Source: Candidatus Dormiibacterota bacterium (lineage in GTDB: Bacteria; Vulcanimicrobiota; Vulcanimicrobiia; Vulcanimicrobiales; Vulcanimicrobiaceae). From it: DNA of 64,000 nt. The first letter of the stretch is position 1, and each line of letters starts with the position of its first letter. The DNA lies in the NCBI GenBank assembly GCA_035532035.1, contig DATKRS010000004.1, positions 124,001 through 188,000 of the forward strand. Reading direction: 5' to 3'. The position numbers and the translations under genes are program-made. The notes under the pieces were generated by a model that did no database searches, was not told the origin of the DNA, and was given only the letters and a program-made list of their open reading frames with translations. Positions 1 through 64,000 of this stretch are shown in pieces.

Positions 1-290
1 AGGAGGCGCCATCGCTCGTGCGGCGGGGCGGCACCGTCTCGCTCTTCGGAGGGCTGGCGGCTGGATCGCGCGTCAGCTTCGAGGCTGCGCGCCTGCATTA
101 CGACGAAGTTCGCGTGCGCAGCCCGTTCCATTTTACGCCGCGCGCCGTCAGGGATGCGCGGTACCTGCTCGTCGAGCGGCGCATCGACGTCGGGCCGCTG
201 ATCACGCATACGTATCCGCTGCACGAGATCGCGAGCGCGTTTGCGCGCCTCGATTCGGGCGAAGGCATGAAAGCGTGCATCGAGCCGTGA
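1..290 (+). CDS. Zinc-type medium-chain dehydrogenase, C-terminal part (cut by window start)
   Basis: The frame is open to the first base of the window, so only about the last 95 residues are seen. A Rossmann-end strand with the pattern GGTVSLFGGL is followed by a C-terminal tail with a LDSGEGMKACIEP ending, as in zinc-dependent alcohol/polyol dehydrogenases of the MDR superfamily, where the final residues return to the catalytic domain. Substrate cannot be read from this part. The stop codon overlaps the start of the next, related gene (GTGA), so the two dehydrogenases form one operon and probably act on the same or successive substrates. Confidence 0.75.
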   Translation, partial: EAPSLVRRGGTVSLFGGLAAGSRVSFEAARLHYDEVRVRSPFHFTPRAVRDARYLLVERRIDVGPLITHTYPLHEIASAFARLDSGEGMKACIEP

Positions 291-1285
291 GAGCCGCCGT
301 TCTCTATGCCGTCGACGATATTCGCATCGAAGAACGACCTGTTCCGCAGATCGCCGAAGGGGAGCTGCTCGTGCGGACGCACGCGTGCGGGATCTGCAGC
401 GGCGACGTCATGGGGTGGTACGTGAAACGCAAAGCGCCTTTGGTCTTCGGTCACGAGCCGGCGGGCGTCGTCGCGGCCGTGGGTCCGGGCGAGCCTCCGG
501 CGGACGATTCGGGCCGCGCGTTCGCCGCCGGAGACCGGGTCTTCGCACACCATCACGCACCATGCTTTGTCTGTGCGGCTTGCTCGCGTGGCGACTTCGT
601 GCAGTGCGAGCGGTGGCGCGCGAGCGCCATCGACCCCGGCGGCATGGCCGAATACTTTCGCGTTCCGCGCGAGAACGTGCGCGACACCCTGCGTCTTCCC
701 GACGACGTCTCGTTCGAAGATGCCTCGCTCGTAGAACCGCTCGCCTGCGTCGTGAAGTCGCTGCGCAGGGGCGCAGTGCGTGCGGGAGAGACGCTGCTCG
801 TGATGGGGCTCGGCATCATGGGGCAACTGCACGTGCTGGCCGCGCGCGCGCTCGGCGCGCGCGTGCTCGCGAGCGATTTCATCGAGACGCGCCGCGCTCT
901 CGCAGCGAAAAACGGCGCGCTCGCGCTCCATCCGCGAGAGGTCGAGGAGGGCGCGGACGTCGTCGTCTGCGGGCCCGGAACGCCGGAGGCGCTTGGGAGC
1001 GCGCTTGCGACCGTGCGGCCCGGAGGCACGGTCGTCATGTTCACCCCGTTCGATCCAGCCGCTCGTGCCGCATTCGATGCGGAGCGTTTCTATTTCAAGG
1101 ACTTGCGGCTCGTCGCGAGTTATTCCAGCGGACCGAACGACACGCGCGAAGCGCTGGCGCTCGTCGCGAGCGGCGTCGTATCCGCGAAAAGCGTCGGCGC
1201 GCAGACGTTTGCGCTCGAGGAGGCGGCGGCGGCCCACCGCGCGCTCGCGCAAGCGCAAATCGTCAAGCCGATCGTCGTCTTCTAG
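287..1285 (+). CDS. Zinc-dependent medium-chain alcohol/polyol dehydrogenase
   Basis: A 332-residue MDR enzyme expected to oxidise an alcohol or sugar alcohol with NAD(P). Visible features are the GroES-like N-terminal domain with catalytic zinc pattern CGICSGD and downstream GHEPAGVV, a structural-zinc region with several cysteines (CFVCAACSRGDFVQC), and a Rossmann fold around GLGIMGQLH. Start chosen as GTG 287, which overlaps the upstream stop by 4 nt, the dominant arrangement in this genome; GTG 275 would add only four residues. It lies directly behind another MDR gene. Specificity (sorbitol, threonine, other) is not assignable from sequence alone. Confidence 0.85.
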   Translation: MRAAVLYAVDDIRIEERPVPQIAEGELLVRTHACGICSGDVMGWYVKRKAPLVFGHEPAGVVAAVGPGEPPADDSGRAFAAGDRVFAHHHAPCFVCAACSRGDFVQCERWRASAIDPGGMAEYFRVPRENVRDTLRLPDDVSFEDASLVEPLACVVKSLRRGAVRAGETLLVMGLGIMGQLHVLAARALGARVLASDFIETRRALAAKNGALALHPREVEEGADVVVCGPGTPEALGSALATVRPGGTVVMFTPFDPAARAAFDAERFYFKDLRLVASYSSGPNDTREALALVASGVVSAKSVGAQTFALEEAAAAHRALAQAQIVKPIVVF

Positions 1286-1407
1286 ACGCGAGCTTGCGCG
1301 GTCTTAGGAATGGAGAGCAGGAGCAGGATCAACGCGAGGAAGACCCAGATTGCCGAGACGATCGGCGCGGCGTATGTGCCGTAGCCCGTCACGCCGGCGG
1401 AATCGCT
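1282..1407 (-). pseudogene. Remnant of a duplicated membrane protein gene (C-terminal fragment)
   Basis: About 41 codons ending at the stop at 1282 encode a segment with GVTGYGTYAAPIVSAIWVF that closely matches the last transmembrane segment (GVAGYGTYVTPILSGVWVL) of the intact membrane protein encoded immediately upstream on the same strand (1436-2101). Upstream of this segment the reading frame is only antisense/out-of-frame sequence of the intact gene, so no start or N-terminal part remains. Best read as the end of a tandem paralogue whose 5' part was deleted. The short length means coincidence is unlikely but expression is not expected. Confidence 0.6.
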
Positions 1408-1435
1408 GTGCGCGCCTCTTATGGGCAGCAGCGCC

Positions 1436-2101
1436 TTAAGCGGTATTCCTCGGCACCGAGACCATAAGCACGATCGACGCGATGAGGACCCAGACCCCCG
1501 AGAGAATCGGTGTGACGTACGTTCCATATCCCGCGACGCCCCAGGTGTCGCTCGTCGCGAAGACCGAGAGCGTGTAGACGAAGTCGACGATGAAGACCAA
1601 GTAGCCAAAGAGATTCAGCCATCCCGGCATCAAGCCCTTACGACGGGACTCGTGCGCCACGCCGAAAGCGAACGCGGCGAACGCGCCCATCGAAAAAACG
1701 AAGAGCACGACGTCGAAGACGTAGAGCGTCGGTAGTACGGCCGTCGCGCCGGGGCTCCGGATTGCAGCGGCAGCCAGGAGCGCCGAACTCGCGAGCGTGA
1801 GTGCGCCCCATATGACCGCACCGCCGCGACCCCACTGGCCGAGGCTGCGGTCGCCATCCGACGCATCGCGGAGATAGTCGAAGAGTCCGTACGCAAACCA
1901 GAGGATGAAGGCAACGGCGGGCACGGCGAGCCAGGCGCCGAGGGCCATGCCGAATGTGTGGGTCGAGAGAAACGCCGCCATCTCTGCCGACGTGGCCGAA
2001 ACCGGCGGAAACTGGCCCGGCAACACGCCGGAGAGCACGAAGAGAATAGCGCCCAGGATGCCCGAGTAGGCGGCGGAGCGCTCCATACGGCGATTTTGCA
2101 T
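1436..2101 (-). CDS. Multi-pass membrane protein, function unknown
   Basis: A 221-residue protein with about six hydrophobic segments, the first at residues 11-30 (ILGAILFVLSGVLPG), and short polar loops. No catalytic motif, signal peptide cleavage site or domain that I recognise. Start at ATG 2101; ATG 2086 (sixth codon, MERSAAYSG) is an equally reasonable alternative because neither has a clear ribosome binding site. It is divergent from the cupin gene and is followed by the decayed copy of its own C-terminus. Integral inner-membrane protein by composition; role unknown. Confidence 0.7.
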   Translation of the reverse strand: MQNRRMERSAAYSGILGAILFVLSGVLPGQFPPVSATSAEMAAFLSTHTFGMALGAWLAVPAVAFILWFAYGLFDYLRDASDGDRSLGQWGRGGAVIWGALTLASSALLAAAAIRSPGATAVLPTLYVFDVVLFVFSMGAFAAFAFGVAHESRRKGLMPGWLNLFGYLVFIVDFVYTLSVFATSDTWGVAGYGTYVTPILSGVWVLIASIVLMVSVPRNTA

Positions 2102-2157
2102 GCTTATGTCGCTTTGGCAGGCAGGCGTGCCGTTCCTCGGGCTAGGAACCCAATCGC

Positions 2158-2637
2158 ATGCGAAAGGTCAACACCAACGATATCGGGCCTCAGACGTGGT
2201 CGTCTCCGAAGGGGAGCTTTGCCGGCGAAGGCATCCAGATATCCGAGGCGCTCGGCCGAAAGCCGCTCTCGACGGATCTGCGCGAGCGCCATCCGTTCGA
2301 CGTCGAGATTCTGCGGATCCCACCCGGCAAAGTGGCGTATCCATATCATTCACATAGCGCGCAGTGGGAGTTCTATCACATCATCGCGGGATCGGGCAGC
2401 GTGCGTCACAGCGAGGGATCGACGCCGATCATTGCCGGCGACGCGTTCATCTTCGAGCCCGGCGAGCCGCATCAGCTCATTGCGGACCCCACGCAAACGC
2501 TCGTCGTCTACGTCGTTGCCGACAATCCCATCGGCGAATCGACGCATTATCCCGATAGCGACAAGTGGGCCGTACGCTCGCCGGAGCGACGCCTCATGCG
2601 CTCGGAGTCTTTGGACTACTTCGACGGCGAAGAGTAA
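2158..2637 (+). CDS. Cupin-domain protein
   Basis: A 159-residue single-domain cupin. Both cupin motifs are clear: motif 1 around residues 56-78 has His64-x-His66-x4-Glu71 (HSHSAQWEF), and motif 2 around 94-105 has GDAFIFEPGEPHQL with His105, so the full set of metal ligands (two His, Glu, His) is present. It is probably a soluble metal-binding protein, acting as an isomerase, dioxygenase or binding protein on a small molecule; the family is too broad to name a substrate. Divergent from the membrane protein gene, with a weak AGGA-type ribosome site about 10 nt before ATG. Confidence 0.85.
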   Translation: MRKVNTNDIGPQTWSSPKGSFAGEGIQISEALGRKPLSTDLRERHPFDVEILRIPPGKVAYPYHSHSAQWEFYHIIAGSGSVRHSEGSTPIIAGDAFIFEPGEPHQLIADPTQTLVVYVVADNPIGESTHYPDSDKWAVRSPERRLMRSESLDYFDGEE

Positions 2638-2739
2638 GGAAGTAGGACGGCCTCAGGCGCCTCAGATGTATCGTCTTGACCCGAGCAAGAGATCGAAGAG
2701 ATCTTCGAATACGTTACCAAGCCAAGGAGCCTGCCGCCG

Positions 2740-3066
2740 ATGACGGGAGCCATTCAGTTCTCCTTCGGGCGCACCATCCTAGGTGCTATCGGCGGGTTAA
2801 TCCTCTGCATAGTTGCAGCGTTTGTCGCGGGGCTACGCGAGTGCGGGCCATCATTGGCTGGTGAAGCGCCAGTGGTTGCACTTCTGGGGCCCATATTCTA
2901 TTGGAAAGGCGCGCTTGCCGTCGTGATCATCAGCGCCGTATTCGGCGGCCTTATCAAGATGCGCGGATCAGTGATTCTTCTCACCTTCCTTCTTGTTGCG
3001 CTGGCGATGATTGGCGCCGCGTGGTTGCTCGTGCCTCCGCTGGAGGGTGGATGCACTCCCATCTAG
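2740..3066 (+). CDS. Small membrane protein, unknown
   Basis: A 108-residue hydrophobic protein with three likely membrane segments (about 10-32, 52-70 and 76-97) and a short tail containing Cys (EGGCTPI). AAGGAG lies about 11 nt before the ATG, which supports translation. No family recognised. Base composition drops here compared with the cupin gene, marking the left end of the accessory segment. It could also be an orphan without function; the hydrophobic pattern and ribosome site favour a real gene. Confidence 0.5.
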   Translation: MTGAIQFSFGRTILGAIGGLILCIVAAFVAGLRECGPSLAGEAPVVALLGPIFYWKGALAVVIISAVFGGLIKMRGSVILLTFLLVALAMIGAAWLLVPPLEGGCTPI

Positions 3067-3115
3067 CGAAGCGGTGGCGCAAGGGCCTTGCGCCCCGGTC
3101 GCGCTGCCAAGTCTC

Positions 3116-3283
3116 CTATTCATCAGGAGTAGACCGCTTCGTGGGCTCAGCGATCTTCTCAACAATCTCTTCGACCTCTTCCTCGGCTTTCTTGAGGTCC
3201 TCTTTGGAAACGGAGAAGATGCGCCTCGCGAACTCCTCGAAGCGTTGCATCGGCGTGTCGCCGTCGCGAGACTTACGTTTCAT
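3116..3283 (-). CDS. Small charged protein (55 aa)
   Basis: Starts ATG 3283 and ends TAG 3116. The start overlaps the stop of the upstream membrane protein gene by one base (TAATG), a typical coupling arrangement. The sequence has a basic N-terminus (MKRKSRDGD), the segment FEEFARRIFSVSKEDLKKAE, and a long acidic helix. I know this pattern (phenylalanine-rich helix followed by V-S/P-K-E-D/E) from short conserved proteins found on mobile elements and near toxin-antitoxin loci, but no function is established. Length, coupling and amphipathic helix make it a likely real gene. Confidence 0.6.
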   Translation of the reverse strand: MKRKSRDGDTPMQRFEEFARRIFSVSKEDLKKAEEEVEEIVEKIAEPTKRSTPDE

Positions 3284-4221
3284 TATTGGTGTATATCGGG
3301 AAACCGAACGATGTGTTTGCCGCCAAATGCTGTGGGCGCGCGGCTGTGTTGCGGGAAGGTTGCGCCATGCACATCCGTCAGATTCGTCTGAGTCGGGTCA
3401 GCGATGGCTACAGCCTGATAGCCCGTGCGGTCGATCAGCACTATTCGAAGCTCTTGTACGTAGCTCTCGTCTTTGGGATAGGCGAAAAACACCCATCCCG
3501 ATACGACCCCGCCTGGTTGTATTGGGCGTTCAGTTTCAATGCCTAGGTCCATCGCCCTCGGCATAGGCCAACCAACTCCAAACCGATTCGACGAGAAATA
3601 ATAGTCAACTCCGTCGTCTTGGTCCGGCATTGTTGCAAGCGGAACCCACTGCCCATCTATCAGGGCTTGAGCCTCGTACTTCGCAAGCCAAAGCTCCGTC
3701 GCTCCGTTGAAGAGGCGGATGTAGACGGAGGCATTTACTGGACTAACAACGTCGTGCGAGGGTACATATGCGAACCATCCTGCTGCGGTTGAGGCAGAGC
3801 CCTTTGACCAGTAAGCATAGGGAATCGCGGCAACGAATAACGGGGGCCGCAGATGCTCATATGCTGTGGCTCCAATAACCCCTAGAAAAGTAACTACTAC
3901 CAAGATCGTCATTGGGATAGGCCAGGGTTGCTCTATTCTCGGTACAGGAGCATTCGGCACAAGCAGCGGCATGGACAGACGCTGCTCCTTCTGTTCAATG
4001 CTCAGGTACGCGCTATAGACGCTACCGATCATCAGGGCCACCAGCATCGCTATAATGAGAGCAGCGCCTAGGACAACGTGATTGAGCAGCACGACGGCAA
4101 ATCCGAGAATCCCGACGATCTCGGAACTCACGCGAAACGCCTTCGGCGTGCTGTCCCACGCGAGTTGCACGAATCCGGCTGGACCTTTAGCCACAACGGG
4201 CACGGTTCGCCCGCATGCCAC
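3283..4221 (-). CDS. Membrane protein with large extracytoplasmic domain, unknown
   Basis: A 312-residue protein with membrane segments near residues 35-75 (two adjacent helices) and about 105-122, followed by a soluble C-terminal region of about 190 residues rich in beta-type sequence (for example VSGWVFFAYP). No known domain recognised. Codon use is visibly AT-richer than in the surrounding housekeeping genes. Coupled to the 55-residue protein downstream by a TAATG junction. Likely accessory cargo of the 2.7-7.1 kb segment. Confidence 0.6.
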   Translation of the reverse strand: MACGRTVPVVAKGPAGFVQLAWDSTPKAFRVSSEIVGILGFAVVLLNHVVLGAALIIAMLVALMIGSVYSAYLSIEQKEQRLSMPLLVPNAPVPRIEQPWPIPMTILVVVTFLGVIGATAYEHLRPPLFVAAIPYAYWSKGSASTAAGWFAYVPSHDVVSPVNASVYIRLFNGATELWLAKYEAQALIDGQWVPLATMPDQDDGVDYYFSSNRFGVGWPMPRAMDLGIETERPIQPGGVVSGWVFFAYPKDESYVQELRIVLIDRTGYQAVAIADPTQTNLTDVHGATFPQHSRAPTAFGGKHIVRFPDIHQ

Positions 4222-4261
4222 GCTCCCCCGGCCATCACGAGGGCTGGTGACTCATGTGGCT

Positions 4262-4291
4262 TTGCCTACAAAAGCGCGGTTGCCCATAAAA
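4262..4291. repeat. Left TGCCYAYAAAA repeats (two adjoining units)
   Basis: Two adjoining direct units, TTGCCTACAAAAGCGCGG (4262-4279) and TTGCCCATAAAA (4280-4291). The same motif recurs at 7078-7137 in direct and inverted orientation, and I found it nowhere else in the window. The copies bracket the transposase and four of the small accessory genes. They could be element ends, or binding sites for a replication or regulatory protein. Confidence 0.55.
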
Positions 4292-4379
4292 TCAACCCGC
4301 TGCACAAAAATCACCCCGAAATTCACACGCGGTCCACAAGGAATCCCAGGGGACCCGGTAGCGAACGTATGTTTTCAGC

Positions 4380-4399
4380 GAGTCGCGATCTTGCGACTC
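4380..4399. promoter_or_regulatory. Inverted repeat ahead of the 52-aa gene
   Basis: GAGTCGC, a 6-nt spacer, then GCGACTC: a perfect 7-bp inverted repeat ending 14 nt before the AAGGAG ribosome site of the small gene at 4425. It could be an operator or an RNA hairpin near the 5' end of that message. No further evidence separates the two readings. Confidence 0.35.
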
Positions 4400-4424
4400 A
4401 CCCCTGAATAATAAGGAGTCCCAA

Positions 4425-4583
4425 ATGGCCGAGAAGGAAAAGCCAACCGGCAAGCTCGCAAGCGCCGCCGCGAAGGCTCTCCACGACCCAAGAACGGCGA
4501 CCCCGGCGATCATACGGAGCCTCGCCGCGCGCGTACTCGACTCGGAGAAGAACGACCCCCAACCCCACAAGAAGGGGAAGTAG
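4425..4583 (+). CDS. Small basic protein (52 aa) of mobile-element type
   Basis: ATG 4425 is preceded by a good ribosome site (AAGGAG at 4413-4418, 6 nt spacing). The product begins MAEKEKPTGKLASAAAKAL and continues with RSLAARVLDSEK and a lysine-rich end. Short proteins with the pattern S-A-A-A-K-A-L ... S-L-A-A-x-V-L are widespread in environmental and mobile genomes; their function is unknown. The last 25 codons overlap, convergently, the end of the minus-strand gene 4510-4839. Confidence 0.65.
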   Translation: MAEKEKPTGKLASAAAKALHDPRTATPAIIRSLAARVLDSEKNDPQPHKKGK

Positions 4584-4839
4584 GCAACTTCTCAACCGAG
4601 ACAATAGCACCGGCAGGGATGACCATGATGCCACTACCCTGCCGGTTTTCTTTTTCGTCCGGGTATGCGATATGAGGAGCAACCGTCTTTGATCGCTCGT
4701 CCTCGGCTATTAGGTAGCCGACCGAAACGCACTCCAGCGAATCGACGCCGCGCCATTCTTTGAGATCGTGCCATCCGCGCGGGCTGCTGCTATCCAGCCA
4801 TATAATTCGCACCAGGGGCCACGGCAACCGTTCCCTCAT
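4510..4839 (-). CDS. Conserved small accessory protein, unknown
   Basis: A 109-residue protein with the run VRIIWLDSSSPRGWHDLKEW, then CVSVGYLIAED, TVAPHIAYPDE and GIMVIPAGAIVSVEKL. This order (W-x-D-S ... S-V-G-Y-L ... V-A-P-H-I ... M-x-I-P) is one I recognise from small proteins of phages and integrated elements without known function. The last 24 residues overlap the opposite-strand small gene and look like read-through tail. It follows the zinc-ribbon gene by 18 nt on the same strand, so both probably share the promoter at 5014-5042. Confidence 0.65.
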   Translation of the reverse strand: MRERLPWPLVRIIWLDSSSPRGWHDLKEWRGVDSLECVSVGYLIAEDERSKTVAPHIAYPDEKENRQGSGIMVIPAGAIVSVEKLPTSPSCGVGGRSSPSRVRARRGSV

Positions 4840-4857
4840 GCTGCCGCCCCCGCTAGA

Positions 4858-5007
4858 TCAGCGGCTTTTCTTGCGCTCCTGGCGCGGCGTATTCCAATAT
4901 GGGCTCTTGCACCTTGGGCAGACCCGAGGCTCCTGGTCCTTATCTCGGGGAAGCCATTCGTGATCGCACCGCTCGCAGCGGTAGCCCGTGAGTTTGACCT
5001 TCGGCAT
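4858..5007 (-). CDS. Small zinc-ribbon protein (49 aa)
   Basis: Starts ATG 5007, stops TGA 4858. The product contains YRCERCDHEWLPR and RVCPRCKSPYWNTPR, two CxxC pairs about 22 residues apart, forming a rubredoxin-like zinc ribbon. Such short single-ribbon proteins ending in a K-S-P-Y-W-N motif are common on mobile elements. A strong sigma-70-type promoter (5014-5042) places the transcription start at or next to the ATG, with no ribosome site, so the message is probably leaderless. First gene of a two-gene minus-strand unit, divergent from the transposase. Confidence 0.7.
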   Translation of the reverse strand: MPKVKLTGYRCERCDHEWLPRDKDQEPRVCPRCKSPYWNTPRQERKKSR

Positions 5008-5013
5008 GGCCCC

Positions 5014-5042
5014 ACTATATACCCTAAAGGAATACCCGTCAA
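5014..5042 (-). promoter_or_regulatory. Promoter of the zinc-ribbon gene
   Basis: On the minus strand: TTGACG (5042-5037), 17-nt spacer, TATAGT (5019-5014). The predicted start is about 5007, the A of the start codon, implying a leaderless message. The spacer contains GGTATTCC, echoed as GGTATATTCC in the divergent transposase promoter, so a shared regulator is possible. Confidence 0.65.
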
Positions 5043-5058
5043 GTATATCCTCTTGGGG

Positions 5059-5087
5059 TTGACGAGAGCCTTCCTCTGTGGTATATT
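5059..5087 (+). promoter_or_regulatory. Promoter of the transposase gene
   Basis: TTGACG (5059-5064), 17-nt spacer, TATATT (5082-5087): close to the sigma-70 consensus with ideal spacing. It is followed by an ideal ribosome site (AGGAGG 5104-5109) 8 nt before the ATG at 5118. It lies back to back with the zinc-ribbon promoter, with 16 nt between the two -35 boxes. Confidence 0.7.
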
Positions 5088-5117
5088 CCTAGTAGAGATA
5101 TACAGGAGGGTACAGGG

Positions 5118-6341
5118 ATGGAAGCACGGGAGCAACGGGGCTTGGAGATCGCCGCAAAGACGCACCTGGAGCAGGGCAAGGGCGGCAAATGGCTCGTGCC
5201 CTCGTCCAAGGGCGACGGCTCCTACACCGTGGACCCGACCGTGTGGGATGGGACGACCTGCACTTGCCCCGACTACGAGTTGCATCGGTCGGCCTGCAAG
5301 CACGTCTATGCCGTCGAGTACACCATCCGCCGCGAGACGAAGGCCAAGGACGGAACGGTGACGACCGAGACGATCACCTACCGCCAGGAGTGGAGCGCAT
5401 ACAATGCCGCGCAGACAAACGAGAAGGCGCGCGTTGCCGAGCTTCTGCACGATCTCTGCTCGGTAATCGACAACCCAATTCAGAAGCGCGGTCGCCCGCG
5501 TCTTGCGCTCGCAGACTCGACCTTCTGCGCCGCGATGAAAGTCTATTGCGGAATGTCGGCCCGTCGCACCGCCGTCGATCTTCGGGAGCTTGCCGCTCGC
5601 GGCTTCATCGACCGTGCACCGCACTACAACTCCGTGCTCAATGCGCTGGAGAACCCTGACTTGACGCCGATTCTCAAGGCTCTTATCGAGGAGAGCGCGA
5701 GTCCGCTCGCCGCGCTCGAAACGGACTTCGCCGCCGATTCCTCGGGCTTCTCCACGAACACCTATGCTCGATGGTACGATCACAAGTACGGTCGCGAGAC
5801 GAGCTACAACCGCTGGCTCAAGGCGCATATCATGGTTGGAACCCGTACGAACGTCGTCACGAGCGTCGAGGTGACGGAATCGAACGTCAACGACTCCCCG
5901 ATGCTTCCCGCGCTCCTCAACACGTCGGCCAAGCGGTTTCAAATGAAGCGCGTCTCCGCCGATAAGGGCTACCTTGCGGAGTCGAACGTCCTGGCGATCA
6001 CCGCGCACGGTGCCGAACCATTCATCGCGCCGAAGGTCAACACCGCATTCACTCGTCCGCTTGACGCAAGCCGCAGAAAAGCCGCCGCATGGGACAAGAT
6101 GCTCGGCTACTACCTGTATCGCAGAGAGGACTTTCTGAAGCACTACCATCGCAGGTCCAACGTCGAAACAACCTTCGCCATGATTAAGGCCAAGTTCGGG
6201 AGCCGCGTTCGTTCTAAGACTGCTATCGCGGCCACGAATGAGGTCCTCTGTAAGGTTCTCTGCCACAACCTGTGCGTGTTGGTGCAGTCCGCGTACGAGC
6301 TTGGAATCGAAGCGACGTTCTGGGGAAAGCAAAGCGCCTAG
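5118..6341 (+). CDS. DDE transposase with N-terminal SWIM zinc finger
   Basis: A 407-residue protein. Residues 48-62 carry CxC and CxH (CTCPDYELHRSACKH), the SWIM zinc-finger pattern expected to bind DNA or protein. The rest resembles IS4/IS5-like DDE transposases: Asp207 (AADSSGF), Asp282 (SADKGYL) and Glu350 in HYHRRSNVETTF, followed by a conserved NEVLCKVLCHN region. All three catalytic acids are present and the gene looks intact. Strong promoter and ribosome site upstream. Clear terminal inverted repeats directly flanking this gene were not found; the only candidate ends are the TGCCYAYAAAA repeats about 0.8 kb away on each side. Confidence 0.85.
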   Translation: MEAREQRGLEIAAKTHLEQGKGGKWLVPSSKGDGSYTVDPTVWDGTTCTCPDYELHRSACKHVYAVEYTIRRETKAKDGTVTTETITYRQEWSAYNAAQTNEKARVAELLHDLCSVIDNPIQKRGRPRLALADSTFCAAMKVYCGMSARRTAVDLRELAARGFIDRAPHYNSVLNALENPDLTPILKALIEESASPLAALETDFAADSSGFSTNTYARWYDHKYGRETSYNRWLKAHIMVGTRTNVVTSVEVTESNVNDSPMLPALLNTSAKRFQMKRVSADKGYLAESNVLAITAHGAEPFIAPKVNTAFTRPLDASRRKAAAWDKMLGYYLYRREDFLKHYHRRSNVETTFAMIKAKFGSRVRSKTAIAATNEVLCKVLCHNLCVLVQSAYELGIEATFWGKQSA

Positions 6342-6410
6342 TAATGAACGAATCATCGGTGGGGCTTTCGGTTAGCAACGAAGAACCAGGCAACGCACGA
6401 CGCAATTCCA

Positions 6411-7058
6411 ATGGAGGATAATGCGAACGCTGCTAAAACCGCATCTTCCAGAATGTCAAGGTTGGCGGTGCTAGGCCACGATTTAGACTGGTGGAATGGG
6501 GTAATGCTCTTGTCGCTGCTGTTCGCGGCACTTGTGGCATTTGCGGTCGCTGGAACGACTAGCATTGTCATCCATCTCCAGCGACAAGAGGCCCAGGCAG
6601 CCAAAGTTACAATCGCATCTCTAGAGAACGATGCCGCACAGGCACGCCTTGAACAGGAACGCCTCAAAGAGCAACTCGCGTGGCGTGTTATACCGTCAGC
6701 TAACGCGGTGATATTAGAACGGATACTAGCTGCCCACCCTGGTTCCGTTAATCTAAAGTTCACCACTGGCGACTCGGAGGCTATATATTTAGCCGTGCAA
6801 TTCTCTAGGATTTTTGAGCAAGCGCATTGGCGCGTTGCTTCAGGTGCCCTCTCGTTCACGGGCGCAGTAGTCTTCGGAATACGGTTGTTACCTGGCTCGG
6901 CAGGGCCGGACGGCCAAACGCTAAGAGAGGCGTTGTCGGCAGCCGGCATGCCATTCTCAACCGAGGCCCTCCCACCGGTCACTATGGAGTTCGCTATGGG
7001 CAATTTTCCGAACGCGCCCACGTTGATGATCGGCTCAAAGTCGCCGCCTGCCATATAG
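6411..7058 (+). CDS. Membrane-anchored coiled-coil protein, unknown
   Basis: A 215-residue protein with one membrane helix at about residues 29-55 (WWNGVMLLSLLFAALVAFAV), then a heptad-like coiled coil of about 45 residues rich in Glu, Gln and Arg, then a globular C-terminal domain of about 120 residues. This layout (WWN near the helix, coiled coil, small alpha/beta end) recurs in accessory regions of many bacteria without known function. No clear ribosome site. Inside the repeat-bracketed segment, so probably cargo. Codon use matches the AT-richer accessory genes. Confidence 0.6.
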   Translation: MEDNANAAKTASSRMSRLAVLGHDLDWWNGVMLLSLLFAALVAFAVAGTTSIVIHLQRQEAQAAKVTIASLENDAAQARLEQERLKEQLAWRVIPSANAVILERILAAHPGSVNLKFTTGDSEAIYLAVQFSRIFEQAHWRVASGALSFTGAVVFGIRLLPGSAGPDGQTLREALSAAGMPFSTEALPPVTMEFAMGNFPNAPTLMIGSKSPPAI

Positions 7059-7077
7059 GTTGGCGCGCAGCCGACGC

Positions 7078-7137
7078 TTGCCCATAAAAGCACGGCGCTG
7101 CCCACAAAAGAGGGCCACAAACGCCCTTTATGGGCAA
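7078..7137. repeat. Right TGCCYAYAAAA repeats, direct and inverted
   Basis: Contains TTGCCCATAAAAGCACGG (7078-7095), CTGCCCACAAAAGAGGGC (7098-7115) and the inverted copy TTTATGGGCAA (7127-7137). The first and last form an 11-bp perfect inverted repeat. With the left copies at 4262-4291 they bracket about 2.8 kb of accessory genes. The right edge is only about 20 nt from the ribBA promoter. Confidence 0.55.
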
Positions 7138-7158
7138 ACCCGACTCATGTATATCGAC

Positions 7159-7187
7159 TTGACATTCGTAAACTCCCATTCTAATCT
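7159..7187 (+). promoter_or_regulatory. Promoter of ribBA
   Basis: TTGACA (7159-7164), 17-nt spacer, TAATCT (7182-7187). The expected start point (about 7193-7195) coincides with the GTG start codon of ribBA at 7194, and no ribosome site is visible, so the message should be leaderless. There is no room for, and no sign of, an FMN riboswitch between this promoter and the gene. Confidence 0.7.
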
Positions 7188-7193
7188 TGACGT

Positions 7194-8591
7194 GTGGAGA
7201 AAGGGTTTGCCGGGCGGTTGAACGCTGCCATGGAGGGAGCGGGACTGAGCGCTGCCGAGCTCGCGGATCGCTCGGGCTTGACGGAATCGGCCATATCGCT
7301 GCTGCGTGCCGGACGGCGCGAGCCTTCCTATAGAACGCTGCAGCGCTTGACGCATGTCATCCCGGCCCTCGCGTCGGAGCTGACAGGGGATTCGAACCCC
7401 TTCGATGCGATCGAGGGAGCCGTCGCCGATATCCGCGTCGGCAAGATGGTCGTCGTCCTAGACGACGAGGATCGCGAGAACGAAGGCGACCTCGTGATGG
7501 CCGCGCAGATGGTGACGCCGGACGCTATCAACTTCATGCGCCGGCATGGCGGCGGCCTCATCTGCGTTCCGCTGCCGGCGCGAAGGCTGGACGAGCTCCA
7601 ACTCCCTCAGATGGTGAGCGACAACACGGCGCTGCACGAGACGGCCTTCACCGTCTCGGTCGAGGCGCGGGGCCTCACGACGACCGGCATCTCCGCTCCC
7701 GACCGTGCGGCGACCATCAAGAAGTTGCTCGATCCCGAAGCGCGGCCGTCTGACTTCCTACGCCCGGGGCACACGTTTCCGCTGCGCGCGCGTGAAGGCG
7801 GCGTGCTCGTACGCGCCGGACAGACCGAAGCCGCCGTCGATCTCGCGCGCCTTGCCGGGCTGTACCCGGCGGGCGTCATCTGCGAGATCATGGCCGACGA
7901 CGGAACGATGGAGCGGCGCGACGGCTTGCGCAGCTTTGCTGATCGCCACGGCATGAAGCTCATCACCGTCAAGGACTTGATCGCGTATCGCATGCGCAAT
8001 GAGAAGCTCGTCAAGCGCGTGGCCGAGTTCACGCTTCCTACGACGAACGGCACGTGGCGCGGGGTCGCCTACGAGAATACCGTCGATAGCAACGCGCACG
8101 TCGCGCTCGTCATGGGGGAGATCGGTGACGGAAAGGACGTTCTCGTGCGCGTCCATTCGGAGTGCTTGACGGGTGATGCCCTCCACTCCCTGCGCTGCGA
8201 CTGTGCGGCACAGCGCGACGGCGCCATGGCGATGATCGCCGAAGAAAAGCGCGGCGTCTTCTTGTATCTCCGCCAGGAAGGCCGCGGCATCGGGCTTGCG
8301 AACAAGCTGCGCGCGTACGAACTGCAAGATCGCGGTGCGGACACCGTCGAGGCAAACATCGCGCTCGGACTTCCCGTGGACAAGCGGGATTACGGGATCG
8401 GTTCGCAGATCCTGCACGATCTCGGCGTGCGCGCGATGCGCGTGATCACCAACAACCCGAAGAAGATATTCGGGCTCGAGGGATACGGCCTCACGATCGC
8501 ATCCCGCGTTCCGCTCCACACGCTGCCGACGCCGCACAACGAGCGCTACATCGCGACCAAGCGCGCAAAACTCGGTCACCTGGTCTCGTGA
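7194..8591 (+). CDS. ribBA: HTH domain fused to RibBA (DHBP synthase / GTP cyclohydrolase II)
   Basis: Bifunctional riboflavin enzyme: makes 3,4-dihydroxy-2-butanone-4-phosphate from ribulose-5-phosphate, and the pyrimidine precursor from GTP. Residues 69-270 are RibB (DDEDRENEGD at 90-99, TTGISAPDRAATI). Residues 272-465 are RibA (zinc ligands in HSECLTGDALHSLRCDC, RQEGRGIGL). Unusually, residues 1-65 form a Cro/C1-type helix-turn-helix (LSAAELADRSGLTESAISLL) in frame with the enzyme; standard RibBA is about 400 residues. The GTG start at 7194 is needed for the whole HTH and matches the promoter geometry. Overlaps ribH by 4 nt. The HTH may make the enzyme its own regulator. Confidence 0.93.
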   Translation: MEKGFAGRLNAAMEGAGLSAAELADRSGLTESAISLLRAGRREPSYRTLQRLTHVIPALASELTGDSNPFDAIEGAVADIRVGKMVVVLDDEDRENEGDLVMAAQMVTPDAINFMRRHGGGLICVPLPARRLDELQLPQMVSDNTALHETAFTVSVEARGLTTTGISAPDRAATIKKLLDPEARPSDFLRPGHTFPLRAREGGVLVRAGQTEAAVDLARLAGLYPAGVICEIMADDGTMERRDGLRSFADRHGMKLITVKDLIAYRMRNEKLVKRVAEFTLPTTNGTWRGVAYENTVDSNAHVALVMGEIGDGKDVLVRVHSECLTGDALHSLRCDCAAQRDGAMAMIAEEKRGVFLYLRQEGRGIGLANKLRAYELQDRGADTVEANIALGLPVDKRDYGIGSQILHDLGVRAMRVITNNPKKIFGLEGYGLTIASRVPLHTLPTPHNERYIATKRAKLGHLVS

Positions 8592-9079
8592 AACGCGACC
8601 GCGGAGCAGCTGCGCTCCCGGATTGCGGCGGAAAGCGCTTCGCACTCGTCGTGGCGCGCTTCTATCCGCAGATTGCCGATCGGCTGGTCGAGGGGGCGCG
8701 GCGCGCGCTGCGCGATTGCGCCGTGCGCGACGAAGACGTCGCACTGTACGAAGCTCCCGGCTGCTTCGAGATTCCGCTGCTCTGCCGGAACCTCGTTGCG
8801 GCGGAGCACTTCGACGCGCTCGTCGCACTCGGGGCGGTGATCCAAGGCGCAACGCCGCACTTCACGTTCGTCGCCGCAGAGTGCGCGCGCGGCATCATGC
8901 AGGTGCAGCTTTCGACGGGCGTCCCGATCGGCTTCGGCGTTCTGACGACGACGACGCAGCAGCAAGCGGAGGAGCGCGCGGATCCCGGGCGCGGCGACAA
9001 AGGGTACGACGCCGCGCTGGCCGCCGCGCTCCTGACGGTCACGCCCTCGGACCTTCCCCGCGCCGGCTTCCGAGCGTAG
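8588..9079 (+). CDS. ribH: 6,7-dimethyl-8-ribityllumazine synthase
   Basis: Lumazine synthase joins the two products of the RibBA branches in the penultimate riboflavin step. The 163-residue protein shows FALVVARF near the N-terminus, YEAPGCFEIPLLC, GAVIQGATPHFTFV (active-site region with the catalytic His) and a TTTTQQQAEERAD segment near the C-terminus. GTG start overlaps the ribBA stop by 4 nt. RibD and RibE (riboflavin synthase) are not in this window. The longer N-terminus (MKRDRGAAALPDCGG) is slightly unusual. Confidence 0.92.
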   Translation: MKRDRGAAALPDCGGKRFALVVARFYPQIADRLVEGARRALRDCAVRDEDVALYEAPGCFEIPLLCRNLVAAEHFDALVALGAVIQGATPHFTFVAAECARGIMQVQLSTGVPIGFGVLTTTTQQQAEERADPGRGDKGYDAALAAALLTVTPSDLPRAGFRA

Positions 9080-9152
9080 CGCGGGGCGCAGGGATTCGCA
9101 GTCCCGGGGCGCATAGAAGGGGCCTCGATCAACGACGCAGAGGGTCCTTAAC

Positions 9153-9446
9153 GTGGAAGACAAGATTCTTACCTGTAAAGATTGCGGCGCCGAGTTCGTC
9201 TTCAGCGTCCGCGAGCAAGAGTTCTTCGCCGAGCGTGGATTCGTGAATCAGCCCGTGCGCTGCCGCGATTGCCGTCAGGCGCGGCGCTCAAGCGGCGGCG
9301 ATGCAACGCGCGGCTCGACGCGACCGAGCTTCGAAGCGGTCTGCGCGCAGTGCGGCGTCAACACCACCGTCCCGTTCCGTCCCCGCGGCGATCGACCGGT
9401 CTACTGCCGCGACTGCTACGCCGCCCGCGTTCCTGCCGGAGTCTAA
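9153..9446 (+). CDS. Double zinc-ribbon protein
   Basis: A 97-residue soluble protein with two CxxC...CxxC zinc ribbons: CKDCGAEF...CRDCRQ in the first half and CAQCGVN...CRDCYAA in the second. This matches the small zinc-ribbon family found beside many bacterial housekeeping genes; the role is unproven (nucleic-acid or protein binding is usual for ribbons). GTG start with GAGGG about 9 nt upstream. It ends inside the first codons of mtnA, so the two are probably cotranscribed. Confidence 0.8.
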   Translation: MEDKILTCKDCGAEFVFSVREQEFFAERGFVNQPVRCRDCRQARRSSGGDATRGSTRPSFEAVCAQCGVNTTVPFRPRGDRPVYCRDCYAARVPAGV

Positions 9447-10413
9447 GCTTCCCGCAGCCGTCGCCTGGGCCGGCGACGCCGTACGCTACGTCGATCAGCG
9501 CGCGCTGCCGATCGACGTTCGCGTCGAGTCAGCGCGCACGGTCGAAGAACTCGTGGATGCGATCGCATCGCTTGCGGTGCGGGGAGCCCCGTGCATCGGC
9601 ATCTTTGGCGCGTACGGTGTTGCGCTTCTTCGCCGCACGATCGCCGACGACGCAGCCTTCGCGACTGCGGCGGCGCGCGTGCGCGCAGCCAGGCCGACGG
9701 CCGTCAATCTCGCCTGGGCGGTCGACCGCGTCATGGCGGCCGACGACAAGCTGGCCGAGGCAGAGGCGATCCACCGCGAGCAGGCGGCCGTCGACGCCGC
9801 AATAGCACAGCACGGCCTCGAGCTGATTCCCGATCGCGCCCGCATCATCACGCACTGCCATACCGGAGCGCTCGCAACGGGGGCCGGAGGGACGGCGCTC
9901 GGCGTCATCCTGGCGGCGCATCGCGCGGGAAAGCGGCCGACGGTCTTCATCGACGAAACGCGCCCGCTGCTTCAAGGCTCGCGCTTGACCGAGCTCGAGC
10001 TGCGCGAGGCCGGCGTCGACGCGATCGTGCAAGTGGACGGCGCCGCCGCCTTCGCGATGGCGCGGCAGAACGTGGATCTCGTGATCGTCGGAGCGGATCG
10101 CATCGCTCGCAATGGCGACACCGCAAACAAGATCGGCACGTATGCACTTGCCGTGCTCGCCGCGCACCACAGCATCCCGTTCTACGTCGCCGCCCCGCGC
10201 TCGTCGTTCGACCTTTCGATCGAAAGCGGCGCCGGCATCCCAATCGAGGAGCGCGATCCCGATGAGATCACGACGATTCGCGGCACGCGCGTGGCGCAAG
10301 CGCAGGCGCGCGTTTTCAACCCGGCCTTCGACGTGACGCTGCACCGGCTGATCACGGCATTCATCACCGAGCACGGCGTGCTGCGACCGCCCTATGCCGA
10401 GAGCATTCGGTGA
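9433..10413 (+). CDS. mtnA: S-methyl-5-thioribose-1-phosphate isomerase
   Basis: Converts methylthioribose-1-phosphate to methylthioribulose-1-phosphate in methionine salvage; related to eIF2B alpha-type subunits. Seen: LAVRGAPCIGIFGAYGVAL, THCHTGALATGAGGTALG with the catalytic Cys region, DETRPLLQGSRLT and VIVGADRIARNGDTANKIGT. The start is a problem. The conserved part begins about 9450, but the only ATG/GTG/TTG in frame is ATG 9301, 146 nt inside the preceding gene. CTG 9433 is given as the most plausible site, without a ribosome site to support it. Stop overlaps holA by 4 nt. Confidence 0.85.
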   Translation: MPESKLPAAVAWAGDAVRYVDQRALPIDVRVESARTVEELVDAIASLAVRGAPCIGIFGAYGVALLRRTIADDAAFATAAARVRAARPTAVNLAWAVDRVMAADDKLAEAEAIHREQAAVDAAIAQHGLELIPDRARIITHCHTGALATGAGGTALGVILAAHRAGKRPTVFIDETRPLLQGSRLTELELREAGVDAIVQVDGAAAFAMARQNVDLVIVGADRIARNGDTANKIGTYALAVLAAHHSIPFYVAAPRSSFDLSIESGAGIPIEERDPDEITTIRGTRVAQAQARVFNPAFDVTLHRLITAFITEHGVLRPPYAESIR

Positions 10414-11396
10414 AGTTCTATGAGTTCGTCGACAAAGCGCCGGCAATCGGCCGGCTCGTGATCGTCGAGGGAACGGAGCAAACGCTCGCGGAGCGCGCCC
10501 TCGGTGCCCTGCTCGACCGGTTGCTTCCGCTCGAGGTGCGGGATCTCAACCTCGTGCGAATCGCGGCGAGCGACGTGGGCGACGCTGCCGGCGTGCGCGA
10601 AGCCGTGCAGGCGATGCCGTTTCTCGCCGAGCGTCGCGTCGTCACGGTGAGCGACGCGCAGACGCTTCGGGCGCAAGAGCGGCGCGATCTGTGGGAGGCG
10701 GCGCAGAGCGTCCCCGAAGGCAACACGCTCGTCGTGATGGACTTGCTCTCCCCGCGATCGCAGCGCCCGCAATCCTTCGGCGCGCTCGCCGGAAGGACGG
10801 CGTTGCGCATCGACACGACGGCAACGCAGGACGTTCGCCGGCGATTCGTCGAGGAGACGCTCGCGACGCTCGGTGCGAAGGCCGAGCTGCGCGCGATCGC
10901 GGCGCTGGTTGCAAGCACTGCAGATCTTGCCGCGGTACGCAACGACCTCGAAAAGCTCTCGCTCGGCGGCAAACGCATCGGGCTCGAGGATCTCGAGCGC
11001 GAGAGTCTGGTCGTGGAGGATCCGAAGGCGTATCGGTACGCGGGCGCGCTCGTCGAGGGCCGAGTTGCCGAAGCGTTCTCGATCGTCGAAGAGCTCTTTG
11101 CGCTCGATCCGCGCGGCGCTGCGATTCCGCTGCTGTCGGCGCTCGCGACCGAATACGCGCTGCTTTGGGATCTTGCGCGTCCGGGCGGGACGATTCCGCA
11201 GCGTCTGGCGTGGCGGGAGCGCGCGCTGCGACCGATCGCGCGGCGCATCGGCGCGACCCGCGCGCGTAACGCTTACGAGCGGGCGGTGCATGGCGTCGAG
11301 GCGATCGTGACCGGACGAGCCGGAAGCGACCCCGCCGACTATCGTACGTTGGTCGAGCGCATCAGCGCAGAGTGCGCCATGCTGGGGCGCCGTTGA
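10410..11396 (+). CDS. holA: DNA polymerase III delta subunit (clamp loader)
   Basis: A 328-residue HolA-type protein, the sliding-clamp opener of the DNA polymerase III clamp loader. Recognised from overall layout: N-terminal AAA-like domain with MPFLAERRVVTVSDA, a segment TLVVMDLL where Walker B would sit (delta does not need ATPase residues), and the C-terminal collar domain with DPRGAAIPLLSALATEYALLW and RARNAYERAV...TLVERI. Start GTG overlaps the mtnA stop (GTGA); the stop overlaps purB (TTGA). Confidence 0.85.
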   Translation: MKFYEFVDKAPAIGRLVIVEGTEQTLAERALGALLDRLLPLEVRDLNLVRIAASDVGDAAGVREAVQAMPFLAERRVVTVSDAQTLRAQERRDLWEAAQSVPEGNTLVVMDLLSPRSQRPQSFGALAGRTALRIDTTATQDVRRRFVEETLATLGAKAELRAIAALVASTADLAAVRNDLEKLSLGGKRIGLEDLERESLVVEDPKAYRYAGALVEGRVAEAFSIVEELFALDPRGAAIPLLSALATEYALLWDLARPGGTIPQRLAWRERALRPIARRIGATRARNAYERAVHGVEAIVTGRAGSDPADYRTLVERISAECAMLGRR

Positions 11397-12799
11397 CGTT
11401 CGACCGTTACGCATCGCCCTTTTCGTGGCGGTACGGCAGCCCGGAGCTGCGCGCGCTCTTCTCGGAGCGCGAGCGGCGCAGGCTCTGGCGCGCGGTGTGG
11501 ATAGCGCTTGCCGAGGCGCAGCCGGGGCTCGTGAGCCCCGCGCAGCTTGCGGATCTTCGCGCGCACGCGCACGACGTGGACGTGGAAGCGGCGCTCGAGA
11601 TCGAACGGGAGACCCATCACGATCTCGTCGCGGAGTTGCGCCTCTTTGCGACGCAGGCGGCCGTCGGCGGAGGGCGCCTGCACCTCGGCGCGACGTCGAT
11701 GGACGTCGAGGACACGGTCGAGATCTACCGGCTGCGCCGCGCGCTCTCGGCGCTCGGAGCGGCGCTGCGCCGGCTCCTCGGGCGGTTTGGCGAGCGCATT
11801 CGGGAGCACGCGGACCTCGCGTGCATGGGGTTTACGCATCTGCAGCCGGCCGAGCCGACGACGGTGGGGTATCGCCTCGCGCTGTACGCGCAGGACCTCC
11901 TTGCCGACTACGATCATCTGCGGTTCGTCTTCGAGCAGTTGCGTGCGAAAGGAATGCGCGGAGCGGTCGGGACGAGTGCGTCGTACGAGGCGCTCCTGGG
12001 CGGTAACGGCGCGTCGGAGGAGATGGAGCGGCGCGTACTCGCACGCTTCGGGCTCGAGGCTCGCGACGTGAGCAGCCAAGTCTACTCCCGCTCGCTCGAC
12101 TACATGCTGCTTTCAGCGCTTGCCGCGCTCGCCGCGTCGCTGTCGAAGTTCGCGGCCGACGTTCGCATCTTGAGCGCTCCACCGTTCGGCGAGCTCTCCG
12201 AGCCGTTTGAAGAACGGCAAATTGGCAGTTCTGCGATGCCGTTCAAACGCAATCCGATTTTGAGCGAGCGCATCGATTCGCTGGCGCGCCTGCTTCCTGC
12301 CTATGCATCGGTCGCCTGGCAGAATGCCGCGACGAACTATCTGGAACGCACCCTCGACGACAGTGCTAACCGGCGGACGATCTTGCCGGAAGCGATGCTC
12401 TGCACGGACGAGCTGCTGGCACTCGCGTATCGCGTGGTCGATCGCGTTCACGTCGACGAGCGGCGCGTCGCGCAGAACCTTCGGACGTACGGTCCGTTCT
12501 CCGGCACGGAGGCGGTCATGATGGAGGGCGTGCGTGCCGGCGCCGATCGCCAAAAGCTGCACGCCGAGCTTCGCGATGCCGCGATGTCGGCATGGGCCGC
12601 GCTCGAGCGTGGAGAGGACAACCCGCTCGCCCAGTTGCTGGCCGAGAACGCCACGCTCAGGGCGTGCGTCGACCCCGCGGAGATTCGCCGGCTGCTCGAC
12701 CCGGGGGGTCACGTCGGCACGGCGCCCGTTCGCGCGCGCCGGCTCGCGGAACGCATCGATGCGCTCGCGAAGTTCCCGGAGCAACGCGAGGTAGGATGA
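11393..12799 (+). CDS. purB: Adenylosuccinate lyase
   Basis: Cleaves SAICAR to AICAR and adenylosuccinate to AMP, releasing fumarate. Family signature GSSAMPFKRNPILSERI is at about residue 280; HLGATSMDVEDT and MGFTHLQPAEPTTVGYR supply the other two conserved blocks. Length 468 residues as in longer PurB forms. TTG 11393 is chosen as start because it overlaps the holA stop by 4 nt and gives the usual N-terminus (FDRYASPFSWRYGS); GTG 11372 would add seven residues. First gene of a tight purine block with purC, purL, purQ and purP. Confidence 0.93.
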   Translation: MTFDRYASPFSWRYGSPELRALFSERERRRLWRAVWIALAEAQPGLVSPAQLADLRAHAHDVDVEAALEIERETHHDLVAELRLFATQAAVGGGRLHLGATSMDVEDTVEIYRLRRALSALGAALRRLLGRFGERIREHADLACMGFTHLQPAEPTTVGYRLALYAQDLLADYDHLRFVFEQLRAKGMRGAVGTSASYEALLGGNGASEEMERRVLARFGLEARDVSSQVYSRSLDYMLLSALAALAASLSKFAADVRILSAPPFGELSEPFEERQIGSSAMPFKRNPILSERIDSLARLLPAYASVAWQNAATNYLERTLDDSANRRTILPEAMLCTDELLALAYRVVDRVHVDERRVAQNLRTYGPFSGTEAVMMEGVRAGADRQKLHAELRDAAMSAWAALERGEDNPLAQLLAENATLRACVDPAEIRRLLDPGGHVGTAPVRARRLAERIDALAKFPEQREVG

Positions 12800-13575
12800 T
12801 GCAGCAGAGCAAGGGTGCGGAGATCGCACGCGGCAAGACCAAAGTTCTCTACGAATGTGCCGGCGAGCCGGAGCGGCTCATCGTGGAGCAGATGGATGCG
12901 ATCACGGCGGGTGACGGAGCGCGCCGCGACGTGATCTCCGGCAAGGGCCGCCTTGCCGCCTTGACGACCTCGCGCGTCTTCCGTTTTCTCAACCGGCGCG
13001 GCTTGCCCACGCACTATCTCGGAGGTGGCGAAGACGTAGACCACAACGCGATGCTCGTGCGCCGTTGCGCGATGATTCCTCTCGAGGTCGTCGTGCGCCG
13101 CGTCGTTGCGGGCTCGTATGCGCGGCGTAACCCCGGCGTGCCGCGCGGCACTCGCCTCGAGCCGCACGTCGTCGAGTTCTTCCTCAAGGACGACGAGCAC
13201 CACGATCCGATGATCGCCGTCGACGAGATCGTCGCGCGCGGCATTGCAAGCCCGCAGGAGGTGGAGCGGCTCGGTGCGCTCGCGCGCGCGACGTTCGACG
13301 CTCTGGAAGAGGCGTGGCAAGACCGCAACGTCACGCTCGTCGATTTGAAGGTAGAGTTCGGGCGGCTGACGGGCGGCGAGCGTAACGGCCAGCTCGTGCT
13401 CGCCGACGTGGTCGACAACGACTCGTGGCGTATCTGGCCGCAGGGACGCGAGGAGACGATGCTCGACAAGCAGATCTATCGGAACCTGGCGCAGAGCGAC
13501 GCCGAAGGTCTCGCGCGCGTAAAGCGCGCCTACGAAGAGGTTGCCGAGGCGGTCGCCGGATTCGACTCACGTTGA
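12796..13575 (+). CDS. purC: SAICAR synthetase
   Basis: Joins CAIR with aspartate using ATP. Seen: GKTKVLYE (glycine-rich ATP region), VVVRRVVAGSYARRNPGV, the aspartate/ADP binding region VDLKVEFGR, and ADVVDNDSWRIWP close to the C-terminus. 259 residues, normal for bacterial PurC. Start at ATG 12796 (ATGA overlap with purB); a second ATG follows immediately at 12799. Stop overlaps the purL start by 4 nt. Confidence 0.95.
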   Translation: MMQQSKGAEIARGKTKVLYECAGEPERLIVEQMDAITAGDGARRDVISGKGRLAALTTSRVFRFLNRRGLPTHYLGGGEDVDHNAMLVRRCAMIPLEVVVRRVVAGSYARRNPGVPRGTRLEPHVVEFFLKDDEHHDPMIAVDEIVARGIASPQEVERLGALARATFDALEEAWQDRNVTLVDLKVEFGRLTGGERNGQLVLADVVDNDSWRIWPQGREETMLDKQIYRNLAQSDAEGLARVKRAYEEVAEAVAGFDSR

Positions 13576-15626
13576 TCGACGTTGCGCTGCACGGTGACGA
13601 GCGGCGCCGCATCGCCGAGGCGCTCGGGCGCGAGCCCACGCGCGTGGAGCTGTACGCATTTGACGCACAGTGGAGCGAACACTGCAGCTATAAGTCCAGT
13701 CGAGCGCAACTGAGGCGCCTTCCGGCGAGCGGCGAACGCGTCGTGCTCGGTCCGGGTGAGGATGCGGGCATCCTTCACCTCGGCGAGCACGAGGGGGAGC
13801 GCTACGCCGTCGTCGCCGCTCACGAATCGCACAATCATCCCTCGCAGGTCGTCCCGTTCGAAGGCGCGGCAACCGGCGTCGGCGGCATCGTGCGCGACGT
13901 GCTCTGCATGGGCGCGCAGCTGATCGGGATAGCGGACGCCCTGCGCTTCGGCGACGTCGCGACGCCCGGTACGCATCAGCGGCACGTCGCGCAGGCGGTC
14001 GTGGACGGGATTTCGGCCTACGGCAATGCGATCGGCGTGCCGAATCTCACCGGCGACGTCTTCTTTCACGAAGGGTTCAACGAGAACTGCCTGGTCAACG
14101 TGATCGCGCTCGGCCTGGTGAAGGAGAGCCAGATCGTGCACTCATTCGCGCCTCCGGGAAGCGAAGGTTGGCCGCTCGTGCTCGTCGGTAAGGCGACGGA
14201 CGCAAGCGGCTTCGGAGGCGCGTCGTTCTCATCGCTCGCGCTCGATGCAGAGAACGACGCTGCAAACAGAGGCGCCGTTCAAGTGCCCGACCCGTTCCTG
14301 AAGAACGTGCTCATGCGCGCGACGTATCGCGTCTTCGCGTTGCTGCGCGAGCGCGGAATCGCCGCGGCCTGCAAGGACCTCGGTGCGGGCGGCGTGATGG
14401 GATGCAGCGCGGAGATCTGCGCTTCCGGGGGTTACGGTGCGCGCATCGACCTCGACCGCATCAACGTCGCGCAGGCGAACCTGCCGCCGGAAGTACTCGC
14501 GGTCGGCGAGACGCAGGAGCGCATGCTCTTCATCTTGCCGCCCGACGTCGTCGCGGACGTACTGCGCGTCTACAACGAGGAGTTCTCGCTTCCCGAGATT
14601 GCGTACGACGCGCGTGCCGTCGTCATCGGCAGCGTGACGAAAGAGCCGCGATACGTACTCAGGCACAACGGGCAGACGGTGATGGACGTCGACATCGAGC
14701 TCCTTACGAAGCCGCTCGAGCTCGCGGTCGCGCGCGGCGAGTATACCAGTGCGCAGAGGCTCGAGCCGCCGCCGCGCGTGGCCGCGTTTCTCTCGTCGCT
14801 CGACGGATGCTCGCGCGAGCCGCTCTACAGTCGCTACGATGCCGTGGTCCGCGGCTGTACCGTTCTGCCGCGCGGTTATGGCGATGCAGGCGTCGTCGCT
14901 CCCATTCCAGGGTCGTCACTGGGCGTTGCCGTTGCCGTCGCTGGAAATCCCCGCTACGGAGTCGTGGATCCTCGGCTCGCTGCCGAATGCGCGGTCCTCG
15001 AGGCGGTGAGAAAGGTCGTCGCCGTGGGCGCGCGCCCGATCGGTCTCACGGATTGCCTCAACTTCGGCAATCCCACCAACCCCGAGCACTACGCCGAGTT
15101 CGTCGCAGCCGTGGACGGCTTGGAGCGTGCGGCGCGTAGCCTCGGCCTGCCCTTCGTCTCCGGAAACGTCAGCTTCTATAATGAAAGCTCGGCGGGCAAA
15201 GCGGTTCCGGCATCGGCCATCGTCGCATGCATCGGCGCGATCGAGGACGTCGCGCGCACCGTCACGCCCGCGTTGAAGCGCGCGGGCTCGGCGTTGTGTT
15301 TCGCGCAAGACCTCGATGAGGTACTCCACGCGATGCAGGAGGGGCAAGTCCTCGCATGTCGTGCGATAACCGGCGGCGACGCATGCGCGGCAGCCGTGGA
15401 GATGGCATTCGCGTCGGCGCGCGCGGGGAGCGCGCTCGGCGTGTGCATGCCGGACGGCATCGCGGGAGTGGATCGCGGCGGCTTCCTCATGGAGACGACC
15501 ACCCCGTTTGGAGAGCGGGTTGGAAGCGTGCTCGACGAGCCGGCGATCGTATTCGGGAAGACGAGATGGAACGTTCGCGCTGTGCACGACGCGTGGATGC
15601 GACCGCTCGCCGAGATCTACGCGTGA
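13572..15626 (+). CDS. purL: Phosphoribosylformylglycinamidine synthase II
   Basis: The synthetase subunit of FGAM synthase (684 residues, short form that requires PurQ and PurS). Conserved blocks: WSEHCSYKSSR near the N-terminus, HESHNHPSQVVPFEGAATG (ATP/Mg site), GKATDASGFGGASFSS, and GLTDCLNFGNPTNPEHY with SGNVSFYNES in the second half. The TTG start overlaps the purC stop (TTGA); no ATG or GTG lies near it in frame, so the rare start is well supported. Followed with 4-nt overlap by purQ. Confidence 0.95.
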   Translation: MIDVALHGDERRRIAEALGREPTRVELYAFDAQWSEHCSYKSSRAQLRRLPASGERVVLGPGEDAGILHLGEHEGERYAVVAAHESHNHPSQVVPFEGAATGVGGIVRDVLCMGAQLIGIADALRFGDVATPGTHQRHVAQAVVDGISAYGNAIGVPNLTGDVFFHEGFNENCLVNVIALGLVKESQIVHSFAPPGSEGWPLVLVGKATDASGFGGASFSSLALDAENDAANRGAVQVPDPFLKNVLMRATYRVFALLRERGIAAACKDLGAGGVMGCSAEICASGGYGARIDLDRINVAQANLPPEVLAVGETQERMLFILPPDVVADVLRVYNEEFSLPEIAYDARAVVIGSVTKEPRYVLRHNGQTVMDVDIELLTKPLELAVARGEYTSAQRLEPPPRVAAFLSSLDGCSREPLYSRYDAVVRGCTVLPRGYGDAGVVAPIPGSSLGVAVAVAGNPRYGVVDPRLAAECAVLEAVRKVVAVGARPIGLTDCLNFGNPTNPEHYAEFVAAVDGLERAARSLGLPFVSGNVSFYNESSAGKAVPASAIVACIGAIEDVARTVTPALKRAGSALCFAQDLDEVLHAMQEGQVLACRAITGGDACAAAVEMAFASARAGSALGVCMPDGIAGVDRGGFLMETTTPFGERVGSVLDEPAIVFGKTRWNVRAVHDAWMRPLAEIYA

Positions 15627-16336
15627 AGCGCGTCGCCGTCGTGATCTTCCCCGGCACGAACTCGGAGGAGGAGACGGTGCGGCTGCTCCGCGCATGCGGC
15701 GCAGACGCGCACTTGGTGCATTGGAGCCGCGCGCACACGCTCGGAGCGTACGACGGCTACGTGCTTTCCGGAGGCTTCGCGTATGAAGATCGCATTCGCG
15801 CCGGCGCCGTGGCGGCGCACGACGCAATGATGGATCCGGTGATCGATGGCGCGCGCAACGGCAAACTCGTCATGGGGATATGCAATGGTGCGCAGATTCT
15901 GCTCGAGGCGGGTCTCGTTCCCGGAACGGGGGACGCGCGCCGTCCCACGGCCGCATTCACGCACAACGTTCCGCCGCACTTCATTTGCAAGAAGGTCTAC
16001 GTCAAGCTGGCGGTCCAGCCGCGGCGCTCGAGCATAACCGCCGCGCTGCCCCGGGATGCGGTGCTGCCCGCGTGGGCGGCGCACGGGGAGGGCCGGCTTG
16101 CCGCGCGGGCTTGCGAGATGGAAGAACTCGAGACGGGCGATCACCTCGCCTTCGTCTACGCGCACGCGGATGGCCGCGTCGACGATGCTGCGACGCCGAA
16201 CGGGTCGGCGCTGCACTGTGCAGGGCTCGTGAATCGGGAGGGCAACGTTCTGGCGCTCATGCCGCATCCCGAGCGCGTCTTTCCGCCGCACGCGGCGCTC
16301 TTCAAGAGCTTCGTTCGTGGAGTAGAGGCCTCGTGA
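15623..16336 (+). CDS. purQ: FGAM synthase glutaminase subunit
   Basis: Supplies ammonia from glutamine to PurL. Class I glutamine amidotransferase fold: oxyanion/nucleophile block GICNGAQILLEAGLVPG with the catalytic Cys, and HPER near the C-terminus for the His-Glu pair. N-terminus VAVVIFPGTNSEEET is typical for PurQ. 237 residues, normal. GTG start in a GTGA overlap with purL; stop overlaps the next gene by 4 nt. Confidence 0.95.
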   Translation: MKRVAVVIFPGTNSEEETVRLLRACGADAHLVHWSRAHTLGAYDGYVLSGGFAYEDRIRAGAVAAHDAMMDPVIDGARNGKLVMGICNGAQILLEAGLVPGTGDARRPTAAFTHNVPPHFICKKVYVKLAVQPRRSSITAALPRDAVLPAWAAHGEGRLAARACEMEELETGDHLAFVYAHADGRVDDAATPNGSALHCAGLVNREGNVLALMPHPERVFPPHAALFKSFVRGVEAS

Positions 16337-16722
16337 CGCAGCGCAGAGTCGCCCTCCGCCTGAAGGTTCCCGACACGACCGCGTACACGGCGCTCGTGGC
16401 TTTACGGCGCCTCGGCGTGCCGGTGGCGCGCGTCGAACGCGCAACGCTGATTGCCGTACCCGCGGGCGACGACGACGCGGCGCTCGAGTGCGTCCGGCGC
16501 GACGAGTCCCTCTTCAACCCGAATCTCCACGAGATCGAGGTCGTGCGGCTTGGCGCGCCCGGGGCTGGCGAAATCTGGATCCGCGCGGACGAGGCCTCAT
16601 CGATGCAGGCATGGCGTCTCACCGACGAGCAGGGTCTTCCCGTTCCGCCGCCGGTCCTCGAGCGCGCGCGGGATGCCCTGCTGTGCAACCCTGCGATTGA
16701 AACGGCGGTCGTCGGCTCGTGA
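16333..16722 (+). CDS. Divergent PurS-like protein (129 aa)
   Basis: Sits between purQ and purP with 4-nt overlaps on both sides, where PurS, the small bridging subunit of the PurLQS complex, is expected. N-terminus VALRLKVPDTTAYTALVALRRLG and the end of the first half, NPNLHEIEVV (62-71), resemble the beta-alpha-beta start and the NPVIEDY-type end of PurS. A second NPAIETAVV (119-127) closes the C-terminal half. Ordinary PurS is about 80 residues, so this one is longer and may be an internal duplication. Assignment rests on position and weak pattern similarity; an unrelated subunit is possible. Confidence 0.6.
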   Translation: MTQRRVALRLKVPDTTAYTALVALRRLGVPVARVERATLIAVPAGDDDAALECVRRDESLFNPNLHEIEVVRLGAPGAGEIWIRADEASSMQAWRLTDEQGLPVPPPVLERARDALLCNPAIETAVVGS

Positions 16723-17741
16723 ACCTTCCGTACGCAATCGCGACGCTCGGATCGCATTCGGCCCTGCAAATCCTCAAGGGCGCGCACGACGAAGGGTTTC
16801 CGACGCTTGCCATCGTCAACGCCGAGACGGAGAGCCTCTATCGTTCTTTCGGTTTCGTCGACGAGGTGATCTCGTTACCGCGCTATGCGGATTTTCCGTC
16901 GATCGTCGCGGAGCTTCAGAAGCGGCGGGTTATCATCGTGCCGCACGGATCCTTCGTCGCGTATCTATCGCTCGAGGAGCACAAGCGGATGACGATTCCG
17001 TACTTCGGGAACAAAGCCGTATTGGATTGGGAAGCCAGCCGCGACCTCCAACGCGACTGGCTCTCGCGTGCCGGACTGCTTCTGCCGCGCCAGTTCCACA
17101 GCGGAGCCGAGATCGACCGGCCGGTCATCGTAAAGCTCTATGGAGCGGCCGGAGGCAAGGGGTATATGTTCATTCGTGACGCGGTGGATTTCGAGGCGCG
17201 TGCAGCGCGCCTGCAAGAGGCGTACATCATCCAGGAGTACGTCATCGGCGTACCGCTGTACATTCATTACTTCTATTCGCCGATCGAGAACCGCCTGGAG
17301 ATTCTCTCGATGGACCGCCGGTACGAGACGAACGTCGACTCCTTAGGGCGCATTCCGGCCGCTGCGCAGGAGGGCATGAACGTCGATCCTTCGTACGTCG
17401 TCGTCGGCAACCAGCCGGTGAGCCTGCGCGAATCGATGCTCGCGCAAGCGTATCTCATGGGAGAGAACGTCGTGCGCGTGAGCCGCGAGCTCTGCGGGCC
17501 GAAGGGATTGTTCGGCGCCTTCTGCATCGAGACGATCATCACGCCGGACATGCAGTTTTACGTGATGGAGATCTCGGCGCGGATCGTCGCCGGAACGAAC
17601 CTTTTTATCGACGGCTCTCCGTATTCGTACCTGTACTACTCGGAGCCGATGTCGACCGGCAGGCGGATCGCTCGCGAGCTGAAGAACGCGCTGCTGAGCA
17701 ATACGCTCGCGACGGTGCTGGATGATTCGAGCGTCCTGTAG
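16719..17741 (+). CDS. purP: Archaeal-type FAICAR synthetase (formate ligase, ATP-grasp)
   Basis: PurP makes FAICAR from AICAR, formate and ATP, the step done in most bacteria by PurH with formyl-tetrahydrofolate. Seen in order: IATLGSHSALQILKGAHDEG (AICAR binding start), VPHGSFVAYLSLEEH, IPYFGNKAVL, ATP-grasp glycine loop YGAAGGKGYMF, YIIQEYVIGVPLYIHYFYS, MDRRYETNVD, MEISARIVAGTNLFIDGSPYS and STGRRIARELK. This matches Methanocaldococcus-type PurP almost block for block. 340 residues, full length. It overlaps the purS-like gene by 4 nt, so it belongs to the purine operon. Rare in bacteria. Confidence 0.92.
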   Translation: MNLPYAIATLGSHSALQILKGAHDEGFPTLAIVNAETESLYRSFGFVDEVISLPRYADFPSIVAELQKRRVIIVPHGSFVAYLSLEEHKRMTIPYFGNKAVLDWEASRDLQRDWLSRAGLLLPRQFHSGAEIDRPVIVKLYGAAGGKGYMFIRDAVDFEARAARLQEAYIIQEYVIGVPLYIHYFYSPIENRLEILSMDRRYETNVDSLGRIPAAAQEGMNVDPSYVVVGNQPVSLRESMLAQAYLMGENVVRVSRELCGPKGLFGAFCIETIITPDMQFYVMEISARIVAGTNLFIDGSPYSYLYYSEPMSTGRRIARELKNALLSNTLATVLDDSSVL

Positions 17742-18846
17742 CGCGGCGCTGCTCGCGATCGCACTCTGCATCGTCCCATGCACCGCGCGCGCGACGCTCG
17801 AGGCCGATCCGCACGTGCTTTACCAGCAGATGAAAGCGGCCTACGCAAAGGCGCAGGCCAACGGTTGGGACTACTTCGATCAGCTCTCGTACTTGTCGAC
17901 GATTTTCAACGCCGGCCGCGCGTACTCGCTGCAGCGGCCTGACGACCCCGCGTACGGCGAGCTGGCAACGCTGACCGTCCAGATCGGAGCCGCGCTGCAT
18001 TACGATCCGCTCACCAATCACGACGCTGCGACGTGGTACGTCCGCGAAGCGTCCGTCTGGGTGATGAACCACGTCAACGATCCGGATCTCGTTCAGTCGG
18101 CCCAAACCTTGCTCGAGCGGGTCGACGCGGAAGACGGCGATCACCCCGTGGCGCTCGCGCGCTTCGCTGACGAGGACGCCGACGCGCTCGCCCAGCAGTT
18201 TCCGCACGAAGTTCAAGCCGACGTGCTGCCGTTGGAGGCCGACTGGCGCGGATGGGAGCTGACGCACGACCCGGCCTGGCGTTCGAAGGCGCTCGCGCGT
18301 GCAGCGCAGCCGGCATTCCCCATCGCCAATCTTCCCGACTCGTATGCAGGCGCATTCGTCGATGCCGCACGGGCCGCGATCGCCAACGTTCCCGGCTACA
18401 CGGCAGACGATCGTGCGAACGCCGCGATCGCCGTCGAGCGGCTCCGCAGGCTCGGAAAGCTGGAGATCATCGCGCATTTGAGCGTCATGCCGCACGACGT
18501 CTATATGACGACGCTCGCTCCTGCGGACGAATACTTCGGGCCGCTGCGCATGTCGGTGCTCGGCATCGAGAACGAGATGAAGCGCGTAAACTTCATGCTC
18601 GATTATCGCTACGGAAATCGTGAGAGCGGCGCCGCGCTCGAGGTCGCGCGCTCCGTTGACGACATGCATAGAGTCTATCCCCGCGATCGCGACATGGCGA
18701 AACTGCTCTACGCGTGCATCCGGATGCTCGGGCGCATGTCGACGCCGGCAGTGGAAGAAGAAGCGCGCCACTTGCGGGGCGTCCTCACGGTCGAATATCA
18801 GGACTCGCCGCAGGCGCAGGCACTGCTCGGAGATGCTCTACCGTGA
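17722..18846 (+). CDS. Exported protein, unknown
   Basis: A 374-residue protein with a clear signal peptide: basic start, hydrophobic stretch SAALLAIALCIVPC and an ATARA-type cleavage region ending near residue 25. The mature part is helical and acidic, with tetratricopeptide-like spacing but no clear repeat consensus. Starts 20 nt inside the end of purP. Periplasmic location is expected; function unknown. It separates the purine block from the cytochrome bd genes. Confidence 0.7.
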   Translation: MIRASCSAALLAIALCIVPCTARATLEADPHVLYQQMKAAYAKAQANGWDYFDQLSYLSTIFNAGRAYSLQRPDDPAYGELATLTVQIGAALHYDPLTNHDAATWYVREASVWVMNHVNDPDLVQSAQTLLERVDAEDGDHPVALARFADEDADALAQQFPHEVQADVLPLEADWRGWELTHDPAWRSKALARAAQPAFPIANLPDSYAGAFVDAARAAIANVPGYTADDRANAAIAVERLRRLGKLEIIAHLSVMPHDVYMTTLAPADEYFGPLRMSVLGIENEMKRVNFMLDYRYGNRESGAALEVARSVDDMHRVYPRDRDMAKLLYACIRMLGRMSTPAVEEEARHLRGVLTVEYQDSPQAQALLGDALP

Positions 18847-18858
18847 ACGTCGCGTAGC

Positions 18859-20178
18859 GTGAGCGCGGTTCTCGTCGATCGGATGCAGTTCGCCTTCACG
18901 GTGATGTTTCATTATTTGTTTCCCATCGCGACGATGGGCCTCGCGCCGTTCGTCGCGTGGTACACGTACAAGGCTGCCGGCGGCCGGGACGAGGAAGCGC
19001 AGCGTGCGGCGCGCTTCTGGATGAAGATCTTTGCGATCAACTTCGCTGCCGGCGTCGTAACTGGAATCCCGATGGAGTTTCAGTTCGGGACGAACTGGGC
19101 GGCATTCGCAGCGAGGACCGGAGCGGTTGTCGGGCAACCGCTTGCGCTCGAAGGCGTCTACGCGTTCTTCCTCGAGTCCGTCTTCCTCGGCGTCTTGTTC
19201 TATGGCCGTCGCTTCGTGGGCGCGAGGCTGCACGCGCTCTCCGCGGTCTTGGTGTGCCTTGGCGCATGGCTTTCCGGGTACTTCATCGTGTGCACGGATG
19301 CGTGGATGCAGCATCCCGTCGGCTACACCATCGTCCCCGATGGGCGCATCGGCTTGACGAACCTCGGGGCCGTACTGCTTTCGCGTTTCGCATTGTGGCA
19401 GGTTGCGCACGTTCTGACCGGTGCGCTCATCAGCGGAGGCTTTATCGTGGCGGGTGTCGGCGCGTACTATCTCCTCGCGCACCGTAACGAAGCGCTCGGG
19501 CGGCGATTCGTGCGAGACGGAACGATCGTCGGACTGCTCTTTTCGTTGATTGCGATCTTTCCGACGGGCGACGGAAACGGCGCCGACGTCACACGGTGGC
19601 AGCCGGCAAAACTGGCGGCTATGGAGGGGTTGTTCACGTCTCAAGCGGGCGCGCCGCTGGCGATTATCGGGATGCCGGATGTGAAACAGCAGCGTCTCGT
19701 CGATCCGATCTACGTGCCGCGTCTTCTGAGTTATCTGGCGTACGGTAACTGGAAGGCCAACGTTCGCGGAATCGACGCGTACCCGTCGGCGCTACGTCCG
19801 CCTATCGAGCTCACCTACTACGCCTATCATATCATGGTTGGGCTCGGCACGATCTTTGTCGCCGTGTGTGCCCTTGGCGGCGTATTACTCGTGTCGGGAA
19901 AGCTTTACGGTGCGCGCCCCGTCTTGTGGGCGCTCATGCTGCTGATGCCTTTCCCGTACATCGCAAACGAAGCGGGCTGGATCGTCACCGAGGTAGGCCG
20001 GCAGCCGTGGATCGTCTACGGCGTGATGAGAACCAGCGCTGCAGCCTCGGCCACCGTTCCGGCGGGCGAGGCGCTCTTTACGCTCCTAGGCTTCGCGGGG
20101 ATGTACTTCGTGCTCGGCGTTCTGGTTCTGCATCTTATGCTGCGAGAGATCGGGAAGGGTCCGGTCAGCGCGCCATGA
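18859..20178 (+). CDS. cydA: Cytochrome bd quinol oxidase subunit I
   Basis: Inner-membrane oxidase subunit that takes electrons from quinol and carries hemes b558, b595 and d. Features: FHYLFPIATMG near the N-terminus with the heme-b595 His, GRQPWIVYG (CydA signature) near residue 378, and nine hydrophobic segments. The loop between membrane segments that binds quinol (KLAAMEGLF region) is short, as in cyanide-insensitive (CioA-like) enzymes, and the protein has 439 residues, shorter than the long-loop E. coli form. GTG start, 12 nt after the preceding gene. ATGA overlap with cydB. Confidence 0.93.
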   Translation: MSAVLVDRMQFAFTVMFHYLFPIATMGLAPFVAWYTYKAAGGRDEEAQRAARFWMKIFAINFAAGVVTGIPMEFQFGTNWAAFAARTGAVVGQPLALEGVYAFFLESVFLGVLFYGRRFVGARLHALSAVLVCLGAWLSGYFIVCTDAWMQHPVGYTIVPDGRIGLTNLGAVLLSRFALWQVAHVLTGALISGGFIVAGVGAYYLLAHRNEALGRRFVRDGTIVGLLFSLIAIFPTGDGNGADVTRWQPAKLAAMEGLFTSQAGAPLAIIGMPDVKQQRLVDPIYVPRLLSYLAYGNWKANVRGIDAYPSALRPPIELTYYAYHIMVGLGTIFVAVCALGGVLLVSGKLYGARPVLWALMLLMPFPYIANEAGWIVTEVGRQPWIVYGVMRTSAAASATVPAGEALFTLLGFAGMYFVLGVLVLHLMLREIGKGPVSAP

Positions 20179-21167
20179 CCATCGCAGCGTTTGCCTTGGT
20201 CGCGTGCATGTTGACCGTCTATGTGATGCTCGACGGCTACGACCTCGGCATCGCGACGTCGCTGTCGGCGGTGGCGAGAAACGAGCGCGAACGAGCGGCT
20301 GCAATACGTGCGATAGGTCCCTTCTGGAACGGCAACGAGGTTTGGCTCATCGCCACGGGTGCCGTGCTCTTCGCGCTCTTCCCCAAGGCGTATGCCTCGG
20401 CGTTCTCAGGATTCTATCTTCCATTCATCGTGGTGCTTTGGCTGCTGATGTTCCGAGGGATTGCGATGGAACTACGCGGACACTTCGACAGCGTCCTATG
20501 GCGAGAGTTCTGGGATGCGGCCTTTTCGGCATCGAGCGCGTTGCTGTTGGCCCTCTTCGGCATCGCACTCGGCAACTTGCTGCGCGGCCTTCCTTTGGAC
20601 GCGCACGGGTATTTCATGGGGACGCTCGCGTATCTTCTCAACGGCTACGCGCTGCTCGTCGGCATCTTTGCGGTCCTCGTGCTCGTGCAGCACGGGCTCG
20701 CATTTTTGAGTCTACGTGTCGATGGCGCATTTTCTCAGCGCGTACGCGGCCTCGCCTCGCACCTTTGGTGGGTGAGCGCCGGCGGCTACGTCGCGGTGAC
20801 GGCCGCGACCTTCGCGGTGCGCGGATCCACGCTCGCTCTCTCACCCGTGGCCCCGGTTGCGCTGCTCTCGATCGTTGCGTTACTGCTGTTGCGGCGATGG
20901 ATCTTGCGCGAGCGTGACGTTGCCGCATTCCTTGCCTCGTGCGCGTTCGTCTCGACGCTTCTCGCGGAGGCGGCTGCGACGATCTTTCCGTACCTGCTTC
21001 CGGCGCGGCCGCTCGGACATGGCGGTCTCTCAATATACGACGCCCAGCCCAATCCGATTGCCCTCGTCACCGCGTTCGTGACCACGATCGCCGGGCTCAC
21101 CGTCGTCGTTGCGTACTCGGCGTTCGTGGCTCGGCGGATGATGGAGAGAATTCGCGTTGATGACTGA
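20175..21167 (+). CDS. cydB: Cytochrome bd quinol oxidase subunit II
   Basis: The second membrane subunit of the bd oxidase, 330 residues. Typical N-terminus VMLDGYDLGIA followed by IGPFWNGNEVWLI, then eight or so membrane segments. Start ATG 20175 in a 4-nt overlap with cydA. No small CydX-like gene or cydCD assembly genes are visible next to it. The end overlaps the following PurP-type ligase by 8 nt. Confidence 0.93.
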   Translation: MTIAAFALVACMLTVYVMLDGYDLGIATSLSAVARNERERAAAIRAIGPFWNGNEVWLIATGAVLFALFPKAYASAFSGFYLPFIVVLWLLMFRGIAMELRGHFDSVLWREFWDAAFSASSALLLALFGIALGNLLRGLPLDAHGYFMGTLAYLLNGYALLVGIFAVLVLVQHGLAFLSLRVDGAFSQRVRGLASHLWWVSAGGYVAVTAATFAVRGSTLALSPVAPVALLSIVALLLLRRWILRERDVAAFLASCAFVSTLLAEAAATIFPYLLPARPLGHGGLSIYDAQPNPIALVTAFVTTIAGLTVVVAYSAFVARRMMERIRVDD

Positions 21168-22257
21168 CATCGCGCTCTGCTGCATCGGCAGCCATTCCGC
21201 GCTCGATGTCGCCGCCGGCGCTCGCGCGCAAGGGTTGCGTAGCCTGGTCGTGACGGCCCGCGGCCGCGAGCGCACGTACACGCAGTATTTTCGGCGTCAC
21301 GCCGGGCCGCCGCAGCGTGGCTGCGTCGACGAGGTGATCGAGCTCGAGGAGTTCGCGCAGATCCTCGACGCGGACGTTCAATCGTTGCTGCTCGAGCGCA
21401 ATGCCATCTTCGTCCCCAATCGCTCGTTCGAAGTGTACCTGCGCCAACGCTACACGTACGACGAGATCGAACGAGGCATGCGGGTGCCGTTCTTCGGAAA
21501 CCGCCGGTTGTTGCGCGCCGAGGAACGAGACGAAAGCGACAACCAGTATGCGCTCCTCCGGCGAGCCGGAATCCTCCACCCGCTGCAGTTTTCTGCGCCC
21601 GAGGAGATCGACCGGCTCGTCATGGTGAAGGCGCCGCACGCGCGCGTGACGTTCGAGCGCGCATTCTTTCTCTGCTCGTCGCCGCGGGAGTACCGCGAAG
21701 CGGCCGCGAGGCTCATCGACGAAGGCGCGTTGAGCGAGGCCGGCCTCGCGAGCGCCGTGATCGAGGAGTATCTGCTCGGGCCCGCCATCAACCTCAACTT
21801 CTTTTACTCACCGGTGTTACGCGAGCTCGAATTGCTCGGGACCGACATGCGGCGGCAGACGAACCTCGAGGGGCTGCGAAACGTTCCACCGAGTGCGTTC
21901 GATGCCGTGCGGACGATTCCGATGCGCCTCGAGGAAGCCGGTCATATCGCCGCGACGATGACCGAGTCGATGCTCGAATCGGCATTTGCGATGGGTGAGG
22001 CCTTCGTCGCGGCGGCGCGCGAGGCGATGCCTCCGGGCGTCATCGGGCCGTTCGCGTTGCAGTGCGCGATCGTTGCAGGCCCGCCGAAGGCGCTCGTCTG
22101 CTACGATGTTTCCTTGCGTATCCCGGGCTCGCCGGGAACGCGCTTCACGCCCTACTCGAGCTACCGTTGGCACCGCGACGTCTCCGTCGGCGAGAGAATC
22201 GCCATGGAAGTAGTCATGGCACGCGATGCGGAATGCCTCGACGCTGTTTGCACCTAG
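21160..22257 (+). CDS. Second PurP-type ATP-grasp ligase
   Basis: A 365-residue paralogue of PurP. Shared blocks: CCIGSHSALDVAAGARAQGL, FVPNRSFEVYLRQRY, VPFFGNRRLLRAEERDE, VIEEYLLGPAINLNFFYS, LGTDMRRQTNLEGL, TMTESMLESAF and VGERIAMEV. The glycine loop GAAGGKGY of the first copy is replaced by VKAPHARVTFERAFF. Archaea often carry two PurP types, and this one resembles the second. It may be a true FAICAR synthetase, or act on another amide. Start ATG 21160 is inside the end of cydB; tpx follows. Confidence 0.8.
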   Translation: MTDIALCCIGSHSALDVAAGARAQGLRSLVVTARGRERTYTQYFRRHAGPPQRGCVDEVIELEEFAQILDADVQSLLLERNAIFVPNRSFEVYLRQRYTYDEIERGMRVPFFGNRRLLRAEERDESDNQYALLRRAGILHPLQFSAPEEIDRLVMVKAPHARVTFERAFFLCSSPREYREAAARLIDEGALSEAGLASAVIEEYLLGPAINLNFFYSPVLRELELLGTDMRRQTNLEGLRNVPPSAFDAVRTIPMRLEEAGHIAATMTESMLESAFAMGEAFVAAAREAMPPGVIGPFALQCAIVAGPPKALVCYDVSLRIPGSPGTRFTPYSSYRWHRDVSVGERIAMEVVMARDAECLDAVCT

Positions 22258-22273
22258 GAGTTAGGAGGTTTCG

Positions 22274-22810
22274 ATGACGACCCACGTAGTAACCGAGCGC
22301 CCGGGCGCCGTAACGTTCAAAGGCGAGCCGAAGACGCTCGTCGGACCGGAGCTGCGCGTCGGAGATCCGCTGCCGCAGTTCACGCTGGTGGGAGCGGACC
22401 TCCAGCCGGTGACGCCGCAGCGTCTCAGCGAGGGAAAACGTGCGGCGCTGCTGATCGTCGTTCCATCGCTCGATACGGGCGTATGCTCCCTCGAGTCGAA
22501 GACGTTCAACGCGCGCGTCGGGGAGCTGCCCGAGGGCGTCACGGCGTATGTCGTGAGCCGCGATCTTCCCTTCGCACAGGCGCGCTGGGCGAAGGAGCAG
22601 GGCGACGTCAGGCTCCAGATGCTCTCCGATTATCTCGATCACAGCTTCGGACGCGCTACGGGTCTCGAGATCAAAGAGCTCGGCCTGCTTGCGCGCGCGG
22701 TAATCGTCGTCGGGAGTGAGGGTCGCGTGCGCTACGTGCAACTCGTGCGCGAGGTCGCGCAGGAACCGAACTACGACGAGGCGATCGCTGCGGCGAGGAG
22801 CGCCGTATAG
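22274..22810 (+). CDS. tpx: Thiol peroxidase (Tpx-type peroxiredoxin)
   Basis: A 178-residue atypical peroxiredoxin that reduces hydroperoxides. Peroxidatic Cys71 is in PSLDTGVCSLESKTF; the rest shows VGDPLPQFTL, SRDLPFAQARW and LLARAVIVV as in Tpx. The resolving cysteine that E. coli Tpx has after the PFAQ block is replaced here (ARWAKEQ), and Cys71 is the only cysteine in the protein, so it would have to work as a 1-Cys enzyme with an external thiol. Excellent AGGAGG ribosome site (22263-22268). Its stop TAG overlaps the proposed guaA start. Confidence 0.9.
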   Translation: MTTHVVTERPGAVTFKGEPKTLVGPELRVGDPLPQFTLVGADLQPVTPQRLSEGKRAALLIVVPSLDTGVCSLESKTFNARVGELPEGVTAYVVSRDLPFAQARWAKEQGDVRLQMLSDYLDHSFGRATGLEIKELGLLARAVIVVGSEGRVRYVQLVREVAQEPNYDEAIAAARSAV

Positions 22811-24339
22811 TCTTCATACTCGACTTCGGCGCGCAGTACAGCCAGCTGATCGCGCGCAGGACGCGCGAGCTCGGCATCTACTGCGAGATACTGCCTCACG
22901 ATACGCCTTGGAGTACGCTTGCGCCACGTGCTCCGAAGGCCATCGTGCTGACCGGCGGCCCGGAGTCGGTGCTCGTCCCCGACGCGCCCAGGCTCGATCC
23001 GGCAATTCTCACGAGCGGGGTCCCCGTGTTCGGGATCTGCTACGGCATGCAGCTTCTTGCGCGCGAACTCGGGGGGGAGCTCGTGAAGCTCGACCGAGCC
23101 GAGTACGGCCCTGCCATCCTGCACGTCGAGGCGCGCGAGTCTGCGCTCTTCGCGGGCGTCCCGGAGACGTCGCGCGTCTGGATGTCGCACGGCGACTCCG
23201 TCGTGCGGCTTCCCGCCGGGTTTGCGACGCTTGCCTCCACCGAGCGCTGCGCCGTTGCGTCGATGGGTGACGCCGCGCGGCGCATCTACGGCGTGCAGTT
23301 TCACCCCGAGGTCGTGCACACCGAGTACGGTCGCGCAGTGCTCGCGAATGCTCTGCACGAGATCGCCGCCGTGCCCGCCGATTGGGCGATGGAGTCGTTC
23401 GTCGACGAGTCGATCGCGCAGATTCGCTCGACCCTCGGAAACGCGCGCGCGATCTGCGCTCTCTCGGGCGGCGTCGACTCGGCGGTGGCGGCCACGCTGG
23501 TGGCTCGCGCGGTCGGCGAGCAGTTGACGTGCGTCTTCGTCGACCATGGCTTGCTGCGCGCCGGCGAAGCCGAGCAGGTCGTGGCGGCCTTTCGCGACGT
23601 GCTGCAGCTGGACGTGCGCGTCGTGGACGCCCGCGAGCGCTTCCTGCAGGCATTGCGCGGCGTGGAGGATCCGGAACGCAAACGCATCGCCATCGGGCAC
23701 GAGTTCATCGGCGTTTTTGAGGAGGCGGCGCGCGCGATTCCCGGCGCGCGCTTTCTCGTGCAAGGAACGCTCTACCCTGACGTCATCGAATCGAAGACGC
23801 CGCAGAGCAAGGCCGGTCACAAGATCAAGTCGCATCATAACGTCGGCGGGCTTCCGGAGCGCATGAAGCTGGAGTTACTGGAGCCCTTGCGTTCGCTCTT
23901 CAAGGACGAGGTGCGTGCGCTCGGGCGCGTCCTCGGACTGCCCGAGCCCATCGTGAGCCGCCAGCCCTTTCCGGGACCGGGCTTGGCGGTTCGCATCATC
24001 GGCGACGTCACCGAAGAACGTCTGCGCATCGTGCGCGAAGCGGACGCGATCGTGCGCGAGGAGATCGATGCCGCGCCCCTCGACCCGCACCCGTGGCAGT
24101 ACTTCGCCGTGCTGACCCCCGTGCGCAGCGTCGGCGTCATGGGTGACGGCCGCACGTACGCGAACCTCGTCGCGGTCCGCGCGATCACGAGCGAGGACGG
24201 CATGACCGCGGATTGGGCGCGCCTTCCGCCGGAGTTGCTCGAGCGCATCTCGACGCGCATCGTCAACGAAGTCCGCGGCGTCAACCGCGTTGCGTACGAC
24301 ATCACCTCAAAGCCCCCGGCAACCGTCGAATGGGAATGA
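22807..24339 (+). CDS. guaA: GMP synthase (glutamine-hydrolysing), probable ATA start
   Basis: Makes GMP from XMP. Glutaminase half: LDFGAQYSQLIARR, GICYGMQLLA (nucleophile), FHPEVVHTEYG. Synthetase half: PP-loop LSGGVDSAVAA, VFVDHGLLR, dimer end with RGVNRVAYDITSKPPATVEWE. The first ATG/GTG/TTG in frame is GTG 22945, which would delete the first 46 residues including the conserved DFG block. ATA 22807 gives the normal 510-residue length, has AGGAG at 22796-22800 with 6-nt spacing, and overlaps the tpx stop by 4 nt (ATAG), the same architecture as its neighbours. Confidence 0.93.
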   Translation: MVFILDFGAQYSQLIARRTRELGIYCEILPHDTPWSTLAPRAPKAIVLTGGPESVLVPDAPRLDPAILTSGVPVFGICYGMQLLARELGGELVKLDRAEYGPAILHVEARESALFAGVPETSRVWMSHGDSVVRLPAGFATLASTERCAVASMGDAARRIYGVQFHPEVVHTEYGRAVLANALHEIAAVPADWAMESFVDESIAQIRSTLGNARAICALSGGVDSAVAATLVARAVGEQLTCVFVDHGLLRAGEAEQVVAAFRDVLQLDVRVVDARERFLQALRGVEDPERKRIAIGHEFIGVFEEAARAIPGARFLVQGTLYPDVIESKTPQSKAGHKIKSHHNVGGLPERMKLELLEPLRSLFKDEVRALGRVLGLPEPIVSRQPFPGPGLAVRIIGDVTEERLRIVREADAIVREEIDAAPLDPHPWQYFAVLTPVRSVGVMGDGRTYANLVAVRAITSEDGMTADWARLPPELLERISTRIVNEVRGVNRVAYDITSKPPATVEWE

Positions 24340-24352
24340 GCGGGCGCCGGTG

Positions 24353-25633
24353 ATGCGCGTGCTCGTCGTCGGCGGAGGCGCGCGCGAAGATGCTCTTTCG
24401 TGGCGCATCTCGGAGTCTGCGTCGTGCGAAGCGGTCTTCGCGGCGCCGGGGAATGCCGGAACGGCCTCCCGCGGCATCAACTGGGCTATTCCTGCGACCG
24501 ACGGCAAGGTGCTCGCGCGACGGTGTTTGGAGGAGCGCATCGATCTCGCGGTTCTCGGACCGGAGACGTCGATCGCCGCAGGCGTCGGCGACCGTCTGCG
24601 TGAGGCGGGCGTCGCCGTCTTCGGACCGAACCGCTCCGCGGGGAGGCTCGAGTCGAGTAAGATCTTCGCGAAGCGCTTCATGCAGCGTCACGGCATCCCG
24701 ACGGCGCGAGCGAGCGTCGCGCATTCGCTGGACACCGCGCTGCGCGCGCTCCAGGAGCGCGGCGATGGCGTCGCGATCAAGGCCGACGGACTGGCTGCCG
24801 GAAAGGGCGTGGTGGTCGCGCGCGATCGCGAGTCCGCCAGGGCAACGCTCGGGCAATGGTACGGGCCCTCGCGCGTGCCGGGTGGCGGGAATGACGTCCT
24901 CGTGGAGGACCTGCTCGAAGGGCGAGAGCTGAGTCTCTTTGCACTGTGCGACGGCGAGCGGCTCGTTCCGTTCGGCGCCGCCTGCGACTACAAACGCGCC
25001 GGCGACGGCGACACCGGACCAAATACGGGCGGCATGGGTGCGTACGCTCCCCCGTGCGGCTTTCCCGAGGACTTCGAGTCCATCGTCTGCGAACGCATTC
25101 TCGAGCCGCTGCAGCGAGGGCTTGTCGCGGAGGGAGAGCGCTACCTCGGCGCGCTCTACTGCGGCTTGATGTGGACGAAAGACGGCCCGTTCGTCATCGA
25201 GTTCAACGCGCGCTTCGGCGATCCTGAAGCGCAAGTTCTCCTGCCGCGCATCGAAGGCGATTTCGCCGCGCTCTTGCGCTCGGTTGCGAGCGGAAAACTC
25301 GACGCCGATGCTGTCACATTTTCGCCGCGGTCGTGCGTCGGCATCGTCCTCGCGACGAGCGGGTACCCGGCAGCGGCAACGCCGATCGCAGGCCTCAGGC
25401 CGAACGTCGCGCTACCGGACGCCTGTCGTATGTTTTGGGGAAGCTCCGTTCTGCGAAACGGTGCCGTCGATGCGAGCGGAGGGCGCGTCCTGACCGTAAC
25501 CGCGACCGGCGAGGACCTCGAGCGTGCGCGCGCGCGTGCGTACGAGGGCGTGCGCGCGCTCTCGGCGGCGTTCGGTGCGTACGATCTCTCGTATCGCACC
25601 GACATCGCTAAGGGTTCCTGTTTGCGATCGTGA
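24353..25633 (+). CDS. purD: Phosphoribosylamine-glycine ligase
   Basis: GAR synthetase, second step of purine synthesis. ATP-grasp enzyme of 426 residues: VLVVGGGAREDAL at the N-terminus, FGPNRSAGRLESSK, IKADGLAAGKGVVVA, NTGGMGAY and EFNARFGDPEAQVLLPR. ATG 24353 follows guaA by 13 nt. The last 26 nt overlap, convergently, the end of the lipoprotein gene on the other strand. Confidence 0.95.
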   Translation: MRVLVVGGGAREDALSWRISESASCEAVFAAPGNAGTASRGINWAIPATDGKVLARRCLEERIDLAVLGPETSIAAGVGDRLREAGVAVFGPNRSAGRLESSKIFAKRFMQRHGIPTARASVAHSLDTALRALQERGDGVAIKADGLAAGKGVVVARDRESARATLGQWYGPSRVPGGGNDVLVEDLLEGRELSLFALCDGERLVPFGAACDYKRAGDGDTGPNTGGMGAYAPPCGFPEDFESIVCERILEPLQRGLVAEGERYLGALYCGLMWTKDGPFVIEFNARFGDPEAQVLLPRIEGDFAALLRSVASGKLDADAVTFSPRSCVGIVLATSGYPAAATPIAGLRPNVALPDACRMFWGSSVLRNGAVDASGGRVLTVTATGEDLERARARAYEGVRALSAAFGAYDLSYRTDIAKGSCLRS

Positions 25634-26024
25634 TCTCGGTCTTGCCGTTTTGGGAGTTGATGGCGACCGACGAGTTTCCGACTTTGAATACCGCGGTCTG
25701 CTGGCCGCTCGCGGAGGCCCGCATCATCTCGGCTCCGGCGGGCAAGTGCGACCGGTACCAGTTGTATACGGTATCGAACGAGTCGGTCGTCGTGGAGACC
25801 GAACCCGACGTTCCGAACGACGAGCCGCTCATCACCGCAGTCGCTCGGGGATAAGCCGGAACCGAGCCGTTGGCTGCGGCGCCGGGCGATGCCACCGTTG
25901 ACGCCGCCGCCGCGGGCGCCGCCGTCGACTGCTGCGTCGTCGAGCTCGAAGACGAGTTGCCGTGACTGCAGGCGATCAACGTCAGCGCCGCGAGCAGGGA
26001 GAAAGAAGTAGCGAGTAATCTCAT
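25608..26024 (-). CDS. Small lipoprotein, unknown
   Basis: A 138-residue protein starting MRLLATSFSLLAALTLIACS, a lipoprotein signal with lipobox LIAC and the lipid-bearing Cys near residue 19. It is followed by a Ser/Thr/Ala-rich linker and a compact C-terminal domain (TVYNWYRSHLPAGAEM ... GKTEITIA) that looks like a small folded domain exposed in the periplasm or on the outer membrane. Lies 46 nt after the aspartyl protease pair on the same strand, so it may be in their operon. Function unknown. Confidence 0.7.
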   Translation of the reverse strand: MRLLATSFSLLAALTLIACSHGNSSSSSTTQQSTAAPAAAASTVASPGAAANGSVPAYPRATAVMSGSSFGTSGSVSTTTDSFDTVYNWYRSHLPAGAEMMRASASGQQTAVFKVGNSSVAINSQNGKTEITIANRNP

Positions 26025-26070
26025 GCTCGCTCGTTCCGCGAAGGACCGGGCGGCCCTCCCAGAGCGCGAT

Positions 26071-27660
26071 CTATGGGGCGAATCGCTCTGCGTAGCGCGC
26101 GTTGGGCGCGAACAGAATGCGCCGATGCGGGTAGTCGAGATAGAGATCATAATACCGCAACAGATCCTGACCAAGGATCCCGTCGTAGTCTTGGATTTCG
26201 AACGAAGAAGGGTCGAGCGTCATGTAAAAGAGCCATCGAGAGAAGGTCCACGACGCAACCGTCAGGGGTCCGAGCTGGACCGGACGGTACTGGATGCGGC
26301 CACCGACGCCTTCGAGATGCCCCACGAACGGAGACGCCGCCTCCATCTCGGTCCCGAGTCCTCGATCGAGCATCACATTTGCGTGATTCTTTGCAAAGCT
26401 CGAGAATAGCATGCTGCGGTCGGCGCCGGTATCGACGAGAAACCGCAATCCGGATGCCGATCCGATACGTGCGGCGATCGCGGGGACCCCGTCGTCCAGA
26501 GCGATGGGAAGCGATACCGTTCCCGCGGGTTGAGTAAATGCATTGGGATCGATCGCTTCGACGGTTCCGTCGGCGTAATCGATGTGGAGCACGACGCAGT
26601 CGATGAAATCGAATCCCAGCAGCCCCGCGATCGGATAGTTACCGGCAAGCGAGCCGAATGGAATGCTTTCTACGTGCACGTCGTGCATCGTCAGCGGCCC
26701 GATAACGATCGATGGGATGACCGCGCTGCTCTCGACGTACGGGCCCGCGGTCTCTTCCGTGACGCGCCCGTACTCGGCGTAGCCGAGTGCCCGGACGATT
26801 CCACGGTCGATCGCGATGCCGCTCGCGCCGCTATCGAGCTGTAGGTTCACCGTTCGGCTTCCGATCTGAACCGGAATGATGATGCGGTCGCCGACGATCT
26901 CACCCGGAAGCGATGACCGTGGCTTTGCAAACGAAACGATGGACCGGCTTTGGGGCATCGCGAGCCGCGACGGGTCCACGGGCGATCCGAGCGCGACGTC
27001 TTGCAGGCGCAAATCGATCTCCTGGCGGCCGCCGTCGATCGATTCGTGCACGTGCCACGCAAACCGGATTCCGAGGGTCGTTCGATAGTCGTCATAGGCG
27101 TACATGACCGTGTGACCGGGATAGCGCACGACGCGCCGGTCGAGCGTCCACGTCCGAGCGTTGATGTAGAGATCTTCCAGCACGCCGCCGGGCGGGTCGA
27201 CCTGGACGTCGTATTCGTCTACCGGCCGCAAGACGTGGCCGGCGAGGCGGACGCCTCGCGTGGGGCCGCGCGCGCCGGTGGCAGCGCGAAGGGCTGCGTC
27301 GTCGATGGCGAGGCTACGGTGAATCCCACTGTCGACAACGACCTCTGCGTTCGCATTCATGCTCCACGAGACGCCGCCGAGGGTTCCCTCCGCCTGCGTG
27401 CTGGGGCCGAGCGTCGTGTCGATGCGCTCGTCGCTCCCCGACACGATGTGTGTTTCGGTACCGCGCAGACCGCCTTGCACGATCGTCCATTGGAACGAGC
27501 GCGTTTGCGGACGCCCCGGCGCCCACACGCCTTGTGCGCTGCGGTATGCTTCAAGAACCCAGGCGAGATCGTTGCGTGCCGGCAGCGCCGGCGACGCCGT
27601 CGCAGGCTGCAGCAGCGCAAGTGCGAGGACGACGGTGGCGCTAGTGCTTGCACTACGCAT
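26071..27660 (-). CDS. Secreted protein with two retropepsin-like aspartyl protease domains
   Basis: A 529-residue exported protein (signal peptide at 1-22). Residues about 30-240 form a beta-rich domain of unknown type. Then two tandem retropepsin-like domains follow: the first with DSG at 276-278 (NLQLDSGASGIAID) and an alpha-helix end GLLGFDFI, the second with DTG at 410-412 (FLVDTGADRSMLF) and GILGQDLL. Each D-S/T-G plus hydrophobic-hydrophobic-G is the standard aspartyl protease half-site, so the two domains may pair into one active site. Starts 8 nt inside its upstream paralogue. Substrate unknown. Confidence 0.75.
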   Translation of the reverse strand: MRSASTSATVVLALALLQPATASPALPARNDLAWVLEAYRSAQGVWAPGRPQTRSFQWTIVQGGLRGTETHIVSGSDERIDTTLGPSTQAEGTLGGVSWSMNANAEVVVDSGIHRSLAIDDAALRAATGARGPTRGVRLAGHVLRPVDEYDVQVDPPGGVLEDLYINARTWTLDRRVVRYPGHTVMYAYDDYRTTLGIRFAWHVHESIDGGRQEIDLRLQDVALGSPVDPSRLAMPQSRSIVSFAKPRSSLPGEIVGDRIIIPVQIGSRTVNLQLDSGASGIAIDRGIVRALGYAEYGRVTEETAGPYVESSAVIPSIVIGPLTMHDVHVESIPFGSLAGNYPIAGLLGFDFIDCVVLHIDYADGTVEAIDPNAFTQPAGTVSLPIALDDGVPAIAARIGSASGLRFLVDTGADRSMLFSSFAKNHANVMLDRGLGTEMEAASPFVGHLEGVGGRIQYRPVQLGPLTVASWTFSRWLFYMTLDPSSFEIQDYDGILGQDLLRYYDLYLDYPHRRILFAPNARYAERFAP

Positions 27661-29287
27661 GGTGCTGGAGCTGAAGCAAGTAGTGATTGGGAGCGACGAT
27701 GAGGCGATCGTGCGGATAGTCGAGATATACGTCGAAGAAGCGCAAAAAATCGAAGCCGATGGCGCCGTCGACCGGGCGGTCCTGGCTCAGGTACAAGGGA
27801 TACGTCGACGCGCGTACGAGCGGCTGCTGAAAGTCGACCGCTCCGAAGTGCACGTCGCTCGGCTGCGCTCTCCACCGCTCGATGCGCCGGCCAAAGGATC
27901 CGTTGTCGGCAAAGGGCAGCTCGTCGGACTGGCGGGCTGCGGTCGCCGGTTTCGGAAATACGTCGCTATGGGCTTCGACGAACGAGCCGAAGAACTCGCT
28001 GTGGTCGATCTCGTTTGCGAGCAAGACGTCGGTGCTCGTAACGTTTCCGACGCGCAACGCAAGGAATGGCAGCCCGTCATCGAGATCGAGGGGATAACTA
28101 ATGCCGCCCGGTACGGGGTCTTGCGCGTCGAACTCGGAAACCGGCATGACGTCGATCGCCGCTGCATAGTAATCGATCTTGAGCACGTTGTTCGCGAGGA
28201 AGTCGTAGCCGAGAACCCCGACCACTTCGATGTGACGCGACCACTGAAAGTTGAACGGCTCGGCGCGAATCGCCACATTCGTTTCGGCCAATGGCCCGAT
28301 GGTGCTGGCCGGGATCGAGGTCTCGAACGGAAACATGACGTCTGCGTCGCCGCGATCGACATGCCCGTACGTCGGCAGCCCGAGTTGCTCGGCGACGCGT
28401 TCGTCGATGACGTTCTCGTTTACCGCGGTATCGAGCAGCATGTCCAAGCCGCGGCCGTTGACCGTCATGCGCATGATGATCGTGCCGTCGTCGTACATTT
28501 GTGCCGGAATGCGCAGCTCCACGCTCGACGGTGGATTCCTCGGAGTGCTGGACGGCTGCAAGAACTGCGCGCGATCGACGGCCGCGCCGACCTGCATGGC
28601 CGTGCGCACGTAGTCGTCGTCCAATTGGCGCGGATCCCAGTCGTCGTGAACGTGCCATGCGGTAGTGAGGCCGCCGGCCGTGCGGAAATCGTCGTACAGG
28701 CTCACGATCCTGCGGTCATCGCCCGTCACCCACTCGACGCGGCGTATGAGCCCGGTGGCAACGTCGTAGAATATCCACTCGGGGTGCCGGTCCTCTTGCC
28801 GCTTCACGCGCACGACGTACGCGGGATTTCCGCCTTGCGTCACTCCGGCGACGCTCGCGTCGTTCTTCGGATCGGCGGCGTCCTCGTTGACGCGCTCGGC
28901 GAAGAACGTCAAGTTATCCGTGGTCGTCGTGGGCGTAACGAAGCCGTCATAGTCGCGGTGCCATCGCTTGCCGTTGCTCTGTCCGTACTCTTCGACGAAG
29001 GGCCCGCTGACGATCCGCGAGTGGTAATCCATTCCGGCGCGTTCCAAGTGCTCGGTTCCGGTCATGCCGCTGTCGGTGAATCGCCAATCCTCGATGACCG
29101 TGTCGGGCCCCACGGGCGTTCCGACGGCTCGCACGTGCGCGGCGAGAATCTCGGAGAGATGCTCGCTGGTGGGGACGAGGCCAGCCGGTGGCGCGTCGAG
29201 CGGGTCGCCGGGTTTCGCCGACCCGGTCTGCACGGACGCTGCGAGCAGAAATGCCGCAATCGTCGTGCTCATGAACGCTCTGCGCAT
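27653..29287 (-). CDS. Paralogue of the aspartyl protease with lost catalytic motifs
   Basis: A 544-residue exported protein with the same layout as its downstream neighbour: signal peptide (MSTTIAAFLLAASVQTGSA), beta-rich N-terminal domain, and two retropepsin-like domains. The catalytic triplets are altered: DTA at 286-288 (MLLDTAVNENVID) and ANE at 424-426 (VLLANEIDHSEFF). The helix ends GVLGYDFL and GAIGFDFL are kept, so the fold is preserved but catalysis is not expected. Probably a duplicate kept as a binding or regulatory protein. Start ATG 29287; ATG 29272 is also possible. Confidence 0.72.
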   Translation of the reverse strand: MRRAFMSTTIAAFLLAASVQTGSAKPGDPLDAPPAGLVPTSEHLSEILAAHVRAVGTPVGPDTVIEDWRFTDSGMTGTEHLERAGMDYHSRIVSGPFVEEYGQSNGKRWHRDYDGFVTPTTTTDNLTFFAERVNEDAADPKNDASVAGVTQGGNPAYVVRVKRQEDRHPEWIFYDVATGLIRRVEWVTGDDRRIVSLYDDFRTAGGLTTAWHVHDDWDPRQLDDDYVRTAMQVGAAVDRAQFLQPSSTPRNPPSSVELRIPAQMYDDGTIIMRMTVNGRGLDMLLDTAVNENVIDERVAEQLGLPTYGHVDRGDADVMFPFETSIPASTIGPLAETNVAIRAEPFNFQWSRHIEVVGVLGYDFLANNVLKIDYYAAAIDVMPVSEFDAQDPVPGGISYPLDLDDGLPFLALRVGNVTSTDVLLANEIDHSEFFGSFVEAHSDVFPKPATAARQSDELPFADNGSFGRRIERWRAQPSDVHFGAVDFQQPLVRASTYPLYLSQDRPVDGAIGFDFLRFFDVYLDYPHDRLIVAPNHYLLQLQHHA

Positions 29288-29428
29288 GGCCCTACACCCC
29301 GCAACGCAAGTATGAAGCGTTAGGCTCCTTTGTTCGGTTCCCGCCGAGCACTCCCTCGGCGAAGCGGCTCGATGCGGAGCACGTTCGAACAGGCGTTCGG
29401 AAACCCGCGTCGAAATCGGAACAGAGTA

Positions 29429-30091
29429 ATGCAGTACGAGTATCAGCCGCAACGCACGCAGCTCGCCGGAGCGCCGGCCGCTACGCATTCGTTGTTGGCA
29501 CAGGTGCTCGGCATCTCGGCGCTGGGCTTTTGCATCACCGCGCTTGGCGCGTGGATTTTTCAAACGGTAGCGCCGGGGCTCGGGCTGATCGCGATGCTCG
29601 TCGGGTTCGGGCTGCTCTTTGGGTGCATGGCCGCGCGCAACAACGAACCGCTGTCGCTCGCGCTCTTCTACGCATTCACGTTTTCCGAAGGGATCGGGAT
29701 CGCGCCGGTCGTCAGCCAGTACGCGCACAGCGTCGGCCCGGGCGTCGTCACCGATGCCGCGCTGACGACGGGGCTCGGCATGTTCGCGCTGGGAGCGATC
29801 GTCTACGCGACCGGTCTCGATCTGCGGCGTTTTCAGGGCTACCTCTCGCTCGCGCTGCTGGGGCTGATCGTTCTCGGCGTCGTCTCGCTCTTCGTACGCA
29901 TCATCCATCCGGCGCTGTTTGCCTACCTCGTCCTCGCGATCTTTACGGCCTACGTTCTCATCGACTTCGCGCGGATTCGCGCCGGAGGCGGCGGCGCCAC
30001 GCCGGTCATGCTGGCCGTCAGCATCTATCTCGACGGGCTGAACATCTTTCTTGCCTTACTGCAGATTCTGGGGGGTCGCCGGAGGAGTTAG
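29429..30091 (+). CDS. Bax inhibitor-1 (YccA/YbhL) family membrane protein
   Basis: A 220-residue protein with seven membrane segments and a hydrophilic N-terminus (MQYEYQPQRTQLAG). The pattern of short loops, FYAFTFSEGIGIAPV in the third to fourth segment and SIYLDGLNIFLALLQILGGR at the end is the signature of the BI-1/YccA family (pH-sensitive calcium leak or protease-modulating proteins). ATG 29429 chosen; upstream in-frame starts add unconserved residues. The end is followed immediately by purF, which starts at the next base. Confidence 0.88.
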   Translation: MQYEYQPQRTQLAGAPAATHSLLAQVLGISALGFCITALGAWIFQTVAPGLGLIAMLVGFGLLFGCMAARNNEPLSLALFYAFTFSEGIGIAPVVSQYAHSVGPGVVTDAALTTGLGMFALGAIVYATGLDLRRFQGYLSLALLGLIVLGVVSLFVRIIHPALFAYLVLAIFTAYVLIDFARIRAGGGGATPVMLAVSIYLDGLNIFLALLQILGGRRRS

Positions 30092-31465
30092 ATGTGTGGC
30101 GTCACCGCTGTCTTTGCTCCGGGACGTGACGCGGCGCGCCTTGCCTTCTTTGCACTCTACGCGCTTCAGCATCGCGGCCAAGAGTCGGCCGGCATCGCCG
30201 CGGCGGATGGTCACACGATACGCTCGCACAAAGCGATGGGATTGCTCGGCGCGATTTTCGACGAGGAGGTGCTTGCGGGGCTCAGCGGCCACATCGCCGT
30301 AGGGCACACGCGCTATTCGACCTCGGGATCGTCGATCGTCGTCAACGCGCAGCCGCTGCTCGAACGGTCGGATCTCGGTGACGTCGCCTTCGCGCATAAC
30401 GGAAATCTCACGAACACGGACGAGTTGCGGGAGCAGCTCTTTTCCAGGACGTTAGAGGCATCGTCCGATTCGGAGGTCTTGGCCAAGCTCTTGGCGGAGG
30501 ATCGCGGACCCCTGATCGATCGCATCGCGCGCCTGCTCCTGCGCGCGCGCGGCGCGTATTCGGTCGTGCTCTGCACGAACGACGAGTTGTATGCGTTTCG
30601 CGACCCGTGGGGCGTCCGTCCGCTCGTGCTGGGAGCCTTCGACGAAGGCGGCTATATCGTCGCGTCGGAGTCGTGTGCCCTCGGCACGGTCGGAGCGCGA
30701 TTCGTCCGCGAGATCGAGCCGGGCGAAACGCTCCGCATCGGGGCGGACGGCATCGAATCGCGTCGCATGGCGCTGCCGGCGCAGCGGCTAGCGCTGTGCA
30801 TGTTCGAGTACATCTACTTCGCGCGTCCCGATTCGCAGTTCGGAGGGCGCTCGGTCTACATGGCGCGCTACGCGATGGGGCGCGCTCTCGCCAGGGAGCA
30901 TCCGGCGGAAGCGGACGTCGTCATGGCGGTCCCCGACTCGGCCGTTCCTGCGGGCATCGGTTATGCGGCCGAGAGCGACCTGCCGTACATCGAGGGATTG
31001 ATCAAGAACCGCTACATTGGGCGGACGTTCATCAGCCCGGATCAACAGATGCGTTCGCGAGGCGTTCAGTTGAAGTTCAATCCGCTCGTCGAGAATCTGC
31101 GCGGGCAGCGCGTCGTGGTCGTCGACGACTCGATCGTGCGCGGCACGACCACCCCGCGCATCGTGGCATTGTTGCGCGAGGCCGGTGCGAAAGAGGTGCA
31201 TCTGCGCATCAGCTCTCCACCGATCCTACACCCCTGCTATCTCGGCGTCGACATGGCGACCTACGACGAGTTGATCGCTGCAAACATGACGGTCGACGAG
31301 ATTCGCCGGCACACGGGTGCGGATTCGCTCGGATACTTGGGCCTCGATGCATTGGTCGAGTCGACGCAGCGCAGACGTGAGGAGATGTGCCTCGGCTGTT
31401 TGACCGGCTCGTACCCGAGCGTTCCTCCGGCGCACCGCGAGCACGTTCGCGCCGGCGGCGCTTGA
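30092..31465 (+). CDS. purF: Amidophosphoribosyltransferase
   Basis: First committed step of purine synthesis: PRPP plus glutamine to phosphoribosylamine. Begins MCGVTAVF, so Cys2 is already the N-terminal nucleophile after Met removal; there is no propeptide. PRPP loop VVVVDDSIVRGTTTPRIV. Four cysteines in the expected places (ALCMFEY, HPCYLG, CLGCLTG) indicate an iron-sulfur form like the B. subtilis enzyme. 457 residues. GGAGGAG ribosome site directly upstream inside the end of the preceding gene. Confidence 0.96.
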   Translation: MCGVTAVFAPGRDAARLAFFALYALQHRGQESAGIAAADGHTIRSHKAMGLLGAIFDEEVLAGLSGHIAVGHTRYSTSGSSIVVNAQPLLERSDLGDVAFAHNGNLTNTDELREQLFSRTLEASSDSEVLAKLLAEDRGPLIDRIARLLLRARGAYSVVLCTNDELYAFRDPWGVRPLVLGAFDEGGYIVASESCALGTVGARFVREIEPGETLRIGADGIESRRMALPAQRLALCMFEYIYFARPDSQFGGRSVYMARYAMGRALAREHPAEADVVMAVPDSAVPAGIGYAAESDLPYIEGLIKNRYIGRTFISPDQQMRSRGVQLKFNPLVENLRGQRVVVVDDSIVRGTTTPRIVALLREAGAKEVHLRISSPPILHPCYLGVDMATYDELIAANMTVDEIRRHTGADSLGYLGLDALVESTQRRREEMCLGCLTGSYPSVPPAHREHVRAGGA

Positions 31466-31472
31466 GACGGGA

Positions 31473-32309
31473 TTACCCGGGGAAGATGTGTTTGCGGACC
31501 TCGCCCGCATAGACGCGTAGCGCCTCGGTTGCCTCGCGGCCGAACTCCGCGTACCGCTTTGCAAAACCCGGCGAGTGCCCGTAGATTCCGAGCACGTCGT
31601 GGAGCACGAGCACCTGGGAGTCGCAGTACGCTCCCGAGCCGATGCCGATCGTCGGAATCGTGAGCAACTCGGTGATCTCGCGTGCGATCTCAGCGTCGAC
31701 TACCTCGAGCACTACCGCGTAGGCTCCGGCGGCTTCGATCGCCCGGGCGTCGGCGAGGAGACGGTCGCGATGCGTACGCATCTTATAGCCGGGGCCGAGC
31801 CCCGCGGTCTGCGGTGTGATGCCGATGTGGCCGACCACGGGAATCCCGGCGCGCGCGATCGCTTTGACCCTGTCGGCTTCGTGAACGCCTCCCTCGAGCT
31901 TCACCGAGCACGCGCCGCCCTCTTTCACGAGCCTGATCGCGTTGCGCAGCGCTTCTTCGTCGCACACTTGGTAGGAACCGAACGGCATGTCGACGATGAC
32001 GTGCGCGCGAGAGGTTCCGCGAACGACGGCCTGCGCGTGATGAATCATCTGCTCCATCGTTACCGGCGTGGTTTCGTCGTAGCCGAGGACGACATTTCCT
32101 AGGCTGTCGCCGACGAGAATCACGTCGATCCCGGCCTCTTCCGCGAAGCGCGCGAACGGCGCGTCGTACGCGGTGACGAGCGGAAACGTCTCCTTACGCT
32201 TGCGGCGCTTGATGGCGGCGGCCGTCAGTCGCCGGAACACCGGAGCCTTCGCAGGCTCGTAGGGTCGCGCCTCGGGATTCTTTCGCTCGTGAACGATCTT
32301 CGATTCCAT
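31473..32309 (-). CDS. panB: 3-methyl-2-oxobutanoate hydroxymethyltransferase
   Basis: Ketopantoate hydroxymethyltransferase, first step of pantothenate synthesis, using methylene-tetrahydrofolate. Seen: PLVTAYDAPFARFAEEAG, VGDSLGNVVLGYDET (metal/substrate site), DMPFGSY, VKLEGG and GHIGITPQ. 278 residues with an extra basic N-terminus of about 40 residues (VFRRLTAAAIKRRKRKE). Starts 2 nt after the pepA stop on the same strand, so the pair is cotranscribed. Confidence 0.94.
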   Translation of the reverse strand: MESKIVHERKNPEARPYEPAKAPVFRRLTAAAIKRRKRKETFPLVTAYDAPFARFAEEAGIDVILVGDSLGNVVLGYDETTPVTMEQMIHHAQAVVRGTSRAHVIVDMPFGSYQVCDEEALRNAIRLVKEGGACSVKLEGGVHEADRVKAIARAGIPVVGHIGITPQTAGLGPGYKMRTHRDRLLADARAIEAAGAYAVVLEVVDAEIAREITELLTIPTIGIGSGAYCDSQVLVLHDVLGIYGHSPGFAKRYAEFGREATEALRVYAGEVRKHIFPG

Positions 32310-32311
32310 GC

Positions 32312-33799
32312 TTATGTCTTCGACAGCTCCTGTGCAATTGCAAGGAAGGAGCGAACCGGGACGCCCGTCGGCCCCTTTGCCGACCATGCAGAAGCGCGGT
32401 CCAGGTACGCAGTGCCGGCGATGTCGAGGTGCACCCACGGGGTGTCACCCGCGAAGGGCTTGAGGAAGGCGGCAGCGGTCAGCACGCCTCCATCACGACC
32501 GCCGGTGTTTTTCAAATCGGCGATGTCGCTCTTCATTTGATCGCCGTACTCGTCGTAGAGCGGCATGCGCCAGAAGCGCTCGCCGGTCGGTTGCGCGCAG
32601 GCGAGAAAGCGTTCTGCAAACGCGTCATCGTTGGAGACCAACGCCGCGGTCACGTGACCGAGAGCGACGACGCAGGCGCCCGTGAGCGTGGCCGCGTCGA
32701 CGATGCGCGTTGCTCCGAGCGCGTTTGCGTAGCAGAGCGCGTCGGCAAGAATCAAGCGGCCCTCCGCGTCGGTGTTGATGATTTCGATGCTCTTGCCGTT
32801 CATGGCTTTGACGACGTCGCCGGGTTTCGTCGCGTGGCCGCCGGGCATGTTTTCCGTCGCCGGGACGATGCCGACGACGTTGACGCGGGGTTTGAGCTTT
32901 CCGATAGCCCATATCGCCGCGATGACGCCGGCGCCGCCGGACATGTCGTACTTCATGTCCTCCATGCGCTCGGGCGGCTTGAGCGAGATGCCACCGGTGT
33001 CGAAGGTGATGCCCTTGCCGACGAGCGCAAGGAGCTCTTTGCTCGCGGTATCTCCCGTGTATCGCATGACGATGAACTTCGGCGGCTGCGCGCTTCCCTG
33101 TGCGACCGACAGGAACGACCCCATGTTCTGCTCGCGCGCCCACTGCGCGTCGCGCACGTCGATGGCGACGCCGGCGTCTTTGCAGGCCTTCGTCGCCTCA
33201 TCCGCAAGATGCGTCGGCGTCATGTCGTTCGCAGGCGTCACCGCGAGGCGGCGCGCCAAGTTCACGGCCTCGCCGGTCACCACGCCGCGATGCATGCCGC
33301 GCTCGAGTGCCGCGTCGTCGATTTCGCTCGCGAGGATCGCAACCTCGCGCACGGCGAGCGGCCGCTCCGGCTTGGCTTGGTAGAGCGTCGTTTCGAAGAC
33401 GCCGGTACGCGCGCCCTCGGCGACGGCCGCCGCGCACGCCTGCGGGTCGTTCGCAGCTTCGTCCGGCAACGTAATGGCGATGTCGTCAATGCCTTTGCGC
33501 CCGAGCGCGCGCACGGCGGCGCCGGCGTACCGCGCGAGGAGCTTCGGCTCGAACGCAGAGCGGTCGCCGAGCCCAACCACGAGAACGCGCCGGAAGGGGC
33601 GCTCCTTCGCGTGAACGAGCGTCGTCTCGCAGAGCTTGCCTTTGAACTCGCCGCTCTCGACGACGTCCGTGAGGGCTCCCGCGAGTGCTGCGTCGGCGGC
33701 GCGGGCCGCGTTGCAGAACGGGGTATCGGAGAAGGCGGGGACGACGAGCGCGCCGGCGCGCGCGTTCTCCGGCGCATCGTGAGCGATGCGAACTTGCAT
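32312..33799 (-). CDS. pepA: Cytosol leucyl aminopeptidase (M17)
   Basis: A dimetal aminopeptidase that removes N-terminal residues from peptides. C-terminal catalytic domain: VGKGITFDTGGISLKP, ENMPGGHATKPGD and the family signature NTDAEGRLILADAL with metal ligands Asp and Glu. N-terminal macro-like domain with FRRVLVVGLGDRSAF. 495 residues, standard. Divergent from purM, with panB following after 2 nt. Confidence 0.94.
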   Translation of the reverse strand: MQVRIAHDAPENARAGALVVPAFSDTPFCNAARAADAALAGALTDVVESGEFKGKLCETTLVHAKERPFRRVLVVGLGDRSAFEPKLLARYAGAAVRALGRKGIDDIAITLPDEAANDPQACAAAVAEGARTGVFETTLYQAKPERPLAVREVAILASEIDDAALERGMHRGVVTGEAVNLARRLAVTPANDMTPTHLADEATKACKDAGVAIDVRDAQWAREQNMGSFLSVAQGSAQPPKFIVMRYTGDTASKELLALVGKGITFDTGGISLKPPERMEDMKYDMSGGAGVIAAIWAIGKLKPRVNVVGIVPATENMPGGHATKPGDVVKAMNGKSIEIINTDAEGRLILADALCYANALGATRIVDAATLTGACVVALGHVTAALVSNDDAFAERFLACAQPTGERFWRMPLYDEYGDQMKSDIADLKNTGGRDGGVLTAAAFLKPFAGDTPWVHLDIAGTAYLDRASAWSAKGPTGVPVRSFLAIAQELSKT

Positions 33800-33862
33800 G
33801 GTCTGCCTTTCGAAGAGTGAAAGAGGTTACGGAATGCGCAGTAGGTCGGGATCGTCTTCGCG

Positions 33863-34882
33863 GTGAGCGACGCATACGCCCGCTCGGGCGTGGACATCGG
33901 CGCCGGGAACGAAGCCGTCGCGCGGTACAAGGCGCTGCTCCAGCAATGGCGACATCCGTCGCAGGTGGATGCCGTCGGCGGATTCGGAGGACTCTTTCGT
34001 CTCCCCGGCGACGAGCGCCGCGCGCTCGTCGCCTCGACCGACGGCGTCGGAACGAAGCTCTTGATCGCGGCGGCGATGCACCGGTACGACGACGTTGGAG
34101 CCGACCTCGTGAACCACTGCGTCAACGACATTCTCGTCTCCAACGCAACACCGCTGTTCTTCCTCGACTACCTCGCTGTGGGTCGGCTCGATCCCGAGGT
34201 CGCAGCACGCATCGTTGGCGGCTGCGCGCGCGCGTGCCGCGAGCACGGATGCGCGCTGCTGGGCGGCGAGACGGCCGAGATGCCTGGCGTCTACGCGCCC
34301 GAACACTTCGACTTGGCGGGGACGATCGTCGGGATCGTCGCGCTCGACGATCTTCCAAATAGCGCGAGCATCGAGCCGGGTGACGCCGTCGTCGGGTTGC
34401 CCGCGGTCGGGTTGCACACAAACGGATACTCGCTCGCTCGCGCGCTCATTCCGTCGAATGAGTGGACGCAGGCATTTGGGCTCGGCGGTACGTACGCCGA
34501 CGCGCTGCTCGCGGAGCATCCGTCGTACTTCGCGGCCGTGCAGGCCGTTCGGGCCGTTGCGAACGTGAAGGCGATGGCGCACATCACTGGCGGCGGGCTG
34601 CTCGAGAACGTCCCACGCACGCTGCCGCCGGGAGTCAGCGCCATCTTCGAACAGGCGCGTTGGGAGGTTCCCGCGATTCAACGCGAGTTGATACGGCGCG
34701 CCGGCCTCTCGCACGACGAACGCTATCGGACGCTCAACATGGGGATCGGGTACACGCTCGTCGTTCCGCTCAACGACGCCTTACGTGCCGTTGCAGCGGT
34801 GCCTCGCGCAAAGATCGTCGGTTGGATCGAAGCGCGCGCAAGCGACGAACCTGCTGTCGTGGTTCACCCGGCGCGAGACTGA
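33863..34882 (+). CDS. purM: AIR synthetase
   Basis: Phosphoribosylformylglycinamidine cyclo-ligase, 339 residues. Blocks: YARSGVDIGAGNEAV at the start, ALVASTDGVGTKLLIA, VNHCVNDILVSNATPLFFLDY, CALLGGETAEMPGVY, GLHTNGYSLAR and AHITGGGLLENVPR. GTG start at 33863; promoter not obvious. Followed after 2 nt by the GNAT-purN gene, so the two form a small operon ending at the hairpin at 36017. Confidence 0.96.
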   Translation: MSDAYARSGVDIGAGNEAVARYKALLQQWRHPSQVDAVGGFGGLFRLPGDERRALVASTDGVGTKLLIAAAMHRYDDVGADLVNHCVNDILVSNATPLFFLDYLAVGRLDPEVAARIVGGCARACREHGCALLGGETAEMPGVYAPEHFDLAGTIVGIVALDDLPNSASIEPGDAVVGLPAVGLHTNGYSLARALIPSNEWTQAFGLGGTYADALLAEHPSYFAAVQAVRAVANVKAMAHITGGGLLENVPRTLPPGVSAIFEQARWEVPAIQRELIRRAGLSHDERYRTLNMGIGYTLVVPLNDALRAVAAVPRAKIVGWIEARASDEPAVVVHPARD

Positions 34883-34884
34883 GC

Positions 34885-36015
34885 GTGACCGAGCTCGTCA
34901 ACCTCGCCGTCGCACTCGACGAGCGGTACGACGAACGCGCCCGCGCGCAAGCGATCGCACGAGTCGAAGCGGCGGGCTGTGCGGTCAACGAATGCGACGG
35001 TGCAGAGGATCGCGTGCTCTCCTGGATCGATCTCGTCTTCGGAGGAGCGTGGAGCGGCGAGGCTTTTGTCGGAACGAACGTGGTTGCGACGCGCGGCGGG
35101 GCGCCGGTGGCGTTTGCGACGTTTGCGCCGCGCACGCTACGCTATCGGTGGCTGCGCGCGATGGCCGTGCGCCCCGGGGTCGGCGTGTTCGGGCCGTTCG
35201 GCGTCGCGCCGGAAGAACGCGGGAGCGTCCTCGGGCCTTCGGTGCTCACGCTCGCGTTGTGCGGATTGCGCAGGCATGGGTACGCGACCGCGCTGATCGG
35301 CGGCGTCGGCGACGAGAGGCTGATCGCGTACTACGCGCGTCACAGCGGCGCGCGCGTGGTAGAACGCTACGACCGTCTGCGCTGGTCCGCGCACCGGTAT
35401 CGCACGGTCGTCATGGCAACGGGAGAGGGCTCGACCTTCCAGTCCCTCGCAGCTGCGGCCGCGAACGGGACGATTCCCTTGCACGTCGCTGCGGTCGTGT
35501 GCAACGTCGCCGGGGCCGGCGTGCTCGAGCGAGCGCGAGCGAGCAACGTGCCGTCTGTCGCACTTCCGTGGGAGCGCGGACGGGAATCGCGCGCCTCGTA
35601 TGACGCGCGGTTGTGTGATGCCGTTGCCGAGCTCGAACCGGATCTCGTGCTGCTCCTGGGGTGGATGCATCTGCTCGACACGCGTTTCATCCGCACGTTC
35701 CGCGAGCTGCTAAATCTGCATCCGGCATTCTTGCCGCTCGACCCGGAACGCGACGACGTCGGCATGCCCGATGGAAGCACGATCCCTGCGTTTCGCGGCC
35801 CGCGTGCGGTCACGGACGCGTTTCGGGCGAAGAGCGCGTGGATCGGTTCCACGGTGCATCGCGTGAGCGCGAGCGCCGACCGCGGCCCCGTCGTGATTCG
35901 CGTTCCGCTCAAGGTGTCGCCGAACGAAGACGAAGCGGGCGCCTACGGGCGCTTGCGGCCGATCGAACGCGCGATGGTGCCGCGTGCCGTCATGCTCTGG
36001 GTGTACGAGCGATGA
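34885..36015 (+). CDS. purN: GNAT acetyltransferase-like domain fused to GAR formyltransferase
   Basis: A 376-residue fusion. Residues about 170-376 are PurN: GEGSTFQSLAAA, catalytic Asn277 and His279 in NLHPAFLP, and Asp332 in the ADRGPVV block, so the formyltransferase looks active (GAR to FGAR with formyl-tetrahydrofolate). Residues about 1-165 have a GNAT fold pattern: PVAFATFAPR, then VFGPFGVAPEERGSVLGPSV (acetyl-CoA loop) and LIAYYARHSGARVVERYD. GTG 34885 begins right after purM and produces both domains in one frame. A GNAT partner for PurN is not a standard arrangement. Confidence 0.87.
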   Translation: MTELVNLAVALDERYDERARAQAIARVEAAGCAVNECDGAEDRVLSWIDLVFGGAWSGEAFVGTNVVATRGGAPVAFATFAPRTLRYRWLRAMAVRPGVGVFGPFGVAPEERGSVLGPSVLTLALCGLRRHGYATALIGGVGDERLIAYYARHSGARVVERYDRLRWSAHRYRTVVMATGEGSTFQSLAAAAANGTIPLHVAAVVCNVAGAGVLERARASNVPSVALPWERGRESRASYDARLCDAVAELEPDLVLLLGWMHLLDTRFIRTFRELLNLHPAFLPLDPERDDVGMPDGSTIPAFRGPRAVTDAFRAKSAWIGSTVHRVSASADRGPVVIRVPLKVSPNEDEAGAYGRLRPIERAMVPRAVMLWVYER

Positions 36016-36016
36016 G

Positions 36017-36043
36017 CTCGCAGAGCCGATCCGGCTCTGCGAG
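36017..36043 (+). terminator. Strong hairpin after purN
   Basis: CTCGCAGAGCCG, loop ATC, CGGCTCTGCGAG: a perfect 12-bp GC-rich stem beginning 2 nt after the purN stop. No T-run follows, so it is either a non-canonical intrinsic terminator or a stabilising 3' end. The end of the purMN unit is the natural reading. Confidence 0.6.
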
Positions 36044-36129
36044 GAAGGCATCGATCGCTGGAGAGGAAGCCTTGCGCCGCGCTCGATCGCAACCGCAGCT
36101 TCGTGGTCCTGGAGAACGCGCCGCCATAG

Positions 36130-36924
36130 TCAGGCAATCGTCGTAGCATCGCCGGCGAGGGCTCTTGCGACGGCATCTGGTTTGGCAGAGCAGACGTACG
36201 CTGCAGCGGCTCCGCCGCGCACGGCGATTGCGGCGGCGAGACTCTTCGGCTTCATGCTGTCGCGGCAGGCCTCGCTCTTCGCGAAGGCGAGCGCTTCATC
36301 GGCCGTCATGCGATCGATTCCCGATTGTGGATCGTCGGGGTCGCGCAGCACACGAGGCACGTTCGTGATCAGCACGAACGAAGACGCCGTCAGCCTCGCG
36401 GCAATTGCTGCAGCTGCAAGGTCCGCGTTCACGTTGTAGGCGTGCGAGCCGTCGCGCGCGACGGCGAGCGGCGCGATCACGGGTAGCATGTGGGCGTTCA
36501 AAAGGGCGTGCACGAGCGCCACGTTGCAGTCGGCGATCTCGCCGACAAAGCCCAGGTCCTCGCCATGCTGCCCGAGCATTTTTTCGGCAACGAGCGTACG
36601 CGCGTCTTCACCGCTGACGCCGACCGCGGGCACGCCCAGCGTCGAGAGGGCCCGAACGAGGCGCTTGTTGATCGTACCGCAGAGCACCGCTTCGACGGTT
36701 TCGAGCACGGCGGCATCGGTAACGCGGTGGCCGCCGATGCGCTCGGTTGCAATGCTGCGCTCCGCCAGGGCGCGGTCGATCTCTGGGCCGCCGCCGTGGA
36801 CGAGGACGATCGCGTGGCCGGCGAGGTGGAGGGCGGCGATTTCGGCGATGACGGGATCGGGCTCTGAGGCCAACGCGGAGCCGCCGTACTTGACGACCAG
36901 CGGCCTTGCATGATTATTCCTCAC
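36130..36924 (-). CDS. argB: Acetylglutamate kinase
   Basis: Second step of arginine synthesis, phosphorylating N-acetylglutamate. Amino-acid kinase fold: LVVKYGGSAL, VLVHGGGPEID, YNVNADLAAAAIAARL, LITNVPRVL and SMKPKSLAAA near the end. 264 residues. GTG start at 36924, read back through the ARG-box-like sites that separate it from argF. No ribosome site is clear. Confidence 0.92.
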   Translation of the reverse strand: MRNNHARPLVVKYGGSALASEPDPVIAEIAALHLAGHAIVLVHGGGPEIDRALAERSIATERIGGHRVTDAAVLETVEAVLCGTINKRLVRALSTLGVPAVGVSGEDARTLVAEKMLGQHGEDLGFVGEIADCNVALVHALLNAHMLPVIAPLAVARDGSHAYNVNADLAAAAIAARLTASSFVLITNVPRVLRDPDDPQSGIDRMTADEALAFAKSEACRDSMKPKSLAAAIAVRGGAAAAYVCSAKPDAVARALAGDATTIA

Positions 36925-36934
36925 AGTGTATAAA
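36906..36934 (+). promoter_or_regulatory. Promoter of the argF-argD operon
   Basis: TTGCAT (36906-36911), 17-nt spacer, TATAAA (36929-36934). The predicted start is about 36941, giving a leader of only about 4 nt before ATG 36945 and no ribosome site. Both ARG-box-like sequences cover it, so ArgR binding would block RNA polymerase. Confidence 0.6.
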
Positions 36935-36940
36935 TATGCA
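36907..36940. promoter_or_regulatory. Tandem ArgR operator (two ARG-box-like sites)
   Basis: TGCATGATTATTCC (36907-36920; its complement GGAATAATCATGCA is close to the ARG-box core TGAATAWWWATTCA) and TGTATAAATATGCA (36927-36940). Their centres are 20 bp apart, two helix turns, as in known paired ARG boxes. They lie between divergent argB and argF, over the argF -35 and -10 and the start of argB, and argR is the second gene of the operon. Similarity to the consensus is seen; ArgR binding is inferred. Confidence 0.6.
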
Positions 36941-36944
36941 GAAG

Positions 36945-37937
36945 ATGGCGATTTCCCTCGTTCCCCCTGGTGTCACCCCGGGCGCTTCCACGCTGCGAGG
37001 ACGGAACTTCCTCGAGGTGACCGACTTCACGGCCGGCGAGCTGGAGCGCATCTTGCAGCTCTCCCAGTATCTCAAGGTCCAGGGTCGGGGCGAGCAGCGG
37101 ACGCTCCTACGCGATCGGACCCTGGCGATGCTCTTCGAAAAACCGTCGTTGCGCACGCGCGTTTCGTTCGAGGTCGCGATGACGCACCTGGGTGGCGAAG
37201 TGCTCTTCGCGCAGGGCGCAGAGTTCATGGTCGGAACGCGTGAGACGCCCGAGGATGCGGCGCGAGTGCTTTCGCGCTACGTCGACGCCATCGTCATTCG
37301 CACCCACGAGCACGAGCCGCTACAGCGCTTCGCCCAAGCAGCGACGGTGCCCGTGGTAAACGCGCTCTCGGCGCGCGCACATCCGTGCCAGGCACTGAGT
37401 GACATGCTCACGCTGCGCGAACGGTTCGGGACGATTGCGGGATTGCGCGTCGCCTACGTCGGCGACGCGCGCAACAACGTCGCGACGTCGTTTGCCGAAG
37501 CCGCGGTTCTCTTGGGCGCCACGGTGCAGTTCGGTTGTCCGCCGACCCATCGGCCGTCGGAATCGTATCTCGCGAAACTCGACGGCTTGGGCTCGCGCAG
37601 CGGCGGCTCCGCACGCGCGTTCAGTAACGCCGTACGCGCGGTGCGCGGCGTCGACGTCGTCTATACCGACGTGTGGACCTCGATGGGGGAAGAGCGCTAC
37701 CGCGAACGCAACGACGCCATGCTGCGTCCGTACGCCGTAACCGAGGAGTTGTTCGGATACGCGCAGGAATCGGCGGTTTTCATGCACTGCCTGCCGGCGC
37801 ATCGCGGTGAAGAGACCGTCGCGGGCGTGATCGACGGCCCGCGTAGCATCGTCTTCGATCAAGCCGAGAACCGGATGCACGCGCAAAAGGCCTTGCTCGT
37901 GGCTTTGCTTACCGAACTGAAAGGACTACCGGTATGA
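36945..37937 (+). CDS. argF: Ornithine carbamoyltransferase
   Basis: Makes citrulline from ornithine and carbamoyl phosphate. Seen: EKPSLRTRVSFEVA (carbamoyl phosphate loop), HPCQALSDMLT, TDVWTSMGEE (ornithine side) and MHCLPAHRGEE. ATG 36945 gives 330 residues and fits the promoter; in-frame starts at 36936 or 36906 would put the operator inside the coding region. First gene of an eight-step operon; its stop overlaps argR (ATGA). Confidence 0.94.
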   Translation: MAISLVPPGVTPGASTLRGRNFLEVTDFTAGELERILQLSQYLKVQGRGEQRTLLRDRTLAMLFEKPSLRTRVSFEVAMTHLGGEVLFAQGAEFMVGTRETPEDAARVLSRYVDAIVIRTHEHEPLQRFAQAATVPVVNALSARAHPCQALSDMLTLRERFGTIAGLRVAYVGDARNNVATSFAEAAVLLGATVQFGCPPTHRPSESYLAKLDGLGSRSGGSARAFSNAVRAVRGVDVVYTDVWTSMGEERYRERNDAMLRPYAVTEELFGYAQESAVFMHCLPAHRGEETVAGVIDGPRSIVFDQAENRMHAQKALLVALLTELKGLPV

Positions 37938-38395
37938 AGGAGAATCGGCAGCGCGCGATTTTGACGCTCGTCGCCACGAGGCCCGTGCACTCGCAGGACG
38001 AGCTCGTCTCGCTGCTCGAGCGGCAAGGCTTCGAGGTGACGCAGGCGACGGTGTCGCGGGATATCAAGGAGCTCGGCCTTGCGAAGGTGCCGCTGCGCGA
38101 GAACGGCAGCGAGATCTTCAAGTACGTCGTACCGGCCGCAGCAGCGAACTACGTAAGCCGCCTGCATCGCGCGGTTGCTGAGCTGGTGACCGATATCGCG
38201 GGCAGCCTGAATCTCATCGTGCTGCGGACGCCTCCAGGCAGCGCGATGCTCGTTGCGTCGGCGATCGACGAAGCCGGATGGCCCGAGGTGCTCGGAACCG
38301 TCGGAGGCGACGACACCGTGCTCGCGATCGTGCGGTCGGCGGAAGAGATGCCCGTCGTCAAGCAACGTTTCATGGATTTGAGGAGCGCAGCATGA
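37934..38395 (+). CDS. argR: Arginine repressor
   Basis: Hexameric arginine-sensing transcription factor, 153 residues. N-terminal winged HTH: SQDELVSLLERQGFEVTQAT followed by VSRDIKELGL. C-terminal arginine-binding and oligomer domain with VLRTPPGSAMLVASAID and GTVGGDDTVLAIV. It lies within the operon it should regulate and is the likely ligand of the two ARG-box-like sites. Overlaps argF and argG by 4 nt each. Confidence 0.95.
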   Translation: MKENRQRAILTLVATRPVHSQDELVSLLERQGFEVTQATVSRDIKELGLAKVPLRENGSEIFKYVVPAAAANYVSRLHRAVAELVTDIAGSLNLIVLRTPPGSAMLVASAIDEAGWPEVLGTVGGDDTVLAIVRSAEEMPVVKQRFMDLRSAA

Positions 38396-39633
38396 ATCGC
38401 ATCGTTCTTGCGTATTCGGGAGGGCTCGACACCTCCGTTCTGCTCAAGAAGCTCGTCCTCGAGGGAAACGACGTCGTCGCGATGACGGCCGATCTCGGCG
38501 AGAGCGACGCGTCCACCGCGCTCTCGACGGATGCGTCGAGCGGCGACCCGGCTGCGGAGCTCGAACACGTACGTGCCAAAGCCATCGCGCTCGGGGCTGC
38601 GGAGGCGGTCGTCGTGGACGCACGCGGACGCTTCGTCGAGGACTACGTCTACCGCGCGCTTCGCGCGAACGCGAGGTACCAAGGCGTCTATCCGCTGTCG
38701 GCGGCGCTCTCCCGGCCGCTGATCGGGGCGCTCCTGGTGGAAACGGCCCACGCGACGGGCGCGAGCGTCGTGGCCCACGGCTGCACCGGCAAAGGAAACG
38801 ATCAAGTACGCATCGAGCTTGCCGTTCGGGCGCTCGATTCGCGCATCGCCGCGCGCGCGCCCCTGCGCGAGCATCCGCTTTCGCGCCCCGACGCGATCGC
38901 ATTTGCGCGCGAGCACGGCATTGCCGTAAAGCACACGGCGGAGAGACCGTATTCGATCGACGCGAACCTGTGGGGGCGCTCGATCGAGGCCGGGATCCTC
39001 GAGAACCCATGGAACGCGCCGCCTGAAGACGCCTACGCGTGGACCGCATCACCCGGCACGCGTCCGGGGAAGCCGGACGAGATCGTCGTGCATTTCGACG
39101 ACGGCGTGCCGTCGCTCGACGGCGACGGCGGCCCCGCGATGATCGCGCGTTTGAACGTGCTCGCCGGCAAGCACGGGATAGGCCGAATCGACATGATCGA
39201 AGATCGCGTCATCGGCATGAAATCGCGGGAAGTGTACGAGGCGCCGGCAGCCGTGACGTTGATCCTCGCGCATCAGGCTTTGGAACGCTTGGTGCTAACC
39301 CGAGACGAGCTGCGTTTCAAGGCGTCGTGCGATCAAAAATATGCGGAGCTGACGTACGATGGGCTTTGGATGTCGCCGTTGCGCGCCGCGCTCGATGCGT
39401 TCAACGCAACGAGTGCGTTCCGCGTCACGGGAGACGTTCGCGTACGCCTGCACCAGGGAAACGCAATCGTCGTCGGTGCGAGGGCTCCGCTCGCGCTCTA
39501 TGAAGAATCGCTCGCCACGTACGGCCAAGGCGATGCGTTCGATCACCGCGCTGCCGACGGTTTCATCCGTCTGCACGGTCTGCCGCTCGACCTCGTAGCC
39601 CGCGTTCGAGAGCGCCCGGTGGAGGCTCGGTGA
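38392..39633 (+). CDS. argG: Argininosuccinate synthase
   Basis: Joins citrulline and aspartate using ATP. N-terminal PP-loop VLAYSGGLDTSVLLKKL, then YQGVYPLSAALSRPLIGALL, AHGCTGKGNDQVRIEL and the nucleotide region around SIDANLWGRSIEAG. 413 residues. A short insertion (ESDASTALSTDASSGD) follows the first strand compared with the usual DLGQ-type sequence. AGGAG ribosome site, ATGA overlap with argR. Confidence 0.94.
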   Translation: MNRIVLAYSGGLDTSVLLKKLVLEGNDVVAMTADLGESDASTALSTDASSGDPAAELEHVRAKAIALGAAEAVVVDARGRFVEDYVYRALRANARYQGVYPLSAALSRPLIGALLVETAHATGASVVAHGCTGKGNDQVRIELAVRALDSRIAARAPLREHPLSRPDAIAFAREHGIAVKHTAERPYSIDANLWGRSIEAGILENPWNAPPEDAYAWTASPGTRPGKPDEIVVHFDDGVPSLDGDGGPAMIARLNVLAGKHGIGRIDMIEDRVIGMKSREVYEAPAAVTLILAHQALERLVLTRDELRFKASCDQKYAELTYDGLWMSPLRAALDAFNATSAFRVTGDVRVRLHQGNAIVVGARAPLALYEESLATYGQGDAFDHRAADGFIRLHGLPLDLVARVRERPVEAR

Positions 39634-41021
39634 GACCCCCAGAGCTGCAGTGGGGGGGGCGTTTCGCGCACCACCCGGATGCGTCGCTTCTCGCCTTCGG
39701 TTCCTCGCTCGAGGACGATCTCGTTCTCGCGCCGTTCGACGTCGCGTGCTCGCGCGCGCACGTGGCGGCGCTCGAGGGCGGGAAGATCGTCGATGAACGC
39801 GTGGCGTCCGCATTGCGTGAGACGCTCCAGCGCGTCGGCGATGAGATCGAGCGTGGTGCGTTCGACGAGATCGCGCGGGCAACGGGCGCGGAAGACGTCC
39901 ACGGTGCGATCGACGCACGCGTACGCGAGTTGTGCGCCGACGGAGAATCGCTTCACGCGGGTCGCAGCCGCAACGATCAGGTTGCAACGACGCTGCTGCT
40001 CTATGCCCGCGAGCGCGCCGAAGAGGGCGAAGCCGTCTCGCGCACGATCGTGCGCGAGTTGTTGGCACGCGCAAAGGACGAGCTCGCGGCGCAGACGCTG
40101 CTTGGTGCGATGACGCACTGGCAGCCGGCGCAGCCGGTGCTGCTCTCCTTTTGGCTCGTTGCCGCCGCCGAGCCGTTCGTGCGGGCGATGCGGCGCTTCG
40201 CGGATGCACGGGCGGAGTGCGCGCGCTCGTGTCCGCTCGGATCGGGTGCGGTCGCCGGATCGACGCTGCCGCTCGACCGCGAGGCGGCGGCGCGCGTGCT
40301 GGGATTTTCTGCGCCGTCGCGCAACGCCATGGACGCGGTAGGAACTCGTGACGGCGCGCTCGACGTCGCGCATGCATTCGTCCGCGCCGTGACCGACGCG
40401 TCGCGCGTCGCAAGCGAGCTCGTGATCTGGTGCACGCCGGCGTTCGGATACGCGCGTTTGGGAGATGCGTCGTCGACCGGATCGAGCCTGATGCCGCAGA
40501 AGCGCAACCCCGATCCCTTTGAGCTCGTGCGCGGGAGTGCCGCCGAGCTCGCAGGCGCGTACGCCGGCGCTCTTGCGTCGCTCGGTGGGCTCGCGCTCTC
40601 ATATCACCGCGATCTGCAGCAGACGAAGCGTCTGGCCATGTCGGCGATCGAGCGCGGATTGGCGGCGCTCCACGCGTTCTCGCGCGCGCTCGCCGACGTA
40701 CAGCTCGCGCGGGGGCCGATGAACGCCCACGCCGCGGACGGATATGCCGTCGCTACGGACGTTGCTGACGCGCTGATTTTGCGTGGCCTCTCGGCGCGGC
40801 GCGCGCACGCGCTCGTGGGCGCGGCCGTCGCGCATGCCGAACGGGAGGGCCGCGATCTCGCCGCGTCGGATCTGGTTCTCGCCGCTCGGGAGAGCGGCCT
40901 GGAGGCGTTGGAGGCGCCGCTCGACGCAGGGAGCTCGGTTCGGGCAAAACGCACGAGCGGTTCCACGAATCCCAGCGAAGTGGCACGTACGATCGCGGAC
41001 CTGGAAGCGGAGCTCGCGTGA
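39630..41021 (+). CDS. argH: Argininosuccinate lyase
   Basis: Releases arginine and fumarate. Fumarase-superfamily signature GSSLMPQKRNPDPFELVRG, with LHAGRSRNDQVATTLL and MTHWQPAQPV blocks earlier. 463 residues; the N-terminus LQWGGRFAHHPDASLLAF is typical. GTG start in a 4-nt overlap with argG; stop overlaps argC. Confidence 0.95.
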   Translation: MRPPELQWGGRFAHHPDASLLAFGSSLEDDLVLAPFDVACSRAHVAALEGGKIVDERVASALRETLQRVGDEIERGAFDEIARATGAEDVHGAIDARVRELCADGESLHAGRSRNDQVATTLLLYARERAEEGEAVSRTIVRELLARAKDELAAQTLLGAMTHWQPAQPVLLSFWLVAAAEPFVRAMRRFADARAECARSCPLGSGAVAGSTLPLDREAAARVLGFSAPSRNAMDAVGTRDGALDVAHAFVRAVTDASRVASELVIWCTPAFGYARLGDASSTGSSLMPQKRNPDPFELVRGSAAELAGAYAGALASLGGLALSYHRDLQQTKRLAMSAIERGLAALHAFSRALADVQLARGPMNAHAADGYAVATDVADALILRGLSARRAHALVGAAVAHAEREGRDLAASDLVLAARESGLEALEAPLDAGSSVRAKRTSGSTNPSEVARTIADLEAELA

Positions 41022-41983
41022 CGCACGTTCACGTGTGGGGCGCGAGCGGCTACGCCGCCGCCGAGGCGATTCGGTTGCTCGAGCACCATCCGTCCGTCGA
41101 GCTGGGCGCACTCGAGAGCCGCAGTCACGGCGGCGATCTCCTGGCGGATCACTTCCCGTTGTTGCGAAGGTCGACGAGGCGCTTCGACCCGGAAGGAAGC
41201 GTCGTCGCGCGCCTGCGCAGCGGCGACGTCGTTTTCGCCGCCGGCGCGCACGGCGAAGCGCTCGCGCTCGTTCCGGCGCTGATCGAGGCCGGCGCACGGA
41301 TCGTCGATCTCTCGGCGGACTACCGGCTGGACGAAGACGCCGCGTACGGCTTGACGGAATGGAATCGCGCGACGATCGCTGCGGCAAGCGTCGTGGCGAA
41401 TCCGGGCTGCTATCCCACTGCGGCGCTGCTCGCGCTCCTGCCGCTCGCCGCGCTGGGCACTGCGCAGCACATCGTCGTCGACGCGAAGAGCGGCATCAGC
41501 GGAGCCGGCAGAACGCCGAACGTCGGCTCGCTCTTTGTCGAGATCGCGGGCGATATTCGCGCGTACGGCCTCGACGGCCACCGCCACCAGCCCGAGATGG
41601 AACGTGCGTTGCGCGCCCACGGAGTCTCGGCGCCCTTGCTCTTTACGCCCCACGTCGTGCCGCTCTCGCGCGGCATGCTCTCCGACGCGTACGTCGCGTT
41701 CGCGCAAGCACCGCCGGAGCGAGAGATCCGATCTGCGTTCGCGGCCGTCTATGGCGGATCGCCGTTCGTTCGTCTGCTCGACGCGGGGCGGGCCCCGAGC
41801 GTTCGAGCGGTGGTGGGCACGAACGACGTCGAGCTGCGCGTCGACGTTCGCGGGAGCGTCGTGCGGGTGCTCTGCGCGCTCGACAACTTGGGTAAAGGCG
41901 CGGCGGGCCAAGCGGTGCAAAATCTCAACGTCATGCTCGGCCTGCCGGAAGAGACGGGGCTTCAGGAGCGCGCGGTCGTTTGA
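41018..41983 (+). CDS. argC: N-acetyl-gamma-glutamyl-phosphate reductase
   Basis: NADPH-dependent reductase, third step. Rossmann start VHVWGASGYAAAEAIRLL, catalytic Cys in VANPGCYPTAALL, DAKSGISGAGRTP, and HRHQPEM. 321 residues, somewhat shorter than usual but with all blocks present. GTG start overlaps argH; the end overlaps argJ by one base. Confidence 0.95.
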   Translation: MTHVHVWGASGYAAAEAIRLLEHHPSVELGALESRSHGGDLLADHFPLLRRSTRRFDPEGSVVARLRSGDVVFAAGAHGEALALVPALIEAGARIVDLSADYRLDEDAAYGLTEWNRATIAAASVVANPGCYPTAALLALLPLAALGTAQHIVVDAKSGISGAGRTPNVGSLFVEIAGDIRAYGLDGHRHQPEMERALRAHGVSAPLLFTPHVVPLSRGMLSDAYVAFAQAPPEREIRSAFAAVYGGSPFVRLLDAGRAPSVRAVVGTNDVELRVDVRGSVVRVLCALDNLGKGAAGQAVQNLNVMLGLPEETGLQERAVV

Positions 41984-43170
41984 TGACGAGACTGAAGGGC
42001 GGCCTCGGCTGCGTATCGGGTATCCGGCTCGCCGGCGTCCACGCGGGCATCAAAGCGCGTAAGCGCGATCTCGCGCTCGTGTTCTTTGACGCTCCGCAAG
42101 TCTGCGCGGCGGTCGTCACGACGAACGACGTCAAAGCGGCGCCGCTTCTCGTCAGCGCGGCACACCTGAAGAGATCGGGCTCGGCCATGCGTGCCGTCGT
42201 GTGCAACTCCGGGTGCGCAAATGCCGCGAGCGGCGAGCGCGGCATGCGCGACGCGCGAGCGACCGCGCGCCAAGCCGCGGCACTGCTCTCCCTCGCGGCC
42301 GAACAGGTCGTCGTCGCCTCGACCGGCGTCATCGGCGTGTACTTGCCGATGGACCGCATCCAAAAGGGGCTCGAACGCGCGGTCGAGCAGCTGGAATCCG
42401 GCGGGAAGTCGGCACACGACGCGGCGGAGGCGATCATGACGACCGACCGCGTGCCGAAGATGGCCGCGTACGCATTCTATCGCGGGAAGAAGCGATACGT
42501 GGTCGGCGGCATCGCCAAGGGCTCGGGAATGATCTCTCCGTCGATGGCGACGATGCTGGCCTTTATCGCAACGGATCTTCCCCTCGCGCAAGGCGCGCTG
42601 CAGCGCGCGCTGCGACCGGCCGTCGAAGAGAGCTTTAACATGATCTCCGTCGACGGCGACATGTCGACCAACGACGCCGTCTACGCCTTTGCGCCGTCCG
42701 GGAAGGGCGCGGCGCCGGCCGAGCTTGCCGCCGCGCTGCGTCAGGTCTGCCTCGATCTTGCGCACGCGATGGTCGCAGACGGCGAAGGCGCGACCAAGAC
42801 GCTCGCGATGCGGGTTAGCGGCGCGCGTACGATCGCGCAGGCGCGCGCGATCGCGCGCGCGATCATCAATAGCAACCTCGTCAAGACGGCGCTCTACGGC
42901 GAGGATCCGAACTGGGGTCGCGTTCTGTCGGCCGCCGGCGCTGCACGCGCGGGGCTCGATCCTCAAACGTGGGCCCTGACGCTGAACGGAAAGCCGTGGG
43001 TCGAGCGCGGCGGCATCGAGGCGCTCTCGGAGGCCGAGGCGCGCCGCGAACTGGAGGAGACGAATGTGACCATGGAGTTGCATTTGGGCATCGGTACTGC
43101 CGACGCGACGGGTTGGTGCTGCGACATCTCACGCGATTACGTGCGCATCAACGCGAGCTATCGCACGTGA
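41983..43170 (+). CDS. argJ: Ornithine acetyltransferase / N-acetylglutamate synthase
   Basis: Moves acetyl from acetylornithine to glutamate, closing the cyclic pathway; it cleaves itself into two subunits. The conserved block KGSGMISPSMATMLAFIATD contains the Ala-Thr cleavage site with the Thr nucleophile. VVTTNDVKAAP, NSGCANAASG and the C-terminal INASYRT are typical. ATG 41983 preferred over TTG 41980 directly before it. 395 residues. With it, no separate ArgA or ArgE is needed. Confidence 0.95.
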   Translation: MTRLKGGLGCVSGIRLAGVHAGIKARKRDLALVFFDAPQVCAAVVTTNDVKAAPLLVSAAHLKRSGSAMRAVVCNSGCANAASGERGMRDARATARQAAALLSLAAEQVVVASTGVIGVYLPMDRIQKGLERAVEQLESGGKSAHDAAEAIMTTDRVPKMAAYAFYRGKKRYVVGGIAKGSGMISPSMATMLAFIATDLPLAQGALQRALRPAVEESFNMISVDGDMSTNDAVYAFAPSGKGAAPAELAAALRQVCLDLAHAMVADGEGATKTLAMRVSGARTIAQARAIARAIINSNLVKTALYGEDPNWGRVLSAAGAARAGLDPQTWALTLNGKPWVERGGIEALSEAEARRELEETNVTMELHLGIGTADATGWCCDISRDYVRINASYRT

Positions 43171-44351
43171 GTGCGCGCGGCCCGCTGATGAACACGTACA
43201 ATCGTGCTCCCATCACGATCGTTTCCGGGCACGGGTGCACGCTGGTCGATTCGGAGGGGCGCCAGTATTTGGATTTCATCGCCGGCATTGCGGTCTGCGC
43301 TCTCGGGCATGCGCACCCGGCGATCGCGCAAGCCGTGGAGGACCAAGCGCGGCGCCTCGTGCACGCGAGCAACCTTTACGCGCAGGAGCCGTCTGGAACG
43401 CTCGCGCACGAGCTCGTTCGCCGCTCCGGGATGAACGCGGCATTCTTCTGCAACTCCGGAAGCGAGGCGAACGAAGCCGCGATCAAGCTGGCACGCAAGT
43501 GGGCGTTCCGGCGCAATGAGCCTCGCCGGACGACCATCCTCGCTTGCACGGGGTCGTTTCATGGGCGTACGCTCGGCGCGCTGGCGGCGACGGACAACGC
43601 GCGCTATCGCGAAGGCTTCGCGCCGCTACCCGCCGGCTTCGCGTTCGTTCGGTTCAACGATGCGGCGGACGTGCACCGTAAAGTGGACGATCGCGTGGCG
43701 GCGGTACTCGTCGAACCCGTCCAGGGCGAAAGCGGGGTGCATCCTGCGGAGGCGGAGTTTCTGCGCGCAGCGCGTGCCGCGTGCGACGAACGCGGCGCGT
43801 TGCTGATTTTCGACGAGATTCAGTGCGGCATGGGTCGCATCGGTCCGCTCTTCGCGTTCCAGCGCTTTGGCGTGCGCCCCGACGTCCTGACGATGGCGAA
43901 GGCACTTGCAAACGGTCTGCCGATCGGCGTCATGCTCGCCGGCGATCGCGCCGCCGGTGCATTCGAGCCCGGCGATCACGGCTCGACCTTCGGAGGATCG
44001 CCGGTGCCGGCGGCCGCCGCGCTCGCGCATCTGCGCGTGCGCGACGAACTCGATCTCGAAACGCGCGTGCTCGAGCGATCATCCCTGCTCTTCGAGAAGT
44101 TGCGCGATCTCGCGGCGAGACACGCGAGCGTGCTCGGCGCGCCGAGAGGGATCGGGCTGCTCGCCGGCATCCCGGTGAACGATCCCTGCGATGCGAAGGC
44201 GATCCAAGCGGCCGCGCGCGAGCGCGGACTCTTGCTCGGAACGGCCGGTGGAAACACGCTGCGCATCGCGCCCCCGCTGATCGTCAGCGAGGAAGAAGTC
44301 GCGCGCGGCGTGGCGCTCTTGGACGAGGCGATCTCAGCGACGTTCGGCTAA
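43167..44351 (+). CDS. argD: Acetylornithine aminotransferase
   Basis: PLP class III aminotransferase, 394 residues. Seen: GHAHPAIAQAVEDQ, NSGSEANEAAIKLAR, SFHGRTLGALAAT, IFDEIQCGMGR and PLP lysine in TMAKALANGLPIG. GTG 43167 overlaps argJ by 4 nt; ATG 43188 (MNTYNRAPITI) is an alternative. Last gene of the arginine operon; its end overlaps the tsaD gene on the opposite strand by 18 nt. Confidence 0.94.
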   Translation: MSARGPLMNTYNRAPITIVSGHGCTLVDSEGRQYLDFIAGIAVCALGHAHPAIAQAVEDQARRLVHASNLYAQEPSGTLAHELVRRSGMNAAFFCNSGSEANEAAIKLARKWAFRRNEPRRTTILACTGSFHGRTLGALAATDNARYREGFAPLPAGFAFVRFNDAADVHRKVDDRVAAVLVEPVQGESGVHPAEAEFLRAARAACDERGALLIFDEIQCGMGRIGPLFAFQRFGVRPDVLTMAKALANGLPIGVMLAGDRAAGAFEPGDHGSTFGGSPVPAAAALAHLRVRDELDLETRVLERSSLLFEKLRDLAARHASVLGAPRGIGLLAGIPVNDPCDAKAIQAAARERGLLLGTAGGNTLRIAPPLIVSEEEVARGVALLDEAISATFG

Positions 44352-45362
44352 GCCGCGCGGCAGCTCGAAGGGGAGATTCGGGTCGGCGGTGAGCGCGAGC
44401 GGATCCACGCGAACGGCGTCGCGCTGATAGAAGGCAGCGGCGGCAATCATCGCGGCGTTGTCGGTGCAATAGTATCGCTCGGGGATGAAGAGCTCGACGC
44501 CGTTGCGCGCCGCCCACGCTCGCAGCGCTCGCTGGAGCCCGGAGTTTGCCGCGACGCCGCCGGAGAGAACGACGCAACGATATTCGCGTCGTGCGAAGGC
44601 CGCGTCGACGCGGGCGACGAGCACGTCGACGACGGCAGCCTGGAACGATGCGGCGACATCCTCCGTTTTCGCGCGCTTCCCCTCGGGCGTCTCGAGAAAA
44701 TAGCGTACCGACGTCTTCAGCCCGGAGAAGGAGAGGTCGAGGCTTCCTCGGTCGGGACGGTGGCGGGGAAACGCGTGCGCGGCCGGGTTGCCGAACTGCG
44801 CGAGCCGATCGATCGCTGGGCCGCCGGGGTAGGGGAGGCCGAGCAGGCGCGCCGTCTTGTCATACGCTTCGCCTGCGGCATCGTCGCGCGTACGGCCGAG
44901 AATCTCCATTGCGATCGGCGACGAGACGCGAACGACCTGCGAATGGCCGCCGGAGACGAGGAGCGCGAGGAAGGGATACGGCGGCGGTTTCGAGCGCTCG
45001 AGAAATGCGGCAAAGACGTGTCCGTGGAGGTGGTTGACGCCGTAAAGCGGTTTGTCGAGAGCGAAGGCAAGGGCTTTCGCGCTGGCAACGCCGGCCACGA
45101 GGCTTCCGATCAGCCCCGGGCCGCGCGTTACCGCAATGCCGTCGAGATCGCCGAATCCCACGCCGGCGCGTGCGAGCGCGTCCTCGATCGCTGCTGTGAG
45201 CAATGCAACGTGCTGCCGGCTGGCAATCTCCGGCACGATGCCGCCGTACCTCGCGTGGAACGCGTCTTGATCGGTCGACACAGAGGCGACGACGTCTCGG
45301 CCGTCGCGTACGAGCGCGGTGGCGGTATCGTCGCACGACGTTTCGATGCCAAGCAAGAGCAC
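44334..45362 (-). CDS. tsaD: tRNA N6-adenosine threonylcarbamoyltransferase
   Basis: Transfers threonylcarbamoyl to A37 of ANN-decoding tRNAs; needs TsaB and TsaE, which are not in the window. ASKHA fold: LGIETSCDDTATALV, RGPGLIGSLVAGV, iron-binding histidines in VNHLHGHVFAAF, LLVSGGHSQVV, LSGGVAANSGLQ and CTDNAAMIAAA. GTG 45362 gives 342 residues with the standard N-terminus. Its start is close to, and divergent from, the small gene at 45403. Confidence 0.94.
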   Translation of the reverse strand: MLLLGIETSCDDTATALVRDGRDVVASVSTDQDAFHARYGGIVPEIASRQHVALLTAAIEDALARAGVGFGDLDGIAVTRGPGLIGSLVAGVASAKALAFALDKPLYGVNHLHGHVFAAFLERSKPPPYPFLALLVSGGHSQVVRVSSPIAMEILGRTRDDAAGEAYDKTARLLGLPYPGGPAIDRLAQFGNPAAHAFPRHRPDRGSLDLSFSGLKTSVRYFLETPEGKRAKTEDVAASFQAAVVDVLVARVDAAFARREYRCVVLSGGVAANSGLQRALRAWAARNGVELFIPERYYCTDNAAMIAAAAFYQRDAVRVDPLALTADPNLPFELPRGLAERR

Positions 45363-45402
45363 GGGGGTGGAACTTCCGGTCCTCGTTGCGAAGCTCCGCT
45401 CG

Positions 45403-46050
45403 ATGGAAAACGTCACCGAGATTCTGCGCCTTCCGTCGCCGGCCCCCAAGCCGCAGTCGCTTGCTTTCGACGGACGCCTGCTGTGGATGGGCTCGATTGC
45501 AACGAATCGGCTATACGCGCTGCGCCCCGCGCAATGGACCGTTGAAGAGGAGGCTGCCGCGCCGGGAAAGCCGTACGGAATGACGGTCGTCGGTGACGAC
45601 CTGCGCGTCATCTGCAGTGAGACGGCCGAGGACCACCGCACGGTACGCCGCTTCGTTCCCGGCCACGGATTCAAGACGCAAGGCGCCATTCGCTGTCCGG
45701 ACGACACCGGCTCGCAGCTCGGTTACGACGGCGATCTCCTCTACATTAGCCAGTGGTACAATCGGCGGATCGTCGGCGTCGACGAGAAGGGCGAGGTCGT
45801 GACGCAGTTCACGGTGCCGCATGGCATCTGCGGACAAGTGATTGTCGACGGCCGCTTCTATCTCGTGACCACCGACGACGAAGACACCGAAGAGTACTGG
45901 CTGACGCGCGTCGACGCGCGCAACGGCGTACCAAAATCCGAGGATCTGGCGCGCATACCCTTCGCGGCTCGGGCTCTCGCGTACGATGGATCGCGGTTCT
46001 GGACCAACCATCGCGAGCACGACGAGATCGTCGCCTTCGCTCATCCGTGA
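45403..46050 (+). CDS. Small beta-propeller-like protein, unknown
   Basis: A 215-residue soluble protein without signal peptide, made of repeated strands of the kind FDGRLLWMGS, YDGDLLYISQWYN, VDGRFYLVTTDDE and YDGSRFWTNHRE, spaced about 40-50 residues: four to five propeller-like blades. Similar in style to glutaminyl cyclotransferase or SMP-30-like propellers but without their catalytic residues that I can identify. ATG 45403 chosen; GTG 45319 would run back through tsaD. Role unknown. Confidence 0.65.
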   Translation: MENVTEILRLPSPAPKPQSLAFDGRLLWMGSIATNRLYALRPAQWTVEEEAAAPGKPYGMTVVGDDLRVICSETAEDHRTVRRFVPGHGFKTQGAIRCPDDTGSQLGYDGDLLYISQWYNRRIVGVDEKGEVVTQFTVPHGICGQVIVDGRFYLVTTDDEDTEEYWLTRVDARNGVPKSEDLARIPFAARALAYDGSRFWTNHREHDEIVAFAHP

Positions 46051-46058
46051 GGCGGTGC

Positions 46059-46111
46059 TTGTATTAAGGCATTGACACAAACAGCAGTTTTGTGTTAAGT
46101 TGCTAATACAA
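46059..46111. promoter_or_regulatory. Nested palindromes over the promoter of the GntR unit
   Basis: Outer pair TTGTATTA (46059-46066) and TAATACAA (46104-46111); inner pair ACACAAA (46075-46081) and TTTGTGT (46089-46095). TTGACA (46072-46077) lies inside, with a weak -10 (TTAAGT, 46095-46100). GTATTA/TAATAC half-sites resemble those of YtrA-type GntR regulators, and such a regulator is the second gene of the unit, so autoregulation is likely. No ribosome site precedes ATG 46111. Confidence 0.6.
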
Positions 46112-46893
46112 TGAATACGGGAATCTTTACGGAGCAGTCGTTGGTCGTGTCTGCGATGGCGGCGATCGCCGGCGTGGTGTACGTCGGTCACGCGGTGCGC
46201 GCGTGGCGCTACGAAACGCAGCCGGCAACTTCGTGCGACGAGAGGCCCTCTTCTTCGTGTTCGTGCGACGAGGGTCCGTCATGGCCGCGTTACGGCGTCG
46301 CCGTCATCGCCTTCGCGCTGGCCGCGCTCGTCTTGCTCGGCATCGTGCAGCCGGTGATCGGATACGCCGTGCTCTGTCTGGCCATGGTAAGCGTCTTCGT
46401 CGCAGATCTCGCCTACGAGGAGCGCGCGCGACGGCGGCGCATCGCGTCGCTCTCTCCACGCCCGCGCGCCGATCTCGTGCCGGCATCGTGGGCGATCCTT
46501 GCCGCGCTGTCTGCGTTCATGGTCGCTCCGTATGCGGTCGAGAGCTCCGCTCGTGCCGCAGCGATCATCATCGGCGTCTGCACGCTGGTCATGGCGGCTA
46601 TGGCCTGGCGCATTGCGGCCGCTCCCGAACAGCTTGCCGGCCGCGATCCACGCGCCGAGCGGATCCTCGACCGGGCTTCGCGGGCCAGGCGCTCCGGCCT
46701 TACCTCCGTTCTCGCCGTCGGCATCGTCTTCGTGCTCGCGTCCTTCTTCAACGAGAACGAGAGCCGGGCGCTCGTGACCCCGCTCGAGTTCGCGATCAAC
46801 TTCACGTCGCTCGGCGTCTGGGCCGGCATTTGGGCGTGGCAGGCGCTCTACGTTCGCCGGCTCACGCGAGCGGCTATGACGATTGCTTCGTGA
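46111..46893 (+). CDS. Seven-segment membrane protein of the GntR unit
   Basis: A 260-residue integral membrane protein with about seven segments. After the first segment is a cytosolic or periplasmic loop with a short duplicated Cys motif (SCDERPSSSCSCDEGPSW), four cysteines that could bind metal or sense redox; the DNA there shows a matching direct repeat. Other loops are basic. No transport family recognised. It overlaps the GntR gene by 4 nt, and unlike usual YtrA partners it is not an ABC transporter. Confidence 0.65.
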   Translation: MNTGIFTEQSLVVSAMAAIAGVVYVGHAVRAWRYETQPATSCDERPSSSCSCDEGPSWPRYGVAVIAFALAALVLLGIVQPVIGYAVLCLAMVSVFVADLAYEERARRRRIASLSPRPRADLVPASWAILAALSAFMVAPYAVESSARAAAIIIGVCTLVMAAMAWRIAAAPEQLAGRDPRAERILDRASRARRSGLTSVLAVGIVFVLASFFNENESRALVTPLEFAINFTSLGVWAGIWAWQALYVRRLTRAAMTIAS

Positions 46894-47267
46894 GCGATAT
46901 ATTCCTCGCGGTCGATCCCGACCTCGACGCGGCACCGTTCCAGCAAATCGTCGGCCAACTGCGCGCTTTCATCGAACGCGGCGAGCTGCGTCCCGGCGAC
47001 GCGTTGCCGACGGTTCGTCAGCTTGCCGGGGATCTAGGCGTGGCGCCCAACACGGTCGCACGTGCGTACGCAGAGCTGCAGGACGAAGGTTGGCTCTCGA
47101 GCGACGGCCGGCGAGGCACGAGCGTCGCCGCGCGGACGCCGGCGGGAGACCCGCGTGCACGCGTCAGAGCGCTGCGCGACGACGTGGCGCGATTCGTCAA
47201 AGGGCTCGCGCACCGCGGCTACTCTCGCGAAGAGGTCGCCGACGCTTTGCGGTCGTTCGTTCGCTAG
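46890..47267 (+). CDS. GntR-family regulator, YtrA type
   Basis: A 125-residue DNA-binding protein: PFQQIVGQLRAFIERGELRP, GDALPTVRQLAGDLGVAPNT and VARAYAELQDEGWLSSDGRRG form the GntR winged helix, followed by a short helical tail (REEVADALRSFVR) in place of a large effector domain, the mark of the YtrA subfamily. Probably represses its own two-gene unit through the palindromes at 46059-46111. GTG start with 4-nt overlap; the end overlaps the convergent MFS gene by 4 nt. Confidence 0.88.
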   Translation: MSDIFLAVDPDLDAAPFQQIVGQLRAFIERGELRPGDALPTVRQLAGDLGVAPNTVARAYAELQDEGWLSSDGRRGTSVAARTPAGDPRARVRALRDDVARFVKGLAHRGYSREEVADALRSFVR

Positions 47268-48472
47268 CGAAGGCTCAAGTCGCGGCGCTCGGGAGCGACG
47301 AGAAAGCCGATTGCCGTGAAGACGAGCACGGCGAGAAGGACGGCGAAGGCGATCGCCGAGAGCGCAGCGGCGTAGTTGGGCGCGCCGCCGGGCGAGGCGA
47401 AATGCGTCTTGGCGATCGTCGCCTCGATCTGTGCGGCCGGTGCGGAGATCAAGTTGCCGAGTTGGTACGTGAAACCGGGGAACGTGCCGCGGGCGTTGCT
47501 CGGAGAGATCTCGTTGAGATGCGCCGGGATGATTCCCCAAGCGCCCTGCACCATGAACTGCAGAAGGAACCCACCCAGTCCAAGGAGAGCCACGGTCGGC
47601 GCGTGCACCCAGAGCGGTACGGTGACGATGCCCAAAGCGGCGGCGATGAGGATTCCGTAACGCCTGCCGATTCTCTGGGAGACGGCCCCGAAGACCACTC
47701 CTCCGGCGATCGCTCCGATATTGTAAACGATCGCGAGCCACGCAACCTCGTGCACCGAGAGCCCTCGCTGCTGTTGGAGAAACGTCGGGTAGAGATCCTG
47801 CGTCCCATGTGACATGAAGTTGAACGCCGCCATGAGCGCGACGCTGTAGACGAAGAGCGGAGCGTAGCGCACGAGCTGGCCGAGTTTGAGCGCGCTGCCG
47901 GATGGCGAGCGGCGCGAGGCGAGCCACACCGGCGACTCCGGCACGTTCTTACGTATGTAGAAGATGAGGAGCGCCGGCAGAACGCCGATGGCGAACATGC
48001 CGCGCCATCCGATGACGTTGAAGAAGAGGCCGAAGACGATTGCCGCCAAGAGAAATCCGACGGAATAGCCTTCCTGCAGCAAGCCGGAAAAGAGGCCGCG
48101 CCTCCGCGGCGGCAACGACTCCATTGCGAGCGCCGCCCCGAGCCCCCACTCGCCGCCCATGGCAACGCCGTAGAGCGCGCGCAGGATGAGAAAGACGGTG
48201 AAGTTCGGCGAAAAGGCCGTGGCGAGCTCGATTGCGGAGTAACAGGCGATGTCGATCATGAGCGGCGTCCGCCGGCCGTAGCGGTCGGCGATCCATCCGA
48301 AGAACAGCGCGCCCAGCGGCCTGCACGCCAACGTCAGCGTGATCGCGAAGACGACCTCGGGAATGGCGCGGTGAAAATCGGTCGCGACGCGTGAGACGAC
48401 GAACGTGACGAGAAAAAAATCGAACGCATCGAGCGTCCACCCGAGGAAGCTCGCGACGAACGTTTTACTCAG
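47264..48472 (-). CDS. MFS transporter (sugar/organic acid:H+ type)
   Basis: Twelve-segment major facilitator. SFLGWTLDAFDFFLVTFVV in segment 1, FFGWIADRYGRRTPLM in loop 2-3 (MFS signature), GVAMGGEWGLGAAL in segment 4 and the second half repeat with SQRIGRRYG. The pattern resembles carboxylate (lactate/pyruvate) permeases, but substrate is not certain. The start is odd: the only canonical one, GTG 48565, lies 97 nt inside the lipoprotein gene, whereas CTG 48472 overlaps its stop by 4 nt (CTGA) right before the conserved sequence. CTG is given here; length 402. Confidence 0.88.
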   Translation of the reverse strand: MSKTFVASFLGWTLDAFDFFLVTFVVSRVATDFHRAIPEVVFAITLTLACRPLGALFFGWIADRYGRRTPLMIDIACYSAIELATAFSPNFTVFLILRALYGVAMGGEWGLGAALAMESLPPRRRGLFSGLLQEGYSVGFLLAAIVFGLFFNVIGWRGMFAIGVLPALLIFYIRKNVPESPVWLASRRSPSGSALKLGQLVRYAPLFVYSVALMAAFNFMSHGTQDLYPTFLQQQRGLSVHEVAWLAIVYNIGAIAGGVVFGAVSQRIGRRYGILIAAALGIVTVPLWVHAPTVALLGLGGFLLQFMVQGAWGIIPAHLNEISPSNARGTFPGFTYQLGNLISAPAAQIEATIAKTHFASPGGAPNYAAALSAIAFAVLLAVLVFTAIGFLVAPERRDLSLR

Positions 48473-49326
48473 GGAGAGGCGCTCGGTGACGGGCTCGGCG
48501 ACGGGCTCGGAGCCGGCGACGCGGTCGACGAGGGCCGCTCGTCCGCATAGAGCACGAAGAGCCACGTCTCACCGCGCTTGATCGTCACGTGCGGCGGCAC
48601 GATCGTGAAGCGTACCGCATTTGCGTCCAAGGTCGACTTCGAATAGGAGCCGACGAATGTGTCTCTGCGGCGGCCGTGGAGTTCGGCCGTTTCGCGGAAG
48701 AGCTGAACGGCGAAGCTTCGCCCACCGATCTGGTCTTGCGGGAGAATGAAGTCGGCGTCGGCCGTGCCGGCGAGCAGGAGGTCCGCGCTCGTCGTCACGC
48801 GCAACGCGATGAGGGCCGTCGTTGCCACGGCGTGCGTGGCGGGATTTACCATCGCCGGCGCGTCGTGCGGCTGCGCCTCCAGATGCAGAGAGATTGACGG
48901 CGTGGCGGTCGGTGACGGTGAGGGGTGCGGCGACGGGCCGGATGACGGCGTCGGAGATGGGGACGGCGTGGGCGAAGGAGACGGCGTCTTCGCCGGTCGC
49001 GACGATGCACTTGTGCTGGGACTCGGCGATGAGGCCGGCTCGTTCACGTGCAGAATGCAGCTATACCCGTTCACGCTCGGGCATCGGATGCCGGTTGAGA
49101 CTTGTGCGAGGGCGTACGTCGCGGTATCTCCCGGAGGAGCGCTCGGCGTCGCAGTCGGCTGGCCGGGAGGCGCGAGCACGCCGGGCGAGCCGCCCGGGAA
49201 GCCCGGCGCCCCTTGCACGCCTTGCTGGACCGGAGGCGTGATGCCGCCTTCGGAGCCGTATCCTCCGGAGCAGCTCGCGAGTGCGAGCGCGGCCGCTGCA
49301 AGAGCGATGAGTGTGGATCGATGCAT
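48469..49326 (-). CDS. Lipoprotein with Ser-Pro-rich stalk
   Basis: A 285-residue lipoprotein: signal MHRSTLIALAAAALALASCS with lipobox LASC. Then a glycine/proline-rich stretch, a Cys-containing region (GIRCPSVNGYSC) and a 40-residue S-P-T-P stalk (49010-48900), followed by a beta-rich domain (RSFAVQLFRETAELHGRR ... ETWLFVLYADE) and a second S-P-rich C-terminus. Probably displayed on the outer surface or at the membrane. Function unknown. The stop overlaps the MFS start by 4 nt; the role of the stalk is inferred from composition. Confidence 0.75.
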   Translation of the reverse strand: MHRSTLIALAAAALALASCSGGYGSEGGITPPVQQGVQGAPGFPGGSPGVLAPPGQPTATPSAPPGDTATYALAQVSTGIRCPSVNGYSCILHVNEPASSPSPSTSASSRPAKTPSPSPTPSPSPTPSSGPSPHPSPSPTATPSISLHLEAQPHDAPAMVNPATHAVATTALIALRVTTSADLLLAGTADADFILPQDQIGGRSFAVQLFRETAELHGRRRDTFVGSYSKSTLDANAVRFTIVPPHVTIKRGETWLFVLYADERPSSTASPAPSPSPSPSPSASP

Positions 49327-49327
49327 G

Positions 49328-51076
49328 CTATCCTCGAGACGAGACGACGGCCCGCAACTCCTCGATAAAGGAGGGAACCGAGAGCGTGCGCTTCTCTTCG
49401 ACGCTCCGCTCGTTCACATTCAGGGTTCGCTCCTCGACCTCTTGCCGTCCAACGACGAGGATGTACGGAACTTTCTGCGTCTTCCAGTGACGTATCTTAT
49501 ACCCGAGCTTTTCGTTGCTGTCGTCGACGTCCACGCGAAATCCCGCTCCGCGGAACTCGGCAGCCGCCTCGTGAGCGTAGGGCAACTGTTGCTCGGCAAT
49601 GGGAACGACGACAGCTTGCACGGGGGCAAGCCAAGCGGGGAAAGCGCCGCCGAAATGCTCGACGAGGATTCCGAAAAAGCGCTCCATCGATCCGGCGAGG
49701 GCGCGATGAATCATTACCGGCCGGTGCTCCCGTCCGTCGCTTCCTCGATAGGACAAGTCGAAACGCTCCGGCAGCATGAAATCGACCTGCACTGTGCCGA
49801 GCTGCCAACTGCGCCCGATGGCATCACGCACGTTGATGTCGAGCTTCGGCCCGTAGAACGCACCGGCGCCGGCGTCGACGCCGTACGAGAGCTTCGCACG
49901 ATCCAGAGCGGAACGGATCGCGGTCTCGGCGACGTCGTCGGTCGCGCCGCGCTGCAACGGCTCGCGCGTCGAGAGAACGCATGAGAAGTCCTCGAACTTG
50001 AACGCGCTCATGAGCCGCAGCGCCTCTTCGACGGTTTGCTCGAACTCGCGCTGTAGCTGTTCGGGCGTGCAAAAGAGATGCGCGTCGTCTTGGGTGAAGC
50101 CACGAACGCGCGTCAAGCCGTGAAGCACGCCGGAGCGCTCGAAGCGGTAGACGGTTCCGAACTCGGAGTATCGGAGGGGAAGATCGCGATAACTGCGCAG
50201 CCGGCCCTTATAGATGAGGATGTGACCCGGGCAGTTCATCGGCTTGAGGCGAAAGCGCTGTTCCTCGACTTCGAGCGGGCCGAACATGTTCGCTGCGTAG
50301 TTTTCGAGATGACCGGAGATTTCGTAGAGGCGTTCGCTCACGACGTGCGGCGTTATGACCGGCGCGTATCCGCGCTCGCGCAGCCCTTCGCGGATGAACC
50401 CCTCGACGATCTCGCGCACGACGGCGCCCTTGGGATGCCAAAAGACGAGCCCGCCGCCGGCCTCTTCCTCAATAGAGAAGAGATCGAGCTCGGTGCCGAG
50501 CTTGCGATGATCGCGACGCTGCGCCTCGTCTAGCTGATGCAGATACGCGTCCAGCTCGCGCTCGTCGTGCCAGGCCGTGCCGTAGATGCGCTGCAGCACC
50601 GCATTGCGCTCGTCGCCGCGCCAATAGGCGCCGGCTACGCTCTGGAGCTTGAACGCGCGAATCTCGCCCGTGCGCTTCGCATGCCCGCCGCGACAGAGAT
50701 CGGTGAAGTCACCGATAGTGTAGAGCGTGATCGGCTCGCCGTTGGGAATCTGCTGCGCGATCTCGATCTTGTATGGATTGTTGGGGAACGCCGCGATCGC
50801 GTCCTCGCGAGAGACTTCTCGCCCGACCATTGGATAGTCGGCGGCGACGATTTCGTGCATGCGCTCCTCGAGCCGGGCGAGATCTTCGGGCGCGAACGGC
50901 GTCGCGCGGTCGAAATCGTAGTAGAAGCCGTTTTCGATCGCGGGGCCGATCGTCGGCTTGGCGTCGGGAAAGAGATCCTGCACGGCATACGCGAGCACGT
51001 GCGCGGCCGTGTGGCGCAGTTCGGGAAGCGGCGTTTCGGACATGAGCGCCGAGCTTTCGGCGCTCACCTGCAGCAT
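49328..51076 (-). CDS. thrS: Threonine-tRNA ligase lacking the TGS domain
   Basis: Charges tRNA-Thr and edits mischarged Ser. Editing domain with HTAAHVL (HxxxH) and DLCRGGHAKRTGEI; catalytic class II core with MNCPGHILIYKG (zinc Cys), VLHGLTRVRGFTQDDAHLFC (motif 2) and anticodon domain ending VEEKRTLSVPSFIEEL. 582 residues: the N-terminal TGS (ubiquitin-like) domain of the usual 640-residue protein is absent. ATG 51076 used; ATG 51043 (MSETPLPELRHTAAH) also possible. Divergent from pstS. Confidence 0.94.
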   Translation of the reverse strand: MLQVSAESSALMSETPLPELRHTAAHVLAYAVQDLFPDAKPTIGPAIENGFYYDFDRATPFAPEDLARLEERMHEIVAADYPMVGREVSREDAIAAFPNNPYKIEIAQQIPNGEPITLYTIGDFTDLCRGGHAKRTGEIRAFKLQSVAGAYWRGDERNAVLQRIYGTAWHDERELDAYLHQLDEAQRRDHRKLGTELDLFSIEEEAGGGLVFWHPKGAVVREIVEGFIREGLRERGYAPVITPHVVSERLYEISGHLENYAANMFGPLEVEEQRFRLKPMNCPGHILIYKGRLRSYRDLPLRYSEFGTVYRFERSGVLHGLTRVRGFTQDDAHLFCTPEQLQREFEQTVEEALRLMSAFKFEDFSCVLSTREPLQRGATDDVAETAIRSALDRAKLSYGVDAGAGAFYGPKLDINVRDAIGRSWQLGTVQVDFMLPERFDLSYRGSDGREHRPVMIHRALAGSMERFFGILVEHFGGAFPAWLAPVQAVVVPIAEQQLPYAHEAAAEFRGAGFRVDVDDSNEKLGYKIRHWKTQKVPYILVVGRQEVEERTLNVNERSVEEKRTLSVPSFIEELRAVVSSRG

Positions 51077-51186
51077 GGCCTCTAAGCGAGCGACCGCATC
51101 GTGAAGAGCTTCGCCGGCTGGAGAAGTAAACGGGCGCGCGATGCGGCAGCGACAGGGCTACGAGCGTATAGAGCGTAGCAGAGGGG

Positions 51187-52245
51187 ATGCTTGCTCGGCG
51201 ATTTGCTGTCGCGCTCGGCCTTTCGGTTGCCCTCGCATCGTGCTCGCCGGCGGCCGGCACGGTACGTCTGCTCGAGACCGGATCCACGCTGATCTATCCG
51301 CTGATGAACCTCTGGGTCGCCGCGTATCAAGGGGAGCACGTCGACGTCGAGATCACGACGCAGAGCACGGGAAGCGGTACCGGGATCTCGCAAGCGATCG
51401 CCGGCGTCGCACAGATCGGCGCGTCGGACGCGTACATGCCGGATGCGGCGATGCGCGAACATCCGATGCTCAACGTTCCGCTTGCGATCAGCGCGCAAGT
51501 CATCGCCTACAATCTCCCCGGCCTGGGCGGCGTGCATCTTCATCTCTCAGGACCGCTGCTCGCCGCAATCTATGGCGGCCGGCTCGCGTATTGGGACGAC
51601 CAACGCATTCTCGCCGAGAACGCAGCATTACGCGGCAGACTGCCGCACCGCGCGATCGTGCCGATCCGCCGGTCGGACGGCTCCGGCGACACGTTCATCT
51701 TCACGCAGTATCTCTCGGAGACCACGCCGTCGTGGCGTAGCGGTCCGGGGTTCGGAACGACCGTGAGCTGGCCGGCGAGCGGCACTGTCGGAGCGAACGG
51801 AAATCCCGGCGTCCTTCAAACGTGCGAAGACGCCCCGTACTCCATCGCGTACGTCGGCATCAGCTTCATGGATCAGGTCAACGGCGCGCACCTAGGATAT
51901 GCGGCACTGCGCAACCGCGCAGGCGCGTACGTGCTTCCAACGACGCCGGCAATCGCTGCGGCGGCGGCGGCGCTCGTCTCCAGGACCCCGCGCGACGAGC
52001 GCATCTCGCTCATCGACGCGCCCGGTGCCGGTTCGTATCCGATCATCAACTACGAGTACGCGATCGTGAACCCGCACCAGCCCACGCTGCAGATCGAACG
52101 CGCGTTGGCCGGCTTTCTGGAGTGGACGCTCTCGACGCGCGGGGGGCAGCGCCCCGTCTTCCTCAATGCCGTGCACTTCATTGCGCTTCCGCCGGTGGTC
52201 GCGCGGTTGAGCCGCGATCAAGTAGCGCGGATAACATCTCCTTAA
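51187..52245 (+). CDS. pstS: Phosphate-binding lipoprotein
   Basis: Periplasmic phosphate receptor of the Pst ABC importer. Lipobox LASCS with lipid Cys at about residue 19; ligand site blocks ETGSTLIYPLMNLW, STGSGTGISQAIAG and RRSDGSGDTFIFTQYLS. 352 residues. AGAGGGG sits directly before ATG, close spacing. First of pstS-pstC-pstA and a porin. No Pho box was recognised upstream. Confidence 0.94.
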   Translation: MLARRFAVALGLSVALASCSPAAGTVRLLETGSTLIYPLMNLWVAAYQGEHVDVEITTQSTGSGTGISQAIAGVAQIGASDAYMPDAAMREHPMLNVPLAISAQVIAYNLPGLGGVHLHLSGPLLAAIYGGRLAYWDDQRILAENAALRGRLPHRAIVPIRRSDGSGDTFIFTQYLSETTPSWRSGPGFGTTVSWPASGTVGANGNPGVLQTCEDAPYSIAYVGISFMDQVNGAHLGYAALRNRAGAYVLPTTPAIAAAAAALVSRTPRDERISLIDAPGAGSYPIINYEYAIVNPHQPTLQIERALAGFLEWTLSTRGGQRPVFLNAVHFIALPPVVARLSRDQVARITSP

Positions 52246-52280
52246 GGCGTCCCTAAACCTTGCGTTAGGCTGGACCATGC

Positions 52281-53294
52281 ATGATGTGCCGGGGGTCTAG
52301 CGAAAGGGCTTCGCCGAGAATGGCAGTCCGACAAGGCGAGCTCCGGCCCGCCGTCATGCAGCGGGTCCGCACGCAGCCGCTCCTGCGGTATGCGACCGGA
52401 GCGTTCGCATTGACGAGCTTCGGGATCATCTTCCTGATGCTGCTCTTTCTGCTCGCGTACGCGTTTCCGGCGATCCGCTTCAACGGTACGGCGTTCTTCA
52501 CGTCTCCGATTTGGAACATCGGCAACCAATATGGCTCGGCAACCGTTACGCGCGCCGGTTTCACCGCTCAGGCCGGTGCCTCGTTCGGTTCTCTCGTCTT
52601 CGTCTCCGGCACGCTCCTCTCGTCGTTCCTCGCGATGATCGCCGCCGTTCCGTTATCGCTGCTGGTGGCGCTGGCCATCGTTTATCGCGTGCCGGCCAGT
52701 CTCAAGCCGCTCGCCAACGCCGTAGTCGAGCTGATGGCGGGAGTACCATCGGTCATCTACGGGCTTTGGGGGATGATCGTGTTGGTGCCGTTCATCGGAA
52801 ACCGGCTTTCGCCAACGGGAAGCGGAGACGGATTGCTCGCGGCGACGTTGATCCTGGCGCTGATGGTCGTGCCCATCATGGTGGCGACCACGCGCGACGT
52901 GGTTCAGGCGCAGCAGGCGTCGATTTACGAAGCGAGCATGGCGCTGGGCAGCACGTCGTGGCAGGCGGTGACGCGCGCCGTGCTGCCGAGCGTGCGCAGC
53001 GGCATTGCCGGATCCGTGCTGCTCGCCTTCGGGCGCGCCCTCGGCGAGACGATGGCAGTACTCATGGTGTGCGGCGCCGCGATCAACACGCTGCCGCACG
53101 GCATCTTTTCGCCGATCAACACCATCGCCGCAGTGATCGTCTCGCAGCTCGAGTCGGCGCTCACCGATGCGAGCGGCATGGCGCAGCGCTCGCTCGGAGA
53201 GCTCGCGCTCGCGCTCTTCGTCATCACGCTGATCGTAAACGCCGTTGCGCGAATCGTCTTGCACGGCGGCGACCGGTCGGGAGCGATCGGATGA
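52281..53294 (+). CDS. pstC: Phosphate ABC permease PstC
   Basis: A 337-residue inner-membrane permease with six segments and the ABC loop EASMALGSTSWQAVTRAVLP (coupling helix facing the ATPase), GVPSVIYGLWGM and GRALGETMAVLMVCG. ATG 52281 used; ATG 52320 (MAVRQGELRP) is a good alternative, with 13 fewer residues. Stop overlaps pstA by 4 nt. Confidence 0.93.
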   Translation: MMCRGSSERASPRMAVRQGELRPAVMQRVRTQPLLRYATGAFALTSFGIIFLMLLFLLAYAFPAIRFNGTAFFTSPIWNIGNQYGSATVTRAGFTAQAGASFGSLVFVSGTLLSSFLAMIAAVPLSLLVALAIVYRVPASLKPLANAVVELMAGVPSVIYGLWGMIVLVPFIGNRLSPTGSGDGLLAATLILALMVVPIMVATTRDVVQAQQASIYEASMALGSTSWQAVTRAVLPSVRSGIAGSVLLAFGRALGETMAVLMVCGAAINTLPHGIFSPINTIAAVIVSQLESALTDASGMAQRSLGELALALFVITLIVNAVARIVLHGGDRSGAIG

Positions 53295-54142
53295 CGGTTC
53301 GAGCGTTCGCGCGCCTGACATCGCACTTCTGGTGGGCGCTCAGCATCGCCGCTCTCGGTCTCATCATTGCGATTCTGCTCTCGATCTTCGCGTTCGTCAT
53401 CGTCCGCGGTGCACCCGCGCTACGCCCCGCGCTCTTCACGACGGTTACGTCCGGCGTGGCCGGCGGTTTGGCGAATGCGATTGCGGGGACGTTGTTGCTC
53501 GTCTCGATCGGCCTCGTCATCGCGGGAGTCGTCGGCGTCGGAACGGCATTGTGGGTCGTCGAATACGCGCCGCAGTGGGCGGCGCGCGCGGTGCGTTACA
53601 TGATCGACGTGCTTGCCGGCGTTCCCTCGATCGTCGTGGGCTACTTTCTCTACGTCGCGCTCGTCGAAGGTCTGGGGTGGGGTTTCTCACTCGTTGCCGG
53701 GGCGCTCTCGCTCGCGATCTTCGTTCTCCCCTACGTCGAGCGTTCGGCCGACATCGCGCTGACGAACGTTCCGCGAGAGCTGCGTGAGGCGTCGGTGGCG
53801 ATGGGAGCGCGGCAAGGCGTCACGATGCTTTCGATCGATCTGCCGTATGCAATGCCGGGGATCCTCACGGGGTTGCTCGTCGCGATCGGCATCGGCTTGG
53901 GGGAGACCGCGCCGCTCATCTACACGGCCGGCTGGTCGAACTATCTGCCGACGCTCGCACCGACGCATTCGCCGGTCGGGTATCTCACGTACGTGGTGTG
54001 GACGTACATCAGCCAGCCGTTTGCGGCGTCGCACGCGCTGGCCTACGCTGCAGCCACCCTTTTGATGGTATTCGTCTTCGCGACCAACTTGATCGCTCGC
54101 AGCTTTGTGGAGTATCGTTTCAGCGGGCGGCACAGTCATTGA
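53291..54142 (+). CDS. pstA: Phosphate ABC permease PstA
   Basis: A 283-residue permease partner of PstC: LAGVPSIVVGYFLYV, coupling loop EASVAMGARQGVTMLSIDLP and IGIGLGETAPLIYTA. Six membrane segments. Start ATG 53291 with 4-nt overlap; its stop overlaps the porin start (TTGA). The ATPase gene pstB, which normally follows, is not present in this window. Confidence 0.93.
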   Translation: MTVRAFARLTSHFWWALSIAALGLIIAILLSIFAFVIVRGAPALRPALFTTVTSGVAGGLANAIAGTLLLVSIGLVIAGVVGVGTALWVVEYAPQWAARAVRYMIDVLAGVPSIVVGYFLYVALVEGLGWGFSLVAGALSLAIFVLPYVERSADIALTNVPRELREASVAMGARQGVTMLSIDLPYAMPGILTGLLVAIGIGLGETAPLIYTAGWSNYLPTLAPTHSPVGYLTYVVWTYISQPFAASHALAYAAATLLMVFVFATNLIARSFVEYRFSGRHSH

Positions 54143-55659
54143 TCCCGGCATTTGCCGTGTTTGCCGCCGTCGCGACCGTGGCTCCCGTCGCGCGCGCGAA
54201 TCCGGCGCCGAGGCCGACGCCGAATCCGTTTGTTTTCAACGGATACGTTCGCGCATACGAGTTCGCGCGGCAGAACGCAAGCAACGACTCCGGGGCCGTC
54301 AACCAGGCCTCGTTCGAATCCGCGCTGAGCGCGCACGCTGCGTACGATTTCGCCGGCGGACTTACGATCGGCGCGAGCTATCTGTTCGCCGATCCTCTGG
54401 GCACGTGCGATATCGTCACCGATCACGAGGCAGGCTCGCCGTGCATCATGCAGCGACCCCCGAACACGATCCCGGACGACACGCTCCCCGGCTATCAGCT
54501 CGGCACGCTGTACGAGGCCTACGCCCAGTACGTGCGCCGCGGGTTCTTCGTTCGCGCCGGCAACCAAGTCATCAACACGCCGTGGGCCAACGCGGCTGAC
54601 TCCCGCGCGAAACCCGAGGCATTTCAGGGTGCGGATCTTTCGTACGCCTCGGGCCCTTGGCTGCTCGAAGGCATGGATATGTTGCGGTTCCAGAGCCGCA
54701 CGTCGTCGTTCTTCACGAGAACGACGCTGCTGACGAGCTATCCGCCGACGGGAAACTCTGGGCTTGCCGGCAACTTCACGCCACCCGGAAACATCAGGTT
54801 TGCATCGACCGATCCCTTCGGAGCGATCGAGACGGGCGGCTTCGCCTTCGGACGCATTGCGTACGCGGCGCATCGGCTTTCTGGTGACGTCGACTACTAT
54901 GCAATCCAGGACATCGCCGACATGCTCTGGATCGACGGCAAGTACGCATGGGCCGCCCGCTTCGATCCCTTCGTTGCGGTACAGATCGGCAGCGAACACA
55001 ATGCGGGCCGATCGGTTATCGGAAAGATCGACAGCCAGATCTACGGTCTGCAGGCCGGTTTGAACGTCACGCCCTCCGTGCAGATCGTTGCCGGCTATGA
55101 TGCGATGCCGTGGCACGACGATCTCGTCACGCTTCCGTCCGGCGTCACCTGCAGCAGCTCCACGCATCTGCTCCACATCCCGACGCCGGCCGGCGGCTAT
55201 TACACGTTCCCGTACTTCATCCCGAACAACGCGCCGCAATGCGTCCCCGGAAGCGCGAAAGGAACGGCGCAGATCCTGTACGGCGGCTGGGCGAGCCCGT
55301 ACACGGATAGTTACGTCTCCGATCCAATGTTCACCACCGAGATGACGCAAAGCGTCGCTGACCGGCACGTTGCCGGAATCTCGCTCAAGGAAGCCGTGGT
55401 TTTTACCTCGGCGGACCGCCGGTTCGTCGGCCAGCTGAGCCACGCGCAGTACGACGCCGGCAACATCGGCGGCAACGAAACGTCGTACGAGAACGACGCC
55501 GACGCGATGTACTTCGTGAATCGCGTGGTTCCGGGGCAGCGTTATCGCGGACTCCTGTTGCGCTATCGGTACGGGGAGCGCTTCTTCAGCGAAACGCGGA
55601 TCTACGGCGGCATACCGCTCTTTAAATACAGCCGCGCGCAAGTGGAGTACGATTTCTAG
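54139..55659 (+). CDS. Outer-membrane porin-like protein linked to Pst
   Basis: A 506-residue protein with a signal peptide (FAVFAAVATVAPVARANP) and then alternating beta strands with aromatic girdles (VFNGYVRAYEFARQ, GLTIGASYLFADPL, LDYYAIQDI-like), ending in a strand with terminal Phe (RAQVEYDF), the mark of a beta-barrel that is inserted by the Bam complex. It resembles OprD-type barrels in length and style. TTG start overlaps pstA by 4 nt, so it probably lets phosphate or phosphate esters across the outer membrane; this is inference from position. Supports a diderm cell. Confidence 0.75.
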   Translation: MIPAFAVFAAVATVAPVARANPAPRPTPNPFVFNGYVRAYEFARQNASNDSGAVNQASFESALSAHAAYDFAGGLTIGASYLFADPLGTCDIVTDHEAGSPCIMQRPPNTIPDDTLPGYQLGTLYEAYAQYVRRGFFVRAGNQVINTPWANAADSRAKPEAFQGADLSYASGPWLLEGMDMLRFQSRTSSFFTRTTLLTSYPPTGNSGLAGNFTPPGNIRFASTDPFGAIETGGFAFGRIAYAAHRLSGDVDYYAIQDIADMLWIDGKYAWAARFDPFVAVQIGSEHNAGRSVIGKIDSQIYGLQAGLNVTPSVQIVAGYDAMPWHDDLVTLPSGVTCSSSTHLLHIPTPAGGYYTFPYFIPNNAPQCVPGSAKGTAQILYGGWASPYTDSYVSDPMFTTEMTQSVADRHVAGISLKEAVVFTSADRRFVGQLSHAQYDAGNIGGNETSYENDADAMYFVNRVVPGQRYRGLLLRYRYGERFFSETRIYGGIPLFKYSRAQVEYDF

Positions 55660-55723
55660 ACGGTTGACAGCCGTACCGGAGGAGCGGTGGAGGGTGCCGG
55701 CCGTGGCGCAGGGAAGCGTTTGC

Positions 55724-57232
55724 ATGACAGCCGTGCTCGACGTTTTCATCAGTTATGCGCATGAAGATAACGACTACCCGCGTTACGGACAGCGCGGCTG
55801 GGTCGAATACTTCTATGAGGCGTTGAAGGCTCGGCTCAACGGGATTCGCCGCGAGGAGATCGCGATTTGGCGGGATCAGAGCGAGGCCCGCATCACCGGC
55901 GGCACGGTGCTGACGCCGACGATCAAAGAGAAGCTTTCGGACTGCGCGGTTCTCGTAGTCGTCGTCTCGCCTGCGTACCTTTCGTCGAAGTGGTGCGCCG
56001 ACGAGCTCGGCTTCTTCCGCGATGCGGCCGGAAAGCGCGGAGGCCTCTGCGTTACGACCAAGTCGGGCAGCCTCTCACGCGTTCTGAAAGTTCTCAAGCT
56101 GCCCGTGGAGCTCGGTGGTTTTCGTACCGGCCTCGTTGAGGTCGACGACGCCGTCGGTTATCCACTCTACCAGCGGACGGCTGAGGGCCGGCCCTGCATT
56201 CCGCCGATCGAGCTCGACCCGCCGTACGGCGAAAACATCGGAACCGACTTCGGGCGCGCCGTGAACTCGCTCGCGTACGACATCGACGCGATCCTTCAAG
56301 GGATGTCTTCGCAGACGGCCGCCTCCGCAAGCGGCCGCAGCGGCAACGGCGCGCGCATCTATCTCGCGGAGACCAGCTCGGACATGGCCGATTACCGCGA
56401 GCGCATGCGGCAGGAGCTGGAGCAGTTCGGCTTCACGATCGCTCCCGCCGCCCAACAGTTTCCCGGTCCTAACTATGCGGAGATTGTGAAGAGCGGCCTC
56501 ACGGGCGCCCGTCTCTCCGTCCATCTCGTCGGAGAATCGTACGGTCTCATTCCAGAACGCGCGGATCAATCGATCGTCGAGCTCCAGTACCGCGTTGCCG
56601 GAAACGAGGCCGCCGCAAGGCCCGAGTTTTCACGCATGGTATGGATGCCGCCGGGCGTTACTGCTTCCGAGGAGCGGCAGCGCGGATTCATCGCCACGTT
56701 GCAGGACGATCCGCATCTCGTAGTGGCGCCATTCGAGGATTTTAAGACGCTCGTGCACGATGCGCTCAAGCCGAAGGTCGAGCCGTCACACGCTCCGGCG
56801 CACGGCGACGGCATGCCCAAGAGCGTCTACCTGATCTTCGACGCTCCAGACCAGGTGCGCGCAAAGTCAGTCGACGATTGGCTCTTCGATCGTGGCTTCG
56901 AGGTCCTCAAACGCTCGGCGGAAACGAAATCACGCAAGCAGCTTGCGTTGCACAAAGAGTTCTTGAGAGCCAGCGACGGCGTCTTGATCTACTATGGACA
57001 GGCGACCGACGAGTGGCTTCAAATGAATCTGATCGAGCTGCGAAAGGTCTTTGCGACCGAGAGCCGCCGAAGACCGCCATGCGGCGTCGTTCTCGGCGAT
57101 CCAAAGCGTCCCGACAAAGAGGGGTTCCGGAGCAATCTCGTTCACGTCATCCCTGGGTTCGGCGGATTCTCGCCCGATCGGCTGGAGGAGTTCGTGCACG
57201 ATCTCGAGGGCACGCAGCCCGCGTCGGCATGA
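55724..57232 (+). CDS. TIR protein with DUF4062-like and second TIR-like domain
   Basis: A 502-residue multi-domain signalling protein. Residues 5-130: TIR domain, DVFISYAHEDNDYPR, IWRDQSEARITGG and SPAYLSSKWCADELGFF with the putative catalytic Glu94 for NAD cleavage. Residues 209-350: DUF4062-like domain, ARIYLAETSSDMADYRERMR and SVHLVGESYGLIP. Residues 364-500: a third alpha/beta domain (KSVYLIFDAPDQ, ASDGVLIYYGQATDEWLQMN) of a kind seen with TIR/STAND systems. ATG 55724 chosen; TTG 55664 would duplicate the MTAV start. Stop overlaps the STAND gene by 4 nt, so they are made together. NADase activity is expected from the Glu but not proven. Confidence 0.82.
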   Translation: MTAVLDVFISYAHEDNDYPRYGQRGWVEYFYEALKARLNGIRREEIAIWRDQSEARITGGTVLTPTIKEKLSDCAVLVVVVSPAYLSSKWCADELGFFRDAAGKRGGLCVTTKSGSLSRVLKVLKLPVELGGFRTGLVEVDDAVGYPLYQRTAEGRPCIPPIELDPPYGENIGTDFGRAVNSLAYDIDAILQGMSSQTAASASGRSGNGARIYLAETSSDMADYRERMRQELEQFGFTIAPAAQQFPGPNYAEIVKSGLTGARLSVHLVGESYGLIPERADQSIVELQYRVAGNEAAARPEFSRMVWMPPGVTASEERQRGFIATLQDDPHLVVAPFEDFKTLVHDALKPKVEPSHAPAHGDGMPKSVYLIFDAPDQVRAKSVDDWLFDRGFEVLKRSAETKSRKQLALHKEFLRASDGVLIYYGQATDEWLQMNLIELRKVFATESRRRPPCGVVLGDPKRPDKEGFRSNLVHVIPGFGGFSPDRLEEFVHDLEGTQPASA

Positions 57233-60200
57233 CGGCGAGGTTCAATCCGTTCCCCGGCCTTCGCCCCTTCGAAGACAGCGCGGAGGACATTGCGGTCTTT
57301 TTCGGCCGCGACGACCAAGTCGACGAGCTGCTCTCGCGGCTTGCGCAACGGCGATTCGTCGGCGTCGTGGGGCAGTCCGGGTGCGGCAAATCGTCGCTCG
57401 TGCGAGCGGGTTTGCTGCCGGCACTCCACGGCGGTTTCATGGCGGGCGCAGGCTCGCGATGGCGCATTGCGGTCATGCGGCCGGGCAGCGCTCCCATCGA
57501 AAGCCTCGCGCACGCGTTGGAGGCCTCGGGCGCGCTCGCGAACGTTGCCGAGGACGGCGCGCTGCGCGTCGGTTTGACGAGCGGCGTCCTGCACGGCGGA
57601 GCACGCGGTCTCGTCGAGGTCGTGCAGCAAGCGCACCTGCAGAAGGACGAGAACGTGCTCGTCGTCGTCGACCAGTTCGAAGAGCTGTTCCGCTTTCGCT
57701 ATAGCGTCGGGTCCGCATACGTCTCGGACGAGGCCGCAGCGTTCGTCAAGCTGTTGCTCGCGGCTTCGCGCGATCGGGACGTGCCGCTCTATGTGCTCGT
57801 CACCATGCGCTCCGATTTCATCGGCGATTGCGCGCAGTTTCGCGACCTACCCGAGACCCTGAACGAGGGGCTCTTCCTCGTTCCGCGGCTCACGCGCGAT
57901 CAGCTCCGAGAAGCGATTGCCGGGCCGGTCGGCGTCGCGGGCGCGACGGTCGCTCCGCGCCTCGTCAATCGCCTGCTGAACGAAATCGGCGACGATCCCG
58001 ACCAGCTTCCCGTCCTGCAGCACGCGTTGATGCGCACGTGGGACATCTGGCGTGCGAAGAAACGGCCGAAGACGCAGATCGACGTTGCAGAGTACGAAGC
58101 CACCGGCGGACTGTCGGAGGCGCTCTCGCGCCACGGCGACGAGATCCTCGAGAGCCTTTCGACGCAGCGCCTTCGCGCGATCGCCGAACGCATCTTCAAG
58201 GCGCTCACCGAGCTCGGCGGAGACAACCGCGGCATCCGGCGGCCGACGGCATTTGCGCGACTCCGCGAGATCGCCGATGCAAGCGAGGAGGAGGTCCGCC
58301 GAGCGATCGACGCGTTCCGCGCGTCCGGCGTCTCGTTCCTGATGCCGCCCGCGCAGGTAGCGCTCGAAGAGAGCACCGTCATCGATCTCACGCACGAAGC
58401 GCTGATGCGGACCTGGGTGCGCCTGCGGGACTGGGTCGAAGAAGAAGCCGAGGGCGCGAAGCTCTACCGCCGGCTCTGTGACAACGCGGAGCTCTACGCG
58501 CAAGGCAAGGGCATGCTGCTCGCGGACCCGCTGCTCTCGTTTGCGCAAGAGTGGCGTGCGTCCAATCATCCGACGGCCGAATGGGCGCAACGGTACGGCG
58601 GCGGGCTTGCTGGCGTCAACGCGCTGATCGACGAGAGCCGTGCTGCGGTCAACGCCGAGGTGGAGCGCCGCGCTGCGGCGGAGCGGCGAGAGCGCGAGAT
58701 GGAGATCGAACGGCGGCGCAGCGCCGAACGCCTCGCGCAACGGACGCGCGTTCTCGCGTCGATGATGAGCGTGATCGCGGTTTTGGCGATCGGAGCGGCA
58801 ATCGCCGCAGTCGGCTTTGCGGCGCGTGCGCGCAGCGCCGAAGGTGTAGCAAGACAGCAGGCCGCAGCAGCGCAGCGGCAGCAGCAGATTGCGCTGGCGC
58901 AACGCGCGATCGCGGTGCGCTATGGGTTCGCGGCGCTGAAACAAGAGCGCATCGCTCGCCGCGAAGCGTCGATCGCGCGGCAGCAAGCGATCATCGCACG
59001 GAACGAAACGATAATTGCGCGCGCCGCAGAGGCGAGAGCGGTTGCCGCTCGCCTGCAGGTCGTGCAGTATGCGACGCGCCAGCGCTACGAAGCGGGATCG
59101 GCCGAGCTTGCTGAGATCGACCACGGGATGTACAACAACCGGTACGACAACCGCGTCGCCGGACTGATCGGCACGGACGCGTACGCGGCAAGCCCCACGG
59201 GCGACGCGCGCTCGGTTCTCTTGACCGCCGCCTGGACCCCGAACGCGATCGGCCGCGTCGCGCTGCCGCCGTGGGATCTCGGAGCGGTCATCGCCCGCGG
59301 CCGCACGCTCGTCGTGCTCGCGGGAGCGAGACAATCGCGCTACGGGGATCCCGTTGCCGGCTCTCTGGTTGCCATCGACGCCACGACGCTTGCCGTCCTC
59401 GGTAGAACCCCCGCGGTGACGGCAACGTTTGTCTGCGGGTTCGAGGACGGCGCGCGCGTCGCCGTGGCGAACGCACGCGCAATCGCGATCTACGACGTAC
59501 GGCCGAACGGCCTTGCCGTGCGTTCCGCAAGCGTGCCGAGCGCGGCGGTGCGCGCGCTTGCGTGCCTCCCGCACGGCGAGCGCCTGCTCTTTGTCGACGC
59601 GCGCAATACCTTGCGCGTCGCCACCCTCGGCGGCCGCGGATCGCGTGAGGTCGGGCGCGTGGAAGGCAGCGTGGACGGCATCGCCGTGTCGAACTCGGGA
59701 GATCGCGCGGCGGTGGCGACCTCCGACGGGAATGTCGCTATCTACGACCTGGTGACGGACCGGCGCCTCGCACGCCAAAGACTCTTTGGAGATCCCGCAA
59801 GCGATTGCTCCGCCGTCGCCGGTTGTGCGGCCGCGATGACGTTTACCTCCGACGAGAAGCAGGTCGCGTGGTACGACGCGGGAGCGCTTCACGTAGCGCC
59901 GATCGCCTCGGCTACGGACGCCTCGTACCCCTGCGCGGCATCGCTATGCGCGCACGCCTCGCTCGTCTATTATTCGACCGGATCCACGATACCGATGCTC
60001 GTCGCAGACGGAGGCGTCGTGGGGTACGATCCGGACAAGAAGCAGTTTACGCGGCAGTACGACGACGCAGCCGGCTCGCAGCGGCGCCCGCTGCTCGATC
60101 GGCAATTCGGAATGTACGTGACGCCCTACGACCCCGCGGGAGCGCTGCAGCCCAATCCGTTTCACAGCGGCTTGGCCGAGCAGTCCTTCTCGCAGGTGCA

Positions 60201-61290
60201 GGGCCCGTTGCGAGGGACGGTTCCCGACTCGCAGTGGGTGCAGAGCTTCGCGCTCACAGGACACGACGTGCTGATTCCCGGTGCCTCGGGCTACATCGGG
60301 TTCGACCTCGACCACCTGCGCGAAGCGTTCGACCGCACCTACGACGTGAGCTACCGGGTGCGCATGCGCGATTGCGGCGACGGCGCTCACGCCGTGACGT
60401 TCAACATGTTTACGGGCGCGGTGCAGGTGCTCGACATTCGGTCGTCCACGCCGCGCGTACTGCACGCCTTTACCGTCGGGCGCGTACCGGTACGTGCCGG
60501 GAAATATGCGTATTTGGTCAGCGTCGGGTACGATCCGAGCAGCGGGATCATCACGCTTCTTTCGTATTCGACGACCTTTGCAACGGTTCGCCGCTTCAAT
60601 GTTGCAGGCCACGTGCTCATGAGCGCCTCGCGGGCGCAGCTCTTGGCGCACGCGAACATCGTCCCGAGCCAAATCAACAATTGGACCTTGAGTCCGCGCG
60701 GAAACTACGTCGCCGTTGCGGTGCAGAGCCCGGCGCAGGACGCGATTCTTCGCCCGAACGGCGCCCTCGTCGGACGCGCGTACTCGATCGACATGATTGC
60801 GCCGAACGAGCGGCTCGTGATCGCAGAGAGCCGGAGTTCGGCCGGCTTCGCAGAGTCGGTCTACCGGCTGCCCGACTGGGCGCAGGTCGGCATCACGAGC
60901 ATTCCGGTGCAAGCCGAAGGTCTCGCCATCGCGCCGGACGCGCGTACCGTTGCGTACTACGACGAAGAAGGGGGACGGCAAGTGCTCCATCTCTACGACT
61001 ACCAATCGCGGGCGTCGTACCGTACGGCGCTGCCGTCTCCGCCGGACCTGGGAAAGTATACCACGCTTACGTTCAGCGCCGACGGGAGGTACCTGCTGGC
61101 CTCGTACGACGATCCTCAGCAGTATCATCGACTCGCAGTCTTTGCCGTCGAGCCGGGCGCGTGGGCGAAGGCCGCATGCCTCATGGCGGGGCGCTCGCTC
61201 ACGCTCGAAGAGTTTCGCAGCTACGCCGGCAGCGACATTCCGTATCGTGACGGTTGCCTGCCGTACGCGAACGAGATGTACCGCTGGTAG
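57229..61290 (+). CDS. STAND NTPase with membrane helix and C-terminal beta-propeller
   Basis: A 1353-residue signalling NTPase of the nSTAND1 type. NPFPGLRPFEDSAEDIAVFF opens the domain; Walker A GQSGCGKSS (48-56) and Walker B VLVVVDQFEELF (143-154). Residues 460-505 and 535-625 are coiled coil around one membrane helix (about 508-532, MMSVIAVLAIGAAIAAV). Residues about 655-1330 are weak WD-like propeller blades, and the C-terminus ACLMAGRSLTLEEF...DGCLPYANEM is the tail typical of STAND-WD40 proteins. The propeller is the probable sensor of an invader component. ATG 57229 in ATGA overlap with the TIR gene. Confidence 0.85.
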   Translation: MTARFNPFPGLRPFEDSAEDIAVFFGRDDQVDELLSRLAQRRFVGVVGQSGCGKSSLVRAGLLPALHGGFMAGAGSRWRIAVMRPGSAPIESLAHALEASGALANVAEDGALRVGLTSGVLHGGARGLVEVVQQAHLQKDENVLVVVDQFEELFRFRYSVGSAYVSDEAAAFVKLLLAASRDRDVPLYVLVTMRSDFIGDCAQFRDLPETLNEGLFLVPRLTRDQLREAIAGPVGVAGATVAPRLVNRLLNEIGDDPDQLPVLQHALMRTWDIWRAKKRPKTQIDVAEYEATGGLSEALSRHGDEILESLSTQRLRAIAERIFKALTELGGDNRGIRRPTAFARLREIADASEEEVRRAIDAFRASGVSFLMPPAQVALEESTVIDLTHEALMRTWVRLRDWVEEEAEGAKLYRRLCDNAELYAQGKGMLLADPLLSFAQEWRASNHPTAEWAQRYGGGLAGVNALIDESRAAVNAEVERRAAAERREREMEIERRRSAERLAQRTRVLASMMSVIAVLAIGAAIAAVGFAARARSAEGVARQQAAAAQRQQQIALAQRAIAVRYGFAALKQERIARREASIARQQAIIARNETIIARAAEARAVAARLQVVQYATRQRYEAGSAELAEIDHGMYNNRYDNRVAGLIGTDAYAASPTGDARSVLLTAAWTPNAIGRVALPPWDLGAVIARGRTLVVLAGARQSRYGDPVAGSLVAIDATTLAVLGRTPAVTATFVCGFEDGARVAVANARAIAIYDVRPNGLAVRSASVPSAAVRALACLPHGERLLFVDARNTLRVATLGGRGSREVGRVEGSVDGIAVSNSGDRAAVATSDGNVAIYDLVTDRRLARQRLFGDPASDCSAVAGCAAAMTFTSDEKQVAWYDAGALHVAPIASATDASYPCAASLCAHASLVYYSTGSTIPMLVADGGVVGYDPDKKQFTRQYDDAAGSQRRPLLDRQFGMYVTPYDPAGALQPNPFHSGLAEQSFSQVQGPLRGTVPDSQWVQSFALTGHDVLIPGASGYIGFDLDHLREAFDRTYDVSYRVRMRDCGDGAHAVTFNMFTGAVQVLDIRSSTPRVLHAFTVGRVPVRAGKYAYLVSVGYDPSSGIITLLSYSTTFATVRRFNVAGHVLMSASRAQLLAHANIVPSQINNWTLSPRGNYVAVAVQSPAQDAILRPNGALVGRAYSIDMIAPNERLVIAESRSSAGFAESVYRLPDWAQVGITSIPVQAEGLAIAPDARTVAYYDEEGGRQVLHLYDYQSRASYRTALPSPPDLGKYTTLTFSADGRYLLASYDDPQQYHRLAVFAVEPGAWAKAACLMAGRSLTLEEFRSYAGSDIPYRDGCLPYANEMYRW

Positions 61291-61307
61291 CCGTACCGAG
61301 CAGCTCC

Positions 61308-62927
61308 CTAGACGACGACGATCTGAAGCGGGCGCTCGCGACGCGCAATCAGCCAATCGGCCTGTTCGACGAGCGCAGCGCGGCCGAGGCTCAAGAGGAC
61401 GTGTCGCGCGTTGCCTCGCTTGTCGCGCGCGATGCTCAGGAGATCGCGCCGTCCGCGATCGAAGACGCGGAACATCCGCTCGTATCGCCGCGCATTTCCT
61501 TGAAGGTTTTGCTTGTTCGCGTAGTCGGCCAGGATCGCAGCGAGCATTGCCCCGAGCGCAAGCGGCACGCTGAGGAGATTCTCGAGAATGGCCGTCGTCC
61601 ACCCCGGCCACGCCAGCGACGAAGGAAAGAGCGCTTGCGCCAGCTGCCCGCGCGCTCCGAGCGCGACGGCCGCGGCGATCAGGCAGACGATGCCGGCGCC
61701 GACGCCCGCGGCCATGGTGCGGTTCAACGCACGGTTGCACGCCGCTTCGCGCCGCCCGGCTCGGTAGTAGTACTGCCACTGCAGCCGGACCCAATCGCGA
61801 CAGACCTCATGGTCGGGCGAGGCGTCCTCGCACTCGCTCGTCGCGCAGTAGACGAGATGAAAATAGCGCAAGGCCATGCGAATCCACTGCAACTCGCCTT
61901 CCTGCATGTGCAGGTACGATCGATCCACCAGCTCGCGGCGTTCGCCGGCGTAGTACCAGGCGTTCTGCACCCTCAGCGCCTCGGCGAGAGCGCGATAGTC
62001 TTGGTAACGGTTCTCGTAGTCGTTCTTGCGCGCCAATCGATAGGCGACGAATGCCGCGGCGAGACCGGCGACTTTCAGAATCGACGGAAGATGGCCGACG
62101 ATTTGCACGGCGGCTGCGAGTAGGGCGAACGCGAGAAGCAGTACGCGAAAGAAATTCGTGCGCTTCTGAAGGCGATTGGCGACCGCGTCGGTCCTCTCGA
62201 CCAGGGCATGAAGGCTCGCTCCGTCCGATGCGTGCGCCTGCAGCAGGTCGAGGTTGTACTGGTCGAGATGCCGTACGATCGTCTCGTATTCGCGCTCCAT
62301 GCCGGTATCGTGCAGAAACCGTTGCGGAAAGATGCGTCTGAGCGCGTAGGCATCCGAGGGCGGCGTACCGGCCGAGCGGGGCGTGACGATGTGATAGACG
62401 GGCCCGAGATCGGGGAGGTACGGAATCTCGGCGACATCCGCGTCGAGGCCCGGCAGGCTCGTCGTGCGCATCCGGACGACGTCGGCCGTGCCGCCTTCAC
62501 CGCGCCCGGCGTCGCCGTCCCAAAACGCCACGAGCACGTGACTGTACTGCGCGAGAAAGGTCCCCGCTGCGAAGTACCCGTTCTCTCTTTGCGCCGACGC
62601 GACGACGATGCGCGCGCACTTCTCGAGTAACCGGCGAAAGCGCGGAAGCTCTTCGGACGAGAAGTCTTTTTCGTATTCGTCGACGGGCATTGGGAGAACC
62701 GCGATAACCGGAGCGCTTCGTGCCATCGCTTCCTCGGCCGCCAGGCTGTCCGCGCCGGTGGCAAGGCCGGAGAGGACCACGAGGGGAACGTGCGGGCACG
62801 ACGCCGAGAGCTCGCGAAGCGCCGTGCGAAACGTCTCGCGCAGCGGCGCCTCGTCGCGTGGTGCGATGTCGCGGTGACCAGTCACGCCGATCACGAGCGC
62901 AACGCGATCCGCCGGAATGTCAGACAT
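61308..62927 (-). CDS. SLOG-domain membrane protein (SLATT-like), putative effector
   Basis: A 539-residue protein. Residues 8-135: Rossmann-type SLOG (DprA/LOG-like) domain, ALVIGVTGHRDIAP, VVLSGLATGADSLAAEEA and VIAVLPMPVDEYEKDF, expected to bind a nucleotide. Two membrane pairs at about 261-298 and 405-467, with helices between them (YQDYRALAEALRVQNAWYYAG) as in SLATT-type pore modules described in nucleotide-based conflict systems. Starts 8 nt inside the patatin gene end; stops 17 nt from the end of the STAND gene. Pore formation on ligand binding is inferred. Confidence 0.75.
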   Translation of the reverse strand: MSDIPADRVALVIGVTGHRDIAPRDEAPLRETFRTALRELSASCPHVPLVVLSGLATGADSLAAEEAMARSAPVIAVLPMPVDEYEKDFSSEELPRFRRLLEKCARIVVASAQRENGYFAAGTFLAQYSHVLVAFWDGDAGRGEGGTADVVRMRTTSLPGLDADVAEIPYLPDLGPVYHIVTPRSAGTPPSDAYALRRIFPQRFLHDTGMEREYETIVRHLDQYNLDLLQAHASDGASLHALVERTDAVANRLQKRTNFFRVLLLAFALLAAAVQIVGHLPSILKVAGLAAAFVAYRLARKNDYENRYQDYRALAEALRVQNAWYYAGERRELVDRSYLHMQEGELQWIRMALRYFHLVYCATSECEDASPDHEVCRDWVRLQWQYYYRAGRREAACNRALNRTMAAGVGAGIVCLIAAAVALGARGQLAQALFPSSLAWPGWTTAILENLLSVPLALGAMLAAILADYANKQNLQGNARRYERMFRVFDRGRRDLLSIARDKRGNARHVLLSLGRAALVEQADWLIARRERPLQIVVV

Positions 62928-64000
62928 TGGAATGCGTGAGGAAGCGTTCGAAGGGGCGCATCGAGACGCGCCTTTGCGCGAGGGCCGCGCCGACGAGCTT
63001 TAGCTCTTCGAGGTGGTCGATATTGTCGAGCGGCTGCACCGTCGCAGGATCGATGTGCTCGAGACCCAACGCGTCGAGGCCGGCCCGGGAGAGCTCGACG
63101 TCGTAGCGTGCGTACGTGAAGAGCTTTGCGCCGCCGGGGCTCGGGACGCCGGCGAGGTCGCCGAGCTCGAGATCGAGCGCCTCGCCGGCTTCGACGCGGC
63201 CGAACGCGCGGCACAGTACGTCTTGCTCGACCGACGCCGCGTGAATGAGCGCCGAGGGAATCGCAGAGGCGTTGTACAGCAACGTCATTTGCTCGGGCCG
63301 TAGCTCTGCGATGCTCTTCGGCCCGACGCCGGTTCCGACGGAGACGAGCAGCATGCGATCCTCTCCGACAGGCCACGCGACGCGGTACGGCTCGAGCGTC
63401 GCCATCAAGAAGAGCTGGAAAGCGGGGTTGTTGTAGACCGTGATCGCTCCGTCGACGAAGATGAAAGAGCGATCTCCGACGGTGATGACCTCGGGCGGAA
63501 AGTACGTTGGTGCGGCCGTGCTCGCGCGCACGAGCTGCCAGAGCGGCAAACGCAGATTGCAGTCGCGAAGCGTTGCGTCGTTGAACATCGCGCGCGGGTT
63601 GTTCGAAATCGGCCACGGCGAGTTTGTCGTGGCGTTGCGCATGACGAGCAAGAGCAGCGTCCGCAGATCGCCGCTCTCGAGCGTCGTCTGCTCCCCGATG
63701 ACGTTCTGAAGGATGGCGCGGAGGTTGTCGGCAGTAAACCGGTTGCGGAAGCGCTCCCGCATGCGAGCGGGAGCGAACATGGCAGCTCCGGATTCGAGGT
63801 AGAACGTGCGTATGCGCTCGACGGAAAATCCGAGCGCCAGGCAGGTGGCGATGATCGCGCCGGTGCTCGTTCCGCCGATGTAGTCGAAGTACTCGGCGAG
63901 TACGAGATCGGGTGCGGAGAAGCGCTCGCGAAGCAGCGCTTCGATTCGGGCCAAGACCTCGATGGCGATGATGCCTCGAATGCCGCCGCCATCGAGGGCG
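62920..64000 (-). CDS. Patatin-like phospholipase, 5' end cut by window
   Basis: Open to the last base of the window. Oxyanion block ALDGGGIRGIIAIEVLARIE at the N-terminal end, nucleophile elbow GGTSTGAIIA, and the catalytic Asp in VDGAITVYNNPA, so the Ser-Asp dyad is complete. C-terminal part is helical and less conserved. Such patatins act as membrane-degrading effectors in CBASS and related defence systems. Coupled to the SLOG membrane gene (8-nt overlap). What lies upstream (sensor, cyclase or nothing) is outside the window. Confidence 0.85.
   Translation of the reverse strand, partial: ALDGGGIRGIIAIEVLARIEALLRERFSAPDLVLAEYFDYIGGTSTGAIIATCLALGFSVERIRTFYLESGAAMFAPARMRERFRNRFTADNLRAILQNVIGEQTTLESGDLRTLLLLVMRNATTNSPWPISNNPRAMFNDATLRDCNLRLPLWQLVRASTAAPTYFPPEVITVGDRSFIFVDGAITVYNNPAFQLFLMATLEPYRVAWPVGEDRMLLVSVGTGVGPKSIAELRPEQMTLLYNASAIPSALIHAASVEQDVLCRAFGRVEAGEALDLELGDLAGVPSPGGAKLFTYARYDVELSRAGLDALGLEHIDPATVQPLDNIDHLEELKLVGAALAQRRVSMRPFERFLTHSNV

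Follow-up and report, generated by a model that had tools for sequence, protein, structure and literature searches.

Positions 4258-7141 of the window (the whole 64,000-nucleotide stretch analysed) very probably hold a cargo-carrying, targeted transposon with iteron ends and a single SWIM-bearing DDE transposase akin to the IS903 group (IS5 family). Sequence comparison shows inverted GGCTTTG ends, a 9-bp duplication, iterons and, in either orientation, placement at a constant spacing from a promoter; mobility and targeting of the element are well supported. The prevailing view of single-gene insertion sequences is that they choose their sites loosely. Here a compact transposase appears to reach one base position beside a promoter repeatedly, carrying kilobases of DNA and using no known targeting proteins. 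The features are as follows.

4249..4257, no strand: target duplication, left copy GACTCATGT, a perfect 9-bp match to the right copy
4258..7141, + strand: whole transposon, 2884 bp, with inverted ends and a perfect 9-bp direct repeat around them
4258..4273, + strand: left terminal inverted repeat GGCTTTGCCTACAAAA, iteron core at +5, 12/16 match to the right end
4281..4291, + strand: left iteron at +23, direct, a sequence match
4301..4310, + strand: left iteron at +43, degenerate TGCACAAAAA, a third left unit found at the same position in relatives
4425..4583, + strand: 52-aa ORF preceded by AAGGAG, no family match
4858..5007, - strand: zinc-ribbon protein of 49 aa, encoded divergently from the transposase, with homologues likewise placed in 30/72 loci
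5008..5117, no strand: predicted promoter region of the divergently transcribed zinc-ribbon and transposase genes, with TATACC/TTGACA-like motifs recurring in relatives by eye
5118..6341, + strand: transposase, 407 aa, SWIM finger at residues 44-69, DDE domain with D207, D282 and E350
6411..7058, + strand: 215-aa ORF, cargo, no family match
7079..7089, + strand: right-hand iteron, at +53 counted from that end of the element and inverted relative to it
7099..7109, + strand: right-hand iteron, at +33 counted from that end of the element and inverted relative to it
7126..7141, - strand: right terminal inverted repeat GGGTTTGCCCATAAAG
7142..7150, no strand: target duplication, right copy GACTCATGT, a perfect 9-bp match to the left copy
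7158..7173, + strand: ribBA promoter landmark for the target site, CTTGACATTCGTAAAC, whose TTGACA lies 17 nt beyond the end of the element
7194..8591, + strand: host ribBA (vitamin B2) with an N-terminal helix-turn-helix, the target gene, outside the element

Ends, target duplication and iterons

The termini are imperfect inverted repeats (GGSTTTGCCYAYAAA), and judged from its ends and duplication the segment 4258-7141 is a complete transposon. The original prediction of a small mobile element of about 2.9 kb ending in repeats was supported, with the true ends at 4258 and 7141. It had suggested looking for duplications beside 4262 and 7137, and a perfect 9-bp pair emerged once the ends were shifted outward by about 5 bp. 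The 8-mer ACTCATGT occurred on the + strand of the window only in these two copies. The GC content was expected to be lower than that of the surroundings; this held for the right 2 kb (58.2% in the element, 66.1% outside) but not for the left 2 kb (58.0%).

Duplications were surveyed at 81 loci, comprising the window and the best 80 of 294 relatives. A matching duplication was detected at 51 of these loci (9 bp at 44, 10 bp at 7), and none of 7, 8 or 11 bp was found. In the mismatched-pair control, 0/799 cross-locus pairs shared a duplication at 8-11 bp. Further, GGCTT was present at 43/53 left ends and at 43/53 right ends.

The two left and three right TGCCYAYAAAA units, one of them inverted, that had been noticed at the outset were all recovered, at 4263-4273(+), 4281-4291(+), 7079-7089(+), 7099-7109(+) and 7126-7136(-), the last with one mismatch. 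These units are the terminal core, repeated at set spacings inside both ends. With at most one mismatch allowed, the window contained 6 matches against 0.65 expected, a number reached in 0/100 shuffles; the sixth match, at 1417-1427(-), falls outside the element. Two observations had been named as speaking against a mobile element, namely a repeat that is common elsewhere or is present in relatives without the segment. Neither was seen: all 4 occurrences of TTGCCYAYAAA across the 2.25-Mb genome lay at this element, and no such repeat adjoined ribBA in relatives without the element, including five same-genus genomes.

Near the ends, iterons of an element's own core averaged 2.70 per element; the figures were 0.06 for the interior and 0.045 for foreign cores. 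The core tracked transposase sequence across elements (Mantel r 0.34, 0/2000 permutations, n=36). By the one-mismatch test 7/53 elements had no iteron, and the elements at the oxidase site lacked the usual left/right asymmetry of iterons.

Transposase, accessory genes and known systems

Pfam matches to SWIM and DDE_Tnp_1 bore out the predicted DDE transposase with SWIM finger, and the SWIM and DDE residues were invariant among 42 transposases. The best structural match of the DDE domain was Tn5. IS5_2 was the top NCBIfam model for both this transposase (126 bits against a cut-off of 140) and that of IS903 (356 bits); four relatives scored 104-140, all below the cut-off. The transposase of IS903 (IS903B, plasmid Rts1, NC_003905; IS5 family) aligned to residues 90-384 of the window transposase (hhalign 98.4%, E 5e-15, 23% identity). 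The ends of IS903 likewise begin with GGCTTTG, and its target duplication is 9 bp, with which that of the window element agrees. In contrast, IS903 is 1057 bp long with perfect 18-bp ends, whereas the window element has 2884 bp and imperfect ends, and the alignment leaves no SWIM part in the 322-aa IS903 transposase. The window element also differs in having iterons, a zinc-ribbon gene, cargo and a fixed target; with its length and further ORFs it is not a transposase-only short insertion sequence. The transposase is predicted to be of the DDE type, closest to the IS903 group within IS5, with an added N-terminal SWIM finger.

Four other accessory genes had been proposed. Three ORFs were credited (52, 49 and 215 aa) but a fourth was not secured, and the zinc ribbon alone of the three recurred in relatives. 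The 215-aa ORF had, apart from itself, one weak match across 99 family genomes.

Tn7 has several binding sites at its ends and inserts at a fixed distance next to a conserved gene, and the window element resembles it in both respects. Tn7-like transposons carry tns genes and a TniQ/TnsD target selector and make 5-bp duplications. No tns or TniQ/TnsD family match was found among the window ORFs and, unlike Tn7, the element has a 9-bp duplication and belongs to a group that inserts in both orientations.

A report on the IS1202 family and ISAjo2 describes a lone transposase, an additional binding site internal to each end and a constant 5-bp spacing between the insertion and a protein-binding site (PMC10132070), all three of which have counterparts here. 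As described there, IS1202/ISAjo2 have a TnsB-like transposase, TGT ends, a 5-bp duplication, one orientation and dif sites (PMC10132070), whereas the window element has GGC ends, DDE_Tnp_1 with SWIM and no TnsB family match.

A SWIM finger in many transposases and duplications of 8-11 bp are also described for eukaryotic Mutator-like elements in PMC6446971, and the window element shares both. Its DDE domain is, in contrast, of the DDE_Tnp_1/IS5 type with Tn5 as best structural match, its hosts are prokaryotic, and Pfam and NCBIfam gave DDE_Tnp_1 and IS5 models and no MULE model. The shared SWIM finger is likely convergent. A finger known from eukaryotic Mutator transposases is now placed in an IS5-type prokaryotic enzyme; in the open PMC literature we found neither IS5-type transposons with a SWIM finger nor targeting of the ribBA promoter described.

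Insertion upstream of ribBA and other promoters

Within the host family, the element end lay 17-18 nt before the TTGACA of the ribBA promoter in 9/80 genomes. A pattern search matched 7/99 genomes, and the reversed control none; the landmark distance was constant to within 1 bp, though 13-19 nt were allowed. The landmark motif was single-copy in most carrier genomes searched. Five carriers had intact duplications that matched within each genome and differed between genomes, and the element of G043 was reversed. The ribBA insertions are therefore independent.

When the joined flanks were searched in 60 genomes, no exact empty site was detected for the window element, since relatives conserve the ribBA side alone and not the left flank. 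For another carrier, G076, a pre-insertion-like site was seen in its congener G083.

Two further promoters, those of argF and an oxidase, were occupied more than once, and at argF the elements were inserted with opposite ends. The oxidase-promoter pattern occurred at 6 places, with 1 reversed-control match: G050, G080 and G076 fit exactly, G072 has no iterons at 32 nt and is doubtful, and the matches in G083 and G015 look like chance. Landmark distances differed among ribBA, argF and oxidase genes, and family elements in G003, G067 and G055 had no visible landmark at the insertion site.

Possible modes of target selection

The transposase would bind the core and iterons and pair the ends, and DDE chemistry would move the element, probably by cut-and-paste, and join it to the target through cuts staggered by 9 bp. 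The zinc-ribbon protein, encoded divergently, may repress or assist the transposase. Most likely, target capture by the transposase complex depends on palindromic promoter/operator DNA, perhaps with a bound host regulator; capture at an operator would result in landing just upstream of the promoter, leaving the gene unbroken.

IS903-type elements prefer palindromic or bent DNA. It is possible, if rather unlikely, that the element has only such a preference and no target reader of its own, and that promoter-upstream insertions are the survivors of selection. A strong inverted repeat (score at least 8) lay near 13/52 sites, compared with 3% of 2120 control positions, and several were centred on the duplication. 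However, the ribBA landmark is off-centre at its constant distance, the ribBA sites have no symmetry about the duplication, and a single-base position is not set by selection alone. A palindrome centred on the duplication was rejected as a general rule, its signal over 45 elements being modest (4.96 vs 3.66 of 14 pairs).

We consider it improbable that targets are selected by the zinc-ribbon protein, through recognition of the same kind as at its own promoter. The protein is conserved and divergent to the transposase in those 30 loci across phyla, and TATAT-/TTGACA-like words are common to its promoter region and the ribBA targets. However, a cysteine-pattern search did not detect the gene in 42/72 loci, and the common words, seen by eye, may be ordinary -35/-10 boxes.

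Alternatively, and with no targeting involved, one old insertion ahead of ribBA would have been present in the family ancestor, then lost by most lineages and kept by a few. This is consistent with the restriction of all carriers to one host family and with ribBA transposases being closer to each other (about 70-92% identity) than to any others, but is largely refuted by the five differing duplications and made very improbable by the reversed element of G043, the different cargo of the carriers, the 71/80 ribBA loci free of the element, congeners included, and the similar behaviour of the oxidase and argF promoters, the latter with opposite ends.

Returning to capture by the transposase complex, we tentatively suggest, at less than even confidence, that a wide group of single-transposase SWIM-DDE elements, often with a zinc-ribbon partner, may find one safe chromosomal site through host promoter/operator DNA or its bound regulator, at a set distance and in either orientation, like Tn7 without TnsD, and may spread restriction-modification cargo between phyla. 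The recognition rule, if worked out, would help to explain how defence genes spread without harm to the host, and could give a small site-directed insertion enzyme.

Relatives and their cargo

Relatives with the same ends, 2140-7953 bp (2.1-8.0 kb) long, occurred in numerous genomes of bacteria and in some of archaea; this wide group, of which the element is a member, often carries defence genes. The relatives' cargo was rich in restriction-modification genes in a survey that excluded antisense frames of the transposase; a 'mad2' count was set aside as probably methyltransferases cross-matching. A phage or viral origin was rejected: none of 50,697 phage records matched the element, and viral contigs gave 3 pattern matches but no relative. 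A plasmid-borne element was likewise rejected: 151 plasmid records matched, all at <60% identity, and the best 30 of these, mostly annotated as IS5 family, were about 26-30% identical. The relatives came mostly from metagenome assemblies.

Structure of the element and its genes

The original prediction held that TGCCYAYAAAA repeats at 4262-7137 bracket a small mobile element of about 2.9 kb. The repeats were present as described and are not due to chance, as TTGCCYAYAAA occurred four times in the 2.25-Mb genome, every time at this element. When the ends were moved outward by about 5 bases, the suspected target duplication came to light as two identical direct copies of the 9-bp sequence GACTCATGT, one at 4249-4257 and the other at 7142-7150. 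The mobile element comprises 2884 bp (4258-7141); its termini, GGCTTTGCCTACAAAA and GGGTTTGCCCATAAAG, form an imperfect inverted repeat, and a third, degenerate left unit lies at 4301. The predicted lower GC content (58.2%) was found relative to the right 2 kb (66.1%), but not to the left 2 kb (58.0%). The features assigned were as follows.

5118-6341, + strand, transposase (407 aa) with SWIM (2.5e-7) and DDE_Tnp_1 (3e-27) domains, as predicted
4858-5007, - strand, zinc-ribbon protein (49 aa)

The transposase is encoded once in its own genome, and its residues C48, C50, C60, H62, D207, D282 and E350 were invariant among 42 aligned relatives. The best PDB match of its AlphaFold2 model (mean pLDDT 88) was Tn5 transposase (TM approximately 0.4). 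DDE transposition is strongly implied. Homologues of the zinc-ribbon protein (GYRCERCxHEWLPRDxxxEPKVCPKCKSPYWN) were divergent to the transposase at 30 of 72 loci examined, and we infer that the protein regulates or assists the transposase. TATACCTnnTAGTAATATA-like words, judged by eye, recurred in the divergent promoter region of zinc ribbon and transposase and would fit self-repression. The 52-aa and 215-aa ORFs of the element matched no family; in the 99 family genomes, the latter had one weak match besides itself. A low-GC ORF outside the element (3283-4221, - strand, 312 aa), which starts 27 bp from the left duplication, looks acquired; it had no clear family match and its DNA was not found in relatives.

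The top model for the window transposase was IS5_2, with a score of 126 bits, below the cut-off of 140, compared with 356 for IS903. The IS903 transposase aligned with residues 90-384 of the window transposase, a range that excludes the SWIM part. We therefore call the group IS903-related, not IS903 itself, a 1057-bp element with ends GGCTTTGTTGAATAAATC.

Relatives of the element

The transposase had a match in 28 of the 198 genomes searched, including its own, and a profile scan of genome contigs yielded 294 encoded relatives, 80 of which were analyzed. Hosts among the matches listed included Eremiobacterota, Acidobacteria, Chloroflexi, Planctomycetota, Verrucomicrobia, Myxococcota, Actinobacteria, Alphaproteobacteria and archaea (Aenigmatarchaeota, Woesearchaeota and Nanoarchaeota); because nearly all are metagenome-assembled, single hosts may be mis-binned. 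Two SWIM-bearing DDE proteins of 536-540 aa (loci L019 and L020), approximately 25-27% identical to the window transposase, may represent a second such group in the host family.

GGCTTTG-like ends with matching duplications were searched for at 88 loci (the window, the 80 relatives and seven others), and an element was obtained at 53 (2140-7953 bp, median 3939), a few of them weaker (e.g., L122 and L123). The duplication was 9 bp in 44 and 10 bp in seven of the window and 80 relatives, and never 7, 8 or 11 bp. When left ends were combined with right ends taken from different loci, none of 799 pairs had a matching duplication of 8-11 bp. At L089 (right flank), L086, L123 and L085, the ends of a second element directly adjoin the first or nest around it, in some cases with an identical duplication; single sites seem to accumulate elements.

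Iterons at the element ends

Allowing one mismatch and excluding the terminal copies, the 53 elements, weaker ones included, each carried on average 2.70 copies of their own terminal core in the outer 250 bp, versus 0.06 in an equal interior length and 0.045 for unrelated cores. At least one such iteron was present in 46 elements and at least two in 44. Left iterons usually lay at +23 and +43, both direct, and right iterons at +33 (inverted) and at either +53 (inverted) or +54 (direct). Iterons of the oxidase-site elements described below were direct at both ends; thus, left/right asymmetry is common but not universal. The core varied (TGCCCAY, TGCACAA, TGTATCA, TGTTTAA and others) and tracked the transposase (Mantel r 0.34, 0/2000, n = 36, without L122 and L123). 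The iterons are putative sites that the transposase would bind.

Repeated insertion upstream of ribBA

When the joined window flanks were searched, only the ribBA side matched in relatives. Among 24 ribBA upstream regions, an element end lay at the same place in five genera, approximately 55-65 bp 5' of the gene and shortly before TTGACA. A pattern with 13-19 nt between end and TTGACA matched seven times in the 99 family genomes, five at 17 and two at 18 nt, and its reversed control never. Six matches were at ribBA; the other, in G039, fell beside a different gene, where there is a near-perfect palindrome. With the window, G076 and G056, an end was found at nine of 80 ribBA loci having at least 70 bp upstream. 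Eight were detected by script; in G076, where a scaffold gap intervenes, the end was recognized by eye.

Five of these had intact duplications that differed between genomes (window, G043, G076, G031 and G019), and the G043 element was in the opposite orientation. A second duplication copy was not found for G036, G050, G056 and G018. Further, G083, a congener of G076, had the unoccupied site GGCCTCAGGTATATCATCTTGACA, versus GCCTCAGGT|ATATCACCTTGACA in G076. Insertion has occurred repeatedly and independently at this one position. A published account of the IS1202 family offers a precedent, in which a lone transposase directs insertion at a fixed distance beside a protein-binding site (PMC10132070).

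The sequence TTGACANNTGTNAAG occupied a single place in each of nine of the 10 genomes in which it was sought, and was absent from that of the window, where the promoter is degenerate. Its single place in G039 is a 36-bp perfect palindrome, GGTATATCGTCTTGACAGATGTCAAGACGATATACC, approximately 2 kb upstream of ribBA (L266, G039:C30:129800-133459), and a similar palindrome lies at G039:C22, at an element end. Most relatives have a TTGACAnnTGTCAAG-like promoter palindrome at ribBA. In the window, RibBA (7194-8591; both riboflavin enzymes) is fused to an N-terminal helix-turn-helix (HTH_3), and is perhaps a self-regulating riboflavin enzyme.

Other target sites

A gene whose sequence resembles that of a multicopper oxidase has orthologues in G050 (L034), G080 (L055) and G076, and in all three an element end precedes TTAGGnnnnCCTAA in its promoter by exactly 38 nt. 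In G065 and G048, of one genus, opposite ends each lay 12 nt before GCATAATTAT, an ARG-box-like palindrome, upstream of a gene resembling argF; a second duplication copy was not found in G048. Outside the host family, L072 and L089 had a common duplication and target (ACACTTCGT), L101 and L107 had a common right flank (ATAATnTnTATTATCnGACGC), and many Chloroflexota elements lay inside CCCTCTCCC-n-GGGAGAGGG-like palindromes. An inverted repeat score of at least 8 was obtained at 13 of 52 sites versus 3% of 2120 controls; however, a palindrome was lacking at many insertion sites, and the elements of G003, G067 and G055 had no common landmark.

Cargo of the relatives

We scanned 133 ORFs, namely 131 of the 164 listed (at least 110 aa; the ORFs of L108, together with certain others that were short or doubtful, were excluded) and two from the window. 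The majority had no listed match. Counts cover 25 of 39 Pfam families, which overlap one another. Among the matches listed, the commonest were N6_Mtase (7), UPF0020 (7), Eco57I (5), P63C (4) and MmeI_Mtase (4), followed by N6_N4_Mtase, Peptidase_M78, HSDR_N_2 and HTH_3 (3 each); C5 methylase, Mrr, AlwI, SfiI, Vsr, SocA/Panacea and DUF488 occurred in ones or twos. PADLOC concurred with Pfam on the methyltransferases. The recurrent cargo therefore includes restriction-modification and toxin-antitoxin-like genes.
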